A DNA stretch of 64,000 nucleotides from Arboricoccus pini. GTDB taxonomy: Bacteria > Pseudomonadota > Alphaproteobacteria > Geminicoccales > Geminicoccaceae. Location of the stretch: the NCBI RefSeq assembly GCF_900187945.1, contig NZ_FYEH01000002.1, positions 310,001 to 374,000 on the forward strand, given 5' to 3'. A model generated the notes under the pieces. It had not been told where the DNA came from. It searched no databases and saw only the letters and a program-made list of their open reading frames with translations. Positions 1 through 64,000 of the stretch are shown piece after piece; position 1 is the first letter of the stretch; every line of letters starts with the position of its first letter. Position numbers and translations under genes: made by a program.

Positions 1-390
1 GGTCAGACGGATCTGGAAATCGCGGCTGATCCTGCCGACCAGATTGGTCACATGCTTCATGATGAGGATGCCGACCACCGCTTTCAGCGTGAGGCCGACC
101 ACGACGACGATAAGGATCGCATAGGCGGCAAAGGGCAGGCCCACAGCGGCAAAGAGCTTCTCCACCCCTAGCGAGACGCCCTTGGCCTCCCTGGCACCCG
201 ACGCCGTGGCGAGCAGCGGAATGATCATACCCATCCCGCATAGTTCGAGGATGCTCGACAGAAAGAGGCCGCCCACGACGATGAAGCGCTGCATCGGTGA
301 GACGAGCCGCAGCACCTCGAGAAAAGCGCCGAGTCCTGTTAGGAGTCGGCGCAGGCGCCCCACTGGAGCGTTCTGCACAGCGTCGGACAT
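1..390 (-). CDS. ABC transporter, N-terminal membrane part (partial)
   Basis: This gene runs off the left edge of the window; only the first 130 codons are present. The visible part has a short basic, soluble N-terminus and then two strongly hydrophobic stretches, roughly residues 33-60 and 80-110. The first (FIVVGGLFLSSILELCGMG) resembles the first membrane helix of fused permease-ATPase exporters of the MsbA / lipid-and-polysaccharide type. The ATPase half would lie outside the window, so the assignment rests on the membrane part alone. The gene is divergent from a glycosyltransferase-like gene, which fits a role in exporting a surface glycan or lipid; that is inference. Confidence 0.55.
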   Translation of the reverse strand, partial: MSDAVQNAPVGRLRRLLTGLGAFLEVLRLVSPMQRFIVVGGLFLSSILELCGMGMIIPLLATASGAREAKGVSLGVEKLFAAVGLPFAAYAILIVVVVGLTLKAVVGILIMKHVTNLVGRISRDFQIRLT

Positions 391-423
391 GAGCGGAGCT
401 TGGAAAACCTCGACCTTGAAACC

Positions 424-443
424 AGACGTCCTTATTGACGTCT
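424..443. repeat. Inverted repeat in the divergent intergenic region
   Basis: AGACGTC and GACGTCT form perfect 7-base arms around a 6-base centre. The site lies between the divergent ABC exporter and glycosyltransferase-like genes, in the 293-base gap 391-683 where I see no other convincing gene. It could be an operator for one or both genes. No regulator is encoded next to it. Confidence 0.35.
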
Positions 444-683
444 CAATGGAACGGGTGGGCTCTATAAAAGGTTTACGAGCGTCTAGGCCAGCGTTCAGTA
501 ACGGCAACATAGGGGAACGCCAGCATGGTTCAGTTCCATTCGTAATCATTACGCATAGGTACGCATACCATCGGATGCCCTTAGCCCAGGACCTAAAGGA
601 TGCGATGTTTGCGCTAATCAACGGTAGACGTCGCGGAACGATCCCGCTACCCCAACCCTATATCGAATTCTGACAGAGGGGCG

Positions 684-1517
684 ATGACCCGGATAGCTGT
701 CGTGACGACGTTCAACGAGGCATCCTACGACGGCTACGCAGGCAGGATGCTCGATACGTTCGATCGCTTTTGGCCGGGCGATATCCGCCTTCTTGCCTAT
801 AGCGAGCAGTTCAAACCGCCCGTTAAGAGCGATCGCATCATTTTCCGCGATCTTCTAGATGCGTCCCCCGAACTTGTCGCCTTTCGCGAGCGTCATCGTG
901 ACAACCCGCGTGCCAATGGCCGTGCCTCGCGCCGTCTGCGGTTGCGTGTGGAGTGGCGCAAGCCAAAAATTCGCGTCCTTCGGGTCTGCGAGGCAGATTC
1001 GTTCATGTGGCAGGCGGTACGCTTCAGCCATAAGAGCTTCGCGATTTTCCATGCGGCGGCGAATTGCGACGCCGATATACTCTATTGGCTCGACTCCGAC
1101 GTTATCACCCGCCAAGCCATCCCGGACAGCTTCATCGCGCAGATGATGCCGGCCAATGCCATGCTGAGCTACATCGCCCGCCGCAAATTTTCCGATTGCT
1201 GCCTGACCGGCTTCAATCTGCGCCATCCCTTGATGACCAGCTTCATGGCATCATTCCGCCACCTCTATGTGGCGGACGCACTCTTCAAATATCCCCAGTA
1301 TCATGATTCCTACCTCTTCGACGTGATGCGGAAGCGGTATGAGCGCATGGGGGCCGTGAACCATGACTTGGCACGAGGTGTGGGCCAAGCGCACGGCCAT
1401 GTCTTCGACCATTGCGACCTCGGCATCTATCTCGATCACCTTAAAGGGGCGCGAAAGGATATGAACCCGCCGCCCGAGCCGGTCTTCAAGAGCCTAGCCG
1501 GAGCCTCCAGCCTCTAG
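684..1517 (+). CDS. Glycosyltransferase-like protein
   Basis: A soluble 277-residue protein with no signal peptide. The opening RIAVVTTFNEASYDGY looks like a GT-A nucleotide-sugar fold start. LYWLDSDVITR near residue 135 carries an Asp-Ser-Asp motif of the kind that holds the metal and sugar nucleotide in GT-A glycosyltransferases. Later segments such as YHDSYLFDVM and an ending rich in His and Asp are compatible with an acceptor site. I cannot name a family or sugar. A purine-rich GAGGGG precedes the ATG. Its divergent neighbour is an ABC exporter, so polysaccharide or lipopolysaccharide assembly is the most likely setting (inference). Confidence 0.5.
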   Translation: MTRIAVVTTFNEASYDGYAGRMLDTFDRFWPGDIRLLAYSEQFKPPVKSDRIIFRDLLDASPELVAFRERHRDNPRANGRASRRLRLRVEWRKPKIRVLRVCEADSFMWQAVRFSHKSFAIFHAAANCDADILYWLDSDVITRQAIPDSFIAQMMPANAMLSYIARRKFSDCCLTGFNLRHPLMTSFMASFRHLYVADALFKYPQYHDSYLFDVMRKRYERMGAVNHDLARGVGQAHGHVFDHCDLGIYLDHLKGARKDMNPPPEPVFKSLAGASSL

Positions 1518-1539
1518 CCGATCCGGCACGCCCGAACGG

Positions 1540-2847
1540 TCAATCCAGCGACAGCAGATCGAGGTTGGCGGTCTCGCGCATGCTGCAGACGGCAAGAAAG
1601 CTCAAGAGCCCTGCCGCAGTCACGTAATAGCCGACATAGCTGAGCCCGCCCCGGTCGACCAGGATCTGCGCGACATAGGGCGCAAGCGAGCCCCCGAGGA
1701 TGCCGCCCATATTGTAGGCGATCGAGGCGCCGCTATAGCGCACACGCGTCGGGAAAAGTTCCGGCAGCAAGGCGCCCATAGGTGCAAACGTCACCCCCAT
1801 GAGGCCCAATTCCAGGACGAGGAAGAGGTAGACGCCAAGTAGGCTGCCGCTACCGAGCAGATACGGCAGCGACAGCCCCGAGAGAGCAGCGGCTAACGAA
1901 CCCACAAGCAGAATTGGCCGCCGGCCGTAGCGATCCGAAAGATGCCCCGAGATCGGCGTGGCGATGGCCATCGCCGGGATGGCAAAACAGAGAAGCGTGA
2001 GAAAGGCGGAACGCGAGATGCCAAGCGCGCCAACGCCATGGCTCAAGGCAAACACGGTCGAAATGTAGAAGAGGGCATAGCAGACGACCATGGCAAGCGA
2101 GCCCTGCAGGACCGGCAGCCAATGATGACGAAAGAGACTGACAAAAGGCACGCTCTCCGGCGGCGCGCTCGCGAGGACGCGGCTAAATGCCGGCGTCTCG
2201 CTGATCTTCAAACGCACATAGAGGCCGATCGCCACTAAAACGAAACTCGCAAGGAACGGCACGCGCCAGCCCCAGGCACGAAACTGGGCATCGTCGAGAA
2301 GAAAGAGAAGGGCTAAAAAGAGCCCGTTTGCCATGATGAAGCCGACCGAGGGCCCAAGCTGGGGAAACATGCCATACCAAGCCTTGCGTCCGGCAGGCGC
2401 GCTCTCGGTTGCGAGAAGCGCTGCTCCACCCCATTCGCCGCCAAGCCCAATGCCTTGAAGAAAGCGCAAGAGACAGAGGAGGATAGCGGCCGCGACGCCG
2501 ATCTGCTCGTAGCTAGGCAGGACGCCGATCAGGGTGGTCGAGAGGCCCATCACCAGAAGCGAAGCGACCAGCGTCGATTTTCGACCGATCCGATCGCCGA
2601 AATGCCCGAAAAATGCCGAGCCTAGCGGGCGCGCTAAGAAAGCGATTCCGAATGTCAGGAAGGCGTTCAAGGACTGTGATGCAGAATCGCCAGGCGGAAA
2701 GAAGATAGCGCCGACGACAAGCGCGGCCGCGGTTCCATAGATGTAGAAATCGTAGAACTCGATCGCCGTACCGATAAGGCTGGCCGTCGCAATGCGGCCC
2801 ATGCCGTCAGACGAACTCGACACAGCGGGCAGCGTTTGTGTTGCCAT
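1540..2847 (-). CDS. MFS transporter, metabolite:H+ symporter (MHS) family
   Basis: A 435-residue 12-helix major facilitator of the MHS branch (ProP, ShiA, KgtP relatives). Family marks are IGTAIEFYDFYIYGTAA in helix 1, the loop 2-3 motif GHFGDRIGRKS, RFLQGIGLGGEWGGA in helix 4 and SDRYGRRP in loop 8-9. Such proteins import small carboxylates, osmolytes or aromatic acids with protons; the substrate cannot be read from sequence. I chose the ATG at 2847 over an upstream in-frame codon at 2880 because GGGGAGG sits seven bases before it. It is divergent from the amidase, so it could import the amidase substrate or product. Confidence 0.85.
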   Translation of the reverse strand: MATQTLPAVSSSSDGMGRIATASLIGTAIEFYDFYIYGTAAALVVGAIFFPPGDSASQSLNAFLTFGIAFLARPLGSAFFGHFGDRIGRKSTLVASLLVMGLSTTLIGVLPSYEQIGVAAAILLCLLRFLQGIGLGGEWGGAALLATESAPAGRKAWYGMFPQLGPSVGFIMANGLFLALLFLLDDAQFRAWGWRVPFLASFVLVAIGLYVRLKISETPAFSRVLASAPPESVPFVSLFRHHWLPVLQGSLAMVVCYALFYISTVFALSHGVGALGISRSAFLTLLCFAIPAMAIATPISGHLSDRYGRRPILLVGSLAAALSGLSLPYLLGSGSLLGVYLFLVLELGLMGVTFAPMGALLPELFPTRVRYSGASIAYNMGGILGGSLAPYVAQILVDRGGLSYVGYYVTAAGLLSFLAVCSMRETANLDLLSLD

Positions 2848-3053
2848 GAAATGGCCTCCCCTCGGACCGCCTGCGGTCACGTCTATTCGTTAGGAGACGC
2901 TCGCTAATGTCTTTTGGGTCACAAGAAAAGGGGCGCCATGAGTAGCGCGTCGATTTTCGACCAGCCGACCGGTCCTACGAGACTGTTGCGCGAAGGTACG
3001 CTTGACCGATACGCCCGCTTGGCGTTCCTGTCCTCCGGCAACGGAGGTAGCGC

Positions 3054-4472
3054 ATGCTGGATCGCAGCTTGATCGACGAAACCGCGACGTCCCTGGTCGC
3101 CAGACTAAGGTCCGGGGAGATAAGGCCGCACGATCTCCTGGATGCCTTGGAGACGCGCATTGCCGAAGTGGATCCGGCCGTCAACGCCTTGCCGACGCTC
3201 TGCTTCGCCCGAGCCAGGGCGGCCGCCGACCGGCTGATGCGGTTGCCGGTCGAGGAGCGCGGGCTGCTTGCGGGACTACCCGTTCCCATCAAGGATCTGA
3301 CGAACGTTGAAGGCGTGCGCTCGACCCAGGGATCGTTGATCTTCAAGGATCATATCCCGGATCACTCCGACATCATGGTCGAGCATCTCGAGGCCGAAGG
3401 TGCCATCATCTACGCCAAGTCGAACACGCCTGAATTCGGGGCGGGCGGCAATACCTTCAATGAGGTATTTGGGGTTACGCGCAACCCCTATGATACCAGC
3501 CGTTCCGCCGCCGGTTCATCAGGCGGTGCCGCCGTGGCGTTGAAGACCGGCATGGCCTGGCTGGCCCAGGGCTCCGACATGGGCGGCTCGCTACGCAATC
3601 CCGCGAGCTTCAATGGCATCGTCGGCATGCGCCCCAGCATGGGCAGGGTGGCGGCGGATCCGGGCGTACTACTCGACAATACGCTCAGCACCGAAGGGCC
3701 GATGGCCCGCAACGTAGCCGACCTTGCCCTGTTCCTTGATGCCATGAGCGGTGTTGATATCCGCGATCCCTTGTCCCTGCCGCGGCCACCGGTTTCGTTC
3801 AGCGAGGGCATGAAGCTGACGCAGCGGCCAAGACGCGTCGCCTTTTCGCGTGATCTCGGCATCACGCCCGTGGATCCGGAAGTGGCCGCCATCGTCGAAG
3901 GCGCGGCAAGGCGTCTTGAGAAGGAAGGCGTTATCGTCGAGGAGGCCCATCCCGATCTTAGCCCCGCGCATGAATGCTTCCAGGTTCTCCGCGCCTTGTC
4001 CTATGCGGTCTCGAAGGCGCATCTGCTCGAGCATCATAAAGACCAGCTCAAGCCCGAGGTGATATGGAACATCGAGCAGGGTTTGAAGCTGAGTGCCACG
4101 GAGATCGCCCGGGCACAGGCGCTACGCGCCTTGATGTATGAGCGTACGCTCAGCTTCTTCACGCAATACGACCTGCTTTTGACGCCAGCGACGATCGTGG
4201 CTGCCTATCCCGCCGAGCAGCGCTATGTGGCTGAATGCAATGGCCATCGATTCGACAATTATGTCGAATGGCTGGCTATCGCCTACGCGATCACCCTCGT
4301 TTTCTGCCCGGCCTTGTCGTTGCCTTGCGGCTTCACCACTCTGGGCCTCCCGGTCGGCATGCAGGTCGTCGGGCCGCCGCGGGCCGAGGCTCAGGTCCTG
4401 GCCGGCGCCGCTTTTATCGAATCGCTGCTCGGTCTGGACATGACGCCGATCGAGCCGAAAATGCCGCGCTAG
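3054..4472 (+). CDS. Amidase signature family enzyme
   Basis: A 472-residue amidase-signature hydrolase, related to GatA but without gatB or gatC nearby, so more likely a small-molecule amidase. The Ser-cisSer-Lys triad is visible: Lys80 in VPIKDL, cis-Ser155 in GSSGG and the probable nucleophile Ser179 in GSDMGGSLRNPA. The fold would hydrolyse a C-N amide bond in the cytoplasm. The ATG follows GGAGG at good spacing. Its divergent neighbour is an MHS transporter, suggesting uptake followed by hydrolysis of an amide. The 3' end overlaps the convergent epmA by 4 bases. Confidence 0.85.
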   Translation: MLDRSLIDETATSLVARLRSGEIRPHDLLDALETRIAEVDPAVNALPTLCFARARAAADRLMRLPVEERGLLAGLPVPIKDLTNVEGVRSTQGSLIFKDHIPDHSDIMVEHLEAEGAIIYAKSNTPEFGAGGNTFNEVFGVTRNPYDTSRSAAGSSGGAAVALKTGMAWLAQGSDMGGSLRNPASFNGIVGMRPSMGRVAADPGVLLDNTLSTEGPMARNVADLALFLDAMSGVDIRDPLSLPRPPVSFSEGMKLTQRPRRVAFSRDLGITPVDPEVAAIVEGAARRLEKEGVIVEEAHPDLSPAHECFQVLRALSYAVSKAHLLEHHKDQLKPEVIWNIEQGLKLSATEIARAQALRALMYERTLSFFTQYDLLLTPATIVAAYPAEQRYVAECNGHRFDNYVEWLAIAYAITLVFCPALSLPCGFTTLGLPVGMQVVGPPRAEAQVLAGAAFIESLLGLDMTPIEPKMPR

Positions 4473-5524
4473 CAGTCTACGGGCGTCCAGAGAACCTGAT
4501 CGATGCGCTGGGCCCCGGTCGCCAGCATGACCAACCGCTCGAAACCCAGAGCGATGCCGGAAGCCTCCGGCATGATGGCCAGAGCGGCCAGGAAATCCTC
4601 GTCCAGCGGATAGGTCTCGCCATAGACGGCTTGCTTGGTCGCCATCTCGGCCTCGAAGCGACGCCGCTGCTCGACGGGATCGGTCAGTTCCGCAAAGCCG
4701 TTAGCCAACTCCACGCCCAGCGCATAGAGCTCGAAGCGCTGGGCTAGGCGCGGATCGGCGGGGTCTCGCCTAGCCAGGGCCGCCTCGGCAAGCGGATAGG
4801 AATGGAGGATTGTCGGCCGGCTCATCCCCAGATGCGGCTCGACCCGGCCCACGATGACCCGACTGAAAATATCCGACCAGGAATCGTCCGGCGCCACCCG
4901 CAGCCCAGCCTTTCGGGCTTCGGCCGCCAGCGCCTCCCGGTCGACGCCACCCTCCAGGTCGCAGGTGGCAAGCAGGTCGATCCCCGCATGCCGCGCGAAC
5001 GCTTCGGCAACGCTTAGGCGCTCGAACTCGCCATCTACCGCCAGCAGCTGGCCCTGATGCGCCAGCCTGTCCGATCCGGCCGCGCAGAGGGTCTCGCGCA
5101 AGAGCGCCTCGCAGTCGCTCATCAGCACCGCAAGCGGGGTCTCGCGACGATACCATTCGAGCATGGTGAATTCGGGACTGTGCCTGTAGCCGGCCTCTCG
5201 ATTGCGAAAGACGTGGGCGAAGGTGAAGAGACGCTGTTCACCAGCAGCGAGCAGCTTTTTGACGGCGAACTCCGGCGAGGTGTGGAGATAAAGGGGCCGG
5301 GTCGTCTGGCCATCGGTCGAGACATGGGCAGTCTTAAAAGCGTGCAAATGCGCCTCGTTGCCGGGTGACACCTGAAGGCAGGCCGTGTCCACCTCGACGA
5401 ACCCTCGGGCCTCGAACCAGGCGCCGAGGGCCCGACGGATGCGGTTGCGGGCCAGGAGAAAGGGACGCCGGTCCTTGTGCCGATCAGGCTGCCACCAGCG
5501 GTCCACCTCATCTCGTTGTTGCAT
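4469..5524 (-). CDS. epmA: EF-P lysine lysyltransferase EpmA
   Basis: A class II lysyl-tRNA synthetase-like protein of 351 residues that lacks the anticodon-binding domain; the short length and divergent efp neighbour mark it as EpmA (PoxA/YjeA/GenX). Motif 2 is [20 protein letters not shown] and motif 3 is [12 protein letters not shown] near the C-terminus. EpmA ligates (R)-beta-lysine to Lys34 of EF-P, helping ribosomes through polyproline stretches. The ATG at 5524 has GGGAGGAG just upstream and is preferred to a TTG at 5545. The EpmB aminomutase that makes beta-lysine is not in this window. Confidence 0.92.
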
Positions 5525-5672
5525 GCGAAGCTCCTCCCCATGCAAGGATGGCTGGACCGATCGCCGGAAGGACGGTACTTCGGGGCCCAGTTTGCGACGG
5601 CTGCCGGCCGTCGCGCTTCAATCGCGATCGCAGGGCAACTTCGCCGGTCGCCTCGTTCATGCAGTGGATACC

Positions 5673-6242
5673 ATGCCGAAAGTCATCGCCAGCAGCTTGC
5701 GCAAGGGCAATGTCGTCGATCTCGACGGCAAGCTCTACGTCATTCTGAGTTCTCAGAACATTCATCCCGGCAAGGGCACGCCAGTGACGCAGATGGATCT
5801 GCGGCGGATCAGCGATGGGGTCAAGATCTCGGAACGCTATCGCACGACCGAGCAGGTCGAGCGTGCCTTCGTCGAGGACCGCCCCTTCAACTTCCTCTAC
5901 GAGGACGGCGACGGGTTCCATTTCATGAATCCCGAGACCTACGATCAGGTCCAGGTCAGCCGCGACGTGGTCGGTGACACGGCCCCCTATCTGCAGGAAA
6001 ACATGGAGGTTACTCTCTCGACGCACGAGGGTGTGGCCATCGCCATCCAGCTGCCGCAGCGCGTGACGCTCGAGGTCGTCGAGACCGAGCCCACCGTGAA
6101 GGGACAGACGGCCTCTTCCTCGTACAAGCCGGCCCTCCTGAACAACGGCGTCAAGACGACCGTGCCCGCGCATATCGGCGTCGGCACCCGGATTGTCGTC
6201 ATGACCGAGGACGGTTCCTACGTCGAACGGGCGAAAGACTGA
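5673..6242 (+). CDS. efp: Translation elongation factor P
   Basis: A 189-residue EF-P with the three beta-barrel domains. It relieves ribosome stalling at consecutive prolines. The modified residue is Lys34, in HPGKG, the position that EpmA beta-lysylates. C-terminal domains contain NPETYDQ and YLQENMEV, and the protein ends [15 protein letters not shown] started at the ATG at 5673 because it gives the standard EF-P N-terminus ([12 protein letters not shown]); an in-frame extension to 5385 would run antisense through epmA. The 148 bases shared with the divergent epmA probably hold both promoters. Confidence 0.95.
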
Positions 6243-6282
6243 CCTGTAACGGGCTGCAGTCCAGACGGGCCTCGCTATCGGA

Positions 6283-6310
6283 TCGGCCGGTTGTGCGCGA
6301 CACCGGCCGA
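6283..6310. other. Strong hairpin downstream of efp
   Basis: TCGGCCGGT and ACCGGCCGA pair perfectly over nine bases around a ten-base loop, about 40 bases after the efp stop codon. No U-tract follows, so it is not a textbook intrinsic terminator. It may protect the efp mRNA end or assist factor-dependent termination. Confidence 0.45.
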
Positions 6311-6426
6311 GATCCGGCGAAGCGGTGGCGTCGCAATCGAAATTGTGACGCCACGCAAATCTCACGCAGAATGACGGGCCCGACAGCCCAGATTCCGCTT
6401 TGCCGCACCACGAGGTCGACAATGCG

Positions 6427-6663
6427 CTACCAGCGATAGCCATAGCCATAGCCATAGCCATAGCCATAGCCATAGCCCTCGAGAAGAAATTGATTGCTGC
6501 CGCCCCCGTCAACCTCACTGAAGTCGTCCGCCGGCAGATTGATTCCCGCTGCTTGCGGGGCAGTAACGGCGAAGGCATCGGCGATCTTAGAGGCATCGCC
6601 AGCAGGCGAGACCGACTGGTCGAGCTCGGCGTCGGCTCTTTCTGGTGTACCCGATCTACCCAT
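6427..6663 (-). CDS. Small protein ending in seven Gly-Tyr repeats (hypothetical)
   Basis: A candidate 78-residue protein that I do not recognise. Residues 1-50 are polar and acidic with segments such as INLPADDFSEVDGGG, then SNQFLLE, then seven Gly-Tyr dipeptides (63-76), ending Arg-Trp before a TAG. The layout, a leader-like half and a repetitive Gly/aromatic tail, recalls precursors of modified peptides, but no radical-SAM or other maturation gene is nearby. The tail is encoded exactly by the ATAGCC tandem repeat. The ATG at 6663 has only a weak ribosome site (CAGGGCG); the same frame is open upstream to 6816 with a TTG. It could be a fortuitous ORF. Confidence 0.4.
   Translation of the reverse strand: MGRSGTPERADAELDQSVSPAGDASKIADAFAVTAPQAAGINLPADDFSEVDGGGSNQFLLEGYGYGYGYGYGYGYRW
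6436..6477. repeat. Hexanucleotide tandem repeat, seven ATAGCC copies
   Basis: Seven perfect head-to-tail copies of ATAGCC. On the minus strand each unit reads GGC TAT, so copy-number changes would add or remove Gly-Tyr pairs without changing the frame. The rest of the 842-base stretch 6243-7084 holds a hairpin after efp, the small ORF above, and no other gene I can support. Confidence 0.95.
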
Positions 6664-7084
6664 CGCCCTGGCTGGGCTCAGGCCCCTTTCGCGCGACGCG
6701 ATCCCGGCAAGGGTGGGCCGCGATCCAGTACGAACGCCCATGCCCCGGGACTCCAGTGGTGAGGCAGCAGGGTTCGCGCCCCGTTGCCTCCAGCTTCCCA
6801 CTGACCGAGGATGCAAGGCAGCGCAATGTTGCCACCCAGGCCGGCGAGCCGACCGCGCTCCTCGCCATTAACGTCGCCCATCGCCCCTCGCCGCGCTAGC
6901 CCTATGTCCAGGCCATATAGAGGACGTCCGGGCGAGAGGCGGCGGCTCACTAATGCAATGGCTCAGACGTGAACCTGCAGACGTGAAATCAACACCCTCG
7001 CCTTTTACCGGCGACGCGAATTGAGTAAACGATTCCGGCACGACCTGTCGCCCGGCCGGCTACGAACCGATGGTGGAGAACAAG

Positions 7085-7987
7085 ATGTCGATGCGACGCT
7101 GGCTGCTGGCCGGCTTTTTCCTGTGCAGTCTGCCGCTCTCCGGCTGCACCTACATAAATAATCTCTTTCACCCCGATGACCGTCCTGATGCAGGTGGGCT
7201 CGCCACGAACGCGACGCCCTCGGAATTCGCTCAGGCGATCTTTCAAAGCGACGCACCGACAGCATTCGATGCTCTCGAATGGGACTTGAACGTCACCAAG
7301 TTCACGCCCGGCGCCAATACGCGCTGGTATTGGGCGCTTTGGGCACAGTTCGAGCACGGGCCGGGCTTCTATGTCGGCCTGCAGCCCGACGGCCAGTTCC
7401 TCAACAGCCCGCCCGGCAAGAAAGCTGTCTTCAGCTTCTTCGGCGCTGACACGCAAGGCCTGACCCCGAACTGCACCGCCTATGGCCGCGACAAACGTGC
7501 AAGTTGCCGCCTGCCCTTCGATTGGAAGACCGGCGAGACCTATCGCTTTGCGGTCAAGCGTGCCCCTGGCCCTTCGAGCGACACGATCGCATGGACGGCT
7601 ACCATCACCGCGCGCAGCAGCGGCGTCACGACGCCGATCGGCACGGTCTCGGTGCCGGCCAGCTACGGAAATATCCAGACGACGACGCAAGGCTGGAGCG
7701 AATGGACTCCTGGCGTGCCGGCCAATTGCGATGTTCGCAGCAGCTTCGCCGCAACGATGACGTCACCCACGGGCTACGTGGCCGGCAAGAGCTATCCCGA
7801 GACCGTCACGCGCGGCCAGCCGACGGGCTGCGTCATCGTCTTCCCCGATGGTCCCGAGACACTGATCATGCAGACGCGTCTGGGCAACGAGGCGACGACC
7901 GCCAACACGCCGGTCCCGACCGCGACCAAGAAAACCACCGCCCCGGCCGTCAAGAAGGCGCCAGCGAAGAAGCGCGCCCGGAGCTGA
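7085..7987 (+). CDS. Putative lipoprotein, DUF3472-like
   Basis: A 300-residue exported protein. The N-terminus has basic residues, a hydrophobic core and a lipobox LSGC, so the mature protein should begin at that Cys and be lipidated. The central region has Trp/Tyr-rich strands (RWYWALWAQFEHGPGFYVG) and CRLPFDWKTGETYRFAV, which resemble the all-beta DUF3472 domain; this is a moderate guess. The C-terminus is a Lys/Ala/Pro-rich basic tail (KKAPAKKRARS) that might contact peptidoglycan or nucleic acid. The ATG at 7085 is preferred because GGAGA lies five bases upstream; ATGs at 7070 and 7091 are alternatives. Confidence 0.6.
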   Translation: MSMRRWLLAGFFLCSLPLSGCTYINNLFHPDDRPDAGGLATNATPSEFAQAIFQSDAPTAFDALEWDLNVTKFTPGANTRWYWALWAQFEHGPGFYVGLQPDGQFLNSPPGKKAVFSFFGADTQGLTPNCTAYGRDKRASCRLPFDWKTGETYRFAVKRAPGPSSDTIAWTATITARSSGVTTPIGTVSVPASYGNIQTTTQGWSEWTPGVPANCDVRSSFAATMTSPTGYVAGKSYPETVTRGQPTGCVIVFPDGPETLIMQTRLGNEATTANTPVPTATKKTTAPAVKKAPAKKRARS

Positions 7988-8020
7988 GCGCGCGGACGGG
8001 ACGGGCGGCGGCGCGCGCCT

Positions 8021-9829
8021 TCAGACGTCGAGAGCCTCCAGGAACGCGCGCCCGTAGCGCGCGAGCTTGGCGGCGCCGACGCCATTGACCTCGCCCATCT
8101 CTGCTAGGCTGCGCGGTCGTAGCCGCGCCATCTCCTTGAGCGTCCGGTCGGGAAAGACGACGTAGGCCGGCACTTCCTCGTCGGTAGCGATCTCGCGGCG
8201 CTTTGCGCGCAAACGCTCGAAGAGGAGTTGCTCCTCAACATCGAGATCGTCGGTAACGTGCGGCGATGCCGATTTCCGCAGGGGCTTTCGGTTGGTGAAA
8301 ATATCGGCCCGCACCTCGAACCGTGTCTCGCCCTTGAGCAACGAGCGAGCATCCGCCTCCATCCGCCAACTCCCGTGACCACCGAGATCGGTGGTGATGA
8401 GGCCGGCCCCGTAGAGCTGGCGCACGACGCCCCGCCACGCATCGCGGCTGCGATCCTTGCCGACGCCAAAGGTCGGCAGGCGATCATGGCCGAACCGGCA
8501 GACCTTCTCCGTCGCATGGCCGACCAGGATGTCGATCAGATGCTCGGTGCCAAAGCGTTCCTCGGTGCGAAGGATGGCGGACAGCACCATGCGCGCCTCC
8601 TGCGTCGCATCGGCGGCGGTAATGCCGTGGCGGCACACGTCACAATGGCCGCATGGCTCCGCCGTCTCACCGAAATAACCGCGAATCGTCTGCCAGCGGC
8701 AGCGCGGAGTCTCCATGAGGGCGATCAGTGCCGCCAATCGCTGCTGCTCGACCCTCTTGAATTCGGCGCTCCCTTCGGATTGCTCGATCTGCAGCCGTCG
8801 AAGCCGCATGTCGTCTAGTCCGTATAGGCTGAGCGTTTCCGCCGGCAGCCCGTCCCGGCCGGCCCGGCCAATCTCCTGGTAATATGCCTCGACGCTGCGC
8901 GGCATGTCGGCATGGGCGACGAAGCGGACATCGGGCTTGTCGATTCCCATACCGAAAGCCACGGTCGCCACCATGACCATGCCGTCCTCGCGTTGGAATC
9001 GCTCCTGACGCTGGCCTCGCAGCCTGCTGTCGAGCCCGGCATGATAAGCCTCCGCCCGTATCCCGTCCTGTACCAGGGCCGCCGCCAGTTCCTCGGTCTT
9101 GCGCCGACTGGAGGCATAGACGATGCCGCTTTCACCCGCATGCCCGGCGATGAAGGCGCGGATCTGTCGCCGCACCTCGCGCTTGGGCTCCATGGCGACG
9201 CTGATATTGGGTCGATCGAAGCCATGGACGACGATCTTGGGCGCCACGGGAAAGAGGCGCCTTGCGATCTCCTCGCGCGTGCCCGGATCGGCAGTCGCGG
9301 TAAAAGCCACGAGCTGCATGGAACGCCCGTTGCCGAGCTCGTCCGCCACTTCGCGGATGCGCAGATAATCCGGTCGGAAATCGTGCCCCCACTGGCTTAC
9401 GCAGTGCGCTTCATCGACAGCAAGGCGAGCCAGAGGCGCACGCCGCAGGAGATCGAGCGTTCCCGGCAGTGCCAGTCGCTCGGGCGCCAAATAGAGCAGC
9501 TTCAACGCGCCTGCCTGAAATCGGCTGGCCACTTCACGGTTGCCGGCCGCATCCTGGCCGGATGAGAGCGCTCCTGCCTCAATGCCCAGCCGCTCAAGTC
9601 CACTCACCTGATCGCGCATGAGGGCTACCAGTGGCGAGATCACCAGCGTGGTGCCCTCGCTTAAAAGGGCGGGTAGCTGGTAGCAAAGACTCTTGCCGGC
9701 CCCCGTCGGCATGACGGCCAAAACATCCTGCCCATCGACGATGGCCTCGACCAATGCCTGCTGTCCCGGTCGAAAAGCAGCATAGCCGAAGGTCGTGCTC
9801 AGCACCTCACGCATTCGTGTATTGGGCAT
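8021..9829 (-). CDS. recQ: ATP-dependent DNA helicase RecQ
   Basis: A 602-residue RecQ with full architecture. Superfamily 2 helicase core: Walker A MPTGAGKSLCYQ, DEAH box VDEAHCVSQWGHDFRPDY and motif VI QEIGRAGRDG. The RQC domain has the zinc cysteines in CRWQ...EPCGHCDVC. The C-terminus is a single HRDC domain (EMARLRPRSLAEM...LARYG). RecQ unwinds DNA 3' to 5' and acts in RecF-pathway recombination and fork repair. The length matches the family. It is convergent with the lipoprotein gene. I see no LexA box in its upstream region. Confidence 0.96.
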   Translation of the reverse strand: MPNTRMREVLSTTFGYAAFRPGQQALVEAIVDGQDVLAVMPTGAGKSLCYQLPALLSEGTTLVISPLVALMRDQVSGLERLGIEAGALSSGQDAAGNREVASRFQAGALKLLYLAPERLALPGTLDLLRRAPLARLAVDEAHCVSQWGHDFRPDYLRIREVADELGNGRSMQLVAFTATADPGTREEIARRLFPVAPKIVVHGFDRPNISVAMEPKREVRRQIRAFIAGHAGESGIVYASSRRKTEELAAALVQDGIRAEAYHAGLDSRLRGQRQERFQREDGMVMVATVAFGMGIDKPDVRFVAHADMPRSVEAYYQEIGRAGRDGLPAETLSLYGLDDMRLRRLQIEQSEGSAEFKRVEQQRLAALIALMETPRCRWQTIRGYFGETAEPCGHCDVCRHGITAADATQEARMVLSAILRTEERFGTEHLIDILVGHATEKVCRFGHDRLPTFGVGKDRSRDAWRGVVRQLYGAGLITTDLGGHGSWRMEADARSLLKGETRFEVRADIFTNRKPLRKSASPHVTDDLDVEEQLLFERLRAKRREIATDEEVPAYVVFPDRTLKEMARLRPRSLAEMGEVNGVGAAKLARYGRAFLEALDV

Positions 9830-9856
9830 TCTTGAACGTCATCCAAGGGGGCGTGG

Positions 9857-9882
9857 GGCCGTCAAAACCGGGGCTGACGGCC
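9857..9882. other. Perfect 7-bp inverted repeat upstream of recQ
   Basis: GGCCGTC and GACGGCC are separated by 12 bases in the 248-base gap between recQ and the OmpA gene. No T-run follows on either strand. It may be a leader hairpin or a protein-binding site. Nothing else in this gap stands out. Confidence 0.25.
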
Positions 9883-10077
9883 GAAGATGGCCTGTTCTGG
9901 CCGCGTCGCCGGCCCTTCGCAAGCCTTCGTGGCCACGCCTTGACCGCGAAAGTCGTGTGACCGTTCAGCAACAACCAGGCGAAAGCCCCGGCGACCCTAG
10001 GGAACATTCAAAAGAAAGGCTTATTTAGGGGGCAGTGGCTCGCACGGGCCCAACACGGTCAACCTTGGACGATAAAA

Positions 10078-11034
10078 ATGCGTGTGATTCAAAAACTTCT
10101 CCTCGGCTCCGCACTGGCTGTTGTCCTGGCTCCCGCCGCGATGGCACAGGATACGGCAAGCACGACGAATTTCACCCAGCAGGGCAATCAGGTCGAAGCG
10201 GCCCAAACCGCGCCTGGTGAATATTACGTGTTCTTCGACTTCGATCGCGCGACCGTGCGTCCTGATGCACGCAGCGTGATCGCGCAGGCCGCCAATGACT
10301 GGAAGAACAACGGCAACGCCACGATCAACATCGTGGGCCACGCCGACCGCTCCGGTTCGCCCGCCTACAATCAGCGGCTTTCCGAGCGCCGCGCGGCAGC
10401 GGTTCAGTCCGTTCTCGAAACCTCGGGCGTGCCTACCGCTAACATCCTGTCTTCGGGTGTTGGCGAATCGCAGCCAATGATCCCGACGGCTGATGGGGTT
10501 CGTGAGCCCAAGAACCGTTTCGTCAGCATTGCCTTCCCGGCCCAGCCCCCGGCGCCGCCCCCGGTCGCCGAGGAGCCGGCAGCCCCTGTCGTCGCCCCAA
10601 AGAAGTGGGAACTTGAGGTCGGCGGTCTCTATACCTTCATCGGTCGTGAGGAAGACGGTCATAACACCGGCTCGGCTGCGGGTGGTGAGATCACCCTCGG
10701 CTATCGCCCGAAGCCTGGCCTGCGCTTCCGCATCAGCCAGTCGCTTGAGCAGAGCTACAGCGTCGACAATAGCGGCCTGCTCGGCCGGTCGGTCGCCGGT
10801 ATCGATGCCATCGGCGCCTGGGGTCGCGTGCAGCCCTACGCCGGCTGGAACATCGGCGGCACCTACGGCAATGGCGTCCAGGACGGCGGCATCACGGGTC
10901 CGGAAATCGGCCTCCGCGTTAGCGTCTCCCAGAACGTCTACCTCTACACGAAGGCGGCCTACGACTATAACTGGCGCAATCCGATCACCAAGGGTGAGAC
11001 GAATGCCGGTGCAGGCGTCGGCTTCCGCTTCTAA
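10078..11034 (+). CDS. OmpA-family outer membrane protein with inverted domain order
   Basis: A 318-residue exported protein with a clear signal peptide (MRVIQKLLLGSALAVVLAPA, cleaved after AMA near residue 23). The OmpA peptidoglycan-binding domain comes first (about residues 45-155): YYVFFDFDRATVRPDAR, GHADRSGSPAYNQRLSERRA and EPKNRFVSIAF. A proline/alanine linker follows (about 156-178), then a beta-rich region (180-318) with alternating aromatic strands that ends in VGFRF, the terminal Phe typical of outer-membrane barrels. Standard OmpA has the barrel first. The protein probably ties the outer membrane to peptidoglycan. An intrinsic terminator follows, so it is likely monocistronic and well expressed. 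Confidence 0.85.
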   Translation: MRVIQKLLLGSALAVVLAPAAMAQDTASTTNFTQQGNQVEAAQTAPGEYYVFFDFDRATVRPDARSVIAQAANDWKNNGNATINIVGHADRSGSPAYNQRLSERRAAAVQSVLETSGVPTANILSSGVGESQPMIPTADGVREPKNRFVSIAFPAQPPAPPPVAEEPAAPVVAPKKWELEVGGLYTFIGREEDGHNTGSAAGGEITLGYRPKPGLRFRISQSLEQSYSVDNSGLLGRSVAGIDAIGAWGRVQPYAGWNIGGTYGNGVQDGGITGPEIGLRVSVSQNVYLYTKAAYDYNWRNPITKGETNAGAGVGFRF

Positions 11035-11081
11035 TCCGACGAGATTGCTCTGGTTGTAAGACCGGAGCGACGGCTAAAGAG

Positions 11082-11116
11082 AACGCGTCCGGTCCCTGAT
11101 CGGGCGCGTTTTTTTT
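11082..11116 (+). terminator. Rho-independent terminator of the OmpA-family gene
   Basis: AACGCG-T-CCG pairs with CGG-G-CGCGTT around a short loop and runs directly into eight T residues. It lies about 50 bases after the OmpA-family stop. It is the clearest intrinsic terminator in the window. An in-frame TTG inside its T-run argues against starting the next gene there. Confidence 0.9.
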
Positions 11117-11171
11117 GCGGTTTGCGCCTACAACTTTACCAAGCCCGTCGTCGCCGGCTAGATCGACGGCG

Positions 11172-12494
11172 ATGAGCTCGAACCTCGAAGCTACCGCCGA
11201 ACCCACATCGAGCGGACGCCGACCGGAGCGCCTTAGCCTCAGGCAGGCGCGCGCCCTGGCTCTGGCGGCCCAGGGACTGGCCGATGGCCGCCCGATCAGT
11301 CCGCCGGCAGGCGCAAGGCTTGCTGGCGCTATCGATCGACTGGGCCTGCTGCAACTCGATTCCGTCTCGGTCGTGGTTCGCGCCCATTACATGCCGCTCT
11401 TCTCGCGCCTGGGTGCCTATGCCCGCGACGATCTCGATCGCTTGGCGGCGCATCATCCCAAGCGCCCGCGGCCCCGGGACAGACGGCTCTTCGAATATTG
11501 GGCGCACGAGGCCTCGCTCCTGCCCATAGCCCTCCAGCCGCTTTTTCGCTGGCGCATGGACGATGCCGAGGCAGGCCTTGGCATGTGGAAAGGCATCGCG
11601 CAATTCGGTCACGAGCAGAGAGAGGTCGTTCGCCGCGTCTTGCTGGAGATCGAAGCGCTAGGCCCCCTTGGCGTTTCCGATCTCGAGGATGCCGGCAGCC
11701 GGAGCGGCGCCTGGTGGGGCTGGAACAGCGGCAAGCTGGCACTCGAATTTCTCTTCTGGACGGGGCGGATCACAGCCGCCGGCAGGCGGGGTTTCGAGCG
11801 GCTCTACGACCTGCCTTCGCGGGTTCTGCCAGACGCCATCCTGGCGACACCGACGCCTCCTCGCGAAGACGCACAACGCGACCTCCTGGCGCGTGCCGCG
11901 GTGGCGCTCGGCGTGGCGACGGCCGCGGATCTTCGCGACTATTACCGGCTGCCGGTCGAGGGAACGGCAGCGCGGCTGGCAGAACTGGTCGAAGCTGGCC
12001 ACATCTGGCCCGTGGTGGTCGAGGGCTGGCGCCAGCCGGCCTTCATGTCGGCGGGCGCACGCCTGCCGCGACGCCCCAGGGCCCGTGCGCTTCTGGCTCC
12101 GTTCGACCCTCTGGTCTTCGAGCGCGGCCGGGTCGAGCGGCTGTTCGGCTTCAATTACCGTATCGAGATCTATGTGCCGGCCGCCAAGCGCCGGCACGGC
12201 TATTATGTCCTGCCCTTCTTGATGGGCGACAGGCTGGTGGCCAGGGTCGACCTCAAGACCGAACGCAAGCTCGGCAGGCTGCTGGTGCGCGCCGCCTATC
12301 TGGAGCCGGGCCAGGGCGAGGGTCCGGTCGCCGAGGCCCTGGCAGGCGAGCTTTGCCTGATCGCCCGCTGGCTAGGCCTGGAGCGGGTCGAGATAGCGCA
12401 ACGCGGCGATCTGGCAGCAGCACTGGGCCAAGCACCGGGCATGAATATCCAGCATGCCGAGGAGATTATGGATGAAGCGGCAGCGTCTACGTGA
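11172..12494 (+). CDS. ycaQ: YcaQ/AlkX-family winged-helix DNA glycosylase
   Basis: A 440-residue protein of the HTH_42 superfamily. Members such as E. coli YcaQ unhook interstrand DNA crosslinks and excise bulky alkylated bases. The catalytic QxD motif is present as Gln61-Leu-Asp63 in LLQLDSVSVV. Other family blocks are FEYWAHEASLLP, WWGWNSGKLALEFLFWTGRI and LLAPFDPLVFERGRVERLFG. I start at the ATG at 11172, because the upstream TTG lies in the T-run of the OmpA-gene terminator. The 3' end overlaps dmpA by 23 bases, so the two genes are probably co-transcribed. Confidence 0.85.
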   Translation: MSSNLEATAEPTSSGRRPERLSLRQARALALAAQGLADGRPISPPAGARLAGAIDRLGLLQLDSVSVVVRAHYMPLFSRLGAYARDDLDRLAAHHPKRPRPRDRRLFEYWAHEASLLPIALQPLFRWRMDDAEAGLGMWKGIAQFGHEQREVVRRVLLEIEALGPLGVSDLEDAGSRSGAWWGWNSGKLALEFLFWTGRITAAGRRGFERLYDLPSRVLPDAILATPTPPREDAQRDLLARAAVALGVATAADLRDYYRLPVEGTAARLAELVEAGHIWPVVVEGWRQPAFMSAGARLPRRPRARALLAPFDPLVFERGRVERLFGFNYRIEIYVPAAKRRHGYYVLPFLMGDRLVARVDLKTERKLGRLLVRAAYLEPGQGEGPVAEALAGELCLIARWLGLERVEIAQRGDLAAALGQAPGMNIQHAEEIMDEAAAST

Positions 12495-13563
12495 CCTCGG
12501 TTATCGGATCGGGGATCTGCCTACGGGCCCGTTGAATGCCATTACCGACATTGCGGGCGTCAGGGTCGGCATGACGACGCTGATCACGGATGAGCCATAC
12601 GTCCTGCGCACGGGTGTCACGGTGATAGCCCCGCAGGAGGGAGAGGTCTGGCGGCGCAATCTATTCGCGGCGGTCGACGTGCTGAACGGCAATGGCGAGA
12701 TCACTGGCCGCAGCTGGATTGACGAGTTCGGTCTGTTGATGGGCCCGATCGCGCTTTGCTCGACCTTTTCCGTGGGGGCCGTGCAGGAGGGAATGGTGGC
12801 GGCGGAAGCCGAGGCCGACGTCGATGCCGATTTCAAGCTGCCGGTCGTCAGCGAAACCTATGACGGTTGGCTCTCGATGAGCGAGACCTTCGCCGTCAGG
12901 CCACATCACGCGAGAGCGGCCCTCGATGCTGCGCGCGGCGGCCCTGTCCCGGAGGGAAACGTCGGCGGTGGTACGGGAACCAACGCGCACGAGTTCAAGG
13001 CCGGAACAGGAACCGCCTCGCGCATGATCGAGATCGGCGGCGAGCACTTCATGCTGGGTGCGCTTGTCCAGGCGAATTATGGTCGGCGCGAGGATCTGCG
13101 GCTGGATGGCGTCCCTGTGGGCCGTCTCCTGCCGGTCAGCCGCATTCCCGGTCTGTTCGAAGATGCGGGTCGCAAGGACGGCTCGATCGTCGTCATCCTC
13201 GCCACGGATGCGCCGCTCCTACCGCATCAGCTGAAGCGACTGGCTCGGCGGGCAGCGCTTGGACTTGGCCGGACCGGCGGGTTCGGCTACCCGACGAGCG
13301 GCGACATTTTCCTGGCCTTTTCGACCGGCAATGACTTGGGCAGAGCCAGCGGCAAAGGGCTGGACGTCGCCATGAGCGGGCTTCGAGCGCTCCGCGAGAT
13401 GAGTCTGGCCCCCCTCCTGAAAGCCGCTGTCGAAGCCACCGAGGAGGCGATCTGGAACAGTCTCACCATGGCGGAGACCATGGTGGGCCGCAGGGGGCGG
13501 ACGAGCCATGCCTTGCCGCTGGATCTTCTGCTCGAGGTGGCACCGCCACCCGGCCGAGCCTGA
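12472..13563 (+). CDS. P1-family (DmpA-like) aminopeptidase
   Basis: A 363-residue peptidase of family S58 (DmpA, L-aminopeptidase/D-esterase). These proenzymes cut themselves before a Ser, which becomes the N-terminal nucleophile of the small subunit. Here the likely site is Thr275-Ser276 in GYPTSGDIFLAFS; many relatives have Gly at the first position. Other blocks are GNVGGGTGTNAHEFKAGTG and the opening GDLPTGPLNAITDIAGVRVG. The ATG at 12472 has GAGGAG seven bases upstream inside the end of ycaQ, showing translational coupling. It is cytoplasmic by sequence. The 199 bases after it, up to 13762, hold only a weak GC hairpin and no gene. Confidence 0.88.
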   Translation: MKRQRLRDLGYRIGDLPTGPLNAITDIAGVRVGMTTLITDEPYVLRTGVTVIAPQEGEVWRRNLFAAVDVLNGNGEITGRSWIDEFGLLMGPIALCSTFSVGAVQEGMVAAEAEADVDADFKLPVVSETYDGWLSMSETFAVRPHHARAALDAARGGPVPEGNVGGGTGTNAHEFKAGTGTASRMIEIGGEHFMLGALVQANYGRREDLRLDGVPVGRLLPVSRIPGLFEDAGRKDGSIVVILATDAPLLPHQLKRLARRAALGLGRTGGFGYPTSGDIFLAFSTGNDLGRASGKGLDVAMSGLRALREMSLAPLLKAAVEATEEAIWNSLTMAETMVGRRGRTSHALPLDLLLEVAPPPGRA

Positions 13564-13762
13564 AGAGAGCGACGTCAGTGACCGACTGGAAGAGTGCTCT
13601 CAGCTGATAATATTAGAGCCTGCCCCCGTTCGGCGGGCACGAGGACAGCAAAGGGAGGTCTGCAAGCCGCGATCGACAGGCCCTGAGTGGCGAACACAAG
13701 CAGCAGCCATCGTCTAGCCCCACTCACGGCCGTCGATTGTCTTCGCTCCAATCCTCCCCGTC

Positions 13763-14872
13763 CTAGAGCCGATAGCCGGTCTCAGGATCGAAGAGCAGCG
13801 CCTTGTCGAGGTTGAAGGCGAACGGCACGAGATCGCCGACTTTCAAGGAAGCCTCCGCACGCATACGGGCAATGACCTCCTTGCCGCCCAATTGAGTGAC
13901 GACATAAGTGTCGGACCCCGCGGGCTCGATGACATCCACCCTTCCCTCGATCGTCTGGAGCTGGCTGGCGTGGCGGTCCGCCCCGTCAATGTCGGTGATG
14001 GCCTCCGGGCGAATGCCGAAGATCACCTTCTTTTCCGGCGGCAGGTCGCGGGCGGTGACCGAGGGCGGTATCTGCAACGCGATACTGCCCTCGCGCTGGG
14101 CCAGCTGGATCATGGCCCCATTGCCGCTTGCCCGGACGGTCCCGGCCATGAGGTTCATTGAAGGCGACCCCATGAAATCGGCAACGAAAAGATTATCGGG
14201 GCGGTTATAGATCTCGGCCGGGGTGCCGACCTGCTGTAGCTTGCCATCCTTCAGGACTGCGATCTTGGTGGCGAGCGTCATCGCCTCGATCTGGTCATGG
14301 GTCACGTAGACGATCGTCGTGCCGGTCTGCTGATGCAAGCGCTTGATCTCGGTGCGCATGTCGACCCGCAGTTTGGCATCCAGGTTCGACAAGGGCTCGT
14401 CGAAAAGGAAGAGCCGGGGATTGCGCACGAGCGCGCGGCCCATGGCAACACGTTGGCGCTGACCACCCGAGAGCTGCGAGGGACGTCGCTGCAAGAGATG
14501 CTCGATCTGCAGCGTCTTGGCGACGCGAGCAATCGCCGCCTCGCGCTCGGCCTTGGGCACTTTACGCATCTCAAGGCCGAAGCCGATATTGTCCTTGATC
14601 GACATGGTCGGATAGAGCGCATAGCTTTGAAAGACCATCGCGATGTCGCGGCGGGAGGGATGAAGATCGTTGATCTTGCGCCCTTCCAGGCGGATCTCGC
14701 CCCCGGTGATCTGCTCGAGCCCGGCGATCGTGTTTAAGAGCGTGGACTTGCCGCAGCCCGAGGGGCCGACCAGGACGAGAAAGCCGCCTTGGTCGAGATC
14801 GAGATCGATCCCCTTGAGGATCTCGGTGGCGCCATAGCGCTTATGGAGCCGGTCGATTTCAAGAAATGCCAT
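13763..14872 (-). CDS. Sugar ABC transporter ATP-binding protein (MalK/UgpC type)
   Basis: A 369-residue ABC ATPase with the C-terminal TOBE/regulatory domain of carbohydrate importers. Walker A is VGPSGCGKST, the signature is LSGGQRQRVAMGRAL, Walker B is LFLFDEPLSNLD and the switch His is in YVTHDQIEAMT. It powers the transporter formed with the two permeases just upstream, at the cytoplasmic face of the inner membrane. Only four bases separate it from the preceding permease stop, so it is the last gene of the operon. The length is standard. Confidence 0.92.
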   Translation of the reverse strand: MAFLEIDRLHKRYGATEILKGIDLDLDQGGFLVLVGPSGCGKSTLLNTIAGLEQITGGEIRLEGRKINDLHPSRRDIAMVFQSYALYPTMSIKDNIGFGLEMRKVPKAEREAAIARVAKTLQIEHLLQRRPSQLSGGQRQRVAMGRALVRNPRLFLFDEPLSNLDAKLRVDMRTEIKRLHQQTGTTIVYVTHDQIEAMTLATKIAVLKDGKLQQVGTPAEIYNRPDNLFVADFMGSPSMNLMAGTVRASGNGAMIQLAQREGSIALQIPPSVTARDLPPEKKVIFGIRPEAITDIDGADRHASQLQTIEGRVDVIEPAGSDTYVVTQLGGKEVIARMRAEASLKVGDLVPFAFNLDKALLFDPETGYRL

Positions 14873-14876
14873 GCGA

Positions 14877-15755
14877 TCAGCCTTTGACAGCGCCAGCCAT
14901 CAGGCCGCGCACGAAATATCTGCCGGCCACGACGTAGACGAGCAGCGTCGGCAAGGCGGCGATGAGGGCCGCTGCCATATCCACGTTGTATTCCTTAACG
15001 CCGGTCGAGCTTGAGACGAGGTTATTGAGAGCAACGGTCATCGGTGCGGCGTCGCCGGATGTAAACGAGGCGCCGAAGAGGAAGTCGTTCCAGATATTTG
15101 TGAACTGGTAGATCACCGTAACGACGATGATGGGCAGGCTGGCTGGCAGGAGTATCCGCCAGAAGATCCGAAAGAAACCAGCGCCATCCATCATGGCGGC
15201 CCGCACGAGCTCGTCCGGAAAGGCAACGTAGAAATTCCTGAAGAAGAGCGTGGTGAAGCCCAGGCCATAGACGATGTGGACGAGGACCAGGCCCGGAGTC
15301 GAGCTTGCAAGGCCGAGCCTGCCCAGGACCTGTGCCATCGGTACCAGGACAACCTGGAACGGGATGAAGCAGCCAAAGAGCATGAGGCCGAAAATAAGCT
15401 TGTGGCCGCGAAACTTCCATTTCGTCAGCACGTAACCGTTGAGTGCGCCCAGGATCGTCGAGATCGTGACCGCTGGCACGACCATCCGGATCGAATTCCA
15501 GAAGAATCCCTTCAAGCCTTCGCAGGTGACGCCGATACAGGCTGCCCCCCAGGCCTTCTCCCACGCATAGAAGGAAGGCGCTTGCGGCAGTTGCAGCATG
15601 TTGCCGCTTTGGATCTCGCTCAGCGGCTTCAGGCTGGTCACCAGCATCACATAGAGCGGCAGGAGGTAGAAGACGGCGAACAGGATGAGCAGCCCGTAGA
15701 TGATGATCCTCGGGCCACGCGCGGATATGGCGGCACTGCCGGCATCGACGCTCAC
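14877..15755 (-). CDS. Carbohydrate ABC transporter permease (MalG type)
   Basis: A 292-residue, six-helix inner-membrane permease. The cytoplasmic EAA loop that docks on the ATPase is DELVRAAMMDGAGFFRIFWR. I chose a GTG start at 15755: GGGAG precedes it, and the GTG overlaps the stop of the upstream permease by four bases (GTGA). The frame stays open much further upstream, but that part lies antisense-like inside the other permease and has no membrane character. A periplasmic loop with two Cys (ACIGVTCEG) is a minor feature. It is part of the sugar importer. Confidence 0.9.
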   Translation of the reverse strand: MSVDAGSAAISARGPRIIIYGLLILFAVFYLLPLYVMLVTSLKPLSEIQSGNMLQLPQAPSFYAWEKAWGAACIGVTCEGLKGFFWNSIRMVVPAVTISTILGALNGYVLTKWKFRGHKLIFGLMLFGCFIPFQVVLVPMAQVLGRLGLASSTPGLVLVHIVYGLGFTTLFFRNFYVAFPDELVRAAMMDGAGFFRIFWRILLPASLPIIVVTVIYQFTNIWNDFLFGASFTSGDAAPMTVALNNLVSSSTGVKEYNVDMAAALIAALPTLLVYVVAGRYFVRGLMAGAVKG

Positions 15756-16744
15756 GTACGACGCTCCCTGAGCTCCGAATAAAGATAGGGCACGATGACG
15801 GCAGCGATGGTCATGAGCATCATGACGGCACTGGCGGCACCGACGCCCATGGCATTGCGCGTGAAGGTATAGGAATACATGAAAGTTGAAGGCAGTTCGG
15901 TGGCGTTGCCCGGACCGCCACCGGTCAGGGCGATGACAAGATCGTAGGATTTGATCGCCATGTGCAGGAGGATGATCAGGGCGGAGAGGAAGACCGGCCT
16001 CAATTGCGGGATAATGATCCGCCAGTAGATCTGTAAGGTCGGTGCGCCATCGATCTGGGCCGCCTTGATCACCTCGTTGTCGATACCGCGTAGACCGGCC
16101 AGGAACATGGCCATGATGAAGCCGGAAGTCTGCCACACGCCAGCGATCACCACCGTGTAGATGGCCATGTCCGGATTGATCAACCAGTCGAATGTGAAGC
16201 TCGTCCAGCCCCAGCTGTGCATGACGCGATCAAGGCCGAGGCCGGGATTGAGGAACCACTTCCAGGCCGTGCCGGTAACGATGAAGGAGATCGCCATCGG
16301 ATAGAGAAAGATCGGGCGAAGACCGCCCTCGCCGCGAATCCGCTGATCCAGAAGGATCGCGATGAAGAGGCCGAGAAACAGCGAAATGGCGATATAGAGG
16401 CCGCCATAGATGCCGAGATTCTTGATCGCCACATACCAGTTCGGCGTGGCCCAGAGCCGGGCATATTGCTCCAAGCCGGCCCACTTATAGATGGGCAGGA
16501 GGCGTGAGGTGCTGAACGAGAGCACCACGGTCCAGACGATGAAGCCGTAGACAAAGACCAGGGTGACCGCGAGCGACGGGGATAGCACGAGCTTGGCCAT
16601 GTTGGCCTGCAACCATCCCACCCCGCCGGAGCCTGGACCCGGTGGCGCCTGCTTGACGAGATCGTCCCGCGAGGGGCTAGCCGGCAGGCCCATGGGCGCA
16701 GCGCGCGCCCCGGCCGGCTGCATGCCCACATCCTTGCTACTCAT
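15752..16744 (-). CDS. Carbohydrate ABC transporter permease (MalF type)
   Basis: A 330-residue inner-membrane permease. The first 40 residues are polar and proline-rich, then helices begin (LVLSPSLAVTLVFVYGFIVW). The EAA loop is NEVIKAAQIDGAPTLQIYWR. It pairs with the MalG-type permease downstream, with which it shares a four-base overlap, and with the binding protein 33 bases upstream. The arrangement (binding protein, F-type, G-type, ATPase) and the sequences resemble glucose/mannose-type importers more than maltose importers; the substrate is not proven. Confidence 0.9.
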   Translation of the reverse strand: MSSKDVGMQPAGARAAPMGLPASPSRDDLVKQAPPGPGSGGVGWLQANMAKLVLSPSLAVTLVFVYGFIVWTVVLSFSTSRLLPIYKWAGLEQYARLWATPNWYVAIKNLGIYGGLYIAISLFLGLFIAILLDQRIRGEGGLRPIFLYPMAISFIVTGTAWKWFLNPGLGLDRVMHSWGWTSFTFDWLINPDMAIYTVVIAGVWQTSGFIMAMFLAGLRGIDNEVIKAAQIDGAPTLQIYWRIIIPQLRPVFLSALIILLHMAIKSYDLVIALTGGGPGNATELPSTFMYSYTFTRNAMGVGAASAVMMLMTIAAVIVPYLYSELRERRT

Positions 16745-16777
16745 CGCTCCATCATCCTTTGAGCCTCGTCACGACGC

Positions 16778-18034
16778 CTATTTGGCGCCGGCGACCGCGT
16801 CGACGAGAGCCTTGGGGGCGGCATCGGCCGTGAGCTGGCCGTTCAACTCTTGGGTCACCACGTCGAAAAAGGCCTGCTTGATGCCGGCGGGGGCACCATA
16901 GCCGTGCGCCAAGGATCCCATGAGCGTTCCTTTCTCCGTGGCCTCCTTGAGATCCTTCATGCCTTTCTTGCCGCAGGCATCGAAATTGGTGTCCGGCACA
17001 TCGAGCCTGGCCGGCACGGCACCCTTGATGAGGTTGAACTTGGCTTGGAGATCCGGGTCCATGACGTCGGCTGCCAGCTGCATCGCGGCGTCGCCTTGCG
17101 CCTTGCCCGCCTCGAAGGCCGCGAACATGTCGGAATTGAACGTCACGCTACCCTGCGTGCCGGGGAAGCGGATGCAGACGAAATCCTGGCCGGGCTTCAT
17201 GCCGGCATTCACGAACTCGCCCTTGGCCCAGTCGCCCATGACTTGCGCGGCAGCGTCGCCCTTGATCACCATGGCCGTCGCCAGGTTCCAATCCCGGCCC
17301 GAAAAATTCGGATCGAAATAGGTCCTAAGCTTGCTCATGCGCTCGAACACCGTCTTCATCGTGTCCGAGCCCAATGCGGCTGGATCCTGCTCGATGATCG
17401 CCTTGCGATAGAAGTCCGGACCGCCGGTCGAGAGCAGCACATTTTCAAAGACAGTCCCGTCCTGCCAGGGCTGGCCGCCATGCGCCAAGGGCGTGATCCC
17501 GGCCGCCTTGAACTTGTCGAAGAGGGCTATCAGCTCGTCGAAGGTCGCAGGCTCCTTGCCACCCACCCGGTCCAGAAGCTTCTTGTTGATCCATAGCCAG
17601 TTGGTCGAATGCACATCGATGGGCGCGGCGATCCACTTGCCGTCCTGCATGGCGAAAGCCTGAAGCGGCTTGGGGAGCGCCTGGCCCCATCCGCCCTTCT
17701 CGGCGACACTTGAAATGTCGGCCAGCATGCCCTGATCCGACCAGTCGACGATGTCGAAGCCCAAAAGCTGGCCGGCTCCAGGCGGATTGCCGGCGGCGAT
17801 CCTGGCGCGCAGCACGGTCATGGCCTGCACGCCGCTGCCGCCCGCCACCGGCACGTCCTTCCAGGTCACGCCCTGAGTCTGCAGCTTGTCCTTGACGAGC
17901 CCGAGCGCCTTGGCCTCGCCGCCCGAGGTCCACCAGTGGATGACCTCGAGATCCTCAGCGGCGCGAACGCCATTGGAGGCGCCAAGCGCGATGGCGCAAG
18001 CCGTTGAAACAAGGATCGACCAGCGACGGATCAT
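16778..18034 (-). CDS. Extracellular sugar-binding protein, family 1
   Basis: A 418-residue periplasmic solute-binding protein. The signal peptide runs from [19 protein letters not shown] to a cleavage site near VRAAED. The mature start [16 protein letters not shown] is typical of glucose/mannose-type binding proteins. Trp-rich segments ([21 protein letters not shown]) probably stack on sugar rings. A conserved-looking Cys pair may form a disulfide (DFVCIRF and FDACGKKG). It is the first gene of the importer operon, and its promoter overlaps a LacI-type operator. Confidence 0.92.
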
Positions 18035-18081
18035 GGAGTTTCTGCCTTTTAATTATCTAGATCGGGACGCCTATTAATTAA

Positions 18082-18109
18082 ATGGTAACGTTACAGAGTG
18101 GACTGTCAA
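18082..18109 (-). promoter_or_regulatory. Promoter with embedded LacI-family operator
   Basis: On the minus strand TTGACA (18104-18109) and TACCAT (18082-18087) are spaced by 16 bases, a good sigma-70-like promoter for the sugar importer operon. Inside the spacer and -10 box lies the perfect palindrome GTAACGTTAC (18085-18094), part of TGGTAACGTTACAG. A central CG palindrome is the usual LacI/GalR operator form. The regulator gene is divergent and starts 163 bases away. Binding would block RNA polymerase until an inducer is present. Confidence 0.75.
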
Positions 18110-18271
18110 CATGACACCACCCTGAATTTCGCAAACGTCGCGCCTCTTATACTGTATCATAGTGTCAACTTTTGCTTCTCGCAGGTAGATCGACAATCGA
18201 GATTCGTCACTTGTCCAGTCTGCAACGATACTGTTAAGGCTGCTCCACAAAAGGGGGTTGGCGTTTTCAAG

Positions 18272-19288
18272 ATGGCGAAGCAGAAGGCGACCCTGCGAAC
18301 GATCGCCGAGGCGTCCGGGTTCGCGGTGACCACGGTCTCCCGCGCCCTCAAGGACGCCCCGGAACTCAGCCAAGCCACCAAGGCGAGGATCAGGACGATT
18401 GCCCTGGCGCAAGGCTATGCGCCCGACCGGGCCGCATTGCGGCTGCGAACGGGCCAGACCTACATCCTAGCTTTCATCCTCAGCCAGGAGGACGAGATCA
18501 ACCGGATCGCCCGCAACATGATCATCGGGCTCAGCCAGGGATTGCGCGGGACGCCTTATCAACTGATCGTCGTGCCGCAATTTCCGGACGAGGATCCCCT
18601 GCAGGCGGTGCGCTATGTGGTCGAAACAGGTGCCGCGGACGGGCTCATTATCAGCCACACGATGCCGCAGGACGAAAGGGTCCGCTATCTGCTCGAGCGC
18701 GACATTCCGTTCGTCACCCATGGTCGAACCGAGTTGCAGACACCGCATGCCTACTACGATTACGACAATTTTCGCTTCGCGCTCGAAGCTACTCGCCTCC
18801 TGCTGCGGCGCGGGCGACAGCGAATCATTCTCGTCCCGCCGATAACACGCTTTACCTATGCGGGCCTGCAGATTGATGGCTATCGGCGTGCGATGATCGA
18901 GGCAGGCCTCGAGCCCAACGTTGCGACAGCGCTTTCCATCGAATCGTCGCCGATGGAACTCAAGCGCTTTGCCTCGTCGATGGCGCGAGAGGCTGCACCG
19001 CCCGACGCTTATGTGTGCGGCAGCGAGGAGGCCTGCATCGCTTTGATCGGCGGCATTGAAGCATCCGGCATGCGCCTTGGCTGCCAAGTCGACCTTGTGG
19101 GCAAGCAGACCTCTGATCTAGTCGACGTCCTCTCCGCCGTCTTCGACACGGCTTCGGAGGATTTCAGCCATACGGGACGAATATTGGCCGAACTCCTGCT
19201 TCGCCGCCTGGCGGGGGAATCAGCCGGCGACCTGCAGCGCCTGGAGACACCCATCTGGACCCTGAGGACGCCGGCTTCAGAGAGGTGA
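18272..19288 (+). CDS. LacI-family transcriptional regulator
   Basis: A 338-residue LacI/GalR repressor. The N-terminal helix-turn-helix is TLRTIAEASGFAVTTVSRAL (residues 7-26), followed by a hinge helix and a periplasmic-binding-protein-like sensor domain. It probably represses the divergent sugar importer through the palindrome at 18085-18094. I start at the ATG at 18272, which gives a canonical N-terminus; the frame is open back to 18098 but that extension would cover the importer promoter region. No sugar-metabolising enzyme lies next to this module, so the effector is unknown. Confidence 0.88.
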   Translation: MAKQKATLRTIAEASGFAVTTVSRALKDAPELSQATKARIRTIALAQGYAPDRAALRLRTGQTYILAFILSQEDEINRIARNMIIGLSQGLRGTPYQLIVVPQFPDEDPLQAVRYVVETGAADGLIISHTMPQDERVRYLLERDIPFVTHGRTELQTPHAYYDYDNFRFALEATRLLLRRGRQRIILVPPITRFTYAGLQIDGYRRAMIEAGLEPNVATALSIESSPMELKRFASSMAREAAPPDAYVCGSEEACIALIGGIEASGMRLGCQVDLVGKQTSDLVDVLSAVFDTASEDFSHTGRILAELLLRRLAGESAGDLQRLETPIWTLRTPASER

Positions 19289-19419
19289 CGATCGGCCGCC
19301 CGCTTTTGCCGATGGAAGAAGACAGCAATCGATACAACTTATTGTTTTATGCTCGACAGTCTGACGCTAGGTTCAAAAGCCTGCACGAGACTGGATGGCA
19401 AGGCTAACGCTCGCGAAGC

Positions 19420-22020
19420 GTGAGCTTTATGCTCATCGCGGCCGATGCGGCGGAAATGGCGGAGGGATCTCTGAACGCTTGGTCGCTCAACGGGCCGGCT
19501 GTCGATATAGTGTGGATTGGCCTGCTCGCCACACTGAGCCTTGCCTGCGCTGCAGCCGCAGTTGGCATTCTCTACGAATGGCGGCGGCGACGACAACTTC
19601 AGCTTTATCTTGACGAGATTCGCGAGCACCAACGCGATGCCATCCTGGTCATCGACACAGATGGGCGGATAAAGCGGTTCAACAACGCCGCCAGGGCAAT
19701 CTTCGAGATCCCCCGAGAAGAGACGCTGACTGGACGCTTGATAGCCGACGTTCTGGCTAGCAAGGGCTTGAACGGCAAGTTGGAAATGCTCTTTGCAACA
19801 CCCCCCGCTCCGCCCGACGACGTGCATCTCGAGCTGGCGGGCAGACGTCACGATGGCAGCGGGCTGTTCCTGGACGTGATGGTGGCGGATTTCCGACAGC
19901 GCGAACGCGTCATCGTGTTTCGCGATATTTCGACGCGACGAGCGATGGAATGGGAACTTGGCGCCAGCGCGTCGATCCTGCGCACGCTGGCCGATCATGC
20001 GCCAGTCATCATCTGGCAGCGCGACGATACCTCACGTTCAATCTATTTGAACCGGCATTGGGAAACATTCACCGGCGTCGACGTCGCCGTGGGCCAGGCA
20101 AATGGCTGGTATCATTACGTCCATCCCGAAGATCGTGCGCGTGTCGAGGCGGCGACCCACGAAGCTATAAGGGCCATGCGGCCGCTGGAAATTGAATATC
20201 GGCTTTTTAGCCGATCGGGCTGGCGCTGGGTGCTGGACACGGCGGCGGCGCGTTTTTGTGACGACGGGATGTTCGCTGGATATGTGGGCGTGGTCATCGA
20301 CATTGATGATCGGCGACGCAGCGTAGCACGCCTGCAGGAGAGCGAAGCGCGGTTTCGCGACGTTGCCATGACAGCATCCGATATGCTCTGGGAAACCGAC
20401 GAAGAAGGACGGTTCACCTATCTCTCCGATCGCGCGGAGGCGATTATCGGCCTGCCGCCGGAAATGGCGCTGGGTCGCACACCCTGGTCGCTCGGGCTTC
20501 AAGGCGCCCCGACGGCCGACGGCGAGATGAACGCGTCGTGGCGCCTCGATACACCCGCGCCTTTCCGCAACGTCACCTTTCGCTGGAGCGATTCCGCGCA
20601 GGGCACGGGTCGTTGGATTGCGATCGGCGGCAAGCCTGTCTTTACGGCCGAGAATCGCTTCGCCGGCTATCGCGGCAGCGCCACCGATGTCACCAGCGAG
20701 GTGGAGGCCGGCGCTCAGCTTCGTCATCAGGCAACGCATGACGGCCTGACCGGACTGCCGAATCGCGGGGCCATGCTGGAGCATCTGACACGCGCGCTGG
20801 CCAGCGGCGATAAGCAGGGGCGGCAGGTCGGTGTGGTCTGCCTGGATCTAGACCGGTTCAAGGACGTCAACGACACATTCGGCCATGCGGCGGGCGACGA
20901 TCTTCTCAAGATGGTGAGCGAGCGCCTGACACGACTCGCAGCCGATGCCGGCATCGTGGGCCGGATCGGTGGCGATGAATTCACCATCCTTCTTTCCAAT
21001 ATCGGGGATCAGACACAGCTGGAGGAATTCTGTCAGCAGGTGATCGAGCTCGCGGCAGAGCCTTATGAGATGGACGGCCTGCGCGTGCATGTGGGCATCA
21101 GCGTCGGCGGCGCCTTGGCAGAGGGGCAAGAGCGCGCCGAAGAGACTTTGAAGCGCGCCGATTTTGCCCTCTACGCCGCCAAGCGAGAGGGACGCGAGAC
21201 TTGGCGGGCCTATACGCGGGAACTCGAGGGCGGTCGTCGATCACGTAAAAAGCTTGAGGTCGAGCTCCGAGCGGCCATCGAGGAAAATAGTCTTTCAGTC
21301 TACTATCAGCCTCAGGTCGATCTCGTGACTCATCGCATGATCGCCGTCGAGGCATTGACGCGCTGGCGCCGGCCCGAGGGTGACATCGTCTCGCCGCTCG
21401 ATTTCATTCCCCTGGCCGAAGAGACGAGGCTCATCGTCCAACTCGGCGAGTTCGTGCTACGTCGCGCTGCAACCGACATCGTGCCTTTCAGCGAACTGGC
21501 GCTAGCCGTCAATCTTTCACCGGTGCAGCTTTTGCGTACCGACCTTGTGCAGATGATCGAAGAGGTACTGGCGCAAAGCGGCTTCGCCCCGGATCGCCTC
21601 GAGCTCGAGATTACAGAAAGCGCTCTTCTCAAGGACGACCACACAGTGCGCAAAATGATGCTCGAGCTTAAGCAATTGGGTGTTAAGCTGGCGCTGGACG
21701 ATTTCGGCACGGGCTTTTCCAGCCTCAGCTATCTTCAGCGTCTGCCGTTCGACACGATCAAGCTGGATCGCTCCTTCATCAACAGCCTCGATCGCGACCC
21801 CGGCGCCGTTTCGATCGTCCATGCGGTCATCGGCCTGGGGGCCAGCCTCGGCATGAAGGTCGTGGCCGAAGGGGTTGAGACCACGGCTCAGGCTCGCTTT
21901 CTTCGCGACGAAGGCTGCAGGATCGCGCAAGGGTTTCTCTTTGCCCCGGCATTGCCTGCCGAGGAGGTCGATCGACTGCGTGGCATCGATCTAAGCCGCC
22001 ATCGCGTCGCCGCCGCCTGA
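19420..22020 (+). CDS. Membrane-anchored PAS-GGDEF-EAL cyclic-di-GMP protein
   Basis: An 866-residue signalling protein. One membrane helix is near residues 30-50 (IVWIGLLATLSLACAAAAVG). Three PAS-like sensor domains follow (about 60-170, 180-295 and 305-430). The diguanylate cyclase domain has an intact GGDEF in GRIGGDEFTILL (about 515), and the phosphodiesterase domain has an intact EAL in AVEALTRW (about 642) plus DDFGTGFSSLSYL. Both activities are possible. Translation may begin at GTG 19420 or ATG 19429. It stands alone between the LacI regulator and a CDF exporter. Confidence 0.92.
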   Translation: MSFMLIAADAAEMAEGSLNAWSLNGPAVDIVWIGLLATLSLACAAAAVGILYEWRRRRQLQLYLDEIREHQRDAILVIDTDGRIKRFNNAARAIFEIPREETLTGRLIADVLASKGLNGKLEMLFATPPAPPDDVHLELAGRRHDGSGLFLDVMVADFRQRERVIVFRDISTRRAMEWELGASASILRTLADHAPVIIWQRDDTSRSIYLNRHWETFTGVDVAVGQANGWYHYVHPEDRARVEAATHEAIRAMRPLEIEYRLFSRSGWRWVLDTAAARFCDDGMFAGYVGVVIDIDDRRRSVARLQESEARFRDVAMTASDMLWETDEEGRFTYLSDRAEAIIGLPPEMALGRTPWSLGLQGAPTADGEMNASWRLDTPAPFRNVTFRWSDSAQGTGRWIAIGGKPVFTAENRFAGYRGSATDVTSEVEAGAQLRHQATHDGLTGLPNRGAMLEHLTRALASGDKQGRQVGVVCLDLDRFKDVNDTFGHAAGDDLLKMVSERLTRLAADAGIVGRIGGDEFTILLSNIGDQTQLEEFCQQVIELAAEPYEMDGLRVHVGISVGGALAEGQERAEETLKRADFALYAAKREGRETWRAYTRELEGGRRSRKKLEVELRAAIEENSLSVYYQPQVDLVTHRMIAVEALTRWRRPEGDIVSPLDFIPLAEETRLIVQLGEFVLRRAATDIVPFSELALAVNLSPVQLLRTDLVQMIEEVLAQSGFAPDRLELEITESALLKDDHTVRKMMLELKQLGVKLALDDFGTGFSSLSYLQRLPFDTIKLDRSFINSLDRDPGAVSIVHAVIGLGASLGMKVVAEGVETTAQARFLRDEGCRIAQGFLFAPALPAEEVDRLRGIDLSRHRVAAA

Positions 22021-22095
22021 GCGCCGCTTGCGAATCAGCCCTCCCTTTTCCAGACATTCGATATTCACAGTCGTCCCACCAGGCTCAGGCCCCTT

Positions 22096-23040
22096 ATGTC
22101 CGCTCATGGTTCGAAGTCCGTCGTTCTTGCGGCCCTCGCCGGCAATCTAGCGATCGCCGTCACCAAATTCGTCGCCGCCGCTTTGACCGGCAGCTCCGCG
22201 ATGCTGAGCGAGGCAGTGCATTCTCTCGTCGATTCCGGAAACCAGGGATTGTTGCTCCTGGGTATGAAGCGGGCAGCCCGGCCACCCTCACCCGACCATC
22301 CGTTCGGTCACGGTCTAGAACTCTATTTTTGGAGTTTCGTCGTCGCCATCCTCATCTTCGGCGCTGGAGCCGGCGTCTCCCTCTATGAGGGCGTCGTGAA
22401 GATCCTGGAGCCGCTGCCGATCGAGAGCGCCTGGATCAGCTATCTGGTCCTCGGCCTTTCCATTCTCTTCGAGGGCTATAGCTGGACGGTGGCGTTCAGG
22501 GCCTTTCGCCAGGGCACGCAGGGTCGCTCACTTTGGCAATCCCTGCGTCGCAGTAAGGATCCCACGGTCTTCACCGTCCTTTTGGAGGATAGTGCCGCCC
22601 TATTGGGCCTCCTCATCGCGATCGTCGGCATCTATCTCAGCCAGCGATTCGATCTGCCGGTCTTAGATGGCGTCACGTCCGTGCTGATCGGGCTTCTGCT
22701 CGCCGCCGTCGCCGCCTTCCTGGCTTCCGAGACCATGAGCCTGATCACGGGCGAGGCCATGGAGCGCGAGGCGCGCGAGCAGATCGCGGCACTCGTCAGG
22801 GCCGACCCTGCCGTCCTTCATCTGAACGAGCAGCTCAGCATGCATTTCGGCCCCAACGACGTGCTGCTCAACCTATCCATCGACTTCAGGCAGGAGCTTG
22901 GCGCCGACGATGTGGAACAGGCGGTGACGCGGTTGGAGCGCCAGATCAGGTTAGCTCAGCCGGCCGTCAAGCGGGTCTTTCTCGAAGCCCAGAACTTTCA
23001 GGCCCACCAACGCAGCATCGCGGCCGACCTCAGCCCTTGA
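22096..23040 (+). CDS. Cation diffusion facilitator metal exporter
   Basis: A 314-residue CDF protein with six predicted helices and a C-terminal cytoplasmic domain. Helix 2 has HSLVDSGNQ, supplying His and Asp metal ligands, and the following loop has HPFGHGLELYFWS, both typical of the family. Helix 5 has a Glu-Asp pair in VLLEDSAALLG instead of the commonest His-x3-Asp. It would export Zn, Fe, Co or Mn in exchange for protons; the metal cannot be chosen. The gene overlaps the convergent aldolase by 11 bases. Confidence 0.85.
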   Translation: MSAHGSKSVVLAALAGNLAIAVTKFVAAALTGSSAMLSEAVHSLVDSGNQGLLLLGMKRAARPPSPDHPFGHGLELYFWSFVVAILIFGAGAGVSLYEGVVKILEPLPIESAWISYLVLGLSILFEGYSWTVAFRAFRQGTQGRSLWQSLRRSKDPTVFTVLLEDSAALLGLLIAIVGIYLSQRFDLPVLDGVTSVLIGLLLAAVAAFLASETMSLITGEAMEREAREQIAALVRADPAVLHLNEQLSMHFGPNDVLLNLSIDFRQELGADDVEQAVTRLERQIRLAQPAVKRVFLEAQNFQAHQRSIAADLSP

Positions 23041-23803
23041 AGCGGGCAGCCAGCGACTCGGATGCGCCAACCAAAAGGCCGGTATCGGAGCCAACGGCTG
23101 TGAAGAGGCAACCAGCCTCGATGACCTGCCGTGCCAGCGTCTCGTTCCCGGTCAGAAACCCTGGCGCCTTCCCGGCCGCCCGGATACGCCGCATCGCGTC
23201 GAGCGCCACCTTCATGACCTCTGGATGCCCCGGCTGCCCAAGGTAGCCCATATCAGCCGAAAGATCGCCCGGGCCGATAAAAATGCCGTCCACGCCCTCG
23301 ACCGCGGCTATGGCCTCCAACTCGCGCATCGCGGCGACCGTCTCGATCTGCACGATAACGCAAATCTCGCCTTCACAGCGTGTATGGTAGTCCTTGATCC
23401 GGCCGAAACGGGACGAGCGCGATGCCGAAGCAAAGCCGCGAACGCCCCTGGGCGGATAGCGCGTCGCGGCCACGGCTCGGCGGGCTTCCGCCGCATCCTG
23501 CACCATGGGCACCAAAAAGCTTTGCACGCCCGCATCCAGATAGCGTTTGAAGAGGACGGTATCGTTCCATGGAACGCGCACGATCGGATGGGTCGGACCC
23601 GCTGCTGCCGCATGGAGTTGCTGCAGCACCATGGGCAGTTCGTTGGGCGAATGCTCCGTATCCAAGAGCAGCCAGTCGAAGCCGGAAAATGACAGCATCT
23701 CGATAGCGTTGGCGGAAGCCAAACTGCACCAGAGGCCAATCTGCTGGCGGCCCGCGAGGATCGCCTGCTTGAACGCGTTCCGAGGTAGCTCGACACTGGC
23801 CAT
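23030..23803 (-). CDS. HpcH/HpaI-family class II aldolase
   Basis: A 257-residue metal-dependent pyruvate aldolase of the HpaI/RhmA/GarL group. It cleaves 2-keto-3-deoxy sugar acids or related 4-hydroxy-2-oxo acids to pyruvate and an aldehyde. Marks are FDWLLLDTEHSPNEL, the Arg in PIVRVPWND, VQIETVAAM (metal Glu) and GIFIGPGDLSADMGYLG (metal Asp). AGGGAAG precedes the ATG. It follows an FAH-family hydrolase and a metallo-beta-lactamase-fold hydrolase on the same strand; together they look like a small catabolic operon for a deoxy-keto acid. Confidence 0.88.
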   Translation of the reverse strand: MASVELPRNAFKQAILAGRQQIGLWCSLASANAIEMLSFSGFDWLLLDTEHSPNELPMVLQQLHAAAAGPTHPIVRVPWNDTVLFKRYLDAGVQSFLVPMVQDAAEARRAVAATRYPPRGVRGFASASRSSRFGRIKDYHTRCEGEICVIVQIETVAAMRELEAIAAVEGVDGIFIGPGDLSADMGYLGQPGHPEVMKVALDAMRRIRAAGKAPGFLTGNETLARQVIEAGCLFTAVGSDTGLLVGASESLAARFKG

Positions 23804-23886
23804 ATCCGCTTCCCTGATCTCTGCTGGTTGGTGGCTGATCCTGTTCCGTCAGCTTGGTGGACGCGAGCCCTTTGCGGGCTTTGCGC

Positions 23887-24744
23887 CTAGTGATGCTCCT
23901 CCCAGGCGACTACTTCCTGGCGTTGCTGGCCAAGCTTCTCAATCCCGAGCGTCATGACGTCGCCGGACTTGAGAAAGACCGGGTCCGGCTTGATCCCCAT
24001 GCCGACGCCAGGCGGGGTGCCGGTCGTGATCACGTCGCCCGGCAACAGGGTCATGAACTCGGAGACGTAAGAGACGATCGTCTTGACGTCGAAGATCATC
24101 TTGGCCGTGTTACCGGTCTGCATGCGCTTGCCATTCAGGTCCAGCCACATGTCCAGATTTTGCACGTCGCCTACGTCATCGGCCGTCAACAGCCAAGGGC
24201 CGATGGGGCCGAAGGTATCGCAGCCCTTGCCCTTGTCCCACGTGCCGCCGCGCTCGATCTGATATTCCCGCTCCGAGACGTCGTTCACCAGGACGTAACC
24301 GGCCACATGCGCGAGGGCTTCATCCTTGCTCACATAGGATGCTTTCTTGCCGATAACGATGCCGAGCTCGACCTCCCAGTCACTCTTCTTCGAGCCGCGC
24401 GGCAGGACCACCCGGTCGTTCGGTCCCTGAATGCAGGAGATCGCCTTGGTGAAGACGATAGGCTCCTTCGGGATGGGCAGGTTCGATTCTGCGGCGTGGT
24501 CGGAAAAATTCAGGCCGATGGCGATGAACTTGCCGACATGCGCAATCGGACAGCCCAGCCGGACATCCGGGTCGACGACCGGCATGTTGGTAAAGTCGTG
24601 CGTCGCCAGCATGCCCAGGCCATCCGGCGTCAATACGGCGCCCGAGATGTCGGGCACCACGCCTGAGAGGTCTCGGATCTTGCCCTGAGCGTCGATGATC
24701 CCGGGACGCTCCGACCCCTTCTCTCCGAAACGCACCAGCCTCAT
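23887..24744 (-). CDS. Fumarylacetoacetate hydrolase-family protein
   Basis: A 285-residue FAH-superfamily enzyme. Metal-binding acidic residues are visible in SDWEVELGIVIG (two Glu) and VLVNDVSERE (Asp); the active-site Lys is in TWDKGKG and the C-terminal block is TTGTPPGVGMG. The closest functional families hydrolyse or decarboxylate 2,4-diketo acids, such as 2,4-diketo-3-deoxy-L-fuconate hydrolase; similar proteins are often labelled ureidoglycolate lyase. AAGGAG precedes the ATG. It lies 83 bases upstream of the aldolase, with which it probably shares a transcript. Confidence 0.85.
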   Translation of the reverse strand: MRLVRFGEKGSERPGIIDAQGKIRDLSGVVPDISGAVLTPDGLGMLATHDFTNMPVVDPDVRLGCPIAHVGKFIAIGLNFSDHAAESNLPIPKEPIVFTKAISCIQGPNDRVVLPRGSKKSDWEVELGIVIGKKASYVSKDEALAHVAGYVLVNDVSEREYQIERGGTWDKGKGCDTFGPIGPWLLTADDVGDVQNLDMWLDLNGKRMQTGNTAKMIFDVKTIVSYVSEFMTLLPGDVITTGTPPGVGMGIKPDPVFLKSGDVMTLGIEKLGQQRQEVVAWEEHH

Positions 24745-24872
24745 GACGTTACTCCTTCCTCAGACCAATCGCGCACCACCCATACGCCGGTGCCCGCGCC
24801 CGGCAAAGCACAGCCGGGCGCTTTTTCCGCTGGACGGGACGGACGAGACGACACCGGCCCGGATGCCTAAGG

Positions 24873-25694
24873 CTACGCTTCTTCGGCCACGAACCCTGCT
24901 CCATCACGCCTGAAGCGATTGAAGCCCTTGATGTGGCTGCCGGCCACGACCCAGTCGTTGCGCGCGGCCTGCTCCACGACGAGCTTGCGGGTGGCGGCAG
25001 CTCGAGCAAGGTCGATGTCGAAGGCGAGGCCAAGCTCGGTATCGGCCGCCTGGCGATCGTCAAGATGCATGACATCGCCCCAGATCAGAAGCGATTCGTC
25101 CTGGCCGTCGAGGAGATAGCCGGTATGACCCGGCGTGTGGCCCGGCAAGGGCATGGACTTGAATCCGAGGCTCACGATGCCGGCATCGATCGGCGCCATG
25201 CGGCCCGCATAGGCTGCCACCACGCGCGCGGCCACCGCAAACGCTGCCCGGCGGGCCTCGGGCAGCTTGTCGCGTTCTTCGGGATTGGTGAAATAGGCAA
25301 GATCGACAGGCGGATAGTGGACGAGGGCGCGCGGGAAATAGGACCGGTCCTCGTAGAGGAGTCCCTCGGCGTGGTCAGTATGAAAATGGGTGAGGAGAAT
25401 ATGGTCGACGTCATCGGGTCCGATCCCTTTCTCCTTCAGCAACAAGCGGGCCTTGCCGAAATCGGGCCCCTGGGCTCCACCAAGGCCACTGTCGATGAGG
25501 ATAACGCCGCCTGGACCCTGGATGAGGAACATGTTGACGACGATCGGGATATTGCCCTCTCCCAGCTTTTGCAGGTGCGGGGCAAGCCCGTTCTCGCCTT
25601 CCACGTGGCTGAGAAGCGTCGGCGATGCGAAAAGGATGCCGTCCTCGAGGATCATGATTTCATGATCGCCGATGCGGCGGTACTGCTCTCTCAC
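24873..25694 (-). CDS. Metallo-beta-lactamase-fold hydrolase
   Basis: A 273-residue cytoplasmic MBL-fold protein (lactonase/glyoxalase II-like group). The dinuclear metal site is shown by LLTHFHTDHAEGL (HxHxDH), GHTPGHTGY (third His) and IWGDVMHLDD (bridging Asp). No signal peptide is present, so it is not a secreted beta-lactamase. It may open a lactone in the pathway completed by the FAH and aldolase genes downstream (inference). The best start is GTG at 25694. It is divergent from the AbrB-type membrane gene. Confidence 0.85.
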   Translation of the reverse strand: MREQYRRIGDHEIMILEDGILFASPTLLSHVEGENGLAPHLQKLGEGNIPIVVNMFLIQGPGGVILIDSGLGGAQGPDFGKARLLLKEKGIGPDDVDHILLTHFHTDHAEGLLYEDRSYFPRALVHYPPVDLAYFTNPEERDKLPEARRAAFAVAARVVAAYAGRMAPIDAGIVSLGFKSMPLPGHTPGHTGYLLDGQDESLLIWGDVMHLDDRQAADTELGLAFDIDLARAAATRKLVVEQAARNDWVVAGSHIKGFNRFRRDGAGFVAEEA

Positions 25695-25872
25695 GGCTTC
25701 TCTATCCTTACACTCGAAGCCAAAGTGACGATTTCCTGCCCAGTGGCCTCATGATGACGATGCGAGGCACGAATAGCCTTTTCCTTATCATGGACAAGGA
25801 TCGTGGGCGGGCGGGGGACTTGGCAAAGCCCGCCGGGACTATCGTCGCTCTCAGCAGACATGGAGAACCAAA

Positions 25873-26967
25873 TTGAGGGTCCCCGCGATAGCAACCTGGC
25901 CACGTGGCGCGCGTTGGGCTGCCCTTCTCGTTGTCTCACTTTTGCTGGCCTACGGGCTGGAACAAGCGGGTCTGCCGGCGGCACTGCTCCTCGGGCCGAT
26001 GTTCGCCGGCATCCTTTTGGCCGTCCGTGGCGGTGCCGTGGCCGTGCCGCGCGTGCCCTATTTCATGTCGCAGGGGGTGATCGGCTGCCTGATCGCCTCC
26101 TCCATCACCCGCGGTATCCTTTTGACCTTCTATGCCGACTGGCCGCTCTTTACGGGCGTGGTGGTGACGACGCTCCTCCTGAGCGCCCTTTCAGGCTGGC
26201 TGATCAGCCGCCTCCGCATCCTACCTGGCACGACGGCCGTCTGGGGTTCCACGCCCGGCGGGGCCACCGCCATGGTGCTGATGTCGGCATCCTACGGTGC
26301 CGACCCGCAACTGGTCGCCTTCATGCAGTATAGCCGGGTCTTACTAGTCGCCCTGACGGCCTCGCTGGTGGCACGGCTCTGGGTCGATCCCCATGCAATG
26401 ACGGCGGCACCGATCGTCTGGTTTCCGCCGATCGAATGGCGAAGCGGGCTGGAATTGCTCTTGCTGGTCGTCGTGGGCGCCTGGCTCGGGCGGGTGCTGC
26501 GCCTGCCTGCTGGACCGATGCTCGTGCCCTTGGTCGTCGGCTCATGCCTGAACGTTCTCGGGCTGGTGATGCTGGATCTGCCCGAGTGGCTTTTGGCCTG
26601 CAGCTACATGCTCGTCGGCTGGACGATCGGGCTCCGCTTTACGGGCAAAAGCCTTCGCCATGCGGCACATGCCATGCCTCAGACTCTGGCGGCAACCCTT
26701 ATCCTGATCGCCTTTTGCGGTGCCCTGTCCTGGGTGCTGGTGCAGACGGTGGGTCTGGACCCGCTCACCGCCTATCTGGCAACCAGCCCGGGCGGCATGG
26801 ACTCGGTGGCGATCATTGCTGCTTCCAGCAATGTCGATATGTCCTTCGTCATGGCATTCCAGACGGTGCGCTTCGTCCTCGTCTTGATGACCGGCCCGGC
26901 GTTGGCGCGCCTGATCGCCCGGCTGGTGCCGCCTCTGCCGCAACCCGACGAAGGGCCGGTCCACTGA
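25873..26967 (+). CDS. AbrB-family integral membrane protein
   Basis: A 364-residue polytopic membrane protein with an internal duplication of the AbrB (E. coli) type. The two halves share the signatures STPGGATAMVLMSASYGAD and ATSPGGMDSVAIIAASSNVD. Despite the name, it is not the Bacillus DNA-binding AbrB; it looks like a transporter or membrane regulator of unknown substrate. Translation probably begins at TTG 25873, with GGAGA six bases upstream. A gene in the other direction, the Fae homologue, follows after 12 bases. Confidence 0.82.
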   Translation: MRVPAIATWPRGARWAALLVVSLLLAYGLEQAGLPAALLLGPMFAGILLAVRGGAVAVPRVPYFMSQGVIGCLIASSITRGILLTFYADWPLFTGVVVTTLLLSALSGWLISRLRILPGTTAVWGSTPGGATAMVLMSASYGADPQLVAFMQYSRVLLVALTASLVARLWVDPHAMTAAPIVWFPPIEWRSGLELLLLVVVGAWLGRVLRLPAGPMLVPLVVGSCLNVLGLVMLDLPEWLLACSYMLVGWTIGLRFTGKSLRHAAHAMPQTLAATLILIAFCGALSWVLVQTVGLDPLTAYLATSPGGMDSVAIIAASSNVDMSFVMAFQTVRFVLVLMTGPALARLIARLVPPLPQPDEGPVH

Positions 26968-26979
26968 AGGACGATGCGG

Positions 26980-27528
26980 CTAGATCTTACCGTCGAGCCC
27001 CATCTGATAGTATTTATGGACGATCTTCTCCTGGTTCTCGAGGAGCCAGTCGATGTCGGGCTCGTTGCTCATCGCCTTACGGATGGCTTCGGTCATCCCC
27101 CGGCGCTGAACATCGAAGAGGGCTTTGTGGTCGAGATTGTCCATGTCGACGACGGTGGGGGCCAGCCAGACCGAGCAGATGATGCCGATTTCATTGGCGC
27201 GATCCTTGGGAATATAGCCCGCGCGCACCGCGTCCAGGACGCCATTGGCGATCGCGTATTGGACGGTACCCATCAGGATATTGGTATAACGCGGGTTCTC
27301 GACGGTGACCTTGGAGACGCAAAGAGTCACCGGCCGGACCTGGACACCGGTATTGAGAATTGCGAAGACCCGGCTATGGCCCTTGACCTGGTCGCCGGTC
27401 AGGGTGGCGAGCGCGGTGCCGACCGGCCCGTCGAGGTCACCGATCACGACTTCCGGCTCGGCGGCGGTGCCTGGAGGGCCGTCAGCGACGAGGGCCTCGC
27501 CGGTTCGCAGGACGATGCGGTTGCTCAT
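26980..27528 (-). CDS. Formaldehyde-activating enzyme (Fae) homologue
   Basis: A 182-residue Fae-family protein. True Fae condenses formaldehyde with tetrahydromethanopterin, using a catalytic His (His17 in Methylorubrum Fae). By my alignment of the N-terminal strand (TAAEPEVVIGDLDGPVG), that His is replaced by Glu24. Other family blocks are present (VTLCVSKVTVENPRYTNILM, AGYIPKDRANEIGIICSVW, MSNEPDIDWLLENQEK). It is therefore more likely a Fae2/Fae3-like paralogue of unknown activity. No H4MPT-pathway gene is adjacent. It is convergent with the AbrB-type gene. Confidence 0.82.
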   Translation of the reverse strand: MSNRIVLRTGEALVADGPPGTAAEPEVVIGDLDGPVGTALATLTGDQVKGHSRVFAILNTGVQVRPVTLCVSKVTVENPRYTNILMGTVQYAIANGVLDAVRAGYIPKDRANEIGIICSVWLAPTVVDMDNLDHKALFDVQRRGMTEAIRKAMSNEPDIDWLLENQEKIVHKYYQMGLDGKI

Positions 27529-27638
27529 GGGGGCCTATCCAATCGCTCGTTTGTCGTTGTGGGCGCCAGCGTTAGCTCATGGACCGGCGGCGTGTCCATC
27601 GAGGATGTCCGGTCCTTTTTTGTAGCGAGGAAAATTGC

Positions 27639-27812
27639 ATGGCGGCACCAGGGTGCCTTCTCATCGTCTTGCTGCCGCTCCTGGGCGGCCTGATCGGCCA
27701 TTGGGCCGGCGGTAATGCGGGCATGGTATGGGGCCTCGGCCTGGGTGCCATAGCCGGCGTGGCCATCGGCGCCGGCATGGTCTGGATGCTGGCCAAGATG
27801 AAGCATTCCTAA
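27639..27812 (+). CDS. Small Gly-rich membrane protein (hypothetical)
   Basis: A 57-residue protein with two hydrophobic segments, CLLIVLLPLLGGLIGHWAG and MVWGLGLGAIAGVAIGAGMV, probably a helical hairpin with Gly-zipper character, then a short basic tail (AKMKHS). GAGGA sits seven bases before the ATG at 27639, which supports this start over an earlier in-frame one at 27579. It resembles the many small inner-membrane proteins of unknown role. It is convergent with the YedK gene, only three bases apart. Confidence 0.6.
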   Translation: MAAPGCLLIVLLPLLGGLIGHWAGGNAGMVWGLGLGAIAGVAIGAGMVWMLAKMKHS

Positions 27813-27815
27813 GGG

Positions 27816-28511
27816 TTAACGCTGTTTGTCGCGCCCTTGGATCGGCAAGGCCATTTCCGGGGTTGGCTCGACCCTGCTGTTCTTGACACTATCGGCAACG
27901 CGCCAGCCTTCCATGGCTTCAGCCGGGTGGACCTGGAGTATGTCGGCCGGCAGCGGCCCTGACCCCAGCCATCGCCTGGCCGCTTCATTGGTCAGGATGA
28001 CCGGCATGCGGTCATGGATGCGCATGATCTGATTGGCGTCGCCGATGATCAATGTGTAGCTGTCCCTCACCTCGCCCGTCTCCGGGTCAGGCGGTTCTTC
28101 CGACCATAGACCTGCCATCCAGAACGGCTCTCGATCCTTCATCGTGTAGTAGGACCAGGGCGCAGTGCCTTTTTCCCGGGCCAGTTTCTCGGGCTCCCAA
28201 AACCCCGTCGCCGGGATCAGGCATCGCTGCCGGCTCAAAGCACGCCAGGGCCAAGCAAGGAGCTTGTCGGACCTGGCATTGTTCATCGGATAAGGCGGCT
28301 GTTCCTTGACACCGGGAATGTAGAGACTCCAGCGCGCCCATTTCCAGGTCAGGCCACGCGTCGTCGGCCGCAGGATCAATCCGCGCTGCTTGATACCGAT
28401 ACGATAGCGGGGGGAGAATTCTTGCACTTCCCCGAGAAGCGGCATCTGGAGCGCGCGAGCTATCTCGTTGATGGCCTTGGATCGATGCGTGAGATTGTAG
28501 GCGTTGCACAT
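27816..28511 (-). CDS. SOS response-associated peptidase (YedK/SRAP)
   Basis: A 231-residue SRAP-domain protein of the YedK/HMCES family, which crosslinks to abasic sites in single-stranded DNA and shields them. The essential Cys2 follows Met1 (MCNAY; many relatives have MCGR). Other conserved residues lie in MNNARSDKL, IPATGFWEPEK (Glu) and MRIHDRMPVIL (His). I found no LexA box at its promoter, so SOS control is not evident. It lies next to corA on the same strand, 55 bases apart. Confidence 0.9.
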   Translation of the reverse strand: MCNAYNLTHRSKAINEIARALQMPLLGEVQEFSPRYRIGIKQRGLILRPTTRGLTWKWARWSLYIPGVKEQPPYPMNNARSDKLLAWPWRALSRQRCLIPATGFWEPEKLAREKGTAPWSYYTMKDREPFWMAGLWSEEPPDPETGEVRDSYTLIIGDANQIMRIHDRMPVILTNEAARRWLGSGPLPADILQVHPAEAMEGWRVADSVKNSRVEPTPEMALPIQGRDKQR

Positions 28512-28566
28512 TGGACGATCTTGGGATGCAACGTCTTGGCCGGCAAGATAAGTCGCAGCCGGATGC

Positions 28567-29553
28567 CTAGAGCCAGCCTTTTCGCTTGAAGAACAAGTAG
28601 GGGCAGATCGCCGAGGCGATCATGAGGATGATGGCCAGGGGATAGCCCAGATGCCAGGAGAGTTCGGGCATCTCCTGGAAATTCATGCCGTAGATGCTGG
28701 CGATCAGTGTGGGCGGCAGGAAGACGATCGCCAGCACCGAGAATATCTTGATGATGTTGGTCTGCTCGATATTGATGAGGCCCAGGGTCGCATCCAGGAG
28801 CAGGTTGACGTTGCCGGTGACGAAGCCCGTATGCTCGATGAGGCTGGCGACGTCGCGATTGATGACCTTGGCGCGTGCCCGGGCGTCCTTGCGCATCGAT
28901 GGCGGAATGACGTCGGTGGCGCTCACCGCCAAGAGGATGCGCTGCAGGGCGTGCAGGCACTCCCTGACCTTGGCTGTGGTGTCGCCGTTGCGGCCAATGC
29001 GTGCGAGAGCTTCGACGAGGTCGATCCGCTCCTCCTTCTTCTCGCTTTTCCTGGCGGCGGCGAAAATCTCCGAGGACATGTTCTCAAGGTCGTTGGAACC
29101 CCGCTCAAGCACGTCGGCCACACGCGCCACGGTCTGCTCCTGAATCCAGAAGAAAGCGGCCAGGCCCGAGTTAAGCGTGGGACCGATGCGATCCAGCCTG
29201 CCCGACATGGTGCGGAACGGCTGCGGGTCGGCGTAGCGCAGGGTGACCAGCATCTCGCCCTTGATAATGAAGGTAATCTCGACCGTGTCGGGCGGCGGGC
29301 TATCGGCATTGATGAGGACGGTGGCGGTGAGCACGATGGCCCCGCCTTCCTCATAAACCCGCGAGGAAGCCTCGATCTCCTGCATCTCTTCGCGGGTAGG
29401 CAATTCAACGCCCAGCCATCGCTCGACGCGACGGATTTCTTCCTGGCTCGGCGTCCAGGCATCGATCCAGACAGTATCGGCATCGATCGGGAGAGCCGGA
29501 TCTCTCTCTTCCCAATCGAGCCGGCGTGCCTGGCGCTTGTAGAATCCGAGCAT
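28567..29553 (-). CDS. CorA-family Mg2+/Co2+ channel
   Basis: A 328-residue CorA-type divalent cation channel. It has a large soluble N-terminal domain with long helices, then two C-terminal membrane helices. The GMN motif that forms the pore mouth is in SIYGMNFQEMPEL, and the C-terminus is short and basic (FKRKGWL). It forms pentamers in the inner membrane and admits Mg2+, or Co2+ and Ni2+. The ATG at 29553 has GGAGA upstream and is preferred to a TTG at 29565. Confidence 0.9.
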   Translation of the reverse strand: MLGFYKRQARRLDWEERDPALPIDADTVWIDAWTPSQEEIRRVERWLGVELPTREEMQEIEASSRVYEEGGAIVLTATVLINADSPPPDTVEITFIIKGEMLVTLRYADPQPFRTMSGRLDRIGPTLNSGLAAFFWIQEQTVARVADVLERGSNDLENMSSEIFAAARKSEKKEERIDLVEALARIGRNGDTTAKVRECLHALQRILLAVSATDVIPPSMRKDARARAKVINRDVASLIEHTGFVTGNVNLLLDATLGLINIEQTNIIKIFSVLAIVFLPPTLIASIYGMNFQEMPELSWHLGYPLAIILMIASAICPYLFFKRKGWL

Positions 29554-29666
29554 CAAGATCTCCAAAGGGGGCCGCGGCTCGACGCCGGGCCGCTTTAGAC
29601 CGGCGTGAGATTGAAAGGAAGGTTCGAGAGCGTCACGATTTCATGGGGCCCTTGGTCACTGGCCGA

Positions 29667-30413
29667 TCAGCGAATGCAGCGGGCGCGCAGCCGGTTGGAG
29701 TTCTGGTTGCGCGGATCATCGTACTCGGCGTGACGGGTGCGTGCCGCGTCGACCCCCTCGGTGAGGGCCTGGGCCACGATGTCGCTAATTCTTTTGGCCA
29801 GGGCTTCGGCCAGCTTTTGTGTGTCGTTGCCATGGACGATGCCGGAGATCGTGCGCAAGCGGGGCGGCAGGATGCCCGCCGCCTGGCGGACGACTTGGTT
29901 GTTGTAGCCCACATGCTTCATTTCGTGCTCGAGAATGGCCGCATCCCAGCAACTGCCGGCGTCGCTGGTCTTGACGATGAGCACCTCCTGCGCTGCCTGC
30001 AGCTGAACCTTGATGTCGCTCGGATGCAGGCAAAGCGTGCTGCCATCCATGGCAGCGGCAAAGCGTATCGGCCCGACGCGATAGCTAAAGCGCACCTTGG
30101 TTAGGCCCAGAACGCGGCCGGCACGTGAATGCTGGCTGCCGAGCTGGCGGGCTACATAGGTAAGTTGCTGCGCGTTCAACGAGCGGTCGATGGGCGGCTT
30201 CGTCGTCGGTCGCACGTCGATCTCGATGAGTGGTTTCGGCAGAACCTGGACATTGCAGCCGAGCGGCGTGTCCGTTGGTGGGACCAGCTGGCTGGTGGCC
30301 GACGGCAGGCTTGGTGGTGCCTGCGTCGCCTCGTTCGCCGCCGCCATGGGCGCGAACGAGGCCAGCAGCGCCAGGCGGCCAGCCAAGTTGAACGCGCGCA
30401 AGGCTCGTCTCAC
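29667..30413 (-). CDS. Secreted HExxH protein, possible zinc metallopeptidase
   Basis: A 248-residue exported protein. The N-terminus is basic and hydrophobic with a likely cleavage after AANE near residue 27, followed by a Pro/Thr-rich stretch. The mature part contains ILEHEMKHVGYNNQVV, an HExxH zinc motif with a basic residue at the fourth position. The likely third ligand is not obvious. Four Cys (LGCNV, TLCLH, SCWDA, ARCIR) could pair in the periplasm. The GTG start overlaps the dnaE2 stop (GTGA) and has AAGGAAGGA upstream, so it is translationally coupled to dnaE2. Confidence 0.55.
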   Translation of the reverse strand: MRRALRAFNLAGRLALLASFAPMAAANEATQAPPSLPSATSQLVPPTDTPLGCNVQVLPKPLIEIDVRPTTKPPIDRSLNAQQLTYVARQLGSQHSRAGRVLGLTKVRFSYRVGPIRFAAAMDGSTLCLHPSDIKVQLQAAQEVLIVKTSDAGSCWDAAILEHEMKHVGYNNQVVRQAAGILPPRLRTISGIVHGNDTQKLAEALAKRISDIVAQALTEGVDAARTRHAEYDDPRNQNSNRLRARCIR

Positions 30414-33400
30414 CGAAAATTCCTTCCTTCAGGAATGACATCCCGCACGGCCAGGGCTGCGGCACGCTCCCGGCCCTCGGATCCGTCCGAGCGATCGGAC
30501 GGCTCGGGCGACAGGTCCGCGTCCTTCAGCCGGGCCAAAGCGGGTGTCAAGTCGACGGGCCGCCTGGCGATGACATGAATGACTTTCCCCACCCGCTGCA
30601 ACCGGCCGGCCACGCCCATGAAGCGACTGCCGAGGAGGATGCGGCGATAGCGGGCAAAGACATCCGGCCAGACGATGACATTGACCGGGCCGGTCTCATC
30701 CTCGAGCGTCATGAAGATGACCCCCTTGGCGCTCCCGGGCCGCTGGCGCAGGAGAACGAGGCCCGCGACCTTCACGATCTCCGGCGCTCCCGGCTCCGCC
30801 AGGGTGCAGGCGGCAACATAGCTCCTGTCCGTCAGCCAGTCGCGCAGGAAGGCTATCGGATGGCCCTTCAAGGAAAGGCCGAGGCGGCCATAATCGGCGA
30901 TGACCTCCTCGCCTCTTCCGAGCGGCGGCAAATCCTCCGCGCCCGCGTCGAGCAGTTCCGCCGGGGGCCGGTTCGAGCCTTCCTTGGCTGGCATCTCGAG
31001 GAGCGGCAGACGAGGATCCAAAATCGCCTCGACGATCCAAAGGGCCAGGTGCCTGCCGATGCCGAGCGAGCGGAACGCGTCGGCATCGGCCAGAAGAATG
31101 AGGACCTCGCGTCCCATCTGGACGCGGGCCCAAAGATCCTCGATCGACCGATAGGCACCTCCTTCGGCCCGGACCCGGACGATCGCCGCCGCCGCCGCCA
31201 GACGCATTCCCTTGATCTGACGAAAGCCGAGCCGCACGCGATCCTTTCGCTTGAAGGAGGGAGTGCAGGCTTCCAGGACCGTATCCCAAAAACTGTGATT
31301 GACGTCCGGCGCCTCGACCTCGACCTCGTGCCTTCTCGCATCCCCTACGAGCTGAGCTGGCGCATAGAATCCCATCGGCTGGGCATTCAAGATGGCGGCC
31401 AGAAAAATGTCGGGATGATGGCGCTTCAGCCAGGCTGAGACATAGACGAGGAGCGCGAAGCTGGCCGCATGACTCTCGGGAAAGCCGTAATAGCCAAACC
31501 CCTCGATCTGGCGAAAGCAGCGCTCGGCGAACTCCCGCTCATAGCCCCTCGCGATCATCCCTTCGATCAGCCGGTTCTCGTAATATTCGAGGCGGCCTTT
31601 GTGCTTGAAGGTCGCCATGGCGCGCCTGAGGCCATCCGCTTCGGCGGCCGTGAACCCCGCGGCGACGATGGCGATCTGCATCGCCTGCTCCTGGAACAAA
31701 GGCACGCCCTTGGTCTTGCCCAGCACCGCCTCGAGTTCGGGCTTGGGATAGATGATGGGCTCCAGGCCGTCGCGGCGACGCAGATAAGGATGAACCATGT
31801 CACCCTGAATCGGCCCCGGCCGCACGATCGCCACCTCGATCACGAGATCGTAATATTCCATGGGCCGCAGGCGCGGCAGCATCGACATCTGCGCCCGGCT
31901 CTCGACCTGGAAGACGCCGATCGAATCCGCCTCGCAGAGCATCTCATAGGTCTCAAGATCCTCCTCGGGCAGCGTGGCGAGATCGAGATCCAGCCCCCGA
32001 TGTGCCCGCAAAAGATCGAAGGCGCGGCGAATGCAGGAGAGCATACCCAGAGCCAAAACGTCGATCTTGAGCATGCCCAAAGCTTCGATATCGTCCTTGT
32101 CCCACTCGACGACGGTGCGATCCTCCATGGCGGCATTATGGATCGGCACCAGGTCGCGCAACGGGCTTCGGGCTATGACGAAGCCACCCGTGTGCTGCGA
32201 GAGATGACGGGGGAAATCGATCAGCGTGGCAGCAAGCTCGAGCGTCATGAGAATGCGCCCGTCGGTCAGGGGAATGCCCGCCTCCCGCATCGCCTCCGGT
32301 GATACGCCGTCGCGTCCCCAGCCCCAGATCGTGCGGCTGAGGGCTGCCTGCATGTCGGCTCCGATCCCCATCACCTTGGCGACCTCGCGAAGGGCACTCT
32401 TGGCGCGATAGCGGATCACCGTGGCGACGATGCCCGCATGGTCGCGGCCATAGCGCTCGAAGATCCACTGCATGACCTCCTCGCGCCGCTCATGCTCGAA
32501 ATCGACGTCGATGTCGGGTGGCTCGTTGCGCTCGCCCGAGAGGAAGCGCTCGAAGAGCAGATTGATCTTCGCCGGATCGACCGAGGTAATGCCAAGGACA
32601 TAGCAGACGGCGGAATTGGCGGCCGAACCCCGCCCCTGGCAGAGAATACCCTTCTCCCTGGCATGGCGGACGATATCGTCGACGGTCAGGAAATAGGGCG
32701 CGTAGTTCAGGCTCTCGATCAGCGCCAGCTCGTGCGCCACCGCCTTTACCACCTTGTCGGGAGTACCGCCCGGATAGCGCCAGGGCAGCCTTGCCGCCAC
32801 GCGATGCGCCAGTTCTCCCTGGGGCGTGCGCCCCTCATAGGTGGGCTCGATCGGATAATCATAAGCCAGATCGTCGAGCGAGAAACGGATGCGGCCCAAA
32901 ATCTCGTGCCCGGCTGCCAGGGCATCGGGGTAATCAGCGAAGAGCATGGCCATCGCGGCTGGCGAGCGCAAATGGCGCTCGGCATGGGCAAAGAGGCGAT
33001 AACCTGCCGTCGCGATCGTGCAATGCTCGCGAATGCAGGTCAGCACATCCTGCAAGGGCCGCCGCTCGGCCAGATGATAATGGACGTCGCCCGTCGCTAG
33101 AAGCGGCAGGCCGGCCTCCCGCGCCAGCGCGGCCAGGGCGGCCAGGCGATGATCGTCGCAGCCATCCATCCGGTGCTGGAGGACGAGCCAGAAGGATCCC
33201 CGCCAACGCCGCCCGAGATCGGCTAGAAGCCTCCTGAAGGCCTGACCCTGCGCCTCGTCCTCGAGCAGGGTCTCGGGCGGCAGCACCGCCAGGAGCTGGC
33301 CGGCCCCCAGGGCGGTCAGATCGCCGAGACGCAAGACGCAGCGTCCCTTGGTGGTGCGCCGATTGCCCGTGGTCAAAAGCGAGGTCAAGCGCGCATAGGC

Positions 33401-33715
33401 GGGTCGATCGGTGGGCCAGCAAAGGAAGGAAGGCCCGTCCTCGATATCAAGCCGCACACCGACGACGAAGCGAATGGCCGGCTTCGCCGCTTCCTGCCCC
33501 GTAAGCCCGGCCGCTTCCATCTCCCTGGCCTTTGCCGCCTGCAGTTCCTTGGCCTTTACATGCGCGCGGACCACGCCGGCCAAGGAATTACGGTCGGTCA
33601 ATGCCATGCCGGCAAGGCCGAGCTCGGCCGCCCGCACGATCAGCTCCTCGGGATGCGAGGCGCCGCGCAGGAAGCTGAAATTGCTGGTGACCTGCAGCTC
33701 GACATAAGAACACAT
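30410..33715 (-). CDS. dnaE2: Error-prone DNA polymerase DnaE2 (ImuC)
   Basis: A 1101-residue C-family polymerase of the DnaE2/ImuC type, used for translesion synthesis and SOS mutagenesis. The PHP domain begins at once (ELQVTSNFSFLRGASHPEEL). The palm domain holds the catalytic acids, including PDIDVDFEHERREEV, and the C-terminus has an OB-fold (VKVAGLVLLRQRPGSAKG). ATG 33715 gives the standard N-terminus but has no ribosome site; a TTG at 33766 is possible. A LexA box overlaps this ATG. The usual imuA and imuB partners are not adjacent: the next gene upstream is creA. Confidence 0.94.
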   Translation of the reverse strand: MCSYVELQVTSNFSFLRGASHPEELIVRAAELGLAGMALTDRNSLAGVVRAHVKAKELQAAKAREMEAAGLTGQEAAKPAIRFVVGVRLDIEDGPSFLCWPTDRPAYARLTSLLTTGNRRTTKGRCVLRLGDLTALGAGQLLAVLPPETLLEDEAQGQAFRRLLADLGRRWRGSFWLVLQHRMDGCDDHRLAALAALAREAGLPLLATGDVHYHLAERRPLQDVLTCIREHCTIATAGYRLFAHAERHLRSPAAMAMLFADYPDALAAGHEILGRIRFSLDDLAYDYPIEPTYEGRTPQGELAHRVAARLPWRYPGGTPDKVVKAVAHELALIESLNYAPYFLTVDDIVRHAREKGILCQGRGSAANSAVCYVLGITSVDPAKINLLFERFLSGERNEPPDIDVDFEHERREEVMQWIFERYGRDHAGIVATVIRYRAKSALREVAKVMGIGADMQAALSRTIWGWGRDGVSPEAMREAGIPLTDGRILMTLELAATLIDFPRHLSQHTGGFVIARSPLRDLVPIHNAAMEDRTVVEWDKDDIEALGMLKIDVLALGMLSCIRRAFDLLRAHRGLDLDLATLPEEDLETYEMLCEADSIGVFQVESRAQMSMLPRLRPMEYYDLVIEVAIVRPGPIQGDMVHPYLRRRDGLEPIIYPKPELEAVLGKTKGVPLFQEQAMQIAIVAAGFTAAEADGLRRAMATFKHKGRLEYYENRLIEGMIARGYEREFAERCFRQIEGFGYYGFPESHAASFALLVYVSAWLKRHHPDIFLAAILNAQPMGFYAPAQLVGDARRHEVEVEAPDVNHSFWDTVLEACTPSFKRKDRVRLGFRQIKGMRLAAAAAIVRVRAEGGAYRSIEDLWARVQMGREVLILLADADAFRSLGIGRHLALWIVEAILDPRLPLLEMPAKEGSNRPPAELLDAGAEDLPPLGRGEEVIADYGRLGLSLKGHPIAFLRDWLTDRSYVAACTLAEPGAPEIVKVAGLVLLRQRPGSAKGVIFMTLEDETGPVNVIVWPDVFARYRRILLGSRFMGVAGRLQRVGKVIHVIARRPVDLTPALARLKDADLSPEPSDRSDGSEGRERAAALAVRDVIPEGRNFR

Positions 33716-33722
33716 AGAGAAC
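33708..33722 (-). promoter_or_regulatory. LexA (SOS) box over the dnaE2 start codon
   Basis: GAACACATAGAGAAC fits the alphaproteobacterial SOS box GAAC-N7-GAAC (GTTC-N7-GTTC on the coding strand). The dnaE2 ATG (33713-33715) lies inside it. LexA bound here would block initiation or early elongation. If the ATG is correct, the transcript may be leaderless or the box lies at the +1 region. Confidence 0.85.
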
Positions 33723-33860
33723 AAATGGCGCGGCCGGGCCGATTTGGCAAATGCCGGACGGACCAACCGGCACGCTGCCCGGCCGGTCGCCAGGAGGCAG
33801 CAAAAGTCTCGTCATGCCGCAATAAATTGCGGCCGCGAGGCTGCCGCGGCCAGCCTCGGG

Positions 33861-34337
33861 CTACTCCTTCCAGGTCGGATTCGCGGCGAAAAGCGGCACC
33901 GTCGAGATGGCCATCTTGGCGCTACCGTCCTTGATCTGGCGGGAATAAGCGACGTAGATCAACGAGTTGTCCTTCTCGTCATAGATCCGCCGGACGGCCA
34001 GCGCCTTGAAGATCAGGCTCTGGCGCTGGCTGAAAATTTCCTCACCCTTGGCCCCCTTGGCGATCTTGCCGATCACGATCGCCCCGGTCTGCCGGCAGGC
34101 GATCGAGCTGTTCGAGGGGTCCTCGAACCAGTTGCCCTTGCGCAGCTTGTCGATCAGGCCGCGATCGAAATAGGTGACATGGCAGGTCACACCCTCGACG
34201 GCTGGATCGGTGATTGCCTCGACGACGATGTCATTGCCGGTCCAGTCCGTGCCGAAGCGGCCCACCTCGTCGGCCCGGACGGCAGGCATGGCCAGCAGCA
34301 AGGCGCCGGCGAAAAAGGCAAAACCGAGCATGCGCAT
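33861..34337 (-). CDS. creA: CreA-family periplasmic protein
   Basis: A 158-residue exported protein, the usual CreA length. A signal peptide (MRMLGFAFFAGALLLAMPA, cleaved after VRA) is followed by DEVGRFGTDWTGNDIVVEA, DPAVEGVTCHVTYFDRG, DPSNSSIACRQTG and the C-terminal VAYSRQIKDGSAKMAISTVPL, all CreA marks. Two Cys may form a disulfide. Its function is unknown, although conserved. I chose the ATG at 34337, which has AGGA upstream; an in-frame extension to 34445 has no coding character. Confidence 0.9.
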   Translation of the reverse strand: MRMLGFAFFAGALLLAMPAVRADEVGRFGTDWTGNDIVVEAITDPAVEGVTCHVTYFDRGLIDKLRKGNWFEDPSNSSIACRQTGAIVIGKIAKGAKGEEIFSQRQSLIFKALAVRRIYDEKDNSLIYVAYSRQIKDGSAKMAISTVPLFAANPTWKE

Positions 34338-34554
34338 TCTAAATCCTGTCCCTCTCATGAGGCGCCGGTGAATGATCCCCGGTGCCGGCGCGCACCATGC
34401 CGCGAGCATAAGGGAGGAATAAGTCTGTGCGAGCGGTGGCGCCACGTCGATCGACGATCCTTGCCAAGGTGTCGCTCAGGCTCGCCACCCAGCGATTGGC
34501 GGGAAGCCCGATTGCGCCTAGATCCTTGGCCGACGAGCATTCCTGGGCGTTTCG

Positions 34555-35709
34555 ATGAACAGCATCTTCGCGGACCTCGAGACCACCGTCTTCGAGACCA
34601 TGTCCGAACTGGCAAGACGACACGAGGCCATCAATCTGGGCCAGGGCTTTCCCGACGATCCGGGCCCCCTCGACGTGCGCGAGGCGGCAGCACGCGCGGT
34701 GATCGAAGGCTCCAACCAATATCCGCCGATGCTGGGGCTCCCCAGCCTGCGCGAGGCGGTTGCCCAGCACTATGCCGAGCATCAAGGCATCAAGCTCGAT
34801 CCGGTCACCGAGGTCATGGTGACCTCCGGCGCCACCGAAGCCCTGGCGGCGTCCCTCCTGGCCCTCATCGAGCCCGGCGACGAGGTCGTCCTCTTCGAGC
34901 CGCTCTATGACGCCTACCTGCCGCTGGTGCGCCGCGCCGGCGGCTTGCCCCGCCTCGTGACGCTGGCCCCGCCCGAGTGGCGGTTCGATCGCGCCATGCT
35001 CGAGCGGGCCTTCAGCCCGCGCACCCGGGTCGTCGTCTTGAACTCGCCGCTGAATCCGGCCGGCAGCATCATCTCGGCGGAAGAGCTGGCACTCCTGGCC
35101 GAGTTCGCGGAGCGCCACGACGCGGTCGTCATCGCCGACGAGGTCTGGGAGCACGTCACCTTCGATGGCCGGCGACATCGCTCCGTCCTCCAGGTGGAGG
35201 GCCTGCGCGAGCGTGCCGTCAAGATCGGCTCGGCCGGCAAGATCTTCTCCCTCACGGGCTGGAAGGTAGGCCTGGTGGCTGCGGCACCAAGCCTTCTCAA
35301 GGCGGTGTCGCGGGCGCATCAGTTCCTGACCTTCACAACGCCGCCCAACCTGCAGGCGGCGGTGGCCTACGGCCTCCTCAAGGACCATGCCTTCTTCGAT
35401 GATCAAAGACGACGCCTGCAGGCACGTCGCGACCGGTTCGCCGACGGCCTGAGGGCGCTGGGCCTGGCCGCCCTTCCCTGCCATGCGACCTATTTCCTCA
35501 ATCTCGACATCGGCCCGCTGGGAGCCGACGACGACAGGCTCTTCTGCCGCGACCTTGTCGAGCGGCACGGTCTGGCGGCGATCCCCGTCTCGGCCTTCTA
35601 TGCCGAGGGTCGGATGCGGCATGTCGTCCGCTTCTGCTTTGCCAAGGACGAAGCCCTCCTGGATGCGGCACTGGAGCGTCTGGGCCGGCTCCGCGACGTC
35701 TCATGCTGA
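34555..35709 (+). CDS. Class I/II PLP aminotransferase
   Basis: A 384-residue fold-type I aminotransferase of the kynurenine/methionine/glutamine transaminase group (YbdL, KAT-like). The opening INLGQGFPDDPGP is typical of that group. The PLP Lys is in IGSAGKIFSLTGWKVG; the PLP-contact residues are in NSPLNPAGS (Asn) and ADEVWEHVTF (Asp and aromatic). The substrate is unclear. The stop overlaps the rlmJ start by seven bases, so the two genes are co-transcribed, a pairing with no obvious metabolic logic. Confidence 0.9.
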   Translation: MNSIFADLETTVFETMSELARRHEAINLGQGFPDDPGPLDVREAAARAVIEGSNQYPPMLGLPSLREAVAQHYAEHQGIKLDPVTEVMVTSGATEALAASLLALIEPGDEVVLFEPLYDAYLPLVRRAGGLPRLVTLAPPEWRFDRAMLERAFSPRTRVVVLNSPLNPAGSIISAEELALLAEFAERHDAVVIADEVWEHVTFDGRRHRSVLQVEGLRERAVKIGSAGKIFSLTGWKVGLVAAAPSLLKAVSRAHQFLTFTTPPNLQAAVAYGLLKDHAFFDDQRRRLQARRDRFADGLRALGLAALPCHATYFLNLDIGPLGADDDRLFCRDLVERHGLAAIPVSAFYAEGRMRHVVRFCFAKDEALLDAALERLGRLRDVSC

Positions 35710-36542
35710 GCTATCGCCATGCCTTCCATGCCGGCAACCAGGCCGACATGCTCAAGCACGCGCTGTTCTGCTTCACGCTGGCCTATGCGTTGCAAAAGCC
35801 TCGACCGCTCTTCGTCCTCGACACGCATGCGGGTGCCGGCAGCTACGATCTGGAAACGGCCATGGCGCTCAAGACCGGCGAGGCCATGGCCGGCATCGGC
35901 CGTCTCCTGCCATTGGCCGGCGAGGCGCCGTCGCTCTTCCAGGATTATCTGCGCCTGGTGCGGGCCGCCAACGGAAAGGGGCCGCTGCGGCGGTATCCGG
36001 GCTCCCCGGCCCTGGCGGCGGCGATGCTGCGGCACGGCGATCGCCTTTGCCTGATCGAGCTTCATCCAACCGACCACCAGACCCTGATCGCCACGTTCGC
36101 CAGCCAGCGCCGCGTGCGCGTGACGCGAGAGGACGGGCTGAAAGGACTGCTGGCGCGGCTGCCGCCGGCCGAGCGCCGAGCCGTCGTCTTGATCGACCCC
36201 AGCTACGAGATCAAGAAGGATTATGAGGACGTCGTGGCCGGTCTCACGGCCGCATACCGGCGGTTTCCCACCGGCACCTACATTCTCTGGTATCCGGTGG
36301 TCGATCGCGCCCGGATCGATGCGATGATGACGGATATCGCAGGCTCGGGCATGCGCCGTCTCTTCAGGCTCGAATGGGGAGAGCAACCAGACAGTCTTGG
36401 CCACGGCATGACCGCCTCGGGCATGGTTGTCGTCAACCCACCCTACACCTTGCCCGAGGCCGCCGAGTCGGGACTTGAGTGGCTGGCAACGCATCTGGGC
36501 GCGGGAGGGCCGCGTCTGGCCGAATGGCTGGTCGGCGAATAG
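35703..36542 (+). CDS. rlmJ: 23S rRNA (adenine(2030)-N6)-methyltransferase RlmJ
   Basis: A 279-residue Rossmann methyltransferase that methylates A2030 of 23S rRNA. The family opening MLSYRHAFHAGNQADMLKH is complete. The SAM site follows in FVLDTHAGAGSYDL, and the catalytic DPPY-type motif is VLIDPSYEIKKDY (Ser for the second Pro). The ATG lies within the end of the aminotransferase gene. The length matches E. coli YhiR/RlmJ. Confidence 0.93.
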   Translation: MLSYRHAFHAGNQADMLKHALFCFTLAYALQKPRPLFVLDTHAGAGSYDLETAMALKTGEAMAGIGRLLPLAGEAPSLFQDYLRLVRAANGKGPLRRYPGSPALAAAMLRHGDRLCLIELHPTDHQTLIATFASQRRVRVTREDGLKGLLARLPPAERRAVVLIDPSYEIKKDYEDVVAGLTAAYRRFPTGTYILWYPVVDRARIDAMMTDIAGSGMRRLFRLEWGEQPDSLGHGMTASGMVVVNPPYTLPEAAESGLEWLATHLGAGGPRLAEWLVGE

Positions 36543-36576
36543 CCCTGCGATGCGGCCGACAGGTGGACGAGGCCGG

Positions 36577-36744
36577 CTATTTCTTCAGCGATTCATCCTT
36601 CTTTTTCGCGGGCTGAGGCTGCGGTTGGGGCGGGGGCTCCTCATCGCCGGTGATGCCGCCGCCGATGGGGATCGGATCACTGCTGGGGAACGTATCGTCC
36701 AGGGCTTCGTCCAGATCCTCGTCCTGCTTCTTCTTCTCGCTCAT
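36577..36744 (-). CDS. Small acidic protein with DDTFPSSDP motif
   Basis: A 55-residue hydrophilic protein. A charged N-terminus (MSEKKKQDEDLDEALDD) leads into TFPSSDPIPIGGG, then a Pro/Gln repeat (PPPQPQPQP) and a basic tail (KKKDESLKK). Short proteins with a DTFPxSDP motif are common in alphaproteobacteria and have no assigned role that I know of. GAGAGG lies seven bases before the ATG. It lies between rlmJ and ligD, 85 bases from the end of ligD on the same strand. It is probably disordered. Confidence 0.65.
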   Translation of the reverse strand: MSEKKKQDEDLDEALDDTFPSSDPIPIGGGITGDEEPPPQPQPQPAKKKDESLKK

Positions 36745-36829
36745 CGGTCATCCTCTCAGGGCCGGTCCTGGCAGCAACGGGCGGCAGGCACGCGATGTTC
36801 CGAGCCAAGCCAGGCTTCTTTAGCCCCGC

Positions 36830-39397
36830 TCAGGACTTCTCGACTCCCATGGTCGCCAGCGCCTTCGGCTTGAGGCCCTGGCGCAACCTCGCATAGCCCG
36901 CCCATGGGTCGCCCAGCTCCGACAGGCGGCGCATGGCTTCCTGCAGCGTGACGAGATTGGCCCGGTCGATCTGGGAAAGCTCGTCCCAGGAGACGGGCCA
37001 GGCGATCGGGGCGCCCTCCCGTGCCCGCGTCGAATAAGGTGCTATGGCCGTCGAGCCTCGCTGGTTGCGCAGATAATCGATAAAGATGCGCCCCTTGCGC
37101 TTGGCCTTGCTCATGTTGGCGACGTAGCGGTCAGGCGATGTCTTAGCCAGATTCTGGGCAACGCCCTTGCAGAAGGCTGAGACTTGCGTCCACCCGTGCT
37201 CCGGGCGGATCGGCAGGACGACATGGATTCCCTTGCCGCCGCTCAGCATGGGAAAGCTCTTGAGCCCAAGGCCGGCCAGCAGCGCGCGAACCTCCAAGGC
37301 CCCCTCCTTGACATCGGCGAAGGTCAAAGACGGATCGGGGTCGAGATCGAAGACGAGGCGGTCCGGATGCTCGTAGTCGGCAGCCCGCGCGCCCCAGACA
37401 TGGAATTCCAAAGCGCCGATCTGAGCCAACGAGACCAGCCCCTTGGCACCGTCGATATAGAGATATTCCCCCGTCCCGCCGTCGCTCTCGGGGACGGCCA
37501 CGCTCTTGAAGGCAGCAGGCAGGCCGCTGCCTTTGTGCTTTTGGAAGAAACAGGCCTTGGTCGGTCCTTCGGGACAGCGCACAAGGCTGGCAAGGCGCCC
37601 TTTCACGTGTGGCAGCATGAAGCTCGCCACGGCGGCATAATAGCGGGCGACATCGAGCTTGGTGATCTTCTGGCGCGCGTAGAGCATGCGCCCGGGATGG
37701 GTGAGCCTGACACCGGCCACCTCCCCCGCCACGCTGGTGGCAGGCTTAGGGACTGGCGCGGCTGCCGCTTCAAGCTCCAAGGGTTCTTCCAGCACGACCT
37801 CCTTGGCGGGCTTGTCCAGACGCAGGCCCTTGAAGCGTCCGTGCCTGATGATCCCCTCGCCCGTGAACCCGGCAAAGGCGATCGCCGCCACAAGTTGGGG
37901 CTCTATCCAACGGGCATCGCGTCGGATCGCGGCCGGCACCTTGAGATCCATTGCCGGGTTGGCACGCGCGAGTTCGACAAAGCGCCGGCCCAGATCCTCA
38001 AAGTCCCGGGCATCGAAACCGCTGCCGACACGCCCCGCATAGCGGAGCTGCTTTGCCTCGCGCGTCGCCAGCAGGAGGGAGGCAAAGGGCTGCTTGTCGG
38101 ATGGGCGATAGCCGACGATGACGAATTCCTGATCCTTGCCGCATTTGACCTTGAGCCAGCTCTTGCTCCGGCCAGCCCGGTAGGGCGCATCGATGGCCTT
38201 GGCGACGATGCCCTCAAAGCCTTTCTGGCAGAGGGTCTCCAGCATCCTTGCCCCGCCTTGCCGAAGATGATCGGTATAGAAGATTGGCCCCGTCCTGGCC
38301 GTGTCGCCCAACAGTCCCTTTAGCCTTTCCTTGCGCTCGATGAGCGGCAGGGAGCGAAGATCCTCGCCCGCGACCCTCAAAAGATCGAAGGCGAAATAAG
38401 AAAGGCCGGCATCGTCGCCGGCCTTCAACGTCGCGACGAGGCGGCTGAAATCCGTGCCGCCATCGGCACGGACGGCCACGATCTCGCCATCGATCAACGC
38501 GCTCTCCAGCCCCATGGCACCGATCGCGTTCGCCAGACGCGGAAAACGCGCCGTCCAGTCGAGGCCGCTTCGCGTGAGGATGCGAACGTCCTGGCCGGCA
38601 CAAGCCACAAGGGCGCGATAACCGTCGAACTTGATCTCGTAGAGCCAGTCCTCGCCCTCCGGCACGCGATCGACCAAGGTAGCCAGAGCCGGCGGTTCGA
38701 AGGTCGGCAGGCCCAATGCCTTCTGGCGACGACGGGGCGCGGTTTTGGTCTGGGTCGCGGATCTGCTTTTCGATGGGGTGTCGGGCTTGACCGCCCGGCC
38801 GCCGGCAGGCGGAGACGCCGCCGCGATCGCCGCGAAATCGCGGCCGGATAGAGCACTTTGGGTGAATTCCTCCACCACGTCCCGCAGGGGATCGGCCACC
38901 TGGTCGCGCTCCTTGATCAGGAGCCAGTTCTTCCGCTTGGCATCGCTCTTGCCCTTCATGAGGACGAGGACCCATCGGCCCTTCAGGCGTTCGCCTTGGA
39001 GCTCGAACTTCAGCATGCCGTCCTTTAGGCCGGCCGCCGCATCACCCAAAGGCCGCCACTTGCCGATATCCCAGACCATGACGGTCCCGGCACCGTAATT
39101 GCCCTTGGGAATGGTGCCCTCGAAGTCGCCATAATCGAGCGGATGATCCTCCGTCTCGACGGCCAGGCGCTTCTCGCCAGGGTCGAGCGACGGGCCGCGC
39201 GTGACCGCCCAGCTCTTGAGGACTCCATCCAGTTCCAGGCGGAAATCGTAATGTAGCCGCGTCGCGTCGTGCTTCTGGATCACATAGAGGCCGGGCCGAG
39301 CGACGGCCTGGCCGCCATCCGGCTCGGGCGTGGACTGGAATCGCCGCTTTTGCCGATAGATCGCCAGCCTGTCATCGACCCGCGCCCCTGCCGCCAT
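36830..39397 (-). CDS. ligD: Non-homologous end-joining DNA ligase LigD
   Basis: An 855-residue multi-domain ligase in the order 3'-phosphoesterase (about 20-190, YVIQKHDATRLHYDFRLELDG), ATP-dependent ligase (about 220-530, nucleotidyl Lys in LYEIKFDGYRA) and primase-polymerase (about 560-850, with LVFDLDPDPSLTF). It processes and seals double-strand breaks together with Ku. No ku gene is in the window. I chose the ATG at 39397, with GGAGG nine bases upstream; the frame is open to 39502. The polymerase metal Asp pair (DLDPD) is present. Confidence 0.93.
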   Translation of the reverse strand: MAAGARVDDRLAIYRQKRRFQSTPEPDGGQAVARPGLYVIQKHDATRLHYDFRLELDGVLKSWAVTRGPSLDPGEKRLAVETEDHPLDYGDFEGTIPKGNYGAGTVMVWDIGKWRPLGDAAAGLKDGMLKFELQGERLKGRWVLVLMKGKSDAKRKNWLLIKERDQVADPLRDVVEEFTQSALSGRDFAAIAAASPPAGGRAVKPDTPSKSRSATQTKTAPRRRQKALGLPTFEPPALATLVDRVPEGEDWLYEIKFDGYRALVACAGQDVRILTRSGLDWTARFPRLANAIGAMGLESALIDGEIVAVRADGGTDFSRLVATLKAGDDAGLSYFAFDLLRVAGEDLRSLPLIERKERLKGLLGDTARTGPIFYTDHLRQGGARMLETLCQKGFEGIVAKAIDAPYRAGRSKSWLKVKCGKDQEFVIVGYRPSDKQPFASLLLATREAKQLRYAGRVGSGFDARDFEDLGRRFVELARANPAMDLKVPAAIRRDARWIEPQLVAAIAFAGFTGEGIIRHGRFKGLRLDKPAKEVVLEEPLELEAAAAPVPKPATSVAGEVAGVRLTHPGRMLYARQKITKLDVARYYAAVASFMLPHVKGRLASLVRCPEGPTKACFFQKHKGSGLPAAFKSVAVPESDGGTGEYLYIDGAKGLVSLAQIGALEFHVWGARAADYEHPDRLVFDLDPDPSLTFADVKEGALEVRALLAGLGLKSFPMLSGGKGIHVVLPIRPEHGWTQVSAFCKGVAQNLAKTSPDRYVANMSKAKRKGRIFIDYLRNQRGSTAIAPYSTRAREGAPIAWPVSWDELSQIDRANLVTLQEAMRRLSELGDPWAGYARLRQGLKPKALATMGVEKS

Positions 39398-39792
39398 GGC
39401 CACCAGCCTCCGCTCCAGAACGGCCCTTAATCCAGGCCGAACGTCGGCCGGCGCTGCATGGTTCCACACTGAACCGGCGCCTGTCGCGAGCCGCAGGGCC
39501 ACAAGGCAGAAAGCGCCGGCGAAGGCGTTGCCAGCCCATCTGGTCGCCCGCTCTCAGGCCGGTGATCCTGGCATCTTCCGACCCGCCGTCCTGCTCAAGA
39601 AACAGGCCGCGTCGCCGAAAGGCCGGGCGTCAATGCGGCAGCACCCCTTTGCTGCCGACCAGGGGCATCCCGTCGGGATTTCTATCTTGGCAGGTGCGCT
39701 GGCACAGCCCGAGAGATGCAGTCATTCGTCAAGAAAGCGTGTGGCATTCAAGCTGCATGCACTGAGGCCACACGAGGCTGACGGGGGGACCG
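39398..39792. other. Intergenic region between ligD and aminotransferase
   Basis: This 395-base stretch separates divergent ligD from the class-IV aminotransferase. The in-frame extension of ligD (to 39502) has no domain character. I see no RNA gene, repeat or clear operator. The last bases (ACGGGGGGACC) provide the ribosome site for the gene at 39793. Confidence 0.4.
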
Positions 39793-40743
39793 ATGACGCT
39801 GAGCAACGAACGAGTGGCCTGGTTCAATGGCAAGTTTCTGCCCGAAAGCCAGGTCCTGATACCGTTTCGCGACCGCAGCTGGACCGGCGGCGACGGTTGC
39901 TTCGATGTCACGAGGACCTTCAATGGCAGGATATTCCGCCTGGATGAGCACATCACCCGGCTCTATCGTTCGTTGAAATATCTACGGATCGATCCCGGCG
40001 TGTCACCGGCCGAGATGACGAGGCTGAGCGAGGAAGTCTTCGAGCGCAACCGCCACCTCCTCGGGCCGCATGAGGATTACTGGGTGGGCCAGCGCATCAG
40101 CCGTGGCGTTGATCCCTGCCAGGACGACCATATCGACTATCATGGTCCCAACGTGATCGTCGAATGCCGCCCGATCCCCTATCGCCAGCGGGCGCGGATG
40201 TTCGAGGACGGCATCCGGATCATCGTCCCCTCGACGAGGCGCACGCCGCCTTCCTCGCTGACCCCCAGGGCAAAGACCCATAATTATTTGAACCTGATCG
40301 TGGCCTCGCAGGAGGTCAGCGCCATCGATCCCGCCGCCTGGGCGATCCTCTTGGACATCAATGGCAATCTCTGCGAGGGCAACGGCTCCAACATCTTCCT
40401 CGTCAAGGACGGCCAGCTCTTCACCCCGCAGGAGCGATATGTCCTTCCTGGCATCTCGCGCGGCATGGTCATGGATCTTGCAGCCAAGATGGGCCTCGGC
40501 GTGCGGGAGGCGGATCTAGATCTCTACGATGCCTATAATGCCGAGGAGATCTTCATCACCTCGACCTCGCTTTGCCTTTGCCCCGCCGTCTCGATCAACG
40601 GCAACAAGGTCGGCCCCGAGGGTCAGGTCTGGGGGCCGGTGGCGACAAGCCTGGCCAAGGCTTATGCCGAAGCCGTGGAGTGCGACTTCGTCGAGCAATA
40701 TCTTCTGCATCGGGAAAACGGTGGTGCCACCCGTCCCTTCTAG
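39793..40743 (+). CDS. Class-IV aminotransferase (branched-chain type)
   Basis: A 316-residue fold-type IV PLP enzyme related to branched-chain and D-amino-acid aminotransferases. The opening WFNGKFLPES and FRDRSWTGGDGCFDVTR, the PLP Lys in PRAKTHNYLN, the Glu in GNLCEGNGSNIFLVKDG and the block VLPGISRGMVMDLA define the family. The usual BCAT block is somewhat modified, so the substrate may differ from branched-chain amino acids. It is convergent with ackA across a hairpin region. Confidence 0.85.
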   Translation: MTLSNERVAWFNGKFLPESQVLIPFRDRSWTGGDGCFDVTRTFNGRIFRLDEHITRLYRSLKYLRIDPGVSPAEMTRLSEEVFERNRHLLGPHEDYWVGQRISRGVDPCQDDHIDYHGPNVIVECRPIPYRQRARMFEDGIRIIVPSTRRTPPSSLTPRAKTHNYLNLIVASQEVSAIDPAAWAILLDINGNLCEGNGSNIFLVKDGQLFTPQERYVLPGISRGMVMDLAAKMGLGVREADLDLYDAYNAEEIFITSTSLCLCPAVSINGNKVGPEGQVWGPVATSLAKAYAEAVECDFVEQYLLHRENGGATRPF

Positions 40744-40761
40744 GGCCGGGTGGCAACTAAG

Positions 40762-40797
40762 AGCCGCTTTTCTGGTCGGCCGGCGCCGGTCGCGGCT
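40762..40797. terminator. Hairpin between convergent genes
   Basis: AGCCGC and GCGGCT form outer arms around a GC-rich inner repeat (GGCCGG with CCGG) in the 61-base gap between the aminotransferase and ackA. There is a short T-tract within it (CTTTTCT) but no canonical U-tail. It probably acts as a bidirectional terminator. Confidence 0.4.
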
Positions 40798-40804
40798 GGT
40801 GGGG

Positions 40805-41998
40805 TTAGGCCTCCAGGAGGGCCAGCGTATGGCGGGCGATCATGAGCTCCTCGTCGGTCGGCAGGACGCGAAGCTCCAGGCGGCTGGCCGGCGTCGAGAT
40901 GAGCGGTGCCCCAGCCTCGTTGGCGGCCTCGTCGAGTTCCACGCCTAGCCAGGCAAGGCGCTTGGCTATACCCGCCCGGACAAAGGCGCTGTGCTCGCCG
41001 ATGCCGGCCGTGAAGACCAGGCCGTCGATCCCGCCCATGAAGCAGGTGAGTTCGGCTGCCGCCATGGCCGCGCGCGTAATGAAATACTCGAGCGCCAGCT
41101 TGGCGCGAGGATCTTGGCTCGATGTCAGGTCACGCACATCGTTGGTGCGTCCCGAGAGGCCCTTCAGGCCGCATTCGTGATAGAGCAGATGGTCGATCTC
41201 CTCGCCGCTCATGCCTTTCTGCCGCATCAGATAAAGAACGACCCCAGCATCGAGCTGGCCCGGCCGCGTGCCCATGGGAATGCCATCGAGGGCGGTGAAC
41301 CCCATGGTGCTGTCGACGCTGCGACAGCCGTCGAGGGCGCACATCGAGCACCCTGAGCCCAGATGGGCGACGACTGTGCGACCGGCGGCCAGCCGCGGTG
41401 CCACCGCCGGCAGCCGGCTGGCGATGTATTCGTAGGACAGGCCATGGAAGCCGTAGCGCCGCACGCCGTCCTCATAGAGCCATTCGGGGATGGCGAAGCG
41501 GTCGGCGATCTCGCTGTGGCCGCGATGAAAGGCCGTGTCGAAGCAGGCGACCTGCGGTAGGTCCGGCCGACGGCGGAGGATCGAGCGCATCGGCGCCAGG
41601 TTGGCCGGCTGATGGAGGGGCGCCAGCGGCGTCAGCGCCGTCATGGCCTCCAGGATCGCGGCATCAATCCTGACGGGCGCCTTGAAGTTGAGACCGCCAT
41701 GGACGACGCGGTGGCCGACCGCCAGGATGCGGACATCGTCCTGGCGGTCCCGAAAGAAGCGGCCGACGACATCCTGGGCGGCCTCGACATCGGCGATGCC
41801 TTCCGCAAAGGCCTCGTCGGCCAGCGTGGCCCCCTTCTCGTCCTTGACGCTCAGTGCCGCATGCGGGGTGCCGATGCCGCTGAGCGCGCCATGCAGGAGC
41901 GAGCGAAGCTCCTTGCCCTCACCAGTACTCTCGACGGCGAAGCTCTCGAATTTGAGACTGGAGGAGCCGGCATTCAGAACGAGGATCGTGTCGGTCAT
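40805..41998 (-). CDS. ackA: Acetate kinase
   Basis: A 397-residue acetate kinase that interconverts acetyl phosphate plus ADP with acetate plus ATP. Family marks are ILVLNAGSSSLKFESF at the start (Asn, Ser, Lys phosphate-site residues), GYGFHGLSYEYIA-like YGFHGLSYEYIASR, VVAHLGSGCSMCAL and GLVFTAGIGEHSAFVR. Its start overlaps the phosphotransacetylase stop by four bases (ATGA), giving a coupled pta-ackA pair. Length and motifs are normal. Confidence 0.95.
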   Translation of the reverse strand: MTDTILVLNAGSSSLKFESFAVESTGEGKELRSLLHGALSGIGTPHAALSVKDEKGATLADEAFAEGIADVEAAQDVVGRFFRDRQDDVRILAVGHRVVHGGLNFKAPVRIDAAILEAMTALTPLAPLHQPANLAPMRSILRRRPDLPQVACFDTAFHRGHSEIADRFAIPEWLYEDGVRRYGFHGLSYEYIASRLPAVAPRLAAGRTVVAHLGSGCSMCALDGCRSVDSTMGFTALDGIPMGTRPGQLDAGVVLYLMRQKGMSGEEIDHLLYHECGLKGLSGRTNDVRDLTSSQDPRAKLALEYFITRAAMAAAELTCFMGGIDGLVFTAGIGEHSAFVRAGIAKRLAWLGVELDEAANEAGAPLISTPASRLELRVLPTDEELMIARHTLALLEA

Positions 41999-42981
41999 GG
42001 CGCCGATCCCTTCAAGGGCGCGTTCCGGCGGCGATAATCGGCATAGAGCGCCGCCACGCCGGCCGAGGCCAGCCGGGTCTTCAGGCTGTCGGCCCGGCTC
42101 GTCAGGATGATCGGCACCCGGGCACCGAGCACGATGCCGGCGGCATCGGCGTTGGCCAGGAAGGAGAGATTTTTGGCCAGCATGTTGCCGGCTTCGAGAT
42201 CAGGCACGATGAGGATCTGCGCCCGGCCAGCCACCTTGCCGCCGATATGCTTGATGGTAGCGGCCGCCGGGCTGATGGCGTTGTCGAGTGCCAAGGGCCC
42301 GTCCAGGTCCCCGCCCTCGATCTGGCCGCGCTCGGCCATCTTGCACAAGGCGGCTGCATCGAGGGTGCCCGGGATCTTCGGATTGACGGTCTCGACGGCT
42401 GAGAGGATTGCCACCCGCGGCCGCCCCAGACCCAGGCCTTGATGGAGGTCGATCGCGTTGCGGACGATGTCGGCCTTGGTCTCGAGATCGGGAAAGATAT
42501 TGACGGCCGCATCCGTGATGAAGAGCGGCAAGGGATAGGTCGGCACGTCCATGATGAAGACGTGGCTGATGCGCCGCTCGGTCCTCAGGCCGCCTTCCTT
42601 GGCAACGACGGCCCGCATCAACTCGTCGGTATGGAGGCTGCCCTTCATCAGAAGTTCGGCCTGACCTTCGCGCACCAGGGCCACCGCGCGTTCGGCTGCG
42701 GCGTGGCTGTGCGGCATGTCCTCGATCGGCAGATCGCCAAGGTCGAACCCGTGCTCGGCCGCGACAGCGCGGATGCGCGCGGCCGGCCCCACGAGCCGTG
42801 GCCTGATAATGCCCATGCGCGCGGCCTCGATGGCTCCCTCGAGCGAGGTCTCGTCGCAGGGATGGACCACGGCGCAGCTTATGGCGTCGATCTTCTGAGT
42901 CTTGGCGATCAACTCTTCATAATGCGCGCGCGGCGGTGTCGGCCCATCACCCTTGACCGGCGGCGTAATCACCTCGCTCAT
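41995..42981 (-). CDS. pta: Phosphate acetyl/butyryltransferase
   Basis: A 328-residue single-domain phosphotransacylase of the short type, with no N-terminal P-loop domain. It converts acetyl-CoA or another acyl-CoA plus phosphate to the acyl phosphate used by the adjacent AckA. Blocks include LLMKGSLHTDELMRAV, ISHVFIMDVPTYPLPLFITD and ILSAVETVNPKIPGTLDAAAL. Similar proteins are often fused to an enoyl-CoA hydratase-like domain; that is not so here. Chain-length preference (acetyl versus butyryl) cannot be judged. Confidence 0.88.
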   Translation of the reverse strand: MSEVITPPVKGDGPTPPRAHYEELIAKTQKIDAISCAVVHPCDETSLEGAIEAARMGIIRPRLVGPAARIRAVAAEHGFDLGDLPIEDMPHSHAAAERAVALVREGQAELLMKGSLHTDELMRAVVAKEGGLRTERRISHVFIMDVPTYPLPLFITDAAVNIFPDLETKADIVRNAIDLHQGLGLGRPRVAILSAVETVNPKIPGTLDAAALCKMAERGQIEGGDLDGPLALDNAISPAAATIKHIGGKVAGRAQILIVPDLEAGNMLAKNLSFLANADAAGIVLGARVPIILTSRADSLKTRLASAGVAALYADYRRRNAPLKGSAP

Positions 42982-43349
42982 GCCTTGCTTCCTGTCGCCG
43001 GCATGCGCCGCCGGATGCGGGCCCCGCCCGGGACCTTGATGCTAGGCACCCCGGCGATCGGAAGGGTGCCAAGAAAGTCGGGCCGCATGAATGCCACCAT
43101 CATGACCTGCCAGCCAGCGACCGGCAGCCTTCGGCTCGCGGATGAAGGGGGCAAAGTCCACGATCGTCCGGACCGCTTCGAGCCTCGCCCCGCCGACGGC
43201 CATGATAGACCCTTCTCCGCTGAAGAAAATCCTCTTGCCGAAGGTATAAGGCGGTCTACTCCATCGTCCCGCATGTGCGAAGCAGCCGGTCGCATATTTC
43301 AATCACGCTTTGGGCCATTGCGGCGGCGTCGGCCATCGGCCACCATGGG
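42982..43349. other. Region without a confident gene, upstream of pta and the riboswitch
   Basis: About 370 bases lie between pta and the cobalamin riboswitch. Short minus-strand frames are open here, one starting at an ATG at 43203 (MAVGGARLEAVRTIVDF) that could encode about 53 residues, but neither homology nor a strong ribosome site supports it. The region should hold the promoters for pta-ackA on one side and for the cobW transcript on the other. Confidence 0.35.
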
Positions 43350-43545
43350 GAGGACGGTGCCCCGTTAAAATCAGGGGCCGAAAAGGGAAGCCGGAAGCGT
43401 GCCTGGATATGGCGCTCCAGCCGGCGCTGCCCCCGCAACTGTAAAGGGTCATGTCCCGCCCTTTCCTGCGCCACTGGCGGCCCTGGCCGCTGGGAAGGCC
43501 GGGCAGGACAACGAGGCCCTGAGCCAGGAGACCTGCCGTCGCAGC
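43350..43545 (+). ncRNA. Cobalamin (B12) riboswitch
   Basis: All the usual blocks occur in order: GGTGCC (43356), AAAAGGGAAGCCGG (about 43381), GCTGCCCCCGCAACTG (about 43425) and the B12 box GCCAGGAGACCTGCC (43523-43537). After the aptamer, CCCGGG arms at 43563-43568 and 43577-43582 can form a hairpin right before the CAGGAGA ribosome site of the CobW gene, so control is probably at translation initiation. High adenosylcobalamin should lower expression of the CobW gene. Confidence 0.95.
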
Positions 43546-43595
43546 TTGACGTCCACCAGCAACCCGGGCGGGGTGTCCCGGGCAGGAGAAAATGC

Positions 43596-44642
43596 ATGAA
43601 AATTCCGGCAACGATCGTTACCGGCTTCCTTGGCGCCGGCAAGACGAGTCTCATCCGCCATCTCCTGGCCAACGTGCGGGGCCGCCCCCTTGCCCTGATC
43701 ATCAACGAGTTCGGAGATATCGGCGCCGATCGGGAGATCATCAAAGGCTGCGGCATCGCCGAATGCGACGAGACGGACGTCATCGAGCTTGCCAATGGCT
43801 GCATCTGCTGCACCGTGGCCGACGATTTCCTGCCGGCGATGCGCCAGATCCTGGCGCGGGAACCGAAGCCCGATCACATCATCATAGAGACCTCGGGCCT
43901 GGCGCTGCCCAAACCGCTGGTCAAGGCGTTTGCCTGGCCGGCCGTACGGAACGCCGTGACCGTCGACGGCGTCGTCGTCCTGGCCGATGCCGCGGCGGTC
44001 CTTGCCGGCCGCTTCGCGCATGATCCGGCGGCCCTGGCCGACCAGCGCGCCGCCGATCCTTCGCTCGATCACGACAGCCCGCTTGAGGAACTCTTCGAGG
44101 AACAGCTCCTCTGTGGCGATCTCGTCGTGCTCAACAAGCAGGATCAGGTGGGCGCCGGTGATCGGCCGGCGATCGAGGCTCTGGTGCGGCCTTATCTGCG
44201 CCCGGGCGTGGGGCTGCTCTGGGCGGAGGGCGGCAAGATAGATCCGGTGGTAGCGCTTGGCCTGGGCATCGGCGCCGAGGACGATCTTGAGAGCCGCCCC
44301 TCGCACCATGATGACGGCCAGGATCACGACCATGACGAGTTCGACAGCTTCGTCCTACAGGTCCCCTCGATCGCCGATCCCGCCCTTATCGAGACGCGGC
44401 TCAAGGTCGCGATCGCGCGCTTCGACATTCTCCGCGTGAAGGGCTTCCTCGCGGTCGATGGCCGGCCGCTCCGCCACGTCGTCCAGGCGGTGGGCCAGCG
44501 CCTCGAGCGCTATTACGACCGTCCCTGGCGACCGGACGAGGCACGCCAGGGCGGTCTCGTCGTCATCGGCCAGCGGGGGACGGCAGGCGGCCTGGATCGC
44601 GCCAGCATCGCCCGGATGGTGCTGGACGGTCTGCCGGCCTGA
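43596..44642 (+). CDS. CobW/COG0523 GTPase, metal chaperone
   Basis: A 348-residue G3E GTPase. Walker A is GFLGAGKTS (Gly10-Ser18), the metal-binding CxCC motif is Cys69-Ile-Cys71-Cys72 in NGCICCTV, and the guanine motif is VLNKQD. A His/Asp-rich loop (HHDDGQDHDHDE) precedes the C-terminal CobW domain. Members deliver metals, and CobW itself is tied to cobalt insertion into cobalamin. The riboswitch directly upstream supports a cobalt/B12 role. CAGGAGA sits six bases before the ATG. A DUF1289-fusion gene follows 10 bases downstream. Confidence 0.92.
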   Translation: MKIPATIVTGFLGAGKTSLIRHLLANVRGRPLALIINEFGDIGADREIIKGCGIAECDETDVIELANGCICCTVADDFLPAMRQILAREPKPDHIIIETSGLALPKPLVKAFAWPAVRNAVTVDGVVVLADAAAVLAGRFAHDPAALADQRAADPSLDHDSPLEELFEEQLLCGDLVVLNKQDQVGAGDRPAIEALVRPYLRPGVGLLWAEGGKIDPVVALGLGIGAEDDLESRPSHHDDGQDHDHDEFDSFVLQVPSIADPALIETRLKVAIARFDILRVKGFLAVDGRPLRHVVQAVGQRLERYYDRPWRPDEARQGGLVVIGQRGTAGGLDRASIARMVLDGLPA

Positions 44643-44652
44643 GCCGCAGCAC

Positions 44653-45552
44653 TTGAGCCTCATCCCCTCACCCTGCACCGGGATCTGCGCGCTCGACCCG
44701 GCGACGGGCTGGTGCCGTGGCTGCGCCCGGACGGCCGACGAGATCACCGCCTGGCCCGGCCTTAGGCCGCCCGCCCAGGCGGCGATCTGGGCGGATTTGC
44801 CTGACCGCCGCGCGATCCTTCGCATGCCCTTCGAGCTCCTGCCCTGGACGGGAGCTTCCTTGCTCCGGCGGCTGGCCGAAAGCGGGCGCTCCTTTGCCTG
44901 CAGCATGGGGACGACCGGGGCCGTGGCCGAATTCGTGCCCGACGACGCGACCCGGCTGGAGATGCAAGACGACAGGCTGGGCGCGCGTGCCACCGATGGA
45001 GCGTTGCTGCTGGAAGACCGGCCTGGCATGCGCGCTTTCGCCGTTAGCCTGGAGAGCGGCGCCGAGGCCGTGGTCCTGGCTTTGCATCGTGCCCGACTCA
45101 AGGTCGTTCACCCTGACTGCGTCACTCGGCTCGGACCGGACGACATGGCCTTGATGCCGGGCGAGAATGACTGCGAACTGATCGACCTGGGGCTGGGTCG
45201 CCGGACCTGCCGGTTTTGCGTCAGAACCAAGGAGCCCCATCTTCTGGAGGAAGCATCTCTCGCGGCCGGGCGACAGTGGCAGGACAAGACGCATCGTCTG
45301 GTCCCTCTGCTTCTCGCTGCCAGCCCCACCCGCGTCCTCCTCGGGCCGTTTGGTCGCATTGAGGTCAAAGGACCGATCGGCCGGCAGGGAGTGGGCTCCC
45401 GCACGCATCTGCTGCCACCATTGCTTGAACGTGGCCAGGATCTGGGGCCAGGCTCGGGCCTGCCGCCCGATTACATTGCCTTGGCCATCCTGCACGGCGG
45501 TCCCAACACCCTCTTGCCGCCCTGCAATACGCGCGCCTTACTGAGCGTTTGA
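44653..45552 (+). CDS. DUF1289 domain fused to an unknown domain
   Basis: A 299-residue protein. The N-terminus is a DUF1289 module with four Cys (8, 12, 21, 24) in SPCTGICALDPATGWCRGCA followed by RTADEITAW, likely a small metal or Fe-S site. The remaining 230 residues are an uncharacterised domain with another CxxC (RRTCRFCVRTKE). No ATG or GTG fits; TTG 44653 is the most plausible start, 10 bases after the CobW stop. It therefore should be co-transcribed with the CobW gene and may share B12 riboswitch control. I do not recognise a function. Confidence 0.65.
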   Translation: MSLIPSPCTGICALDPATGWCRGCARTADEITAWPGLRPPAQAAIWADLPDRRAILRMPFELLPWTGASLLRRLAESGRSFACSMGTTGAVAEFVPDDATRLEMQDDRLGARATDGALLLEDRPGMRAFAVSLESGAEAVVLALHRARLKVVHPDCVTRLGPDDMALMPGENDCELIDLGLGRRTCRFCVRTKEPHLLEEASLAAGRQWQDKTHRLVPLLLAASPTRVLLGPFGRIEVKGPIGRQGVGSRTHLLPPLLERGQDLGPGSGLPPDYIALAILHGGPNTLLPPCNTRALLSV

Positions 45553-45574
45553 TCAACGGCGGAAAGAATTCCCT

Positions 45575-45895
45575 ATGACCAAGGCATACTGGCTGGCCCA
45601 GGTCGATGTGGCCGACGCTGAGGCCTACAAGGCCTATATTACCGCCAATGCGGTTGCATTTCGCAAATATGGCGCCCGCTTCCTGGTCCGCAGCGGCACG
45701 GCACGGGTCGTCGAAGGGCAGGCGCGAGGGCGCACCGTCGTCATCGAATTTCCCGATATCGCTGCCGCCAATGCCTGCTATGGGTCGCCCGAGTACCAAG
45801 CGGCCATAGCTCTGCGCCGGCCCGTTTCCACGGCCGACGTCCTGATCGTCGAGGGCTATGATGGCCCCCAGCCAGCAGACCGGGCGGCAGGCTGA
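45575..45895 (+). CDS. DUF1330 domain protein
   Basis: A 106-residue dimeric ferredoxin-like-fold protein of the DUF1330 family (AYWLAQVDVADAEAYKAY, YGARFLVRSG and GRTVVIEFPDIAAANACYGS). The function of the family is unknown; the fold resembles small oxygenases and EthD-type proteins. GGAAAGAA lies upstream of the ATG. It follows the DUF1289-fusion gene by 22 bases and may belong to the same transcript. Convergent ilvA follows. Confidence 0.88.
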   Translation: MTKAYWLAQVDVADAEAYKAYITANAVAFRKYGARFLVRSGTARVVEGQARGRTVVIEFPDIAAANACYGSPEYQAAIALRRPVSTADVLIVEGYDGPQPADRAAG

Positions 45896-45941
45896 CCCTG
45901 CTTGCCCCGGCACATGATGGGGCCCGCAGCGCCTGAGGAAT

Positions 45942-45967
45942 GGCGGCGCGACCGAAGCCGCGCCGCC
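45942..45967. other. GC-rich perfect hairpin downstream of the DUF1330 gene
   Basis: GGCGGCGCG and CGCGCCGCC form a perfect nine-base stem around an eight-base loop, about 50 bases after the DUF1330 stop. It lacks a T-run, so it is a pause or stability element rather than a clean terminator. Confidence 0.4.
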
Positions 45968-46001
45968 GGAACCGGACCGCAGCAAACGCTCCAGGCACCT
46001 T

Positions 46002-46050
46002 CCAAAACGGAACTATAACCTAATTGATGAGTCAATCAATAGGGTTTTGG
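46002..46050. terminator. Long imperfect hairpin between convergent DUF1330 gene and ilvA
   Basis: Outer arms CCAAAAC and GTTTTGG enclose inner arms CCTAATTGAT and ATCAATAGG (one bulged A). The structure is AT-rich and ends in TTTT on the plus strand, and is nearly symmetrical, so it could terminate transcription from both sides. Confidence 0.5.
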
Positions 46051-46055
46051 CGGCC

Positions 46056-47651
46056 TCATGAGGCCGGGGAAGCGCCAAGAAACAGGGCATAGGCCGGATT
46101 GTCGGTCTCGTCGCTGTAGGGATAGGCTAGGCGCTCCAGATAGGTGGCAAAGCTGGCCTCCTCGCCGGGCGGGATCTGGATGCCGGCCAGGACGCGGCCG
46201 TAATCCGCACCCTGGTTGCGATAATGAAAAAGCGTAATGTTCCAGCTGGCGGACATGCCCTCGAGAAACTTCATGAGGGCGCCCGGCCGCTCAGGAAACT
46301 GGAATCGATAGATGCGCTCGTGTGCGATGCCTTCTACGCGACCACCAACCATGTAGCGGGCATGAACCTTGGCCATCTCATTGTCGCTGAGATCGACGAC
46401 GGAATAGCCTTCCGCCCTTAGGGCCTGGGCAATCTCGCGCCCCTCGGCCAAGCCTTTGTTCAGAGCCACGCCCAGGAAGATCTGCGCCTGCGAGCCGCCG
46501 GCGAAGCGATAATTGAACTCGGTAACCGCGCGCCGACCGAGGGACTGGATCAACCGTCGATAGCTGCCCGGCTGCTCGGGGATGCCGACCGCCAGGAGGG
46601 CCTCGCGATGCTCGCCGATCTCGGCTCTCTCGGCGATGTGCCGCAGGCGATCGAAATTGAGATTGGCGCCGCTATTGATGGCGATCAGCGCGCCTGGCAC
46701 GGTCCCTTCCCGCTCGCGGTATTTCTTGAGCCCAGCCAGGCCCAGCGCGCCCGAAGGCTCGGCGATCGAACGGGTCTCGTCGAAAATGTCCTTGATGGCG
46801 GCGCAGACCGCATCGGTATCGACCGTGATGATCTCGTCGAGAAGCAGGCGGCAGAGCTTGAACGTCTCCGCGCCGACTCGTCGGACGGCCACGCCGTCGG
46901 CAAAAAGCCCCACCTGATCGAGCGTCACCTGGGCATCCGCCTGGATAGCCGCCTGCATGCTGGCTGCATCATCAGGCTCGACACCGATAATGCGGGTCTC
47001 GGGACGGAGAAACTTGACGTAGGCAGCGATGCCGGCCGCCAATCCGCCGCCGCCGATCGGCACGAAGATCGCTGCGATTGGAGCGGTGTGCTGGCGCAGG
47101 ATCTCCATGCCGATCGTGCCCTGGCCGGCAATGACGTCGGGATCGTCGAAGGGGGGGATGAAAGTGAGGCTTTCGGCTGCGGCGATCTTTCGCGCATGCG
47201 CTGCCGCCTCGTCATAGCCATCGCCATGCAGGACGACCTCGCCACCAAGGGCGGCCACGGCCTGCACCTTGATGCCAGGCGTGGTGAGCGGCATGACGAT
47301 AACGGCCCGGCCGCCGAGCCGGCTGGCGGCCAGGGCCACGCCTTGGGCGTGGTTGCCGGCCGAGGCGCAAATCACTCCGCGGCCGAGGCTGTCGGCATCA
47401 AGGTTCGCCATCTTGTTGTAGGCGCCGCGCAGCTTGAAGGAGAAGACCTGCTGCAGGTCCTCGCGCTTCAAGAAAATGTCAGCATCCAGGCGTCCGGAGA
47501 GCTTTTCCAGCCGGTCGAGCGGTGATTCGATCGCGACGTCATAGACGCGGGCAGCCAGAATACGGCGCACATAGGCAGCGATCAGGTCCGCCGCTTCGTC
47601 CAGATCGGCAGGCACGCCATCGGCGTGCGATTTCTGCAGGGCATTCACCAT
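46056..47651 (-). CDS. ilvA: Threonine ammonia-lyase, biosynthetic
   Basis: A 531-residue threonine deaminase, first step of isoleucine synthesis (threonine to 2-oxobutanoate). The PLP Lys is in QQVFSFKLRGAYN; other catalytic-domain blocks are ASAGNHAQGVALAA and PIGGGGLAAGIAAYVKFL. The C-terminal third has two ACT-like regulatory modules (EHREALLAVGIPEQPGSYRR and RIYRFQFPERPGALMKFL), as in isoleucine-sensitive long forms. Length and domain order are normal. A 14-base palindrome (46052-46065) overlaps its stop codon. Confidence 0.95.
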   Translation of the reverse strand: MVNALQKSHADGVPADLDEAADLIAAYVRRILAARVYDVAIESPLDRLEKLSGRLDADIFLKREDLQQVFSFKLRGAYNKMANLDADSLGRGVICASAGNHAQGVALAASRLGGRAVIVMPLTTPGIKVQAVAALGGEVVLHGDGYDEAAAHARKIAAAESLTFIPPFDDPDVIAGQGTIGMEILRQHTAPIAAIFVPIGGGGLAAGIAAYVKFLRPETRIIGVEPDDAASMQAAIQADAQVTLDQVGLFADGVAVRRVGAETFKLCRLLLDEIITVDTDAVCAAIKDIFDETRSIAEPSGALGLAGLKKYREREGTVPGALIAINSGANLNFDRLRHIAERAEIGEHREALLAVGIPEQPGSYRRLIQSLGRRAVTEFNYRFAGGSQAQIFLGVALNKGLAEGREIAQALRAEGYSVVDLSDNEMAKVHARYMVGGRVEGIAHERIYRFQFPERPGALMKFLEGMSASWNITLFHYRNQGADYGRVLAGIQIPPGEEASFATYLERLAYPYSDETDNPAYALFLGASPAS

Positions 47652-47882
47652 CGATCGACTACTTCGTTACTGGAGATCGGAACGGGCGTTCTAGCCGCTG
47701 GCGGCCGAGCGGCCAATGCGCGTTTGGGCCGGCCACTTTCCGGCTATACGACGGGCCTCAGGATCACGGTATGGCATGGGATTTGCTTCCGCCTGACCAG
47801 CCCCTCCGGGCGGCCCTGCTTGACGACTTATTATTTGTCTATCAGAATTGTCGTGTTTGGCAGCCAGACGATGGAGACGAAG

Positions 47883-48047
47883 ATGTCTATCTTATCCGGC
47901 GGTGAGTTCGAAAGCCTCGTCATGCTCGTCCTCCTCATTCTGACGACGGGTGCCGCTGTTATTCTCAGCCTGACCGACTCGCGGCTTGCCCCAGAGGTTG
48001 AAACGCCGCCCACCGATTCGCATTTCCTCTCGGGTCGTCGCTACTAA
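47883..48047 (+). CDS. Small single-helix membrane protein (hypothetical)
   Basis: A 54-residue protein with one membrane helix (ESLVMLVLLILTTGAAVIL) and a polar C-terminus (EVETPPTDSHFLSGRRY). GGAG lies six bases before the ATG at 47883; an earlier ATG at 47871 is in frame. I do not recognise it. It lies between ilvA, in the opposite orientation, and the flavin reductase gene, 31 bases upstream of the latter. Confidence 0.5.
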   Translation: MSILSGGEFESLVMLVLLILTTGAAVILSLTDSRLAPEVETPPTDSHFLSGRRY

Positions 48048-48078
48048 ACGCAACCCTTTCATTTTCTCTGGCGATTTC

Positions 48079-48588
48079 ATGACCACGCAGACGCTCGAGC
48101 GCAAAACCGGCTTGCTGGCCGCCGATAAGGATCTTTTCAAGCAGGTAGCCGGGCACTGGGTAAGTGGTGTGGCCATCATCACGACGATCGACGCCCAGGA
48201 TCGTCCCTTCGGGCTTACGATGAGCGCCGTGACGTCGCTCTCGCTCGACCCGATGCAGTTCCTGATAGCCGTCGACAAGCGCTCGACCTCGCTGCCGGCA
48301 CTGCATGAAAGCCGCAAGTTCTGCATCAATTTCCTTTCGGCCGGGCAGCGCGACGTTGCGATGCGGTTCGCCGGCAAGAGCCAGGACAAGTTCAGCGAGA
48401 CGCCGCATGTGCGCAGCATCGACCGACTTCCCGTGATCACGGGCAATCTCGCGACCTTGATCTGCGACGCCGCCGAGATCCTGCCTGGTGGCGATCACGA
48501 CATCATCATCGGCGATGTCCGCCATATCGAGGTGCTGGGCGGCGAGCCGATGGTCCATTTCCGTGGCGCATTTCGCGACCTAGCTTGA
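48079..48588 (+). CDS. Flavin reductase-like (FMN-binding) protein
   Basis: A 169-residue protein with the split-barrel flavin reductase fold (HpaC/RutF type). It binds FMN and uses NAD(P)H to supply reduced flavin to a partner. Family segments are HWVSGVAIITTIDAQDRPFGLTMS, SAVTSLSLDPMQFLIAVDK and KFCINFLSAGQRDVAMRFAG. No monooxygenase partner is adjacent. Its end is close to the RibBA-like gene start (ATG three bases after the stop), so the two are probably co-transcribed. Confidence 0.85.
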   Translation: MTTQTLERKTGLLAADKDLFKQVAGHWVSGVAIITTIDAQDRPFGLTMSAVTSLSLDPMQFLIAVDKRSTSLPALHESRKFCINFLSAGQRDVAMRFAGKSQDKFSETPHVRSIDRLPVITGNLATLICDAAEILPGGDHDIIIGDVRHIEVLGGEPMVHFRGAFRDLA

Positions 48589-48590
48589 CC

Positions 48591-49712
48591 ATGCTGGAAG
48601 CCGGAAGCGGCGCGGACCACCTGGATCGGCCGACCCATCCGGGCGTCGTTCGGCACGCGATCGAGGGTCTGACGACGACCGAGCAGCTCCTGGTCGAGGC
48701 CCGCGCCGGGCGGATGGTCATTCTCGTCGATGACGAGACCGCGAAGGGTCGAGGGGCGCTCATCATTCCAGCGGATGCGGCATCGGATTCGACCGTCACC
48801 TTCATGGCGATGCACGGTCGGGGGCTGATCTGCCTGGCATTGACCGAGGCGCGCTGCCGGGCTCTGCGGCTGGAGCGGCAGCCGCAACGGCGAGCCAACG
48901 GCCTGAATAGCGCCTTTACCGTCAGCATCGAGGCCAGGACGGGCGTGTCGACTGGGATATCTGCGGCCGATCGGGCACGCACCATCGCCGTTGCGATCGA
49001 TCGAGCGGCCACCCAATCGGACTTGGTCTCGCCGGGCCATGTGTTTCCGCTGGCGGCCAAGGAAGGCGGTGTCCTGGCGCGCGAGGGCAGCCCCGAGGCG
49101 GCCGTGGATCTGGCGCGGCTCGCTGGCCGCGACCCGTCGGGCGTGATCTGTGAGGTCATGACCGATGATGGTGACATGGCCACATTGCCCGATCTTTTAG
49201 CGTTCGGTGCCCGTCACGGGATCAAGATTGGCTCGATTGCTGACTTGGTCGCATACCGGCTGCATCGTGACCGGATCGTCGAGCCAGTGGCGGCCCTGCC
49301 CTTCGCCAGCCGGCATGGCGGCCACTTCGAACTGCATGTCTTCGCCGACCGCGTGAGCGGCAAGGAGCATCTGGCCTTGGTCACGGGCGATGTCGCAGGT
49401 GGCGTGCCAGTGCCGGTCGGCTCCCATGACGTCGATCTGCTGGCGGACGTGCTGGGCGGTGACCGGCCGACGCGCGAGACCCCGACGCTGCCCGCGACCA
49501 TGGCGGAGATGGCCGAGGCGGGACGCGGCGTGATCATTCTCGTCGATGCGGATATCGACGGTGGCCCGCCGCGGGAAGAAGGCGACCATCCGCGACTCCA
49601 TGCGATCGGCGCACAAATTCTGTGCGAACTCGGCATCCGGGATATTTTGCCTCGAGCACTGAGCGAGCGGCATCAATTGGCGTGCCAGCGCCGCGGCCTG
49701 CGGCTCGTCTAA
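48591..49712 (+). CDS. RibBA-like protein with degenerate active sites
   Basis: A 373-residue protein with the layout of bifunctional RibBA: 3,4-dihydroxybutanone-4-phosphate synthase (about 25-235) and GTP cyclohydrolase II-like (about 240-373). The RibB fold is clear (FMAMHGRGLICLALTEARC, TGISAADRARTI, SPGHVFPLAAKEGGVL). But catalytic RENEGD is AKGRGA (51-56) and the catalytic His is Ser167; only Glu188 remains. The RibA half lacks the zinc Cys motif. It may be a regulatory or scaffold pseudoenzyme in flavin synthesis. TTG 48585 is an alternative start. Confidence 0.85.
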   Translation: MLEAGSGADHLDRPTHPGVVRHAIEGLTTTEQLLVEARAGRMVILVDDETAKGRGALIIPADAASDSTVTFMAMHGRGLICLALTEARCRALRLERQPQRRANGLNSAFTVSIEARTGVSTGISAADRARTIAVAIDRAATQSDLVSPGHVFPLAAKEGGVLAREGSPEAAVDLARLAGRDPSGVICEVMTDDGDMATLPDLLAFGARHGIKIGSIADLVAYRLHRDRIVEPVAALPFASRHGGHFELHVFADRVSGKEHLALVTGDVAGGVPVPVGSHDVDLLADVLGGDRPTRETPTLPATMAEMAEAGRGVIILVDADIDGGPPREEGDHPRLHAIGAQILCELGIRDILPRALSERHQLACQRRGLRLV

Positions 49713-49768
49713 AGCGCGGTGGTCAGCTAAGAAGTCTGTCCGCGAGCCACGGGACGAAAGAGACCAGG

Positions 49769-50254
49769 ATGAGGTTTGCCGCGAGCGCTCTTGAGACCGA
49801 CGACAAGCCCACCTTCTACGCAGATCTCGGCCGCCAGCTTTCGGCCCTGATTGACGGCGAGACGGATCGCATTGCCAATTTGGCCAATGCGGCAGCACTG
49901 ATCCACGATCAGGTCCCGGACCTGAACTGGTCGGGTTTCTATCTGCTGCAGGGCGAGGAACTCGTGCTGGGCCCCTTCCAGGGCAAGCCCGCGTGTGTCC
50001 GCATCCCGCTTGGCCAAGGCGTATGCGGTACCGCCGCCGCGTCACGCCAGACCCTGCGTGTGGCCGACGTGCATACCTTTCCAGGTCATATCGCCTGCGA
50101 TACGCGATCCCGCGCGGAGCTTGTCGTGCCGCTGATCGCCGGCGACCGGCTTCTCGGCGTGCTCGACTTGGATAGTCCGACCGCGGCACGCTTCGATTGT
50201 GAGGATGAGACGGGCCTGCAACACCTGGCCGACCTCCTGGCCCAGCATCTTTAG
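49769..50254 (+). CDS. Free methionine-(R)-sulfoxide reductase (GAF domain)
   Basis: A 161-residue single GAF-domain enzyme of the fRMsr family, which reduces free L-methionine-R-sulfoxide with thioredoxin. The three conserved Cys are present: Cys76 (KPACVRIPLG), Cys86 (GQGVCGTAA) and Cys110 (PGHIACDTRS). SGFYLLQGEELVLGPFQG is the family N-terminal block. The ATG at 49769 gives the standard length; an open frame back to 49622 runs into the previous gene. It lies 56 bases after the RibBA-like gene. Confidence 0.9.
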   Translation: MRFAASALETDDKPTFYADLGRQLSALIDGETDRIANLANAAALIHDQVPDLNWSGFYLLQGEELVLGPFQGKPACVRIPLGQGVCGTAAASRQTLRVADVHTFPGHIACDTRSRAELVVPLIAGDRLLGVLDLDSPTAARFDCEDETGLQHLADLLAQHL

Positions 50255-50361
50255 TTGCCGATTGACACCACTGCGCGAATTTTGCAGCAAATTTATACAT
50301 CGTTAGGCAAGTTCGTGTAGATGTCGGGACACCGGCAGCAAGAAGGGCGAGCGAGGCGGCG

Positions 50362-50871
50362 ATGAATAGGCGTTTGTTCCTTGGACTGGGCGCCTATGCG
50401 GCCAGCGGGACATCCGACATGGTCGAGACCGCCAGGATACAGGAAGAAATTCCCGGACACCTTGTCATACGTGGCGCGATTGATGCCGCTTTGGGCGGCG
50501 AGACCATCTACGAACTCCCTCGGCTGCAACAGCTACCATCGGTATCGTTCAAGACCATCACACCCTGGACCACCGGGGCACATACCTTCAAAGGCGTCAA
50601 CCTGAAGACGCTAATGGCGGCGGTCGGCGCACGCGGCTCAATAGTTCGGGCAACAGCGCTCAACGATTACGCGATCACGATCGATCTCAGTGACTCGGCC
50701 GCGAGCCTAGCGATCGTGGCCTACGAGGAGGACGGCCAGCCGATCCGCGTTCGCGACAAGGGTCCACTTTGGATCCTATTTCCTTTCAGCGATCATCCAG
50801 AACTGCTGACTGATCGCGTCGAGGGCTGGTCGATCTGGCAGCTCGACGCGATCGAGGTTCTGGCGCCATGA
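50362..50871 (+). CDS. SUOX-fold (molybdopterin-binding-like) exported protein
   Basis: A 169-residue protein. The N-terminus MNRRLFLGLGAYAASG has an Arg pair and a short hydrophobic run, possibly a Tat-like or weak Sec signal. The body matches the sulfite-oxidase-type molybdopterin domain (THTFKGVNLKTLM-like TFKGVNLKTLMAAVG, YEEDGQPIRVRDKGPLWILFPF, DRVEGWSIWQLDAIEV). It contains no Cys at all, so it cannot supply the Mo-coordinating thiolate and may be a binding or sensor domain. A GGDEF-EAL gene follows by 16 bases, suggesting joint function. Confidence 0.7.
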   Translation: MNRRLFLGLGAYAASGTSDMVETARIQEEIPGHLVIRGAIDAALGGETIYELPRLQQLPSVSFKTITPWTTGAHTFKGVNLKTLMAAVGARGSIVRATALNDYAITIDLSDSAASLAIVAYEEDGQPIRVRDKGPLWILFPFSDHPELLTDRVEGWSIWQLDAIEVLAP

Positions 50872-50887
50872 TCGCCCTGGCCGTATC

Positions 50888-53233
50888 TTGACCAAGTTTG
50901 CCAGAGCACGTTTCTGGCGGGATCGGCGCACGACGGTGCTCGCCTTGATGGGCCTGCTGGCAGTTTTGATCTCCTTTGGCGCCCAGAGCCTCAAAGATCT
51001 CAATCAATGGCATGAGCAACAATTGAGGGTCCTCAGGGACGGCACCTGGTTCACGCTTCAGGCCCAGGCGCATTTTAGTCGCCTTATGGTCGACCTCGAT
51101 CGATACGCAGAGGGTGACCCCACCGTCACGCATGATGCCCTCATGCTGCAGTTCGAGGTGTTCTGGAGCCGTGTCGACGTCTTCAGCTTCGAGCAGGCGG
51201 CCGTCGTCTTCCTGGGAGAGAATGGCGTCCAGGATTTCGTCCGCTCAAGCCTCGCGGTACTGCGACGGACCGAGCCCGGCCTTCAGGCATTGCACGCCGG
51301 GGACGCGGTAGCCGCGGCGACGATCCGACGCCAACTCGACGATGTAGGCAGCGCGCTCAGCACCCTGTCGCTCACTATCAACGCCAAGCAGGTCAACTCG
51401 CTGCAGACGAACGACGCGCGGAGCGCTGCCTTGTTCCGCCGCGTCTCGTTCGGTATGGCGGCCACCGCCGCGACCGGCGTCATCCTCGTCCTCATGCTCC
51501 TTAGCGCCATGCGCCAGCAACAACGACATCTCAAGACGGCGCTGGCCGCCGAACGGCAGGTCTCGACCGCCAAGGCGGATTTGCACGCGGTCATCGATTC
51601 CCTTCCTGCCATCATCTCGGCCAGGGATCAGGCAGGTCGCTATCTCTTCGTCAACCGGTCCTTCGCCCAATTCTTCGGTGTCTCGCAGACGGCGACCATC
51701 GGCTCCGCCTATCCTCCCCAGGGGATGCTGGCACCGCCAACCGGCGCGGATATGCCGTCGGGCGGCCATGGCGGCTATCACGAGGTCGAGGTCACGGCGC
51801 ACGACGGCAAAAAGCGAACCATGCTGATGACGGACGTGCCGCTTCGGGACGCCGGCCCGAATCCCGACCGCACCGTGCGCATCGCCCTCGACATTACCGA
51901 ACGCAAAGAGGCCGAGAACCGGATCCGCTTTCTGGCCGAGTGCGATGTCCTGACCGGCGTGCCGAACCGCGCCTTCCTGCTCGATCACCTGGACAAGCTA
52001 CTGCGGCAGCGCCCGCAGCCGCTCTTGAGCCTGACGATCGTCGATCTCGACGATTTCAAGGCGGTAAATGAAATGCTAGGCCATTCCGCCGGCGATGCGC
52101 TACTCGTGGCCCTGGCGCTGCGGCTCGGCGAGGGCGAGGGCAACCACATGATCTGCCGCCTGGGTGGCGATGAATTCGCCATCCTCAGCCAGGGTGTGCG
52201 CTCCGATCGCGCTGCCATGGCCCAGGCAGAAGCCCTGCAACTGCGGCTGCATCAGCCCTTCATCATCAACGATAATGTCGTGCACATCAGCGCCAGCCTC
52301 GGCCTCGCCATGACGCACCGAGAATCCAGCACGACCGCCGACCTGCTCCGCAACGCGGCAATAGCTCTCGCCAGCGCCAAGTCGAAGGGACGTGGGCGGA
52401 TCGCCTCCTTCACGGCCAGCCTCGCCGCCCAGCATACGCACCGCAAACGCCTCGAAGCCGACCTCCACGGCGCCCTCGCGAACGGGACCGAACTGCGGCT
52501 CGAATACCAGCCCAAATTCGAACTTTCCATGCGACAGCTGACCGGCTTTGAGACCCTGCTGCGCTGGGATCATCCGCAACTGGGACCCATCAGCCCCAGC
52601 GTTTTCGTGCCTATCGCCGAGGAAATCGGCCTGATCGGCCGCCTCGGCTCCTGGGTGATCACCGAGGCCGCGCGGCAGATCGCCGAATGGGAAGGCCGCG
52701 GACTGGCCTCCTGGCTCAAATTCGCCGTCAATCTCTCAGCCGCCCAATTCATCCACGGCGATATCGTCAGCTCCACCATCGGCATTCTCCGCACGGCCGG
52801 CGTCCGCCCCGACCGGCTCTCGATCGAGATCACCGAGAGTATCTTGATGCGCGACGTCGTGCGCGCCTCCGACGCCCTGAAGCGCTTCCGCGAACATGGC
52901 ATCGGCGTATCGATCGACGATTTCGGCACCGGCTTCTCCTCCCTCAGCTACCTCGTCCAGTTTCCCTTCGACGAGCTCAAGATCGATCGCCATTTCGTCC
53001 GTACGATGCTGCATTCTCCCGCCGCCCGCGCCGTCGTCCGCAGCGTCATCGACCTTGCGCGCAGTCTCGAGGCCACCGTCGTCGCCGAGGGCATCGAGAA
53101 CGAGCGTCAGCTCATCGCCCTGCACGACATGGGCTGCCGGCTTGGCCAGGGCTTCTTCCTGAGCGAACCCCTCCGGCCGGCCGCCGCCGCCCTGCTCATG
53201 GAAGGTTGCAGGGCCCTGGCCGTCGCGTCCTGA
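50888..53233 (+). CDS. PAS-GGDEF-EAL cyclic-di-GMP protein
   Basis: A 781-residue membrane signalling protein. Two helices (VLALMGLLAVLISFGAQ near residue 20 and AATAATGVILVLMLLSAM near 200) flank a periplasmic helical sensor region. A PAS domain (about 235-340) precedes GGDEF, intact in CRLGGDEFAILS (about 425). The EAL domain has ETL in place of EAL (TGFETLLRW, about 553) but keeps the Glu and has DDFGTGFSSLSYL. The start is probably TTG 50888, since no ATG lies before the first helix. The SUOX-fold protein upstream may be its periplasmic partner. Confidence 0.9.
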   Translation: MTKFARARFWRDRRTTVLALMGLLAVLISFGAQSLKDLNQWHEQQLRVLRDGTWFTLQAQAHFSRLMVDLDRYAEGDPTVTHDALMLQFEVFWSRVDVFSFEQAAVVFLGENGVQDFVRSSLAVLRRTEPGLQALHAGDAVAAATIRRQLDDVGSALSTLSLTINAKQVNSLQTNDARSAALFRRVSFGMAATAATGVILVLMLLSAMRQQQRHLKTALAAERQVSTAKADLHAVIDSLPAIISARDQAGRYLFVNRSFAQFFGVSQTATIGSAYPPQGMLAPPTGADMPSGGHGGYHEVEVTAHDGKKRTMLMTDVPLRDAGPNPDRTVRIALDITERKEAENRIRFLAECDVLTGVPNRAFLLDHLDKLLRQRPQPLLSLTIVDLDDFKAVNEMLGHSAGDALLVALALRLGEGEGNHMICRLGGDEFAILSQGVRSDRAAMAQAEALQLRLHQPFIINDNVVHISASLGLAMTHRESSTTADLLRNAAIALASAKSKGRGRIASFTASLAAQHTHRKRLEADLHGALANGTELRLEYQPKFELSMRQLTGFETLLRWDHPQLGPISPSVFVPIAEEIGLIGRLGSWVITEAARQIAEWEGRGLASWLKFAVNLSAAQFIHGDIVSSTIGILRTAGVRPDRLSIEITESILMRDVVRASDALKRFREHGIGVSIDDFGTGFSSLSYLVQFPFDELKIDRHFVRTMLHSPAARAVVRSVIDLARSLEATVVAEGIENERQLIALHDMGCRLGQGFFLSEPLRPAAAALLMEGCRALAVAS

Positions 53234-53386
53234 AGGTCACGCCCACAGGCCAAGGCCAGCATCGACCACCGCGCCGCCTCGAGCCGCCAGCCACGCTTGC
53301 GGCCGACGCACGCGTCGGGCCCTTAGCTCGCGTCGTCCATGACTTCGCGAGCAGACAGAGCCTGAGGCCGCCTCCCCGTCACCGGC

Positions 53387-54382
53387 TCATGACAGCCGAA
53401 CCTCGTTCAGCAAGGGCTCGCCCGCCTCGAAGGCCCGAACATTCGCTAGTGTCGTTGCGCAGATCGTGTCGATTGCCTCACGCGTAAAAAACGCCTGGTG
53501 GCCCGTGACGATGACATTGGGAAACGAAACGAGGCGCTGGATGACGTCATCGCCGATGACGTCGCTCGAATGATCGCGAAAAAACAAGCTTGCCTCCTGC
53601 TCGTAGACGTCGATCCCGAGGCCACCGATGCGCCCGGCCTTGAGCGCCTCGATGGCAGCCAGCGTATCGACGAGACCGCCCCTACTCGTATTGATCAAAA
53701 GAAGGCCCGGCCTCGCCTGGGCCAGCGCCTCCGCATCGACGATATGCCGCGTCGCGTCCGTCAGCGGACAGTGCAGGGAAACAATGTCACTCGTCGCCAT
53801 CAACTCGGCCGACGTAAGATAATGACCGCCCAGCGCCTCGAACGCCGGATTGGGAAACGGATCAAACCCGACAATCTCGCAGCCGAATCCCTGCATGATC
53901 GAAGCAAAGACCCGGCCGATCTTGCCCGTGCCGATGACACCCACCCTGCGCCCGCGCAGATCAAAGCCCAAAAGTCCGTCCAGCTCGAAATTACCCTCCC
54001 GCGTGCGATTATAGGCGCGATGAATCTTCCGGTTGAGCGCCAGGATCAATCCAACCGCAAATTCCGCAACGGCATAAGGCGAGTAGCTCTCGACCCGGGC
54101 CACACGCAAACCCAGATCGCGCGCCGCCGCGAGATCAATGTGGTTGAAGCCCGTCGAACGCGTGGCGATGAACCTGGTCCCCCCCGCCGACAAACCCGTC
54201 AGCACCTCGCGGTCGACAAGGTCGTTGACGAAAACCGAAACCGCCGGAAACCCCTCCGCCAGCGTCACCGTATGCGGCTCGAGCATAACCTCGTGAAAGA
54301 TCAACTCGTGCCCGAACGCTCGATTCGCCTCCGTCAGGAACTCCCGATCATACCGCTTGGCGCTAAATACCGCGACGCGCAT
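53387..54382 (-). CDS. ldhA: D-lactate dehydrogenase-type 2-hydroxyacid dehydrogenase
   Basis: A 331-residue NAD-dependent D-isomer-specific 2-hydroxyacid dehydrogenase, closest in layout to fermentative LdhA. The Rossmann motif is GVIGTGKIGRVFAS; catalytic Arg is in INTSRGGLVDT, Glu in IDVYEQEASLFF and His in TGHQAFFTREA. The opening RVAVFSAKRYDREFL matches LdhA. ATG 54382 gives the normal length; an open extension to 54745 has no homology. It would reduce pyruvate to D-lactate. Confidence 0.88.
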   Translation of the reverse strand: MRVAVFSAKRYDREFLTEANRAFGHELIFHEVMLEPHTVTLAEGFPAVSVFVNDLVDREVLTGLSAGGTRFIATRSTGFNHIDLAAARDLGLRVARVESYSPYAVAEFAVGLILALNRKIHRAYNRTREGNFELDGLLGFDLRGRRVGVIGTGKIGRVFASIMQGFGCEIVGFDPFPNPAFEALGGHYLTSAELMATSDIVSLHCPLTDATRHIVDAEALAQARPGLLLINTSRGGLVDTLAAIEALKAGRIGGLGIDVYEQEASLFFRDHSSDVIGDDVIQRLVSFPNVIVTGHQAFFTREAIDTICATTLANVRAFEAGEPLLNEVRLS

Positions 54383-54499
54383 CCACCCCATCCCCACAAC
54401 CCAGCAATCCCACTCAGTATGAGAACAACCGCTCATCCGCCAAGCCCGATTACGTGAGAGGAGGAAGCAGGCTCCGTCGGCCTTCGAGAAAGCAGGGAT

Positions 54500-54550
54500 G
54501 CCTCCGGCGGCCAGGGGCCGAAAGGCCCCTGGACCCGGGTTGGGGCGGGA
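54500..54550 (+). repeat. Palindromic interspersed repeat, copy 1
   Basis: CCAGGGGCC and GGCCCCTGG form a nine-base perfect stem capped by a GAAA tetraloop (54511-54532). Flanks read GCCTCCGGCGG on the left and ACCCGGG on the right. A related element lies in reverse orientation at 55436-55477. Both sit in the intergenic regions on either side of the same gene. Confidence 0.65.
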
Positions 54551-54590
54551 TTGTTGGTGCGGGTGAGGATCGAGTCTTAGCCGGCCAGGA

Positions 54591-55361
54591 TCACGAGGGC
54601 GGGCCGGTCCCGTAGCGGCCGATCTTCCGGGCACCCTGCAAGCGTATCGCCGCCTGCATGCTCTCCGCCGGCCGCTCGTGCCAGTACCGCGCCACACCCC
54701 GCGCCACCGCCTCCAGGCGAAGCGAGGGCAGCGCGTTCTGACCAAGGCCCGTACCCATCCGCTCGGCCTCGGACGCCAGCTTGTCCGCCAGCCGGTTCAG
54801 CTCAGCCCGATTGTCCCGCGCCACCCGGCGCAGATCGGCCAGGGCCAGCGCTTCCGCCTCCTCCTGGTGCTCGGGTATCGCCGCGCAATGGCTCCAGTCG
54901 CCCGGCGGCTGGCGCGGTTCGGCCGGCGGTGCGGCCTCGCGACGCTCGGGCCTGGGCTGCGTCTCCCGCGCGGCGGCCTCGGCCCGGGCGACGAAACGCT
55001 CGGCCATGCTCCGGGCCGGATCGCGGCCCCGGTGCTGCTCATGGAGGACGAACATGGCGACCCGCATGTCGCCCGTCTCCAGACCCATCTCCAGGATGGA
55101 GAGCGCCAGGGGTGCCAGCCGGGCGATGCGCTCCTCATAAGGGAGCGATGCCACCGCGCTGTAATGCCGAAGCAGCTCCTGGAACTCCTCGTCCCGCAGC
55201 AGCTTCTCGACTTCCATGACCGGCACGCGGTTGACGAGCGCCATCTCCTGGGCGGTACGTCCGGCCGCCATGGCCTGGGCCGTGCGCCTGCGATCACGCC
55301 TGGCCCAGAAGGGGTAGCGGCGCCGTGGCGGCTTGGGGGCGAGGCGATCGGTCCAGTCCAT
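54591..55361 (-). CDS. Helix-turn-helix-like hypothetical protein
   Basis: A 256-residue protein I cannot assign. It begins with a basic region (APKPPRRRYPFWARRDRRR), then a helix-turn-helix-like segment (RTAQEMALVNRVPVMEVEKL) and a helical body (YEERIARLAPLALSILEMGL, DMRVAMFVLHEQHRGRDP). A Pro/Glu-rich linker follows and a C-terminal helical part (LRRVARDNRAELNRLADKLA). The early half recalls small-terminase-type proteins, but that is weak. ATG 55361 was chosen over a TTG at 55397, which lies in a palindrome. The palindrome just upstream suggests autoregulation. Confidence 0.5.
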   Translation of the reverse strand: MDWTDRLAPKPPRRRYPFWARRDRRRTAQAMAAGRTAQEMALVNRVPVMEVEKLLRDEEFQELLRHYSAVASLPYEERIARLAPLALSILEMGLETGDMRVAMFVLHEQHRGRDPARSMAERFVARAEAAARETQPRPERREAAPPAEPRQPPGDWSHCAAIPEHQEEAEALALADLRRVARDNRAELNRLADKLASEAERMGTGLGQNALPSLRLEAVARGVARYWHERPAESMQAAIRLQGARKIGRYGTGPPS

Positions 55362-55370
55362 GGGGCCCAC

Positions 55371-55396
55371 TGTACAAGGAATATAGTCCTTATACA
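55371..55396 (-). promoter_or_regulatory. Palindrome at the promoter of the HTH-like gene
   Basis: TGTACAAGGA and TCCTTATACA (nine of ten bases pair) flank a six-base centre, 10 to 35 bases upstream of the ATG of the HTH-like gene. On the coding strand the region also holds TATA-rich promoter-like sequence (TATATT). A DNA-binding product of the adjacent gene could bind here. Confidence 0.55.
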
Positions 55397-55435
55397 ATAG
55401 CTCTCATGCGCCGCCCGCTGTCCGACCCACCCATC

Positions 55436-55477
55436 GCCCCCAGGTCCAGGAGGCGGTGCCTCCTGGTCGCCGAAGGC
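55436..55477 (-). repeat. Palindromic interspersed repeat, copy 2
   Basis: CCAGGAGGC and GCCTCCTGG form a perfect nine-base stem around GGT (55446-55466). Read on the minus strand, its flanks (GCCTTCGGCGA on the left, ACCTGGG on the right) match those of copy 1, so the two copies face each other across the HTH-like gene. Confidence 0.65.
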
Positions 55478-55491
55478 CCTTCACTCTTTTA

Positions 55492-55872
55492 TTAAGGTGC
55501 CGTGCCCTGTACCTGTTTCTTGGCGTGGGTCAGTTTTTTCTGGCCGCTTTTGGCGGCTGCCTGGGTGTGGGTTCTGGCCTTGCTCGCCTGGCTGTGGATG
55601 GTGCTCTTGCCCGTCTGCATGCCCGTTTTGGCCTTGCCCATTTGATCCTGGGTCATGGAGTTGCCGCCGGTCATGGGCGTATTTCCGGCGCCCGAGGCAT
55701 TGCCGCCCGTCATGGGCGCGTTGCCGACACCCGAGGAATTGGCACCGGCTCCGGAAGTATCGCCGCCGGCTGGCGGAGGGGATGCTTGATCGGTGCTCTG
55801 GGCCATTGCCGGGACTGTCGCGCCCAATAGCGCGGCCGCCAATCCGAGGGCGGCGATCTTTGTCGTACGCAT
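55492..55872 (-). CDS. Secreted low-complexity protein
   Basis: A 126-residue exported protein. The signal peptide (MRTTKIAALGLAAALLGATV) is cut near AMAQ. The mature part is Gly/Asn/Ser-rich with tandem near-repeats of about 14 residues (SGVGNAPMTGGNA and SGAGNTPMTGGNS), then a Lys/Ala/Gln/Thr-rich tail (KARTHTQAAAKSGQKKLTHA). GGAGAG lies eight bases before the ATG. It lacks Cys and any known domain, and probably acts as a periplasmic or surface-exposed stress protein; the role is unknown. Confidence 0.65.
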   Translation of the reverse strand: MRTTKIAALGLAAALLGATVPAMAQSTDQASPPPAGGDTSGAGANSSGVGNAPMTGGNASGAGNTPMTGGNSMTQDQMGKAKTGMQTGKSTIHSQASKARTHTQAAAKSGQKKLTHAKKQVQGTAP

Positions 55873-56665
55873 GGGGCTGACTCTCCTTTAGTTATCCATT
55901 CGCCCCCGACAAATGGGTGCCCTCGGCATTGGGTTCCACTTCCACAACGTTTTTCTGACAATACCCGCCTAACAAGGCGGCAACATATATCGCTATAATG
56001 TCAATATTTTCTCATCTCATTAACAAAAAAGAAAGAACATCCATCTTCGTTGAAAATCATCATTGAATTTTTGAACAAGAAATTATCGGATTTATATGAC
56101 GCCGCATTCATACGAATCCGGCGGCGTGGAATGTCTTATTTTCATCTAGATCGAAGTCGATGTGGCAATATCCTGTCCATGGCCCGATCATCGCGCGCAA
56201 TGACGCATGCCCCTAGCCGTCCGTCGACGAGGATGGGTGGCTGGACCCACCTCGCAAGCCAGAGGATGCCGTGGGCGATATCCGACATGGAAATGGCCGA
56301 TGCTTGCGGCAGCCTCTCAACGAGCGGTCGCCTGTCCATCGACTATCCAACGGCCTACCGATGCCGTGATCGTCGACGCGAAAATTGCCTTGCCTCCGGC
56401 CGCTATCTTGCGCGGCCAAGGCGGGAGACCCGCCTTTCGACATCTGGCTTGGCGACGGGGCCGCGATGCGGGCAGGATCCGCTCCTCAGGCTGAGGCGGA
56501 AATCTACTTTACGACCCGCCCCAACGCTCCTGCCCCCCGGCAGCAAACCGCGAGCGCTTTTGCCCAGGATCTTGCCACGGGAAGGCCGCACCCCGTCGCC
56601 GACGTCGCGCTGGCACTTGTTCATGCGCGCGCGGGATTCCTTACTCATCCTTCAGGGGTGCCCCG
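55873..56665. other. Gene-poor region with an AT-rich island
   Basis: About 790 bases with no gene I can support. From 55981 to about 56120 the base composition drops sharply to AT-rich (for example CATATATCGCTATAATG), unlike the GC-rich flanks. It includes a perfect TATAAT (55994-55999) but no well-placed -35 box, and a small hairpin, CCGCCT-AACA-AGGCGG, at 55965-55980. The frame from 56050 has a TTG start and no family resemblance. The rest (56140-56665) may contain decayed coding sequence. Confidence 0.5.
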
Positions 56666-57652
56666 TCAGTCGGCGACCTCGATGACCAGCTTGCCGAAAT
56701 GGCCGGCACCTTGAAGCGCCTCATAGGCGGCCTCGGCATCCTCGAAGCCGAAGACCTGATCGACTTGCGGCTTGATACCTGTGGCCACCAGCGATCGCAG
56801 CATCGCCACGGGACCCACATAAATGCCTTGCAGCGTGATGCGCTTTTCCAGGATGGCGCCAGTATTGACCGGTCCATCAAAGCCGGAGATCACGCCCATG
56901 AGGGAAATCCGGCCGTCGAAGCGCGTGGCCTCGAGCGTCCTGCTGAGGGTGGCCGGCCCGACGACGTCGACGGCGAGATCGACGCCGATCCCGCCCGTCA
57001 GGCGCAGCACTTCCTTTTCCCAGCTCTCGCAAGTGCGATAATTGATGACCTCGTCGGCGCCGAGAGCACGGGCGCGCTCCGACTTCGCGGTCGAGCTGGA
57101 AATCATGATGACGCGCGCACCCGCCATCTTCGCCAGCTGCAACGCGAAGATGGAAACACCGCCCGTGCCGAGCAGCAGCACCGTCTCACCGGGCTGGACG
57201 GGACGACGCTCGAAGAGGGCGGACCATGCCGTGACGCCGGCACAGGGCAAGGTCGCGGCCTCGTTAAAGCTCATGGCGTCCGGAATAGGCACGGCACCCG
57301 TGGCGGCGACGACCAGCCGCTCGGTCAAAACGCCATCCATGCCAGGGCCGCCAAGGCTGGTGGCCTTCTTGGCCGGCGAAAATGCGCCCTCCACCCAGCC
57401 GGGCATGAAGCCGATGACGACACGGTCGCCGATCGCGAAGCCTTTCACACCCTCGCCGATGGCGGTGACCACGCCAGCCCCGTCCGACATGGGCACGATA
57501 TCGCCGAACCGCTTGGCGATGATGAGGTCACGATAATTTAGCGATGCCGCCTTGATATCGATGGCGATCTGGCCGGCACCGGGCGGCGTCGCCTCGAAAG
57601 TGTCCCTCATAAGCCGAGGGCTTTCTTTTCCAGTCAGTTTGTAGTGTCGCAT
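56666..57652 (-). CDS. MDR-family NAD(P)H-dependent oxidoreductase
   Basis: A 328-residue medium-chain dehydrogenase/reductase of the quinone oxidoreductase/zinc-independent type. Marks are LNYRDLIIAKR, ATLPCAGVTAWSALFE, the Rossmann block VLLLGTGGVSIFALQLAK and VIMISSSTAKSERARALGA. Catalytic zinc ligands of alcohol dehydrogenases are absent. It is divergent from an HxlR regulator, a common pairing in which the regulator controls the reductase in response to electrophiles or quinones. The substrate is unknown. Confidence 0.88.
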   Translation of the reverse strand: MRHYKLTGKESPRLMRDTFEATPPGAGQIAIDIKAASLNYRDLIIAKRFGDIVPMSDGAGVVTAIGEGVKGFAIGDRVVIGFMPGWVEGAFSPAKKATSLGGPGMDGVLTERLVVAATGAVPIPDAMSFNEAATLPCAGVTAWSALFERRPVQPGETVLLLGTGGVSIFALQLAKMAGARVIMISSSTAKSERARALGADEVINYRTCESWEKEVLRLTGGIGVDLAVDVVGPATLSRTLEATRFDGRISLMGVISGFDGPVNTGAILEKRITLQGIYVGPVAMLRSLVATGIKPQVDQVFGFEDAEAAYEALQGAGHFGKLVIEVAD

Positions 57653-57730
57653 GGTTCCTCCTTTACGGAAGAGCTAGATAAGGCCGAGGCTACAAAAGAG
57701 TAAGTATGAACAATTTTAGCATGTACTATC

Positions 57731-58090
57731 ATGGATGATACTGTGACGACGCGCCGCGACCGGCGAAAGGCCGGCCGCACCGGCTGCGCCGTCGAGGCGA
57801 CGCTCTCGGTCATCGGCGGCGTGTGGAAGCCGGTGCTCCTGTTCCATCTCCTGGAGGGCAAGTTGCGCTTCAACGCGCTGTGCAGGCTCACGCCTTCAGC
57901 GACCCCGCGCATGATCACGCTCCAGCTCCGGGAATTGGAGGCCGACGGAATCATCAACCGGATCGTCTATCCGGAGGTGCCCCCCAAGGTGGAGTATGAG
58001 CTGACCGAACTCGGCAGGTCGCTGGCGCCCGTGCTTCTGAGCATGCGCGATTGGGGGCAGCGGCTGCAGATGCTGGAATCGGCAGCTTGA
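57731..58090 (+). CDS. HxlR-family transcriptional regulator
   Basis: A 119-residue winged-helix regulator. CAVEATLSVIGGVWKPVLLF holds the family Cys (Cys19) near the N-terminus, the site that senses thiol-reactive compounds in YodB and HypR. The wing follows in LRFNALCRLTPSATPRMITL and ELEADGIINRIVYPEVPPKV. It is divergent from the MDR oxidoreductase with 78 bases between them. That gap has an imperfect inverted repeat (GTATG...CATGTAC) that could be its operator. Confidence 0.9.
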   Translation: MDDTVTTRRDRRKAGRTGCAVEATLSVIGGVWKPVLLFHLLEGKLRFNALCRLTPSATPRMITLQLRELEADGIINRIVYPEVPPKVEYELTELGRSLAPVLLSMRDWGQRLQMLESAA

Positions 58091-58174
58091 CAGGCAGAGC
58101 GCGAGCGGATCAGGCCGCGTGCCATCGCCGTAGGCACCGACCAATCTCTAACCAGCCTAGCCTAGATCCTGGCC

Positions 58175-58684
58175 TCAGGCCGGCGGATCGAGCGCCACAT
58201 CGACGGTGCGGTAGACGCGACGGAAATAGACGAGGCCCGGCGCCTCGGGCCTGACGCGCAGGTCGACCACCTCGCAGAAGAGGACGGTGTGGGTCGAGAC
58301 GTCTCTGCGGTCGGTGATGCGGCAATCAAAGGAGACAATGGCCTCGCGCAGGGCGGGTGCACCGGTCGTGAGCGACGTCCAGTGCGCCTCGGGGAAGCGC
58401 TCGGCCAGCGGAACGTCGCCGACACCGGCAAACATCGAGGAGATCGTCTCGTGGCCCGGACCCAGCGTGTTGACGCAAAGGACGCCATTTTCCGCAAAGA
58501 CAGCGTGCTGGCGGCTAGCGCGGTTCTGGCAGACCAGCAAGGTCGGTGGCCGATCGGTGACCGAGCAGACGGCCGAGGCGGTAAAGCCGCCGCGACCGGC
58601 CGGTCCGTCGGTGGTGATGACGTTGACGGCGGCCGAGAGCCGCGCCATGGCATCGCGATAGGCCTCGATCGTTAAGGGCGACAT
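58175..58684 (-). CDS. Flavin reductase (HpaC/RutF type)
   Basis: A 169-residue NAD(P)H:flavin reductase of the split-barrel type. It resembles the reductase component of two-component aromatic hydroxylases and pyrimidine-catabolism monooxygenases (RutF, HpaC). Family blocks are AAVNVITTDGPAGRGGFTASAV, TLLVCQNRASRQ and GVLCVNTLG; the C-terminus has VYFRRVYRTVDV. AAGG lies seven bases before the ATG. No partner hydroxylase is nearby. It is convergent with the HxlR gene. Confidence 0.88.
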   Translation of the reverse strand: MSPLTIEAYRDAMARLSAAVNVITTDGPAGRGGFTASAVCSVTDRPPTLLVCQNRASRQHAVFAENGVLCVNTLGPGHETISSMFAGVGDVPLAERFPEAHWTSLTTGAPALREAIVSFDCRITDRRDVSTHTVLFCEVVDLRVRPEAPGLVYFRRVYRTVDVALDPPA

Positions 58685-58875
58685 GCGTTGACCTTCCCCT
58701 GCCTCTGGACCCCCTGTCGCTGGCCCATTCGGCTGCCTCCGTCGCGCATTATCTCAAGCGTGGCCGGTCCGCGCCATCCCTCTCGGCCGTTGGCAGGCAT
58801 AGCGGGGTTCGCCCGAGGGCATGGAAAGTGGCAGGCGAAGCGCGGACGGCCGGTCGCAAACGGGGTACCAGCGCT

Positions 58876-59718
58876 ATGATCGGCGTCTTCGATTCCGGGC
58901 ATGGCGGCCTTACCGTGCAGCGGCATCTCTCAGCGATACTGCCGGGGGAATCGTTTCTCTATCTAGGCGACCATGCGCGAGCACCTTATGGCAGCCGCCC
59001 GCCGGGGGAGGTCCTGGCCTTCACCCAGGCAGCCTGTGCCCGGCTCTTCGAGCACGGCTGCGGCCTCGTCATCCTGGCCTGCAACACGGCGGCGACGCGG
59101 GCCCTTCGCCCCCTGCAGCAGGTCTGGCTGCCGAGGGTGGCACCTGAGCGGCGTATTCTTGGAATCGTCGTGCCGACGATAGAGGCCATGACCGGCATGC
59201 CCTGGGCCGGAGGCCCACCGCTGGTGCGAGCACCGCTGGCACCAGCCACAATCGGGGTCTTCGGCACCAAGCTGACGGTCGAGAGCGACGTCTACCCGAT
59301 CGAGGTCGCCAAGCGGGCACCCGAGGTCTCGGTGATCCAGGAAGCCTGCCTCGACCTCGCGATGGCGATTGAGCGGGACGCGGCCCAATCCGACCTCGAG
59401 GCGCTGGTCAGAGCATCGACGACGGCTCTCCTGGCCAAACTCCAGGGGCGGCGCCTCGATGCCGTCGCGCTTGCCTGCACCCATTATCCCCTGGTGGCAT
59501 CGCTCTTCATGCGGCACCTGCCGCCAGCGACGCTCATGCTCTCCCAGGGCGAACTCACAGCACTTAGCCTTCGCGCCTATCTCGAGCGGCATCCCCGCTT
59601 CCGGCGGCAGCCGGGCGAAGAGCCCGGATGCCGCTATCTGACGACCGGCGATCCGGCGGCGGTCACGCGCATCGCCACGCGCTTTGCCGGCCAGCCCGTG
59701 CCGTTCGCGACCGCCTGA
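58876..59718 (+). CDS. murI: Glutamate racemase
   Basis: A 280-residue racemase that makes D-glutamate for peptidoglycan. The two catalytic Cys are in LACNTAATRAL and LACTHYPLVAS, and the opening GVFDSGHGGLTV has His where most have Val in FDSGVGG. LGDHARAPYGSR and GVFGTKLTVESDVYP are the other blocks. ATG 58876 gives the standard N-terminus. It is convergent with the L,D-transpeptidase gene; both act on cell-wall peptides. Confidence 0.9.
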   Translation: MIGVFDSGHGGLTVQRHLSAILPGESFLYLGDHARAPYGSRPPGEVLAFTQAACARLFEHGCGLVILACNTAATRALRPLQQVWLPRVAPERRILGIVVPTIEAMTGMPWAGGPPLVRAPLAPATIGVFGTKLTVESDVYPIEVAKRAPEVSVIQEACLDLAMAIERDAAQSDLEALVRASTTALLAKLQGRRLDAVALACTHYPLVASLFMRHLPPATLMLSQGELTALSLRAYLERHPRFRRQPGEEPGCRYLTTGDPAAVTRIATRFAGQPVPFATA

Positions 59719-59724
59719 AGGGCC

Positions 59725-61473
59725 TCAGGTCGGCGACTGCTGCTGCGCGTGCGCCTCGGTGGGGGCCCCCGGAAGCTCGAGCAGCCGTCCACGCCTTGCC
59801 TCCAGCCGCGTGGCGAGAACCTCGTCACGGTCGTAGAGGTCCTCGCGGAACTGCGGCTTGCCGTTCTCGTCGACCCAGGCCGTCAGATAGATGATGTGGA
59901 CCGGAATTGCCTGCTTGAGGGTCACGACCCGGGTTCGCCCGGCATCCAGGACACTATGGATCATGGCGTCGCTCCAGCCCTGCGGCTGGAGGAGGAGGTC
60001 GGCCAGTTCCATCGGCTTCATCAGCCGGATGCAGCCATGGCTGAAGGAGCGGCGCTGGCGGGCGAACAGGGCCTTTGAGGGTGTGTCGTGGATATAGACG
60101 TTATAGGAATTGGGAAACATGAACTTCATCTGCCCCAAGGCGTTCTGCCCGCCCGGGGTCTGGCGCACCCTGTAGGGGAAGTTCTGCGCGTTCACCTGGC
60201 TCCAGTCGACCAGCCAGGGATTGACCGGCTGGCCGCCTGAGAGGAGCAGGTAGGAATTGCGCTCCAGATAGCCGGGATCGGCGCGAATCTTGGGCAGCAT
60301 CTCCTTGATGGCGATGCTCTTGGGCACATGCCAGTTCGGGTTGAACTCGATATAGCTCATATCGGCACTGAAGGTGGGCGTCTGGTCCTTGGCCGTGCCG
60401 ACCACGACATGCTGCTCGTAGGCGACCACCGGCTTGCCCGTCGCCTCGTCCGGCGTGATCAGCTGCAGGCGGTAATCGGGAATGTTGACGACGAAATAAG
60501 GCCCGCTCGGATCGGGATCGAAATGGCGCAGCCGCTCCATGTTGACCTTGATCTCGCGCAGCCGCGAACCGGTCCCATCGCCCAGCGCCGCGTAGGTCTG
60601 CGCACCAATGACGCCGTCATTGTTCAAGCCGTGCCGTGCTTGAAAATGCTTCATCGCCTCGACCAGCGGCGGGTCATAAGTCGAGCCCGCGAGCTCACCT
60701 TTGAAATCGCCCGACTGCGTCAGACGCTGGCGCAGCGCCGGGATCATCGCGCTCACCGCGCCGGGCGCGACCTTGCCCACATTGGGCACGGGCGTCCAAT
60801 GCTCGCCGGACTTGGCACTCAAGGAGGCCAAAAGCGTCCTTAGACGCGCATAGGCCGGCAGGGCGGGCGGCAGGGCGTCCAGGAGGGAAGCCAGATCCGG
60901 CACCGTCGATGCCGCGGTCAGGAAGCCTCCCGCCTCGAAGGGCAAGGTTGAGAGCGGAATGTCGAAGCCATTCATCGTCGAGCGCAGCCGGCCCGTATGC
61001 ACGTCGCGCGCATAGCGAATCAAAGCGGCACTGATCAGCGTCTCACGCTCGACCAGCGAGGCCATGTCGGCCTTGGCCGCCAGCGCGGCGATCTGACTCA
61101 CGCCATAGTCCTCGGGATCGAGCCCCTCGCGGTCAGCCGCCGCCAGCCTTTCCACCACGAGTTGACCGCGTGCGAGCGCATCGGCCGAACCCGTCCAGAT
61201 CGGCTGCCAATCACGCGCGGCATAGACCATGGCCATGGATTGCATGTCGTTATGCGCCGGCGCATCGACAGCCACGAGCGGCTGCAGACTCGCCTGCAGT
61301 CCCGCCGCCAGGCCGTCGGCCGGCATCGTCGCCTCCCCGACATCGGGCGATTGAGTGGCTGCTGCCACATGATTGCCCAAAAGGCCGAGCAAAATGGCGG
61401 CGATGGCGAGCGAACTGGGACGGCCAGCAAGTTTTCGGGCTCCTGGCCCCTCGCGCCTCAAGCTTTTGCGCAC
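59725..61473 (-). CDS. L,D-transpeptidase, YcbB/LdtD type
   Basis: A 582-residue periplasmic enzyme. The signal is in LAGRPSSLAIAAILLGLLGN with cleavage near VAA. A scaffold region precedes a peptidoglycan-binding module (VEAMKHFQARHGLNNDGVIG) and a YkuD catalytic domain with the Cys nucleophile in FSHGCIRLMKPMELA. It makes 3-3 crosslinks or anchors proteins in peptidoglycan. The start is GTG at 61473, with GGAAG upstream. Length and domain order match the YcbB subclass. Confidence 0.92.
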   Translation of the reverse strand: MRKSLRREGPGARKLAGRPSSLAIAAILLGLLGNHVAAATQSPDVGEATMPADGLAAGLQASLQPLVAVDAPAHNDMQSMAMVYAARDWQPIWTGSADALARGQLVVERLAAADREGLDPEDYGVSQIAALAAKADMASLVERETLISAALIRYARDVHTGRLRSTMNGFDIPLSTLPFEAGGFLTAASTVPDLASLLDALPPALPAYARLRTLLASLSAKSGEHWTPVPNVGKVAPGAVSAMIPALRQRLTQSGDFKGELAGSTYDPPLVEAMKHFQARHGLNNDGVIGAQTYAALGDGTGSRLREIKVNMERLRHFDPDPSGPYFVVNIPDYRLQLITPDEATGKPVVAYEQHVVVGTAKDQTPTFSADMSYIEFNPNWHVPKSIAIKEMLPKIRADPGYLERNSYLLLSGGQPVNPWLVDWSQVNAQNFPYRVRQTPGGQNALGQMKFMFPNSYNVYIHDTPSKALFARQRRSFSHGCIRLMKPMELADLLLQPQGWSDAMIHSVLDAGRTRVVTLKQAIPVHIIYLTAWVDENGKPQFREDLYDRDEVLATRLEARRGRLLELPGAPTEAHAQQQSPT

Positions 61474-61642
61474 GTCCCACTTCCTTCCAAAACCTGTAGC
61501 AACCCCCGTCGCCTGGTTGCGCCCTAGGCAACAGAGTATCTTAACCTGGTCCCAAGATAGCTCGAACCGTTCTATCGGACCGCGTTATTAGCGCAACAGG
61601 CGACAAGCTTAACAGAGCCGGCCAGCCGCACCACGTAACGCC

Positions 61643-62854
61643 TTATGCAGCCGGCCGAGCGATCCAGCGAATGATTGCCAGGCAGAGCAACGCGCAGCCG
61701 AGAATGGTAAAGAGAGCAGGCCGCGCCGTACCATCGAACAGAAAGGCCGCCAGCGCCCCAAAGAGGGCGGCGATCGCCGTCTGCACCACGCCCAGCGAGG
61801 AACTAATGGCGCCGACCATGCCCGCATGCCCCTGCATCGCCAGCGCCGTCGCGTTGGCGAGAATGAGGCCATAAAAGACGAAAAGGAGGCAAAAGCCCGA
61901 AACGAGCGCCCAGCCGGAGCCGGGTGCCAGCCTGTCGATCAAGAGGAGCAGCAGAGCGGCTGCCAGCGTGCCGCACAGGCCGATGCGGATCACGCTGCGC
62001 AGCGCCACGAGCCGGCAAAGCCGCGCATTGACGAGATTGCCGATCGCCACGAAGGCTGCCACCACCGCAAAGCCGATCGCAAAGCTTTGCTCGTCCATGC
62101 CGTGCGCGACCATGAAGATGGCCGGCGCATTGGTCAGATAGACGTTCAAGATCGCATAGGCAAAGGCAACGATCAGCGTCGCTGACAATGTCGAGCGATG
62201 CGCGAATAGAACGACATAGCCCGCGAGCAACCGCCTCGGGCCCAGGGCGTCCAGCTGATAGTCCCGGATTGATTCCGGCAGGAAGCGCCAGACCAGGACG
62301 AGGAGCATCATGCCGTAGGCGACGAGAAAGACGAAGATCAGCCGCCAGGAGCCCAGCCGCTCGATCAAGGCGCCGATCGAAGGCGCGATGATGGGTGCGA
62401 TGATGAAGGCGGCCAGGATCAGCTACATCATCCGCGCCATGCGCTCACCCTCGAACAGGTCGCGGATCATGACACGAGAGATGATGGCGCCCGCCCCCCC
62501 TCCCGCGCCCTGCACGAAGCGCGCGAACAAGAGCGTGTTCATGTCGGGAGAGAGCGCACAGGCAAGCGAGCTTGCGACATAGATGGCGATCCCCGCCATC
62601 AAGACGGGCTTGCGGCCGAACCGATCGGCCAGGGAGCCCCAGAAGAGCTGCCCCACTGCATAGCCGAGGAAGAAGAGCGTGATCGTAAGCTGGCCGCGAC
62701 TTAGGGGCGCCTCGAGGTTAGCAGCCGTGGCTGCGATGGCTGGCAGATTGATGTCGGTGGCGATCGCCGTCATCGTCATCAGTGCCGCCATTAAAGCGAT
62801 GAATTGCCTCGGCCCCAGGGCTATTCCCTGCCGTTCCGTCCGCGCCTTGCTCAT
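61643..62854 (-). pseudogene. Bcr/CflA-type MFS drug transporter, broken by an amber codon
   Basis: The frame is a complete 403-residue MFS efflux protein of the Bcr/CflA/MdfA group (TDINLPAIAATAANLEAPL, GSLADRFGRKPVLMAG, ARFVQGAGGGAGAIISRVM). But codon 144 is TAG (62423-62425): the reading continues in the same frame with ILAAFIIAPIIAPSIGAL. The affected codon follows MARMM and was probably Gln (CAG) or similar. No other lesion was seen. It is a recent pseudogene, a strain polymorphism, or a sequencing error. Confidence 0.8.
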
Positions 62855-62920
62855 GCCTTGCCAGATTTTCTCACGCCGCCTGTGCCCAGCGACAGCCCCA
62901 TCTCCGATCGGGCCCGGCCC

Positions 62921-63619
62921 TCAGCTCAGAGCCGGTCCCTGAAACTCGTATCGACCTGTGACGACGAACGGCGAATCTCTGTCACGCTGCTCGAAGACGC
63001 CTAGCGCGTCGATGACGAACGGGTCCCGGATCAAAGGCGTCACCGCCTCCTGCAAGGCGGCCAGCAGCCTCGCTTTCTCATCCCCGTAGACCCGCCCGGT
63101 TAATGTCATATGAAACTGAAAGAATTCAAAGACGTAGGGATAGCCAAACCGCTCCAGGTAATCCCGCTGCTCGGGCAGCAGCCGGGCGGGATTGCGCCGG
63201 GCGATATCGGCCTCACTGAGCGGCGCGCGCAAGGCATCCAACTCCTCCACGCAGGTCGCCGCCAGATCGTCGAGGTCGGCCAGCGGCTCGCGTGGGATCA
63301 AGGCCAGGAAATCGCCCACCGCCGCCAAGCGAAGATCGAGCGAAAAAGGCCGGTGGCCCTGCGCCAGATCGGCCACGCCTTGATGCAGGGTCGCACTCTC
63401 GATTCCACTCGCCAGTTCGAAGGGCGCCTTGAGCGTGCCGTGAAAGCCGTAATGCGCCGGGTCCGCCGTCGCCCTGGCCAGCGCCTCTGGAGCGACGCCA
63501 GCCAAAATGGGCTGCACCACTTTCTTTCCCTTATAGGGATCCCAACCCAACCACTGGTTGGCGAACTGCATCAGCGGCGCTCGCTCCGGTGGCACGGCAT
63601 AGACGGCATAGCGGCGCAT
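62921..63619 (-). CDS. DUF1045 phosphonate-operon protein
   Basis: A 232-residue protein of the DUF1045 family, linked to phn operons. It has two HxT motifs of the 2H-phosphoesterase fold: His60-Gly-Thr62 in YGFHGTLKAPFELA, and His-Met-Thr in FQFHMTLTGRV near residue 170. Its specific reaction is not established; it may hydrolyse a cyclic phosphate. The start codon shares one base with the stop codon of phnM (TGATG), so the two are coupled. Confidence 0.9.
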   Translation of the reverse strand: MRRYAVYAVPPERAPLMQFANQWLGWDPYKGKKVVQPILAGVAPEALARATADPAHYGFHGTLKAPFELASGIESATLHQGVADLAQGHRPFSLDLRLAAVGDFLALIPREPLADLDDLAATCVEELDALRAPLSEADIARRNPARLLPEQRDYLERFGYPYVFEFFQFHMTLTGRVYGDEKARLLAALQEAVTPLIRDPFVIDALGVFEQRDRDSPFVVTGRYEFQGPALS

Positions 63620-64000
63620 CAGGCTTCCCTTGCTCCTGCGACCCAGACTTCGCGCACCAGTGGCCGGCCGTCCCGCAGGGCCACGCGGACGAGATCAGCG
63701 CGCATCCCCTGCCCGATTCGACCGCGATCGTCGAGTCCCGCGGCGCGCGCCGGATTGGCGCTAACCGTGGCAATGGCCCTGGACAGGCTATAGCCGAAGG
63801 CGTCGCTTGCGAGCCTGAACGCGGCCGGCAGCAGGGCAGCTGGAATATAGTCGGAGGAGATGATGTCCAACTGGTCCTCGCGCGCCAACTCGGCGGCCGC
63901 CACATTGCCAGAATGCGAGCTGCCGCGAATGAGATTGGGTGCCCCCATCAACACCTGCATACCGGCCCGCCGCGCCGCGACCGCCGCTTCGAGCGTCGTT
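63619..64000 (-). CDS. phnM: PhnM, C-terminal part (partial)
   Basis: The last 126 codons of an amidohydrolase that runs off the right edge. In the C-P lyase pathway PhnM removes pyrophosphate from alpha-D-ribose 1-methylphosphonate 5-triphosphate. The block GAPNLIRGSSHSGNVAAAEL and LDIISSDYIPAALLPAAF are typical, and the tail has NPARAAGLDDRGRIGQGMRADLV. The rest of the phn operon presumably lies beyond the window. Confidence 0.9.
   Translation of the reverse strand, partial: TTLEAAVAARRAGMQVLMGAPNLIRGSSHSGNVAAAELAREDQLDIISSDYIPAALLPAAFRLASDAFGYSLSRAIATVSANPARAAGLDDRGRIGQGMRADLVRVALRDGRPLVREVWVAGAREA

Follow-up and report, generated by a model that had tools for sequence, protein, structure and literature searches.

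DUF6925, found fused to DUF1289 behind a cobalamin riboswitch in Arboricoccus pini, recurs in vitamin B12 and cobalt loci

Regulons under cobalamin riboswitches have been described for the synthesis and transport of B12, for cobalt transport and for isozymes (PMC3766115). In the window (the whole 64-kb stretch of Arboricoccus pini DNA that was analysed), such a riboswitch precedes cobW and a second gene that encodes a fusion of DUF1289 and DUF6925. What a fusion protein of this kind contributes to a B12 operon, and whether its position is peculiar to this genome, are the questions that the locus raises. Its features are as follows.

43338–43554, + strand: cobalamin riboswitch aptamer, RF00174 (cmscan, 96.5 bits, E 8e-23)
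43563–43582, + strand: CCCGGG/CCCGGG hairpin, candidate expression platform (sequence and centroid fold)
43584–43589, + strand: AGGAGA, ribosome-binding site of cobW (by reading the sequence)
43596–44642, + strand: cobW, Co(II) chaperone GTPase (TIGR02475, 487 bits; CxCC and GTPase motifs)
44653–45552, + strand: DUF1289–DUF6925 fusion gene (Pfam PF06945 and PF21973)
44668–44811, + strand: DUF1289 domain, residues 6–53 (PF06945, 61.2 bits against a cut-off of 27)
44887–45495, + strand: DUF6925 domain, residues 79–281 (PF21973, 141.2 bits against a cut-off of 27)
45575–45895, + strand: DUF1330 gene, possible third gene of the operon (PF07045, 120 bits)

The aptamer is matched over the full RF00174 model (positions 1–189), far above the cut-off of 31.5 bits, and is the sole Rfam match above its cut-off in the whole 64 kb, which bears out the complete B12 riboswitch claimed in the first-pass annotation of this locus. 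That annotation also placed a hairpin beside the ribosome site. The hairpin is present, with CCCGGG arms at 43563–43568 and 43577–43582, and ends 1 base 5′ of AGGAGA. It appears in the centroid fold, nonetheless its stretch folds worse than its own shuffles (z +1.96), and the whole leader gives z +1.06. Because leader and hairpin are less stable than their shuffles, no expression platform is established.

The first gene encodes a true CobW, in agreement with the CobW-type metal chaperone proposed earlier. The protein (ATG start at 43596, 348 amino acids) exceeds the TIGR02475 equivalog cut-off of 332 bits and carries GFLGAGKT at residue 10, CICC at 69, IIIETSG at 95 and NKQD at 180, the counterparts of the CxCC, GxxGxGKT, hhhExxG and NKxD motifs described for CobW, which is reported to take up Co(II) with Mg-GTP for the CobNST chelatase (PMC7895991). 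The pairing of riboswitch and CobW is ordinary. The window therefore resembles known cobalamin-riboswitch operons in having RF00174 ahead of an equivalog-grade CobW, and differs from them in adding DUF1289–DUF6925 and DUF1330; the main text of a survey of cis-regulatory RNAs contains no word beginning DUF (PMC3766115).

The second gene has a TTG start, encodes 299 amino acids and follows cobW after a 10-base gap (44643–44652). As first annotated, it holds a four-Cys DUF1289 domain, with Cys at residues 8, 12, 21 and 24, a pattern also found in all nine fused rows of the alignment (A5). What had been overlooked is that most of this protein is DUF6925, the carrier of the B12 signal, matched over profile positions 13–226 of 300, and that the DUF1330 gene lies 22 bases (45553–45574) 3′ of the fusion gene. 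A separate promoter for the DUF1289 gene had been named as a point to check; a simple consensus scan of the + strand of 43100–46100 gave no promoter-like and no terminator-like site, which is weak evidence that cobW, the fusion gene and the DUF1330 gene may form one transcript.

DUF6925 was found in 8 of the 31 genomes of the family (the order-level sample consists of the same 31), and in at least 26 of 385 genomes sampled from the class and at least 10 of 398 sampled from the phylum, counts that are lower bounds because at most five candidates were scored per genome. At all eight own-family loci (the window and L016–L022), RF00174 lies upstream of DUF6925 on the same strand. CobW stands immediately 5′ of the fusion in L017 and L018 as in the window, giving the order riboswitch–CobW–fusion. 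Elsewhere, with the transporters named by eye, the order is riboswitch–MetE–fusion–BtuD–BtuF–BtuC (L019), riboswitch–fusion–BtuD–BtuF (L021) or riboswitch–BtuB–BtuF–BtuC–BtuD–DUF6925 without DUF1289 (L016), and L020 and L022 have riboswitch–fusion.

The linkage extends beyond the family. A riboswitch is present at 14 of the 26 further class-level loci, and lies upstream on the same strand at nine of them, including a weak match of 34.7 bits in L064; in the other five it is either divergent (L067) or on the same strand but 3′ of DUF6925 (L053, L063, L066 and L068), and cannot control DUF6925. Among the named loci (L075–L154, the best 80 of 465 relatives, four of which repeat contigs of earlier sets), 52 of 80 have a riboswitch, 49 of them upstream on the same strand; with near-identical loci removed, the count is 36 of 59. 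The 52 include four weak matches (43–62 bits) to R1, a model built from 23 of these riboswitches: L152, which is cut by a contig end, and L098, L141 and L143, where the same-strand match is 6–7 kb upstream and a shared transcript does not necessarily follow. Riboswitches also occur at six of nine phylum-level loci and at four of the five plasmid loci examined, from 48 matching records. None was found in 339 kb of control sequence, 20 regions drawn one by one from 20 of these genomes; instead of being picked at random, most regions are the initial 18.8 kb of contig 1. Matches to R1 in most of L016–L022 and L049–L074 arise by construction, so that counts there were taken from RF00174; in the named set, three loci (L075, L076 and L089) are on contigs already used to build R1. 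A regular expression for the B12 box recovered all 10 cmscan riboswitches in the sequences checked, and also matched at one false position in the window and at 10 in 1.39 Mb of shuffled sequence; because of such false matches, riboswitch counts were taken from covariance models.

Some observations count against the explanation that we favour below. No riboswitch was found at 12 of the 26 class-level, 28 of the 80 named and three of the nine phylum-level loci, a group that includes short contigs, and seven class-level loci (L049, L057, L058, L061, L062, L071 and L072) have no B12 link by eye. One riboswitch-less phylum-level locus, L258, sits among cob genes (by eye). The 31 family genomes together hold 57 cobalamin riboswitches, spread over 28 genomes, with DUF6925 in just 8; 20 of the 28 riboswitch genomes lack DUF6925, which is thus dispensable for B12 use and not general to B12 users. 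On the evidence of genomic context, the reading of DUF6925 as a B12-regulon family is well supported.

The fused form follows the same pattern. Among the loci checked for DUF1289 (L250–L258 were outside this check), 19 are fused: the window, L017–L022, L067, L069, L070, L073, L074, L097, L109, L125, L128, L132, L145 and L260. A riboswitch accompanies 15 of these 19, that of L067 being divergent; the other four are L070, and L074, L097 and L132, which are on short or edge contigs. In L070 (7636–9618), the neighbour of the fused gene is hemB-like (by eye), and 18 kb of sequence there holds no cobalamin riboswitch.

The genes around DUF6925 point in the same direction. When 110 loci were clustered, TonB-receptor clusters were found in 35 and 16 loci, always on the DUF6925 strand, CobW in 12 and CobN in 10, six of these belonging to one near-identical sphingomonad cluster. 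The commonest setting seen is a BtuBFCD-type operon. Pfam confirmed, on single representatives, the TonB-dependent receptor, FecCD, Peripla_BP_2, CobW, CobN and MetE, as well as Cob_adeno_trans (L060), CbtA (L064), NicO (L129), ABC-3 and ZnuA (L125), and nitrile hydratase alpha and beta (L078). MetE adjoins DUF6925 in L019 and lies within about 6 kb of it in three Pseudonocardia loci. The earlier proposal that the fusion protein acts in cobalt or B12 handling gains from this survey, as DUF6925, fused or unfused, recurs in riboswitch, BtuBFCD-type, cobW/cobN and cbtA loci. In L125 and L145, a cobalamin riboswitch, ABC-3/ZnuA-type genes and a fused DUF1289–DUF6925 gene occur together, and the transporter genes (in L145 named by eye) possibly encode a cobalt importer.

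Plasmids provide the closest annotated comparisons, and in five plasmid records the DUF6925 proteins are annotated as 'hypothetical protein' or 'DUF1289 domain-containing protein'. On pCMU01 of Methylobacterium extorquens CM4, WP_012606291.1 (MCHL_RS27660, 'hypothetical protein') aligns with 73% of the window protein at 34% identity; the match differs in beginning at residue 64, beyond DUF1289. Its gene overlaps that of the ABC ATPase in an operon headed by a riboswitch, in the order TonB receptor, substrate-binding protein, permease, ATPase and DUF6925, with cobM and cbiE adjacent. The pCMU01 paper lists btuB, C, D and F and a riboswitch, and Mchl_5680, the next tag in the series and presumably the gene of WP_012606291.1, is absent from its text (PMC3621897). 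A Shinella plasmid has the same importer order, followed by an adenosylcobinamide amidohydrolase gene, with nrdHIEF and metE near. On pORIO2 of Cereibacter azotoformans, WP_238823760.1 ('DUF1289 domain-containing protein') is 36.5% identical over 94% of the window protein; a riboswitch and one small gene precede it amid cobU, cobyric acid synthase, an ABC importer and cbiM/cbiQ, and it differs from the window in having no adjoining cobW in the stretch viewed. The open-access papers searched have no mention of DUF6925 nor of DUF1289 together with cobalamin, and none of those naming DUF1289 looks relevant by its title and the start of its abstract. As far as these searches show, that DUF6925 and the DUF1289–DUF6925 fusion belong to a B12 regulon is not described in these papers.

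The structure of DUF6925 was predicted with confidence by AlphaFold2, both for the window protein (42 aligned sequences; pLDDT 89.4, pTM 0.87) and for an unfused Bradyrhizobium relative, the long form (pLDDT 92.4, pTM 0.89). In VIA-align, HemS, PhuS and ChuS fill rows 1–8 for the window model (Z 5.9–6.4, rmsd 3.9–8.4, 154–170 residues aligned), with all Z values below 8, a range that may reflect just a common arrangement; HutX (row 9, 4.7), 3na2 (row 10, 4.5) and 4tmd (3.1) come next. For the long form, 3na2 leads at Z 7.5, and PhuS, HemS and ChuS score 5.0–5.7 and 4tmd 4.5. The function of 3na2 is not known, and it is absent, up to E 10, from the PDB list of a HemS profile. Foldseek returned nothing at E 0.001 for either model; DNA sliding clamps, which make up much of both lists, were dismissed on TM-scores of about 0.1 and rmsd of about 18.

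Sequence comparisons set a limit on this likeness. PF05171 is absent from the window protein at E 0.1 and from four relatives at E 10, hhalign against a profile of 13 HemS proteins gave 0.9% and 0.5% probability, and PDB sequence searches gave chance rows only. Membership of the HemS family was therefore rejected on the sequence profiles, and HemS is kept as a model of how DUF6925 may work. The likeness is one of predicted fold only, and moderate. PhuS shuttles haem within the cytosol, HemS is associated with a haem transport system, and proteins of this type have an axial ligand His on helix 7 (PMC6018153). Their role beside haem transport parallels the importer–DUF6925 gene order, in which DUF6925 is placed beside a TonB receptor and a FecCD-type importer; the difference is that DUF6925 is tied to B12 rather than haem loci.

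The home genome (4.07 Mb, 99% complete) has three cobalamin riboswitches, which precede MetE (L013), CbtB–CbtA (L014) and the window operon (gene names by eye). Its single CobN is on the same contig as the window cobW, about 266 kb away and beside a CobU-like gene. Its FecCD permeases form two tandem pairs, with no obvious single BtuC-like permease. The genome looks like that of a B12 maker that imports cobalt.

We think that the window probably holds a B12-repressed operon whose products handle cobalt and corrinoid, and in which the fusion protein would be a cytosolic partner of CobW. When adenosylcobalamin is scarce, the riboswitch would permit expression of cobW and the DUF1289–DUF6925 gene; CobW would bind Co(II) with Mg-GTP and hand it towards CobNST, and the DUF6925 domain would use a predicted HemS-like fold to bind a ligand that contains cobalt, a corrinoid being the likeliest, and pass it on as PhuS does with haem. 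The four-Cys DUF1289 domain is assumed to supply a metal or redox site. Beside CobW and without an obvious B12 importer, as in the window, the protein may act on cobalt or on corrinoid that the cell has just made, whereas the substrate in btu operons would be corrinoid taken up from outside. The cobW and the btu settings are both consistent with a corrinoid carrier. More specifically, and tentatively, DUF6925 could be a cytosolic corrinoid chaperone, a B12 counterpart of PhuS and HemS, that takes B12 from BtuCD or new corrinoid near CobW/CobN to adenosylation or remodelling, with the fused DUF1289 contributing a four-Cys metal site as its link to cobalt supply. Confidence in the favoured explanation is slightly reduced by the long form, for which HemS stands out less from the other structures, and by the 20 riboswitch genomes without DUF6925. 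The window protein has GSRTH where 41 of 42 aligned rows have GPHTH, which also counts against the best explanation.

The evidence can be read in other ways. DUF6925 might handle cobalt ions rather than corrinoids. It would then serve as a metallochaperone, buffer or insertase for Co(II), liganded by its conserved His motif and also, when DUF1289 is attached, by the four Cys. CobW and CobN as neighbours would suit this, as would the upstream CbtA of L064 and that of L073 (by eye), NicO near DUF6925 in L129, the ABC-3/ZnuA genes behind the riboswitch in L125 and, by eye, in L145, and the lack of an obvious BtuC-like permease in the home genome. So would L078 (7270–9616), where DUF6925 lies between the genes for nitrile hydratase alpha and beta and the alpha subunit has a VCTLCSC motif, which we take to be of the cobalt type; however, the link fails in reverse, with DUF6925 within about 1.5 kb in none of 30 nitrile hydratase loci among the matches listed. 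As BtuBFCD-type operons are the commonest setting seen and the nearest folds bind tetrapyrrole, we regard a cobalt-ion function as rather unlikely. Separately, a VCTLCSC motif lies about 4.5 kb from DUF6925 in L091, on the opposite strand.

An enzyme that alters or degrades corrinoids, for remodelling or cobalt release, would draw on the haem-degrading activity reported for HemS-type proteins (PMC6018153), on the adenosylcobinamide amidohydrolase gene 3′ of DUF6925 in Shinella and on the adenosyltransferase gene 5′ of it in L060. Destruction of corrinoids during B12 shortage makes little sense, although remodelling would, and no catalytic site was identified; we consider such an enzyme improbable. 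Least probable, in our judgement, is that the gene stands with B12 genes by chance, either as a passenger or in the service of B12-independent backup metabolism. MetE near DUF6925 in L019 and the Pseudonocardia loci, the DUF1330 gene that also follows in the window operon, and the several loci without any B12 link could be read in this way, against which stands recurrent linkage to several unlike B12 operons, compared with no riboswitch in the control regions. The backup role, raised in the first-pass annotation, was set aside because MetE is only an occasional neighbour and the home MetE (by eye) has its own riboswitch.

To our knowledge, little is understood of how bacteria carry and process B12 in the cytosol once it has passed BtuCD, in contrast to haem, for which cytosolic carriers are well studied. 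DUF6925 recurs in B12-riboswitch operons, mostly in records titled as Alphaproteobacteria, and has a predicted haem-carrier-like fold; such a family makes this gap testable, and is a good candidate for a missing helper that would handle B12 or cobalt inside the cell. Its fusion would give the four-Cys DUF1289 domain a functional setting.

Three further observations concern the arrangement of these loci. A 12–16.6-kb B12 cluster that is 99.66–100% identical is shared by L081, L082, L083, L085, L086 and L087, whose record titles name Novosphingobium, Blastomonas, Erythrobacter and Sphingopyxis; it holds up to three riboswitches, DUF6925, cobW and cobN, no PLSDB plasmid covers 80% of it, and its spread reflects recent transfer or cross-contamination. 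The Cereibacter azotoformans pORIO2 locus (L260, 99569–116438) has six cobalamin riboswitch matches in 17 kb. In the window, overlapping genes for acetate kinase and a phosphate acetyl/butyryltransferase (40805–42981, − strand) lie just upstream of the riboswitch and are divergent from it.
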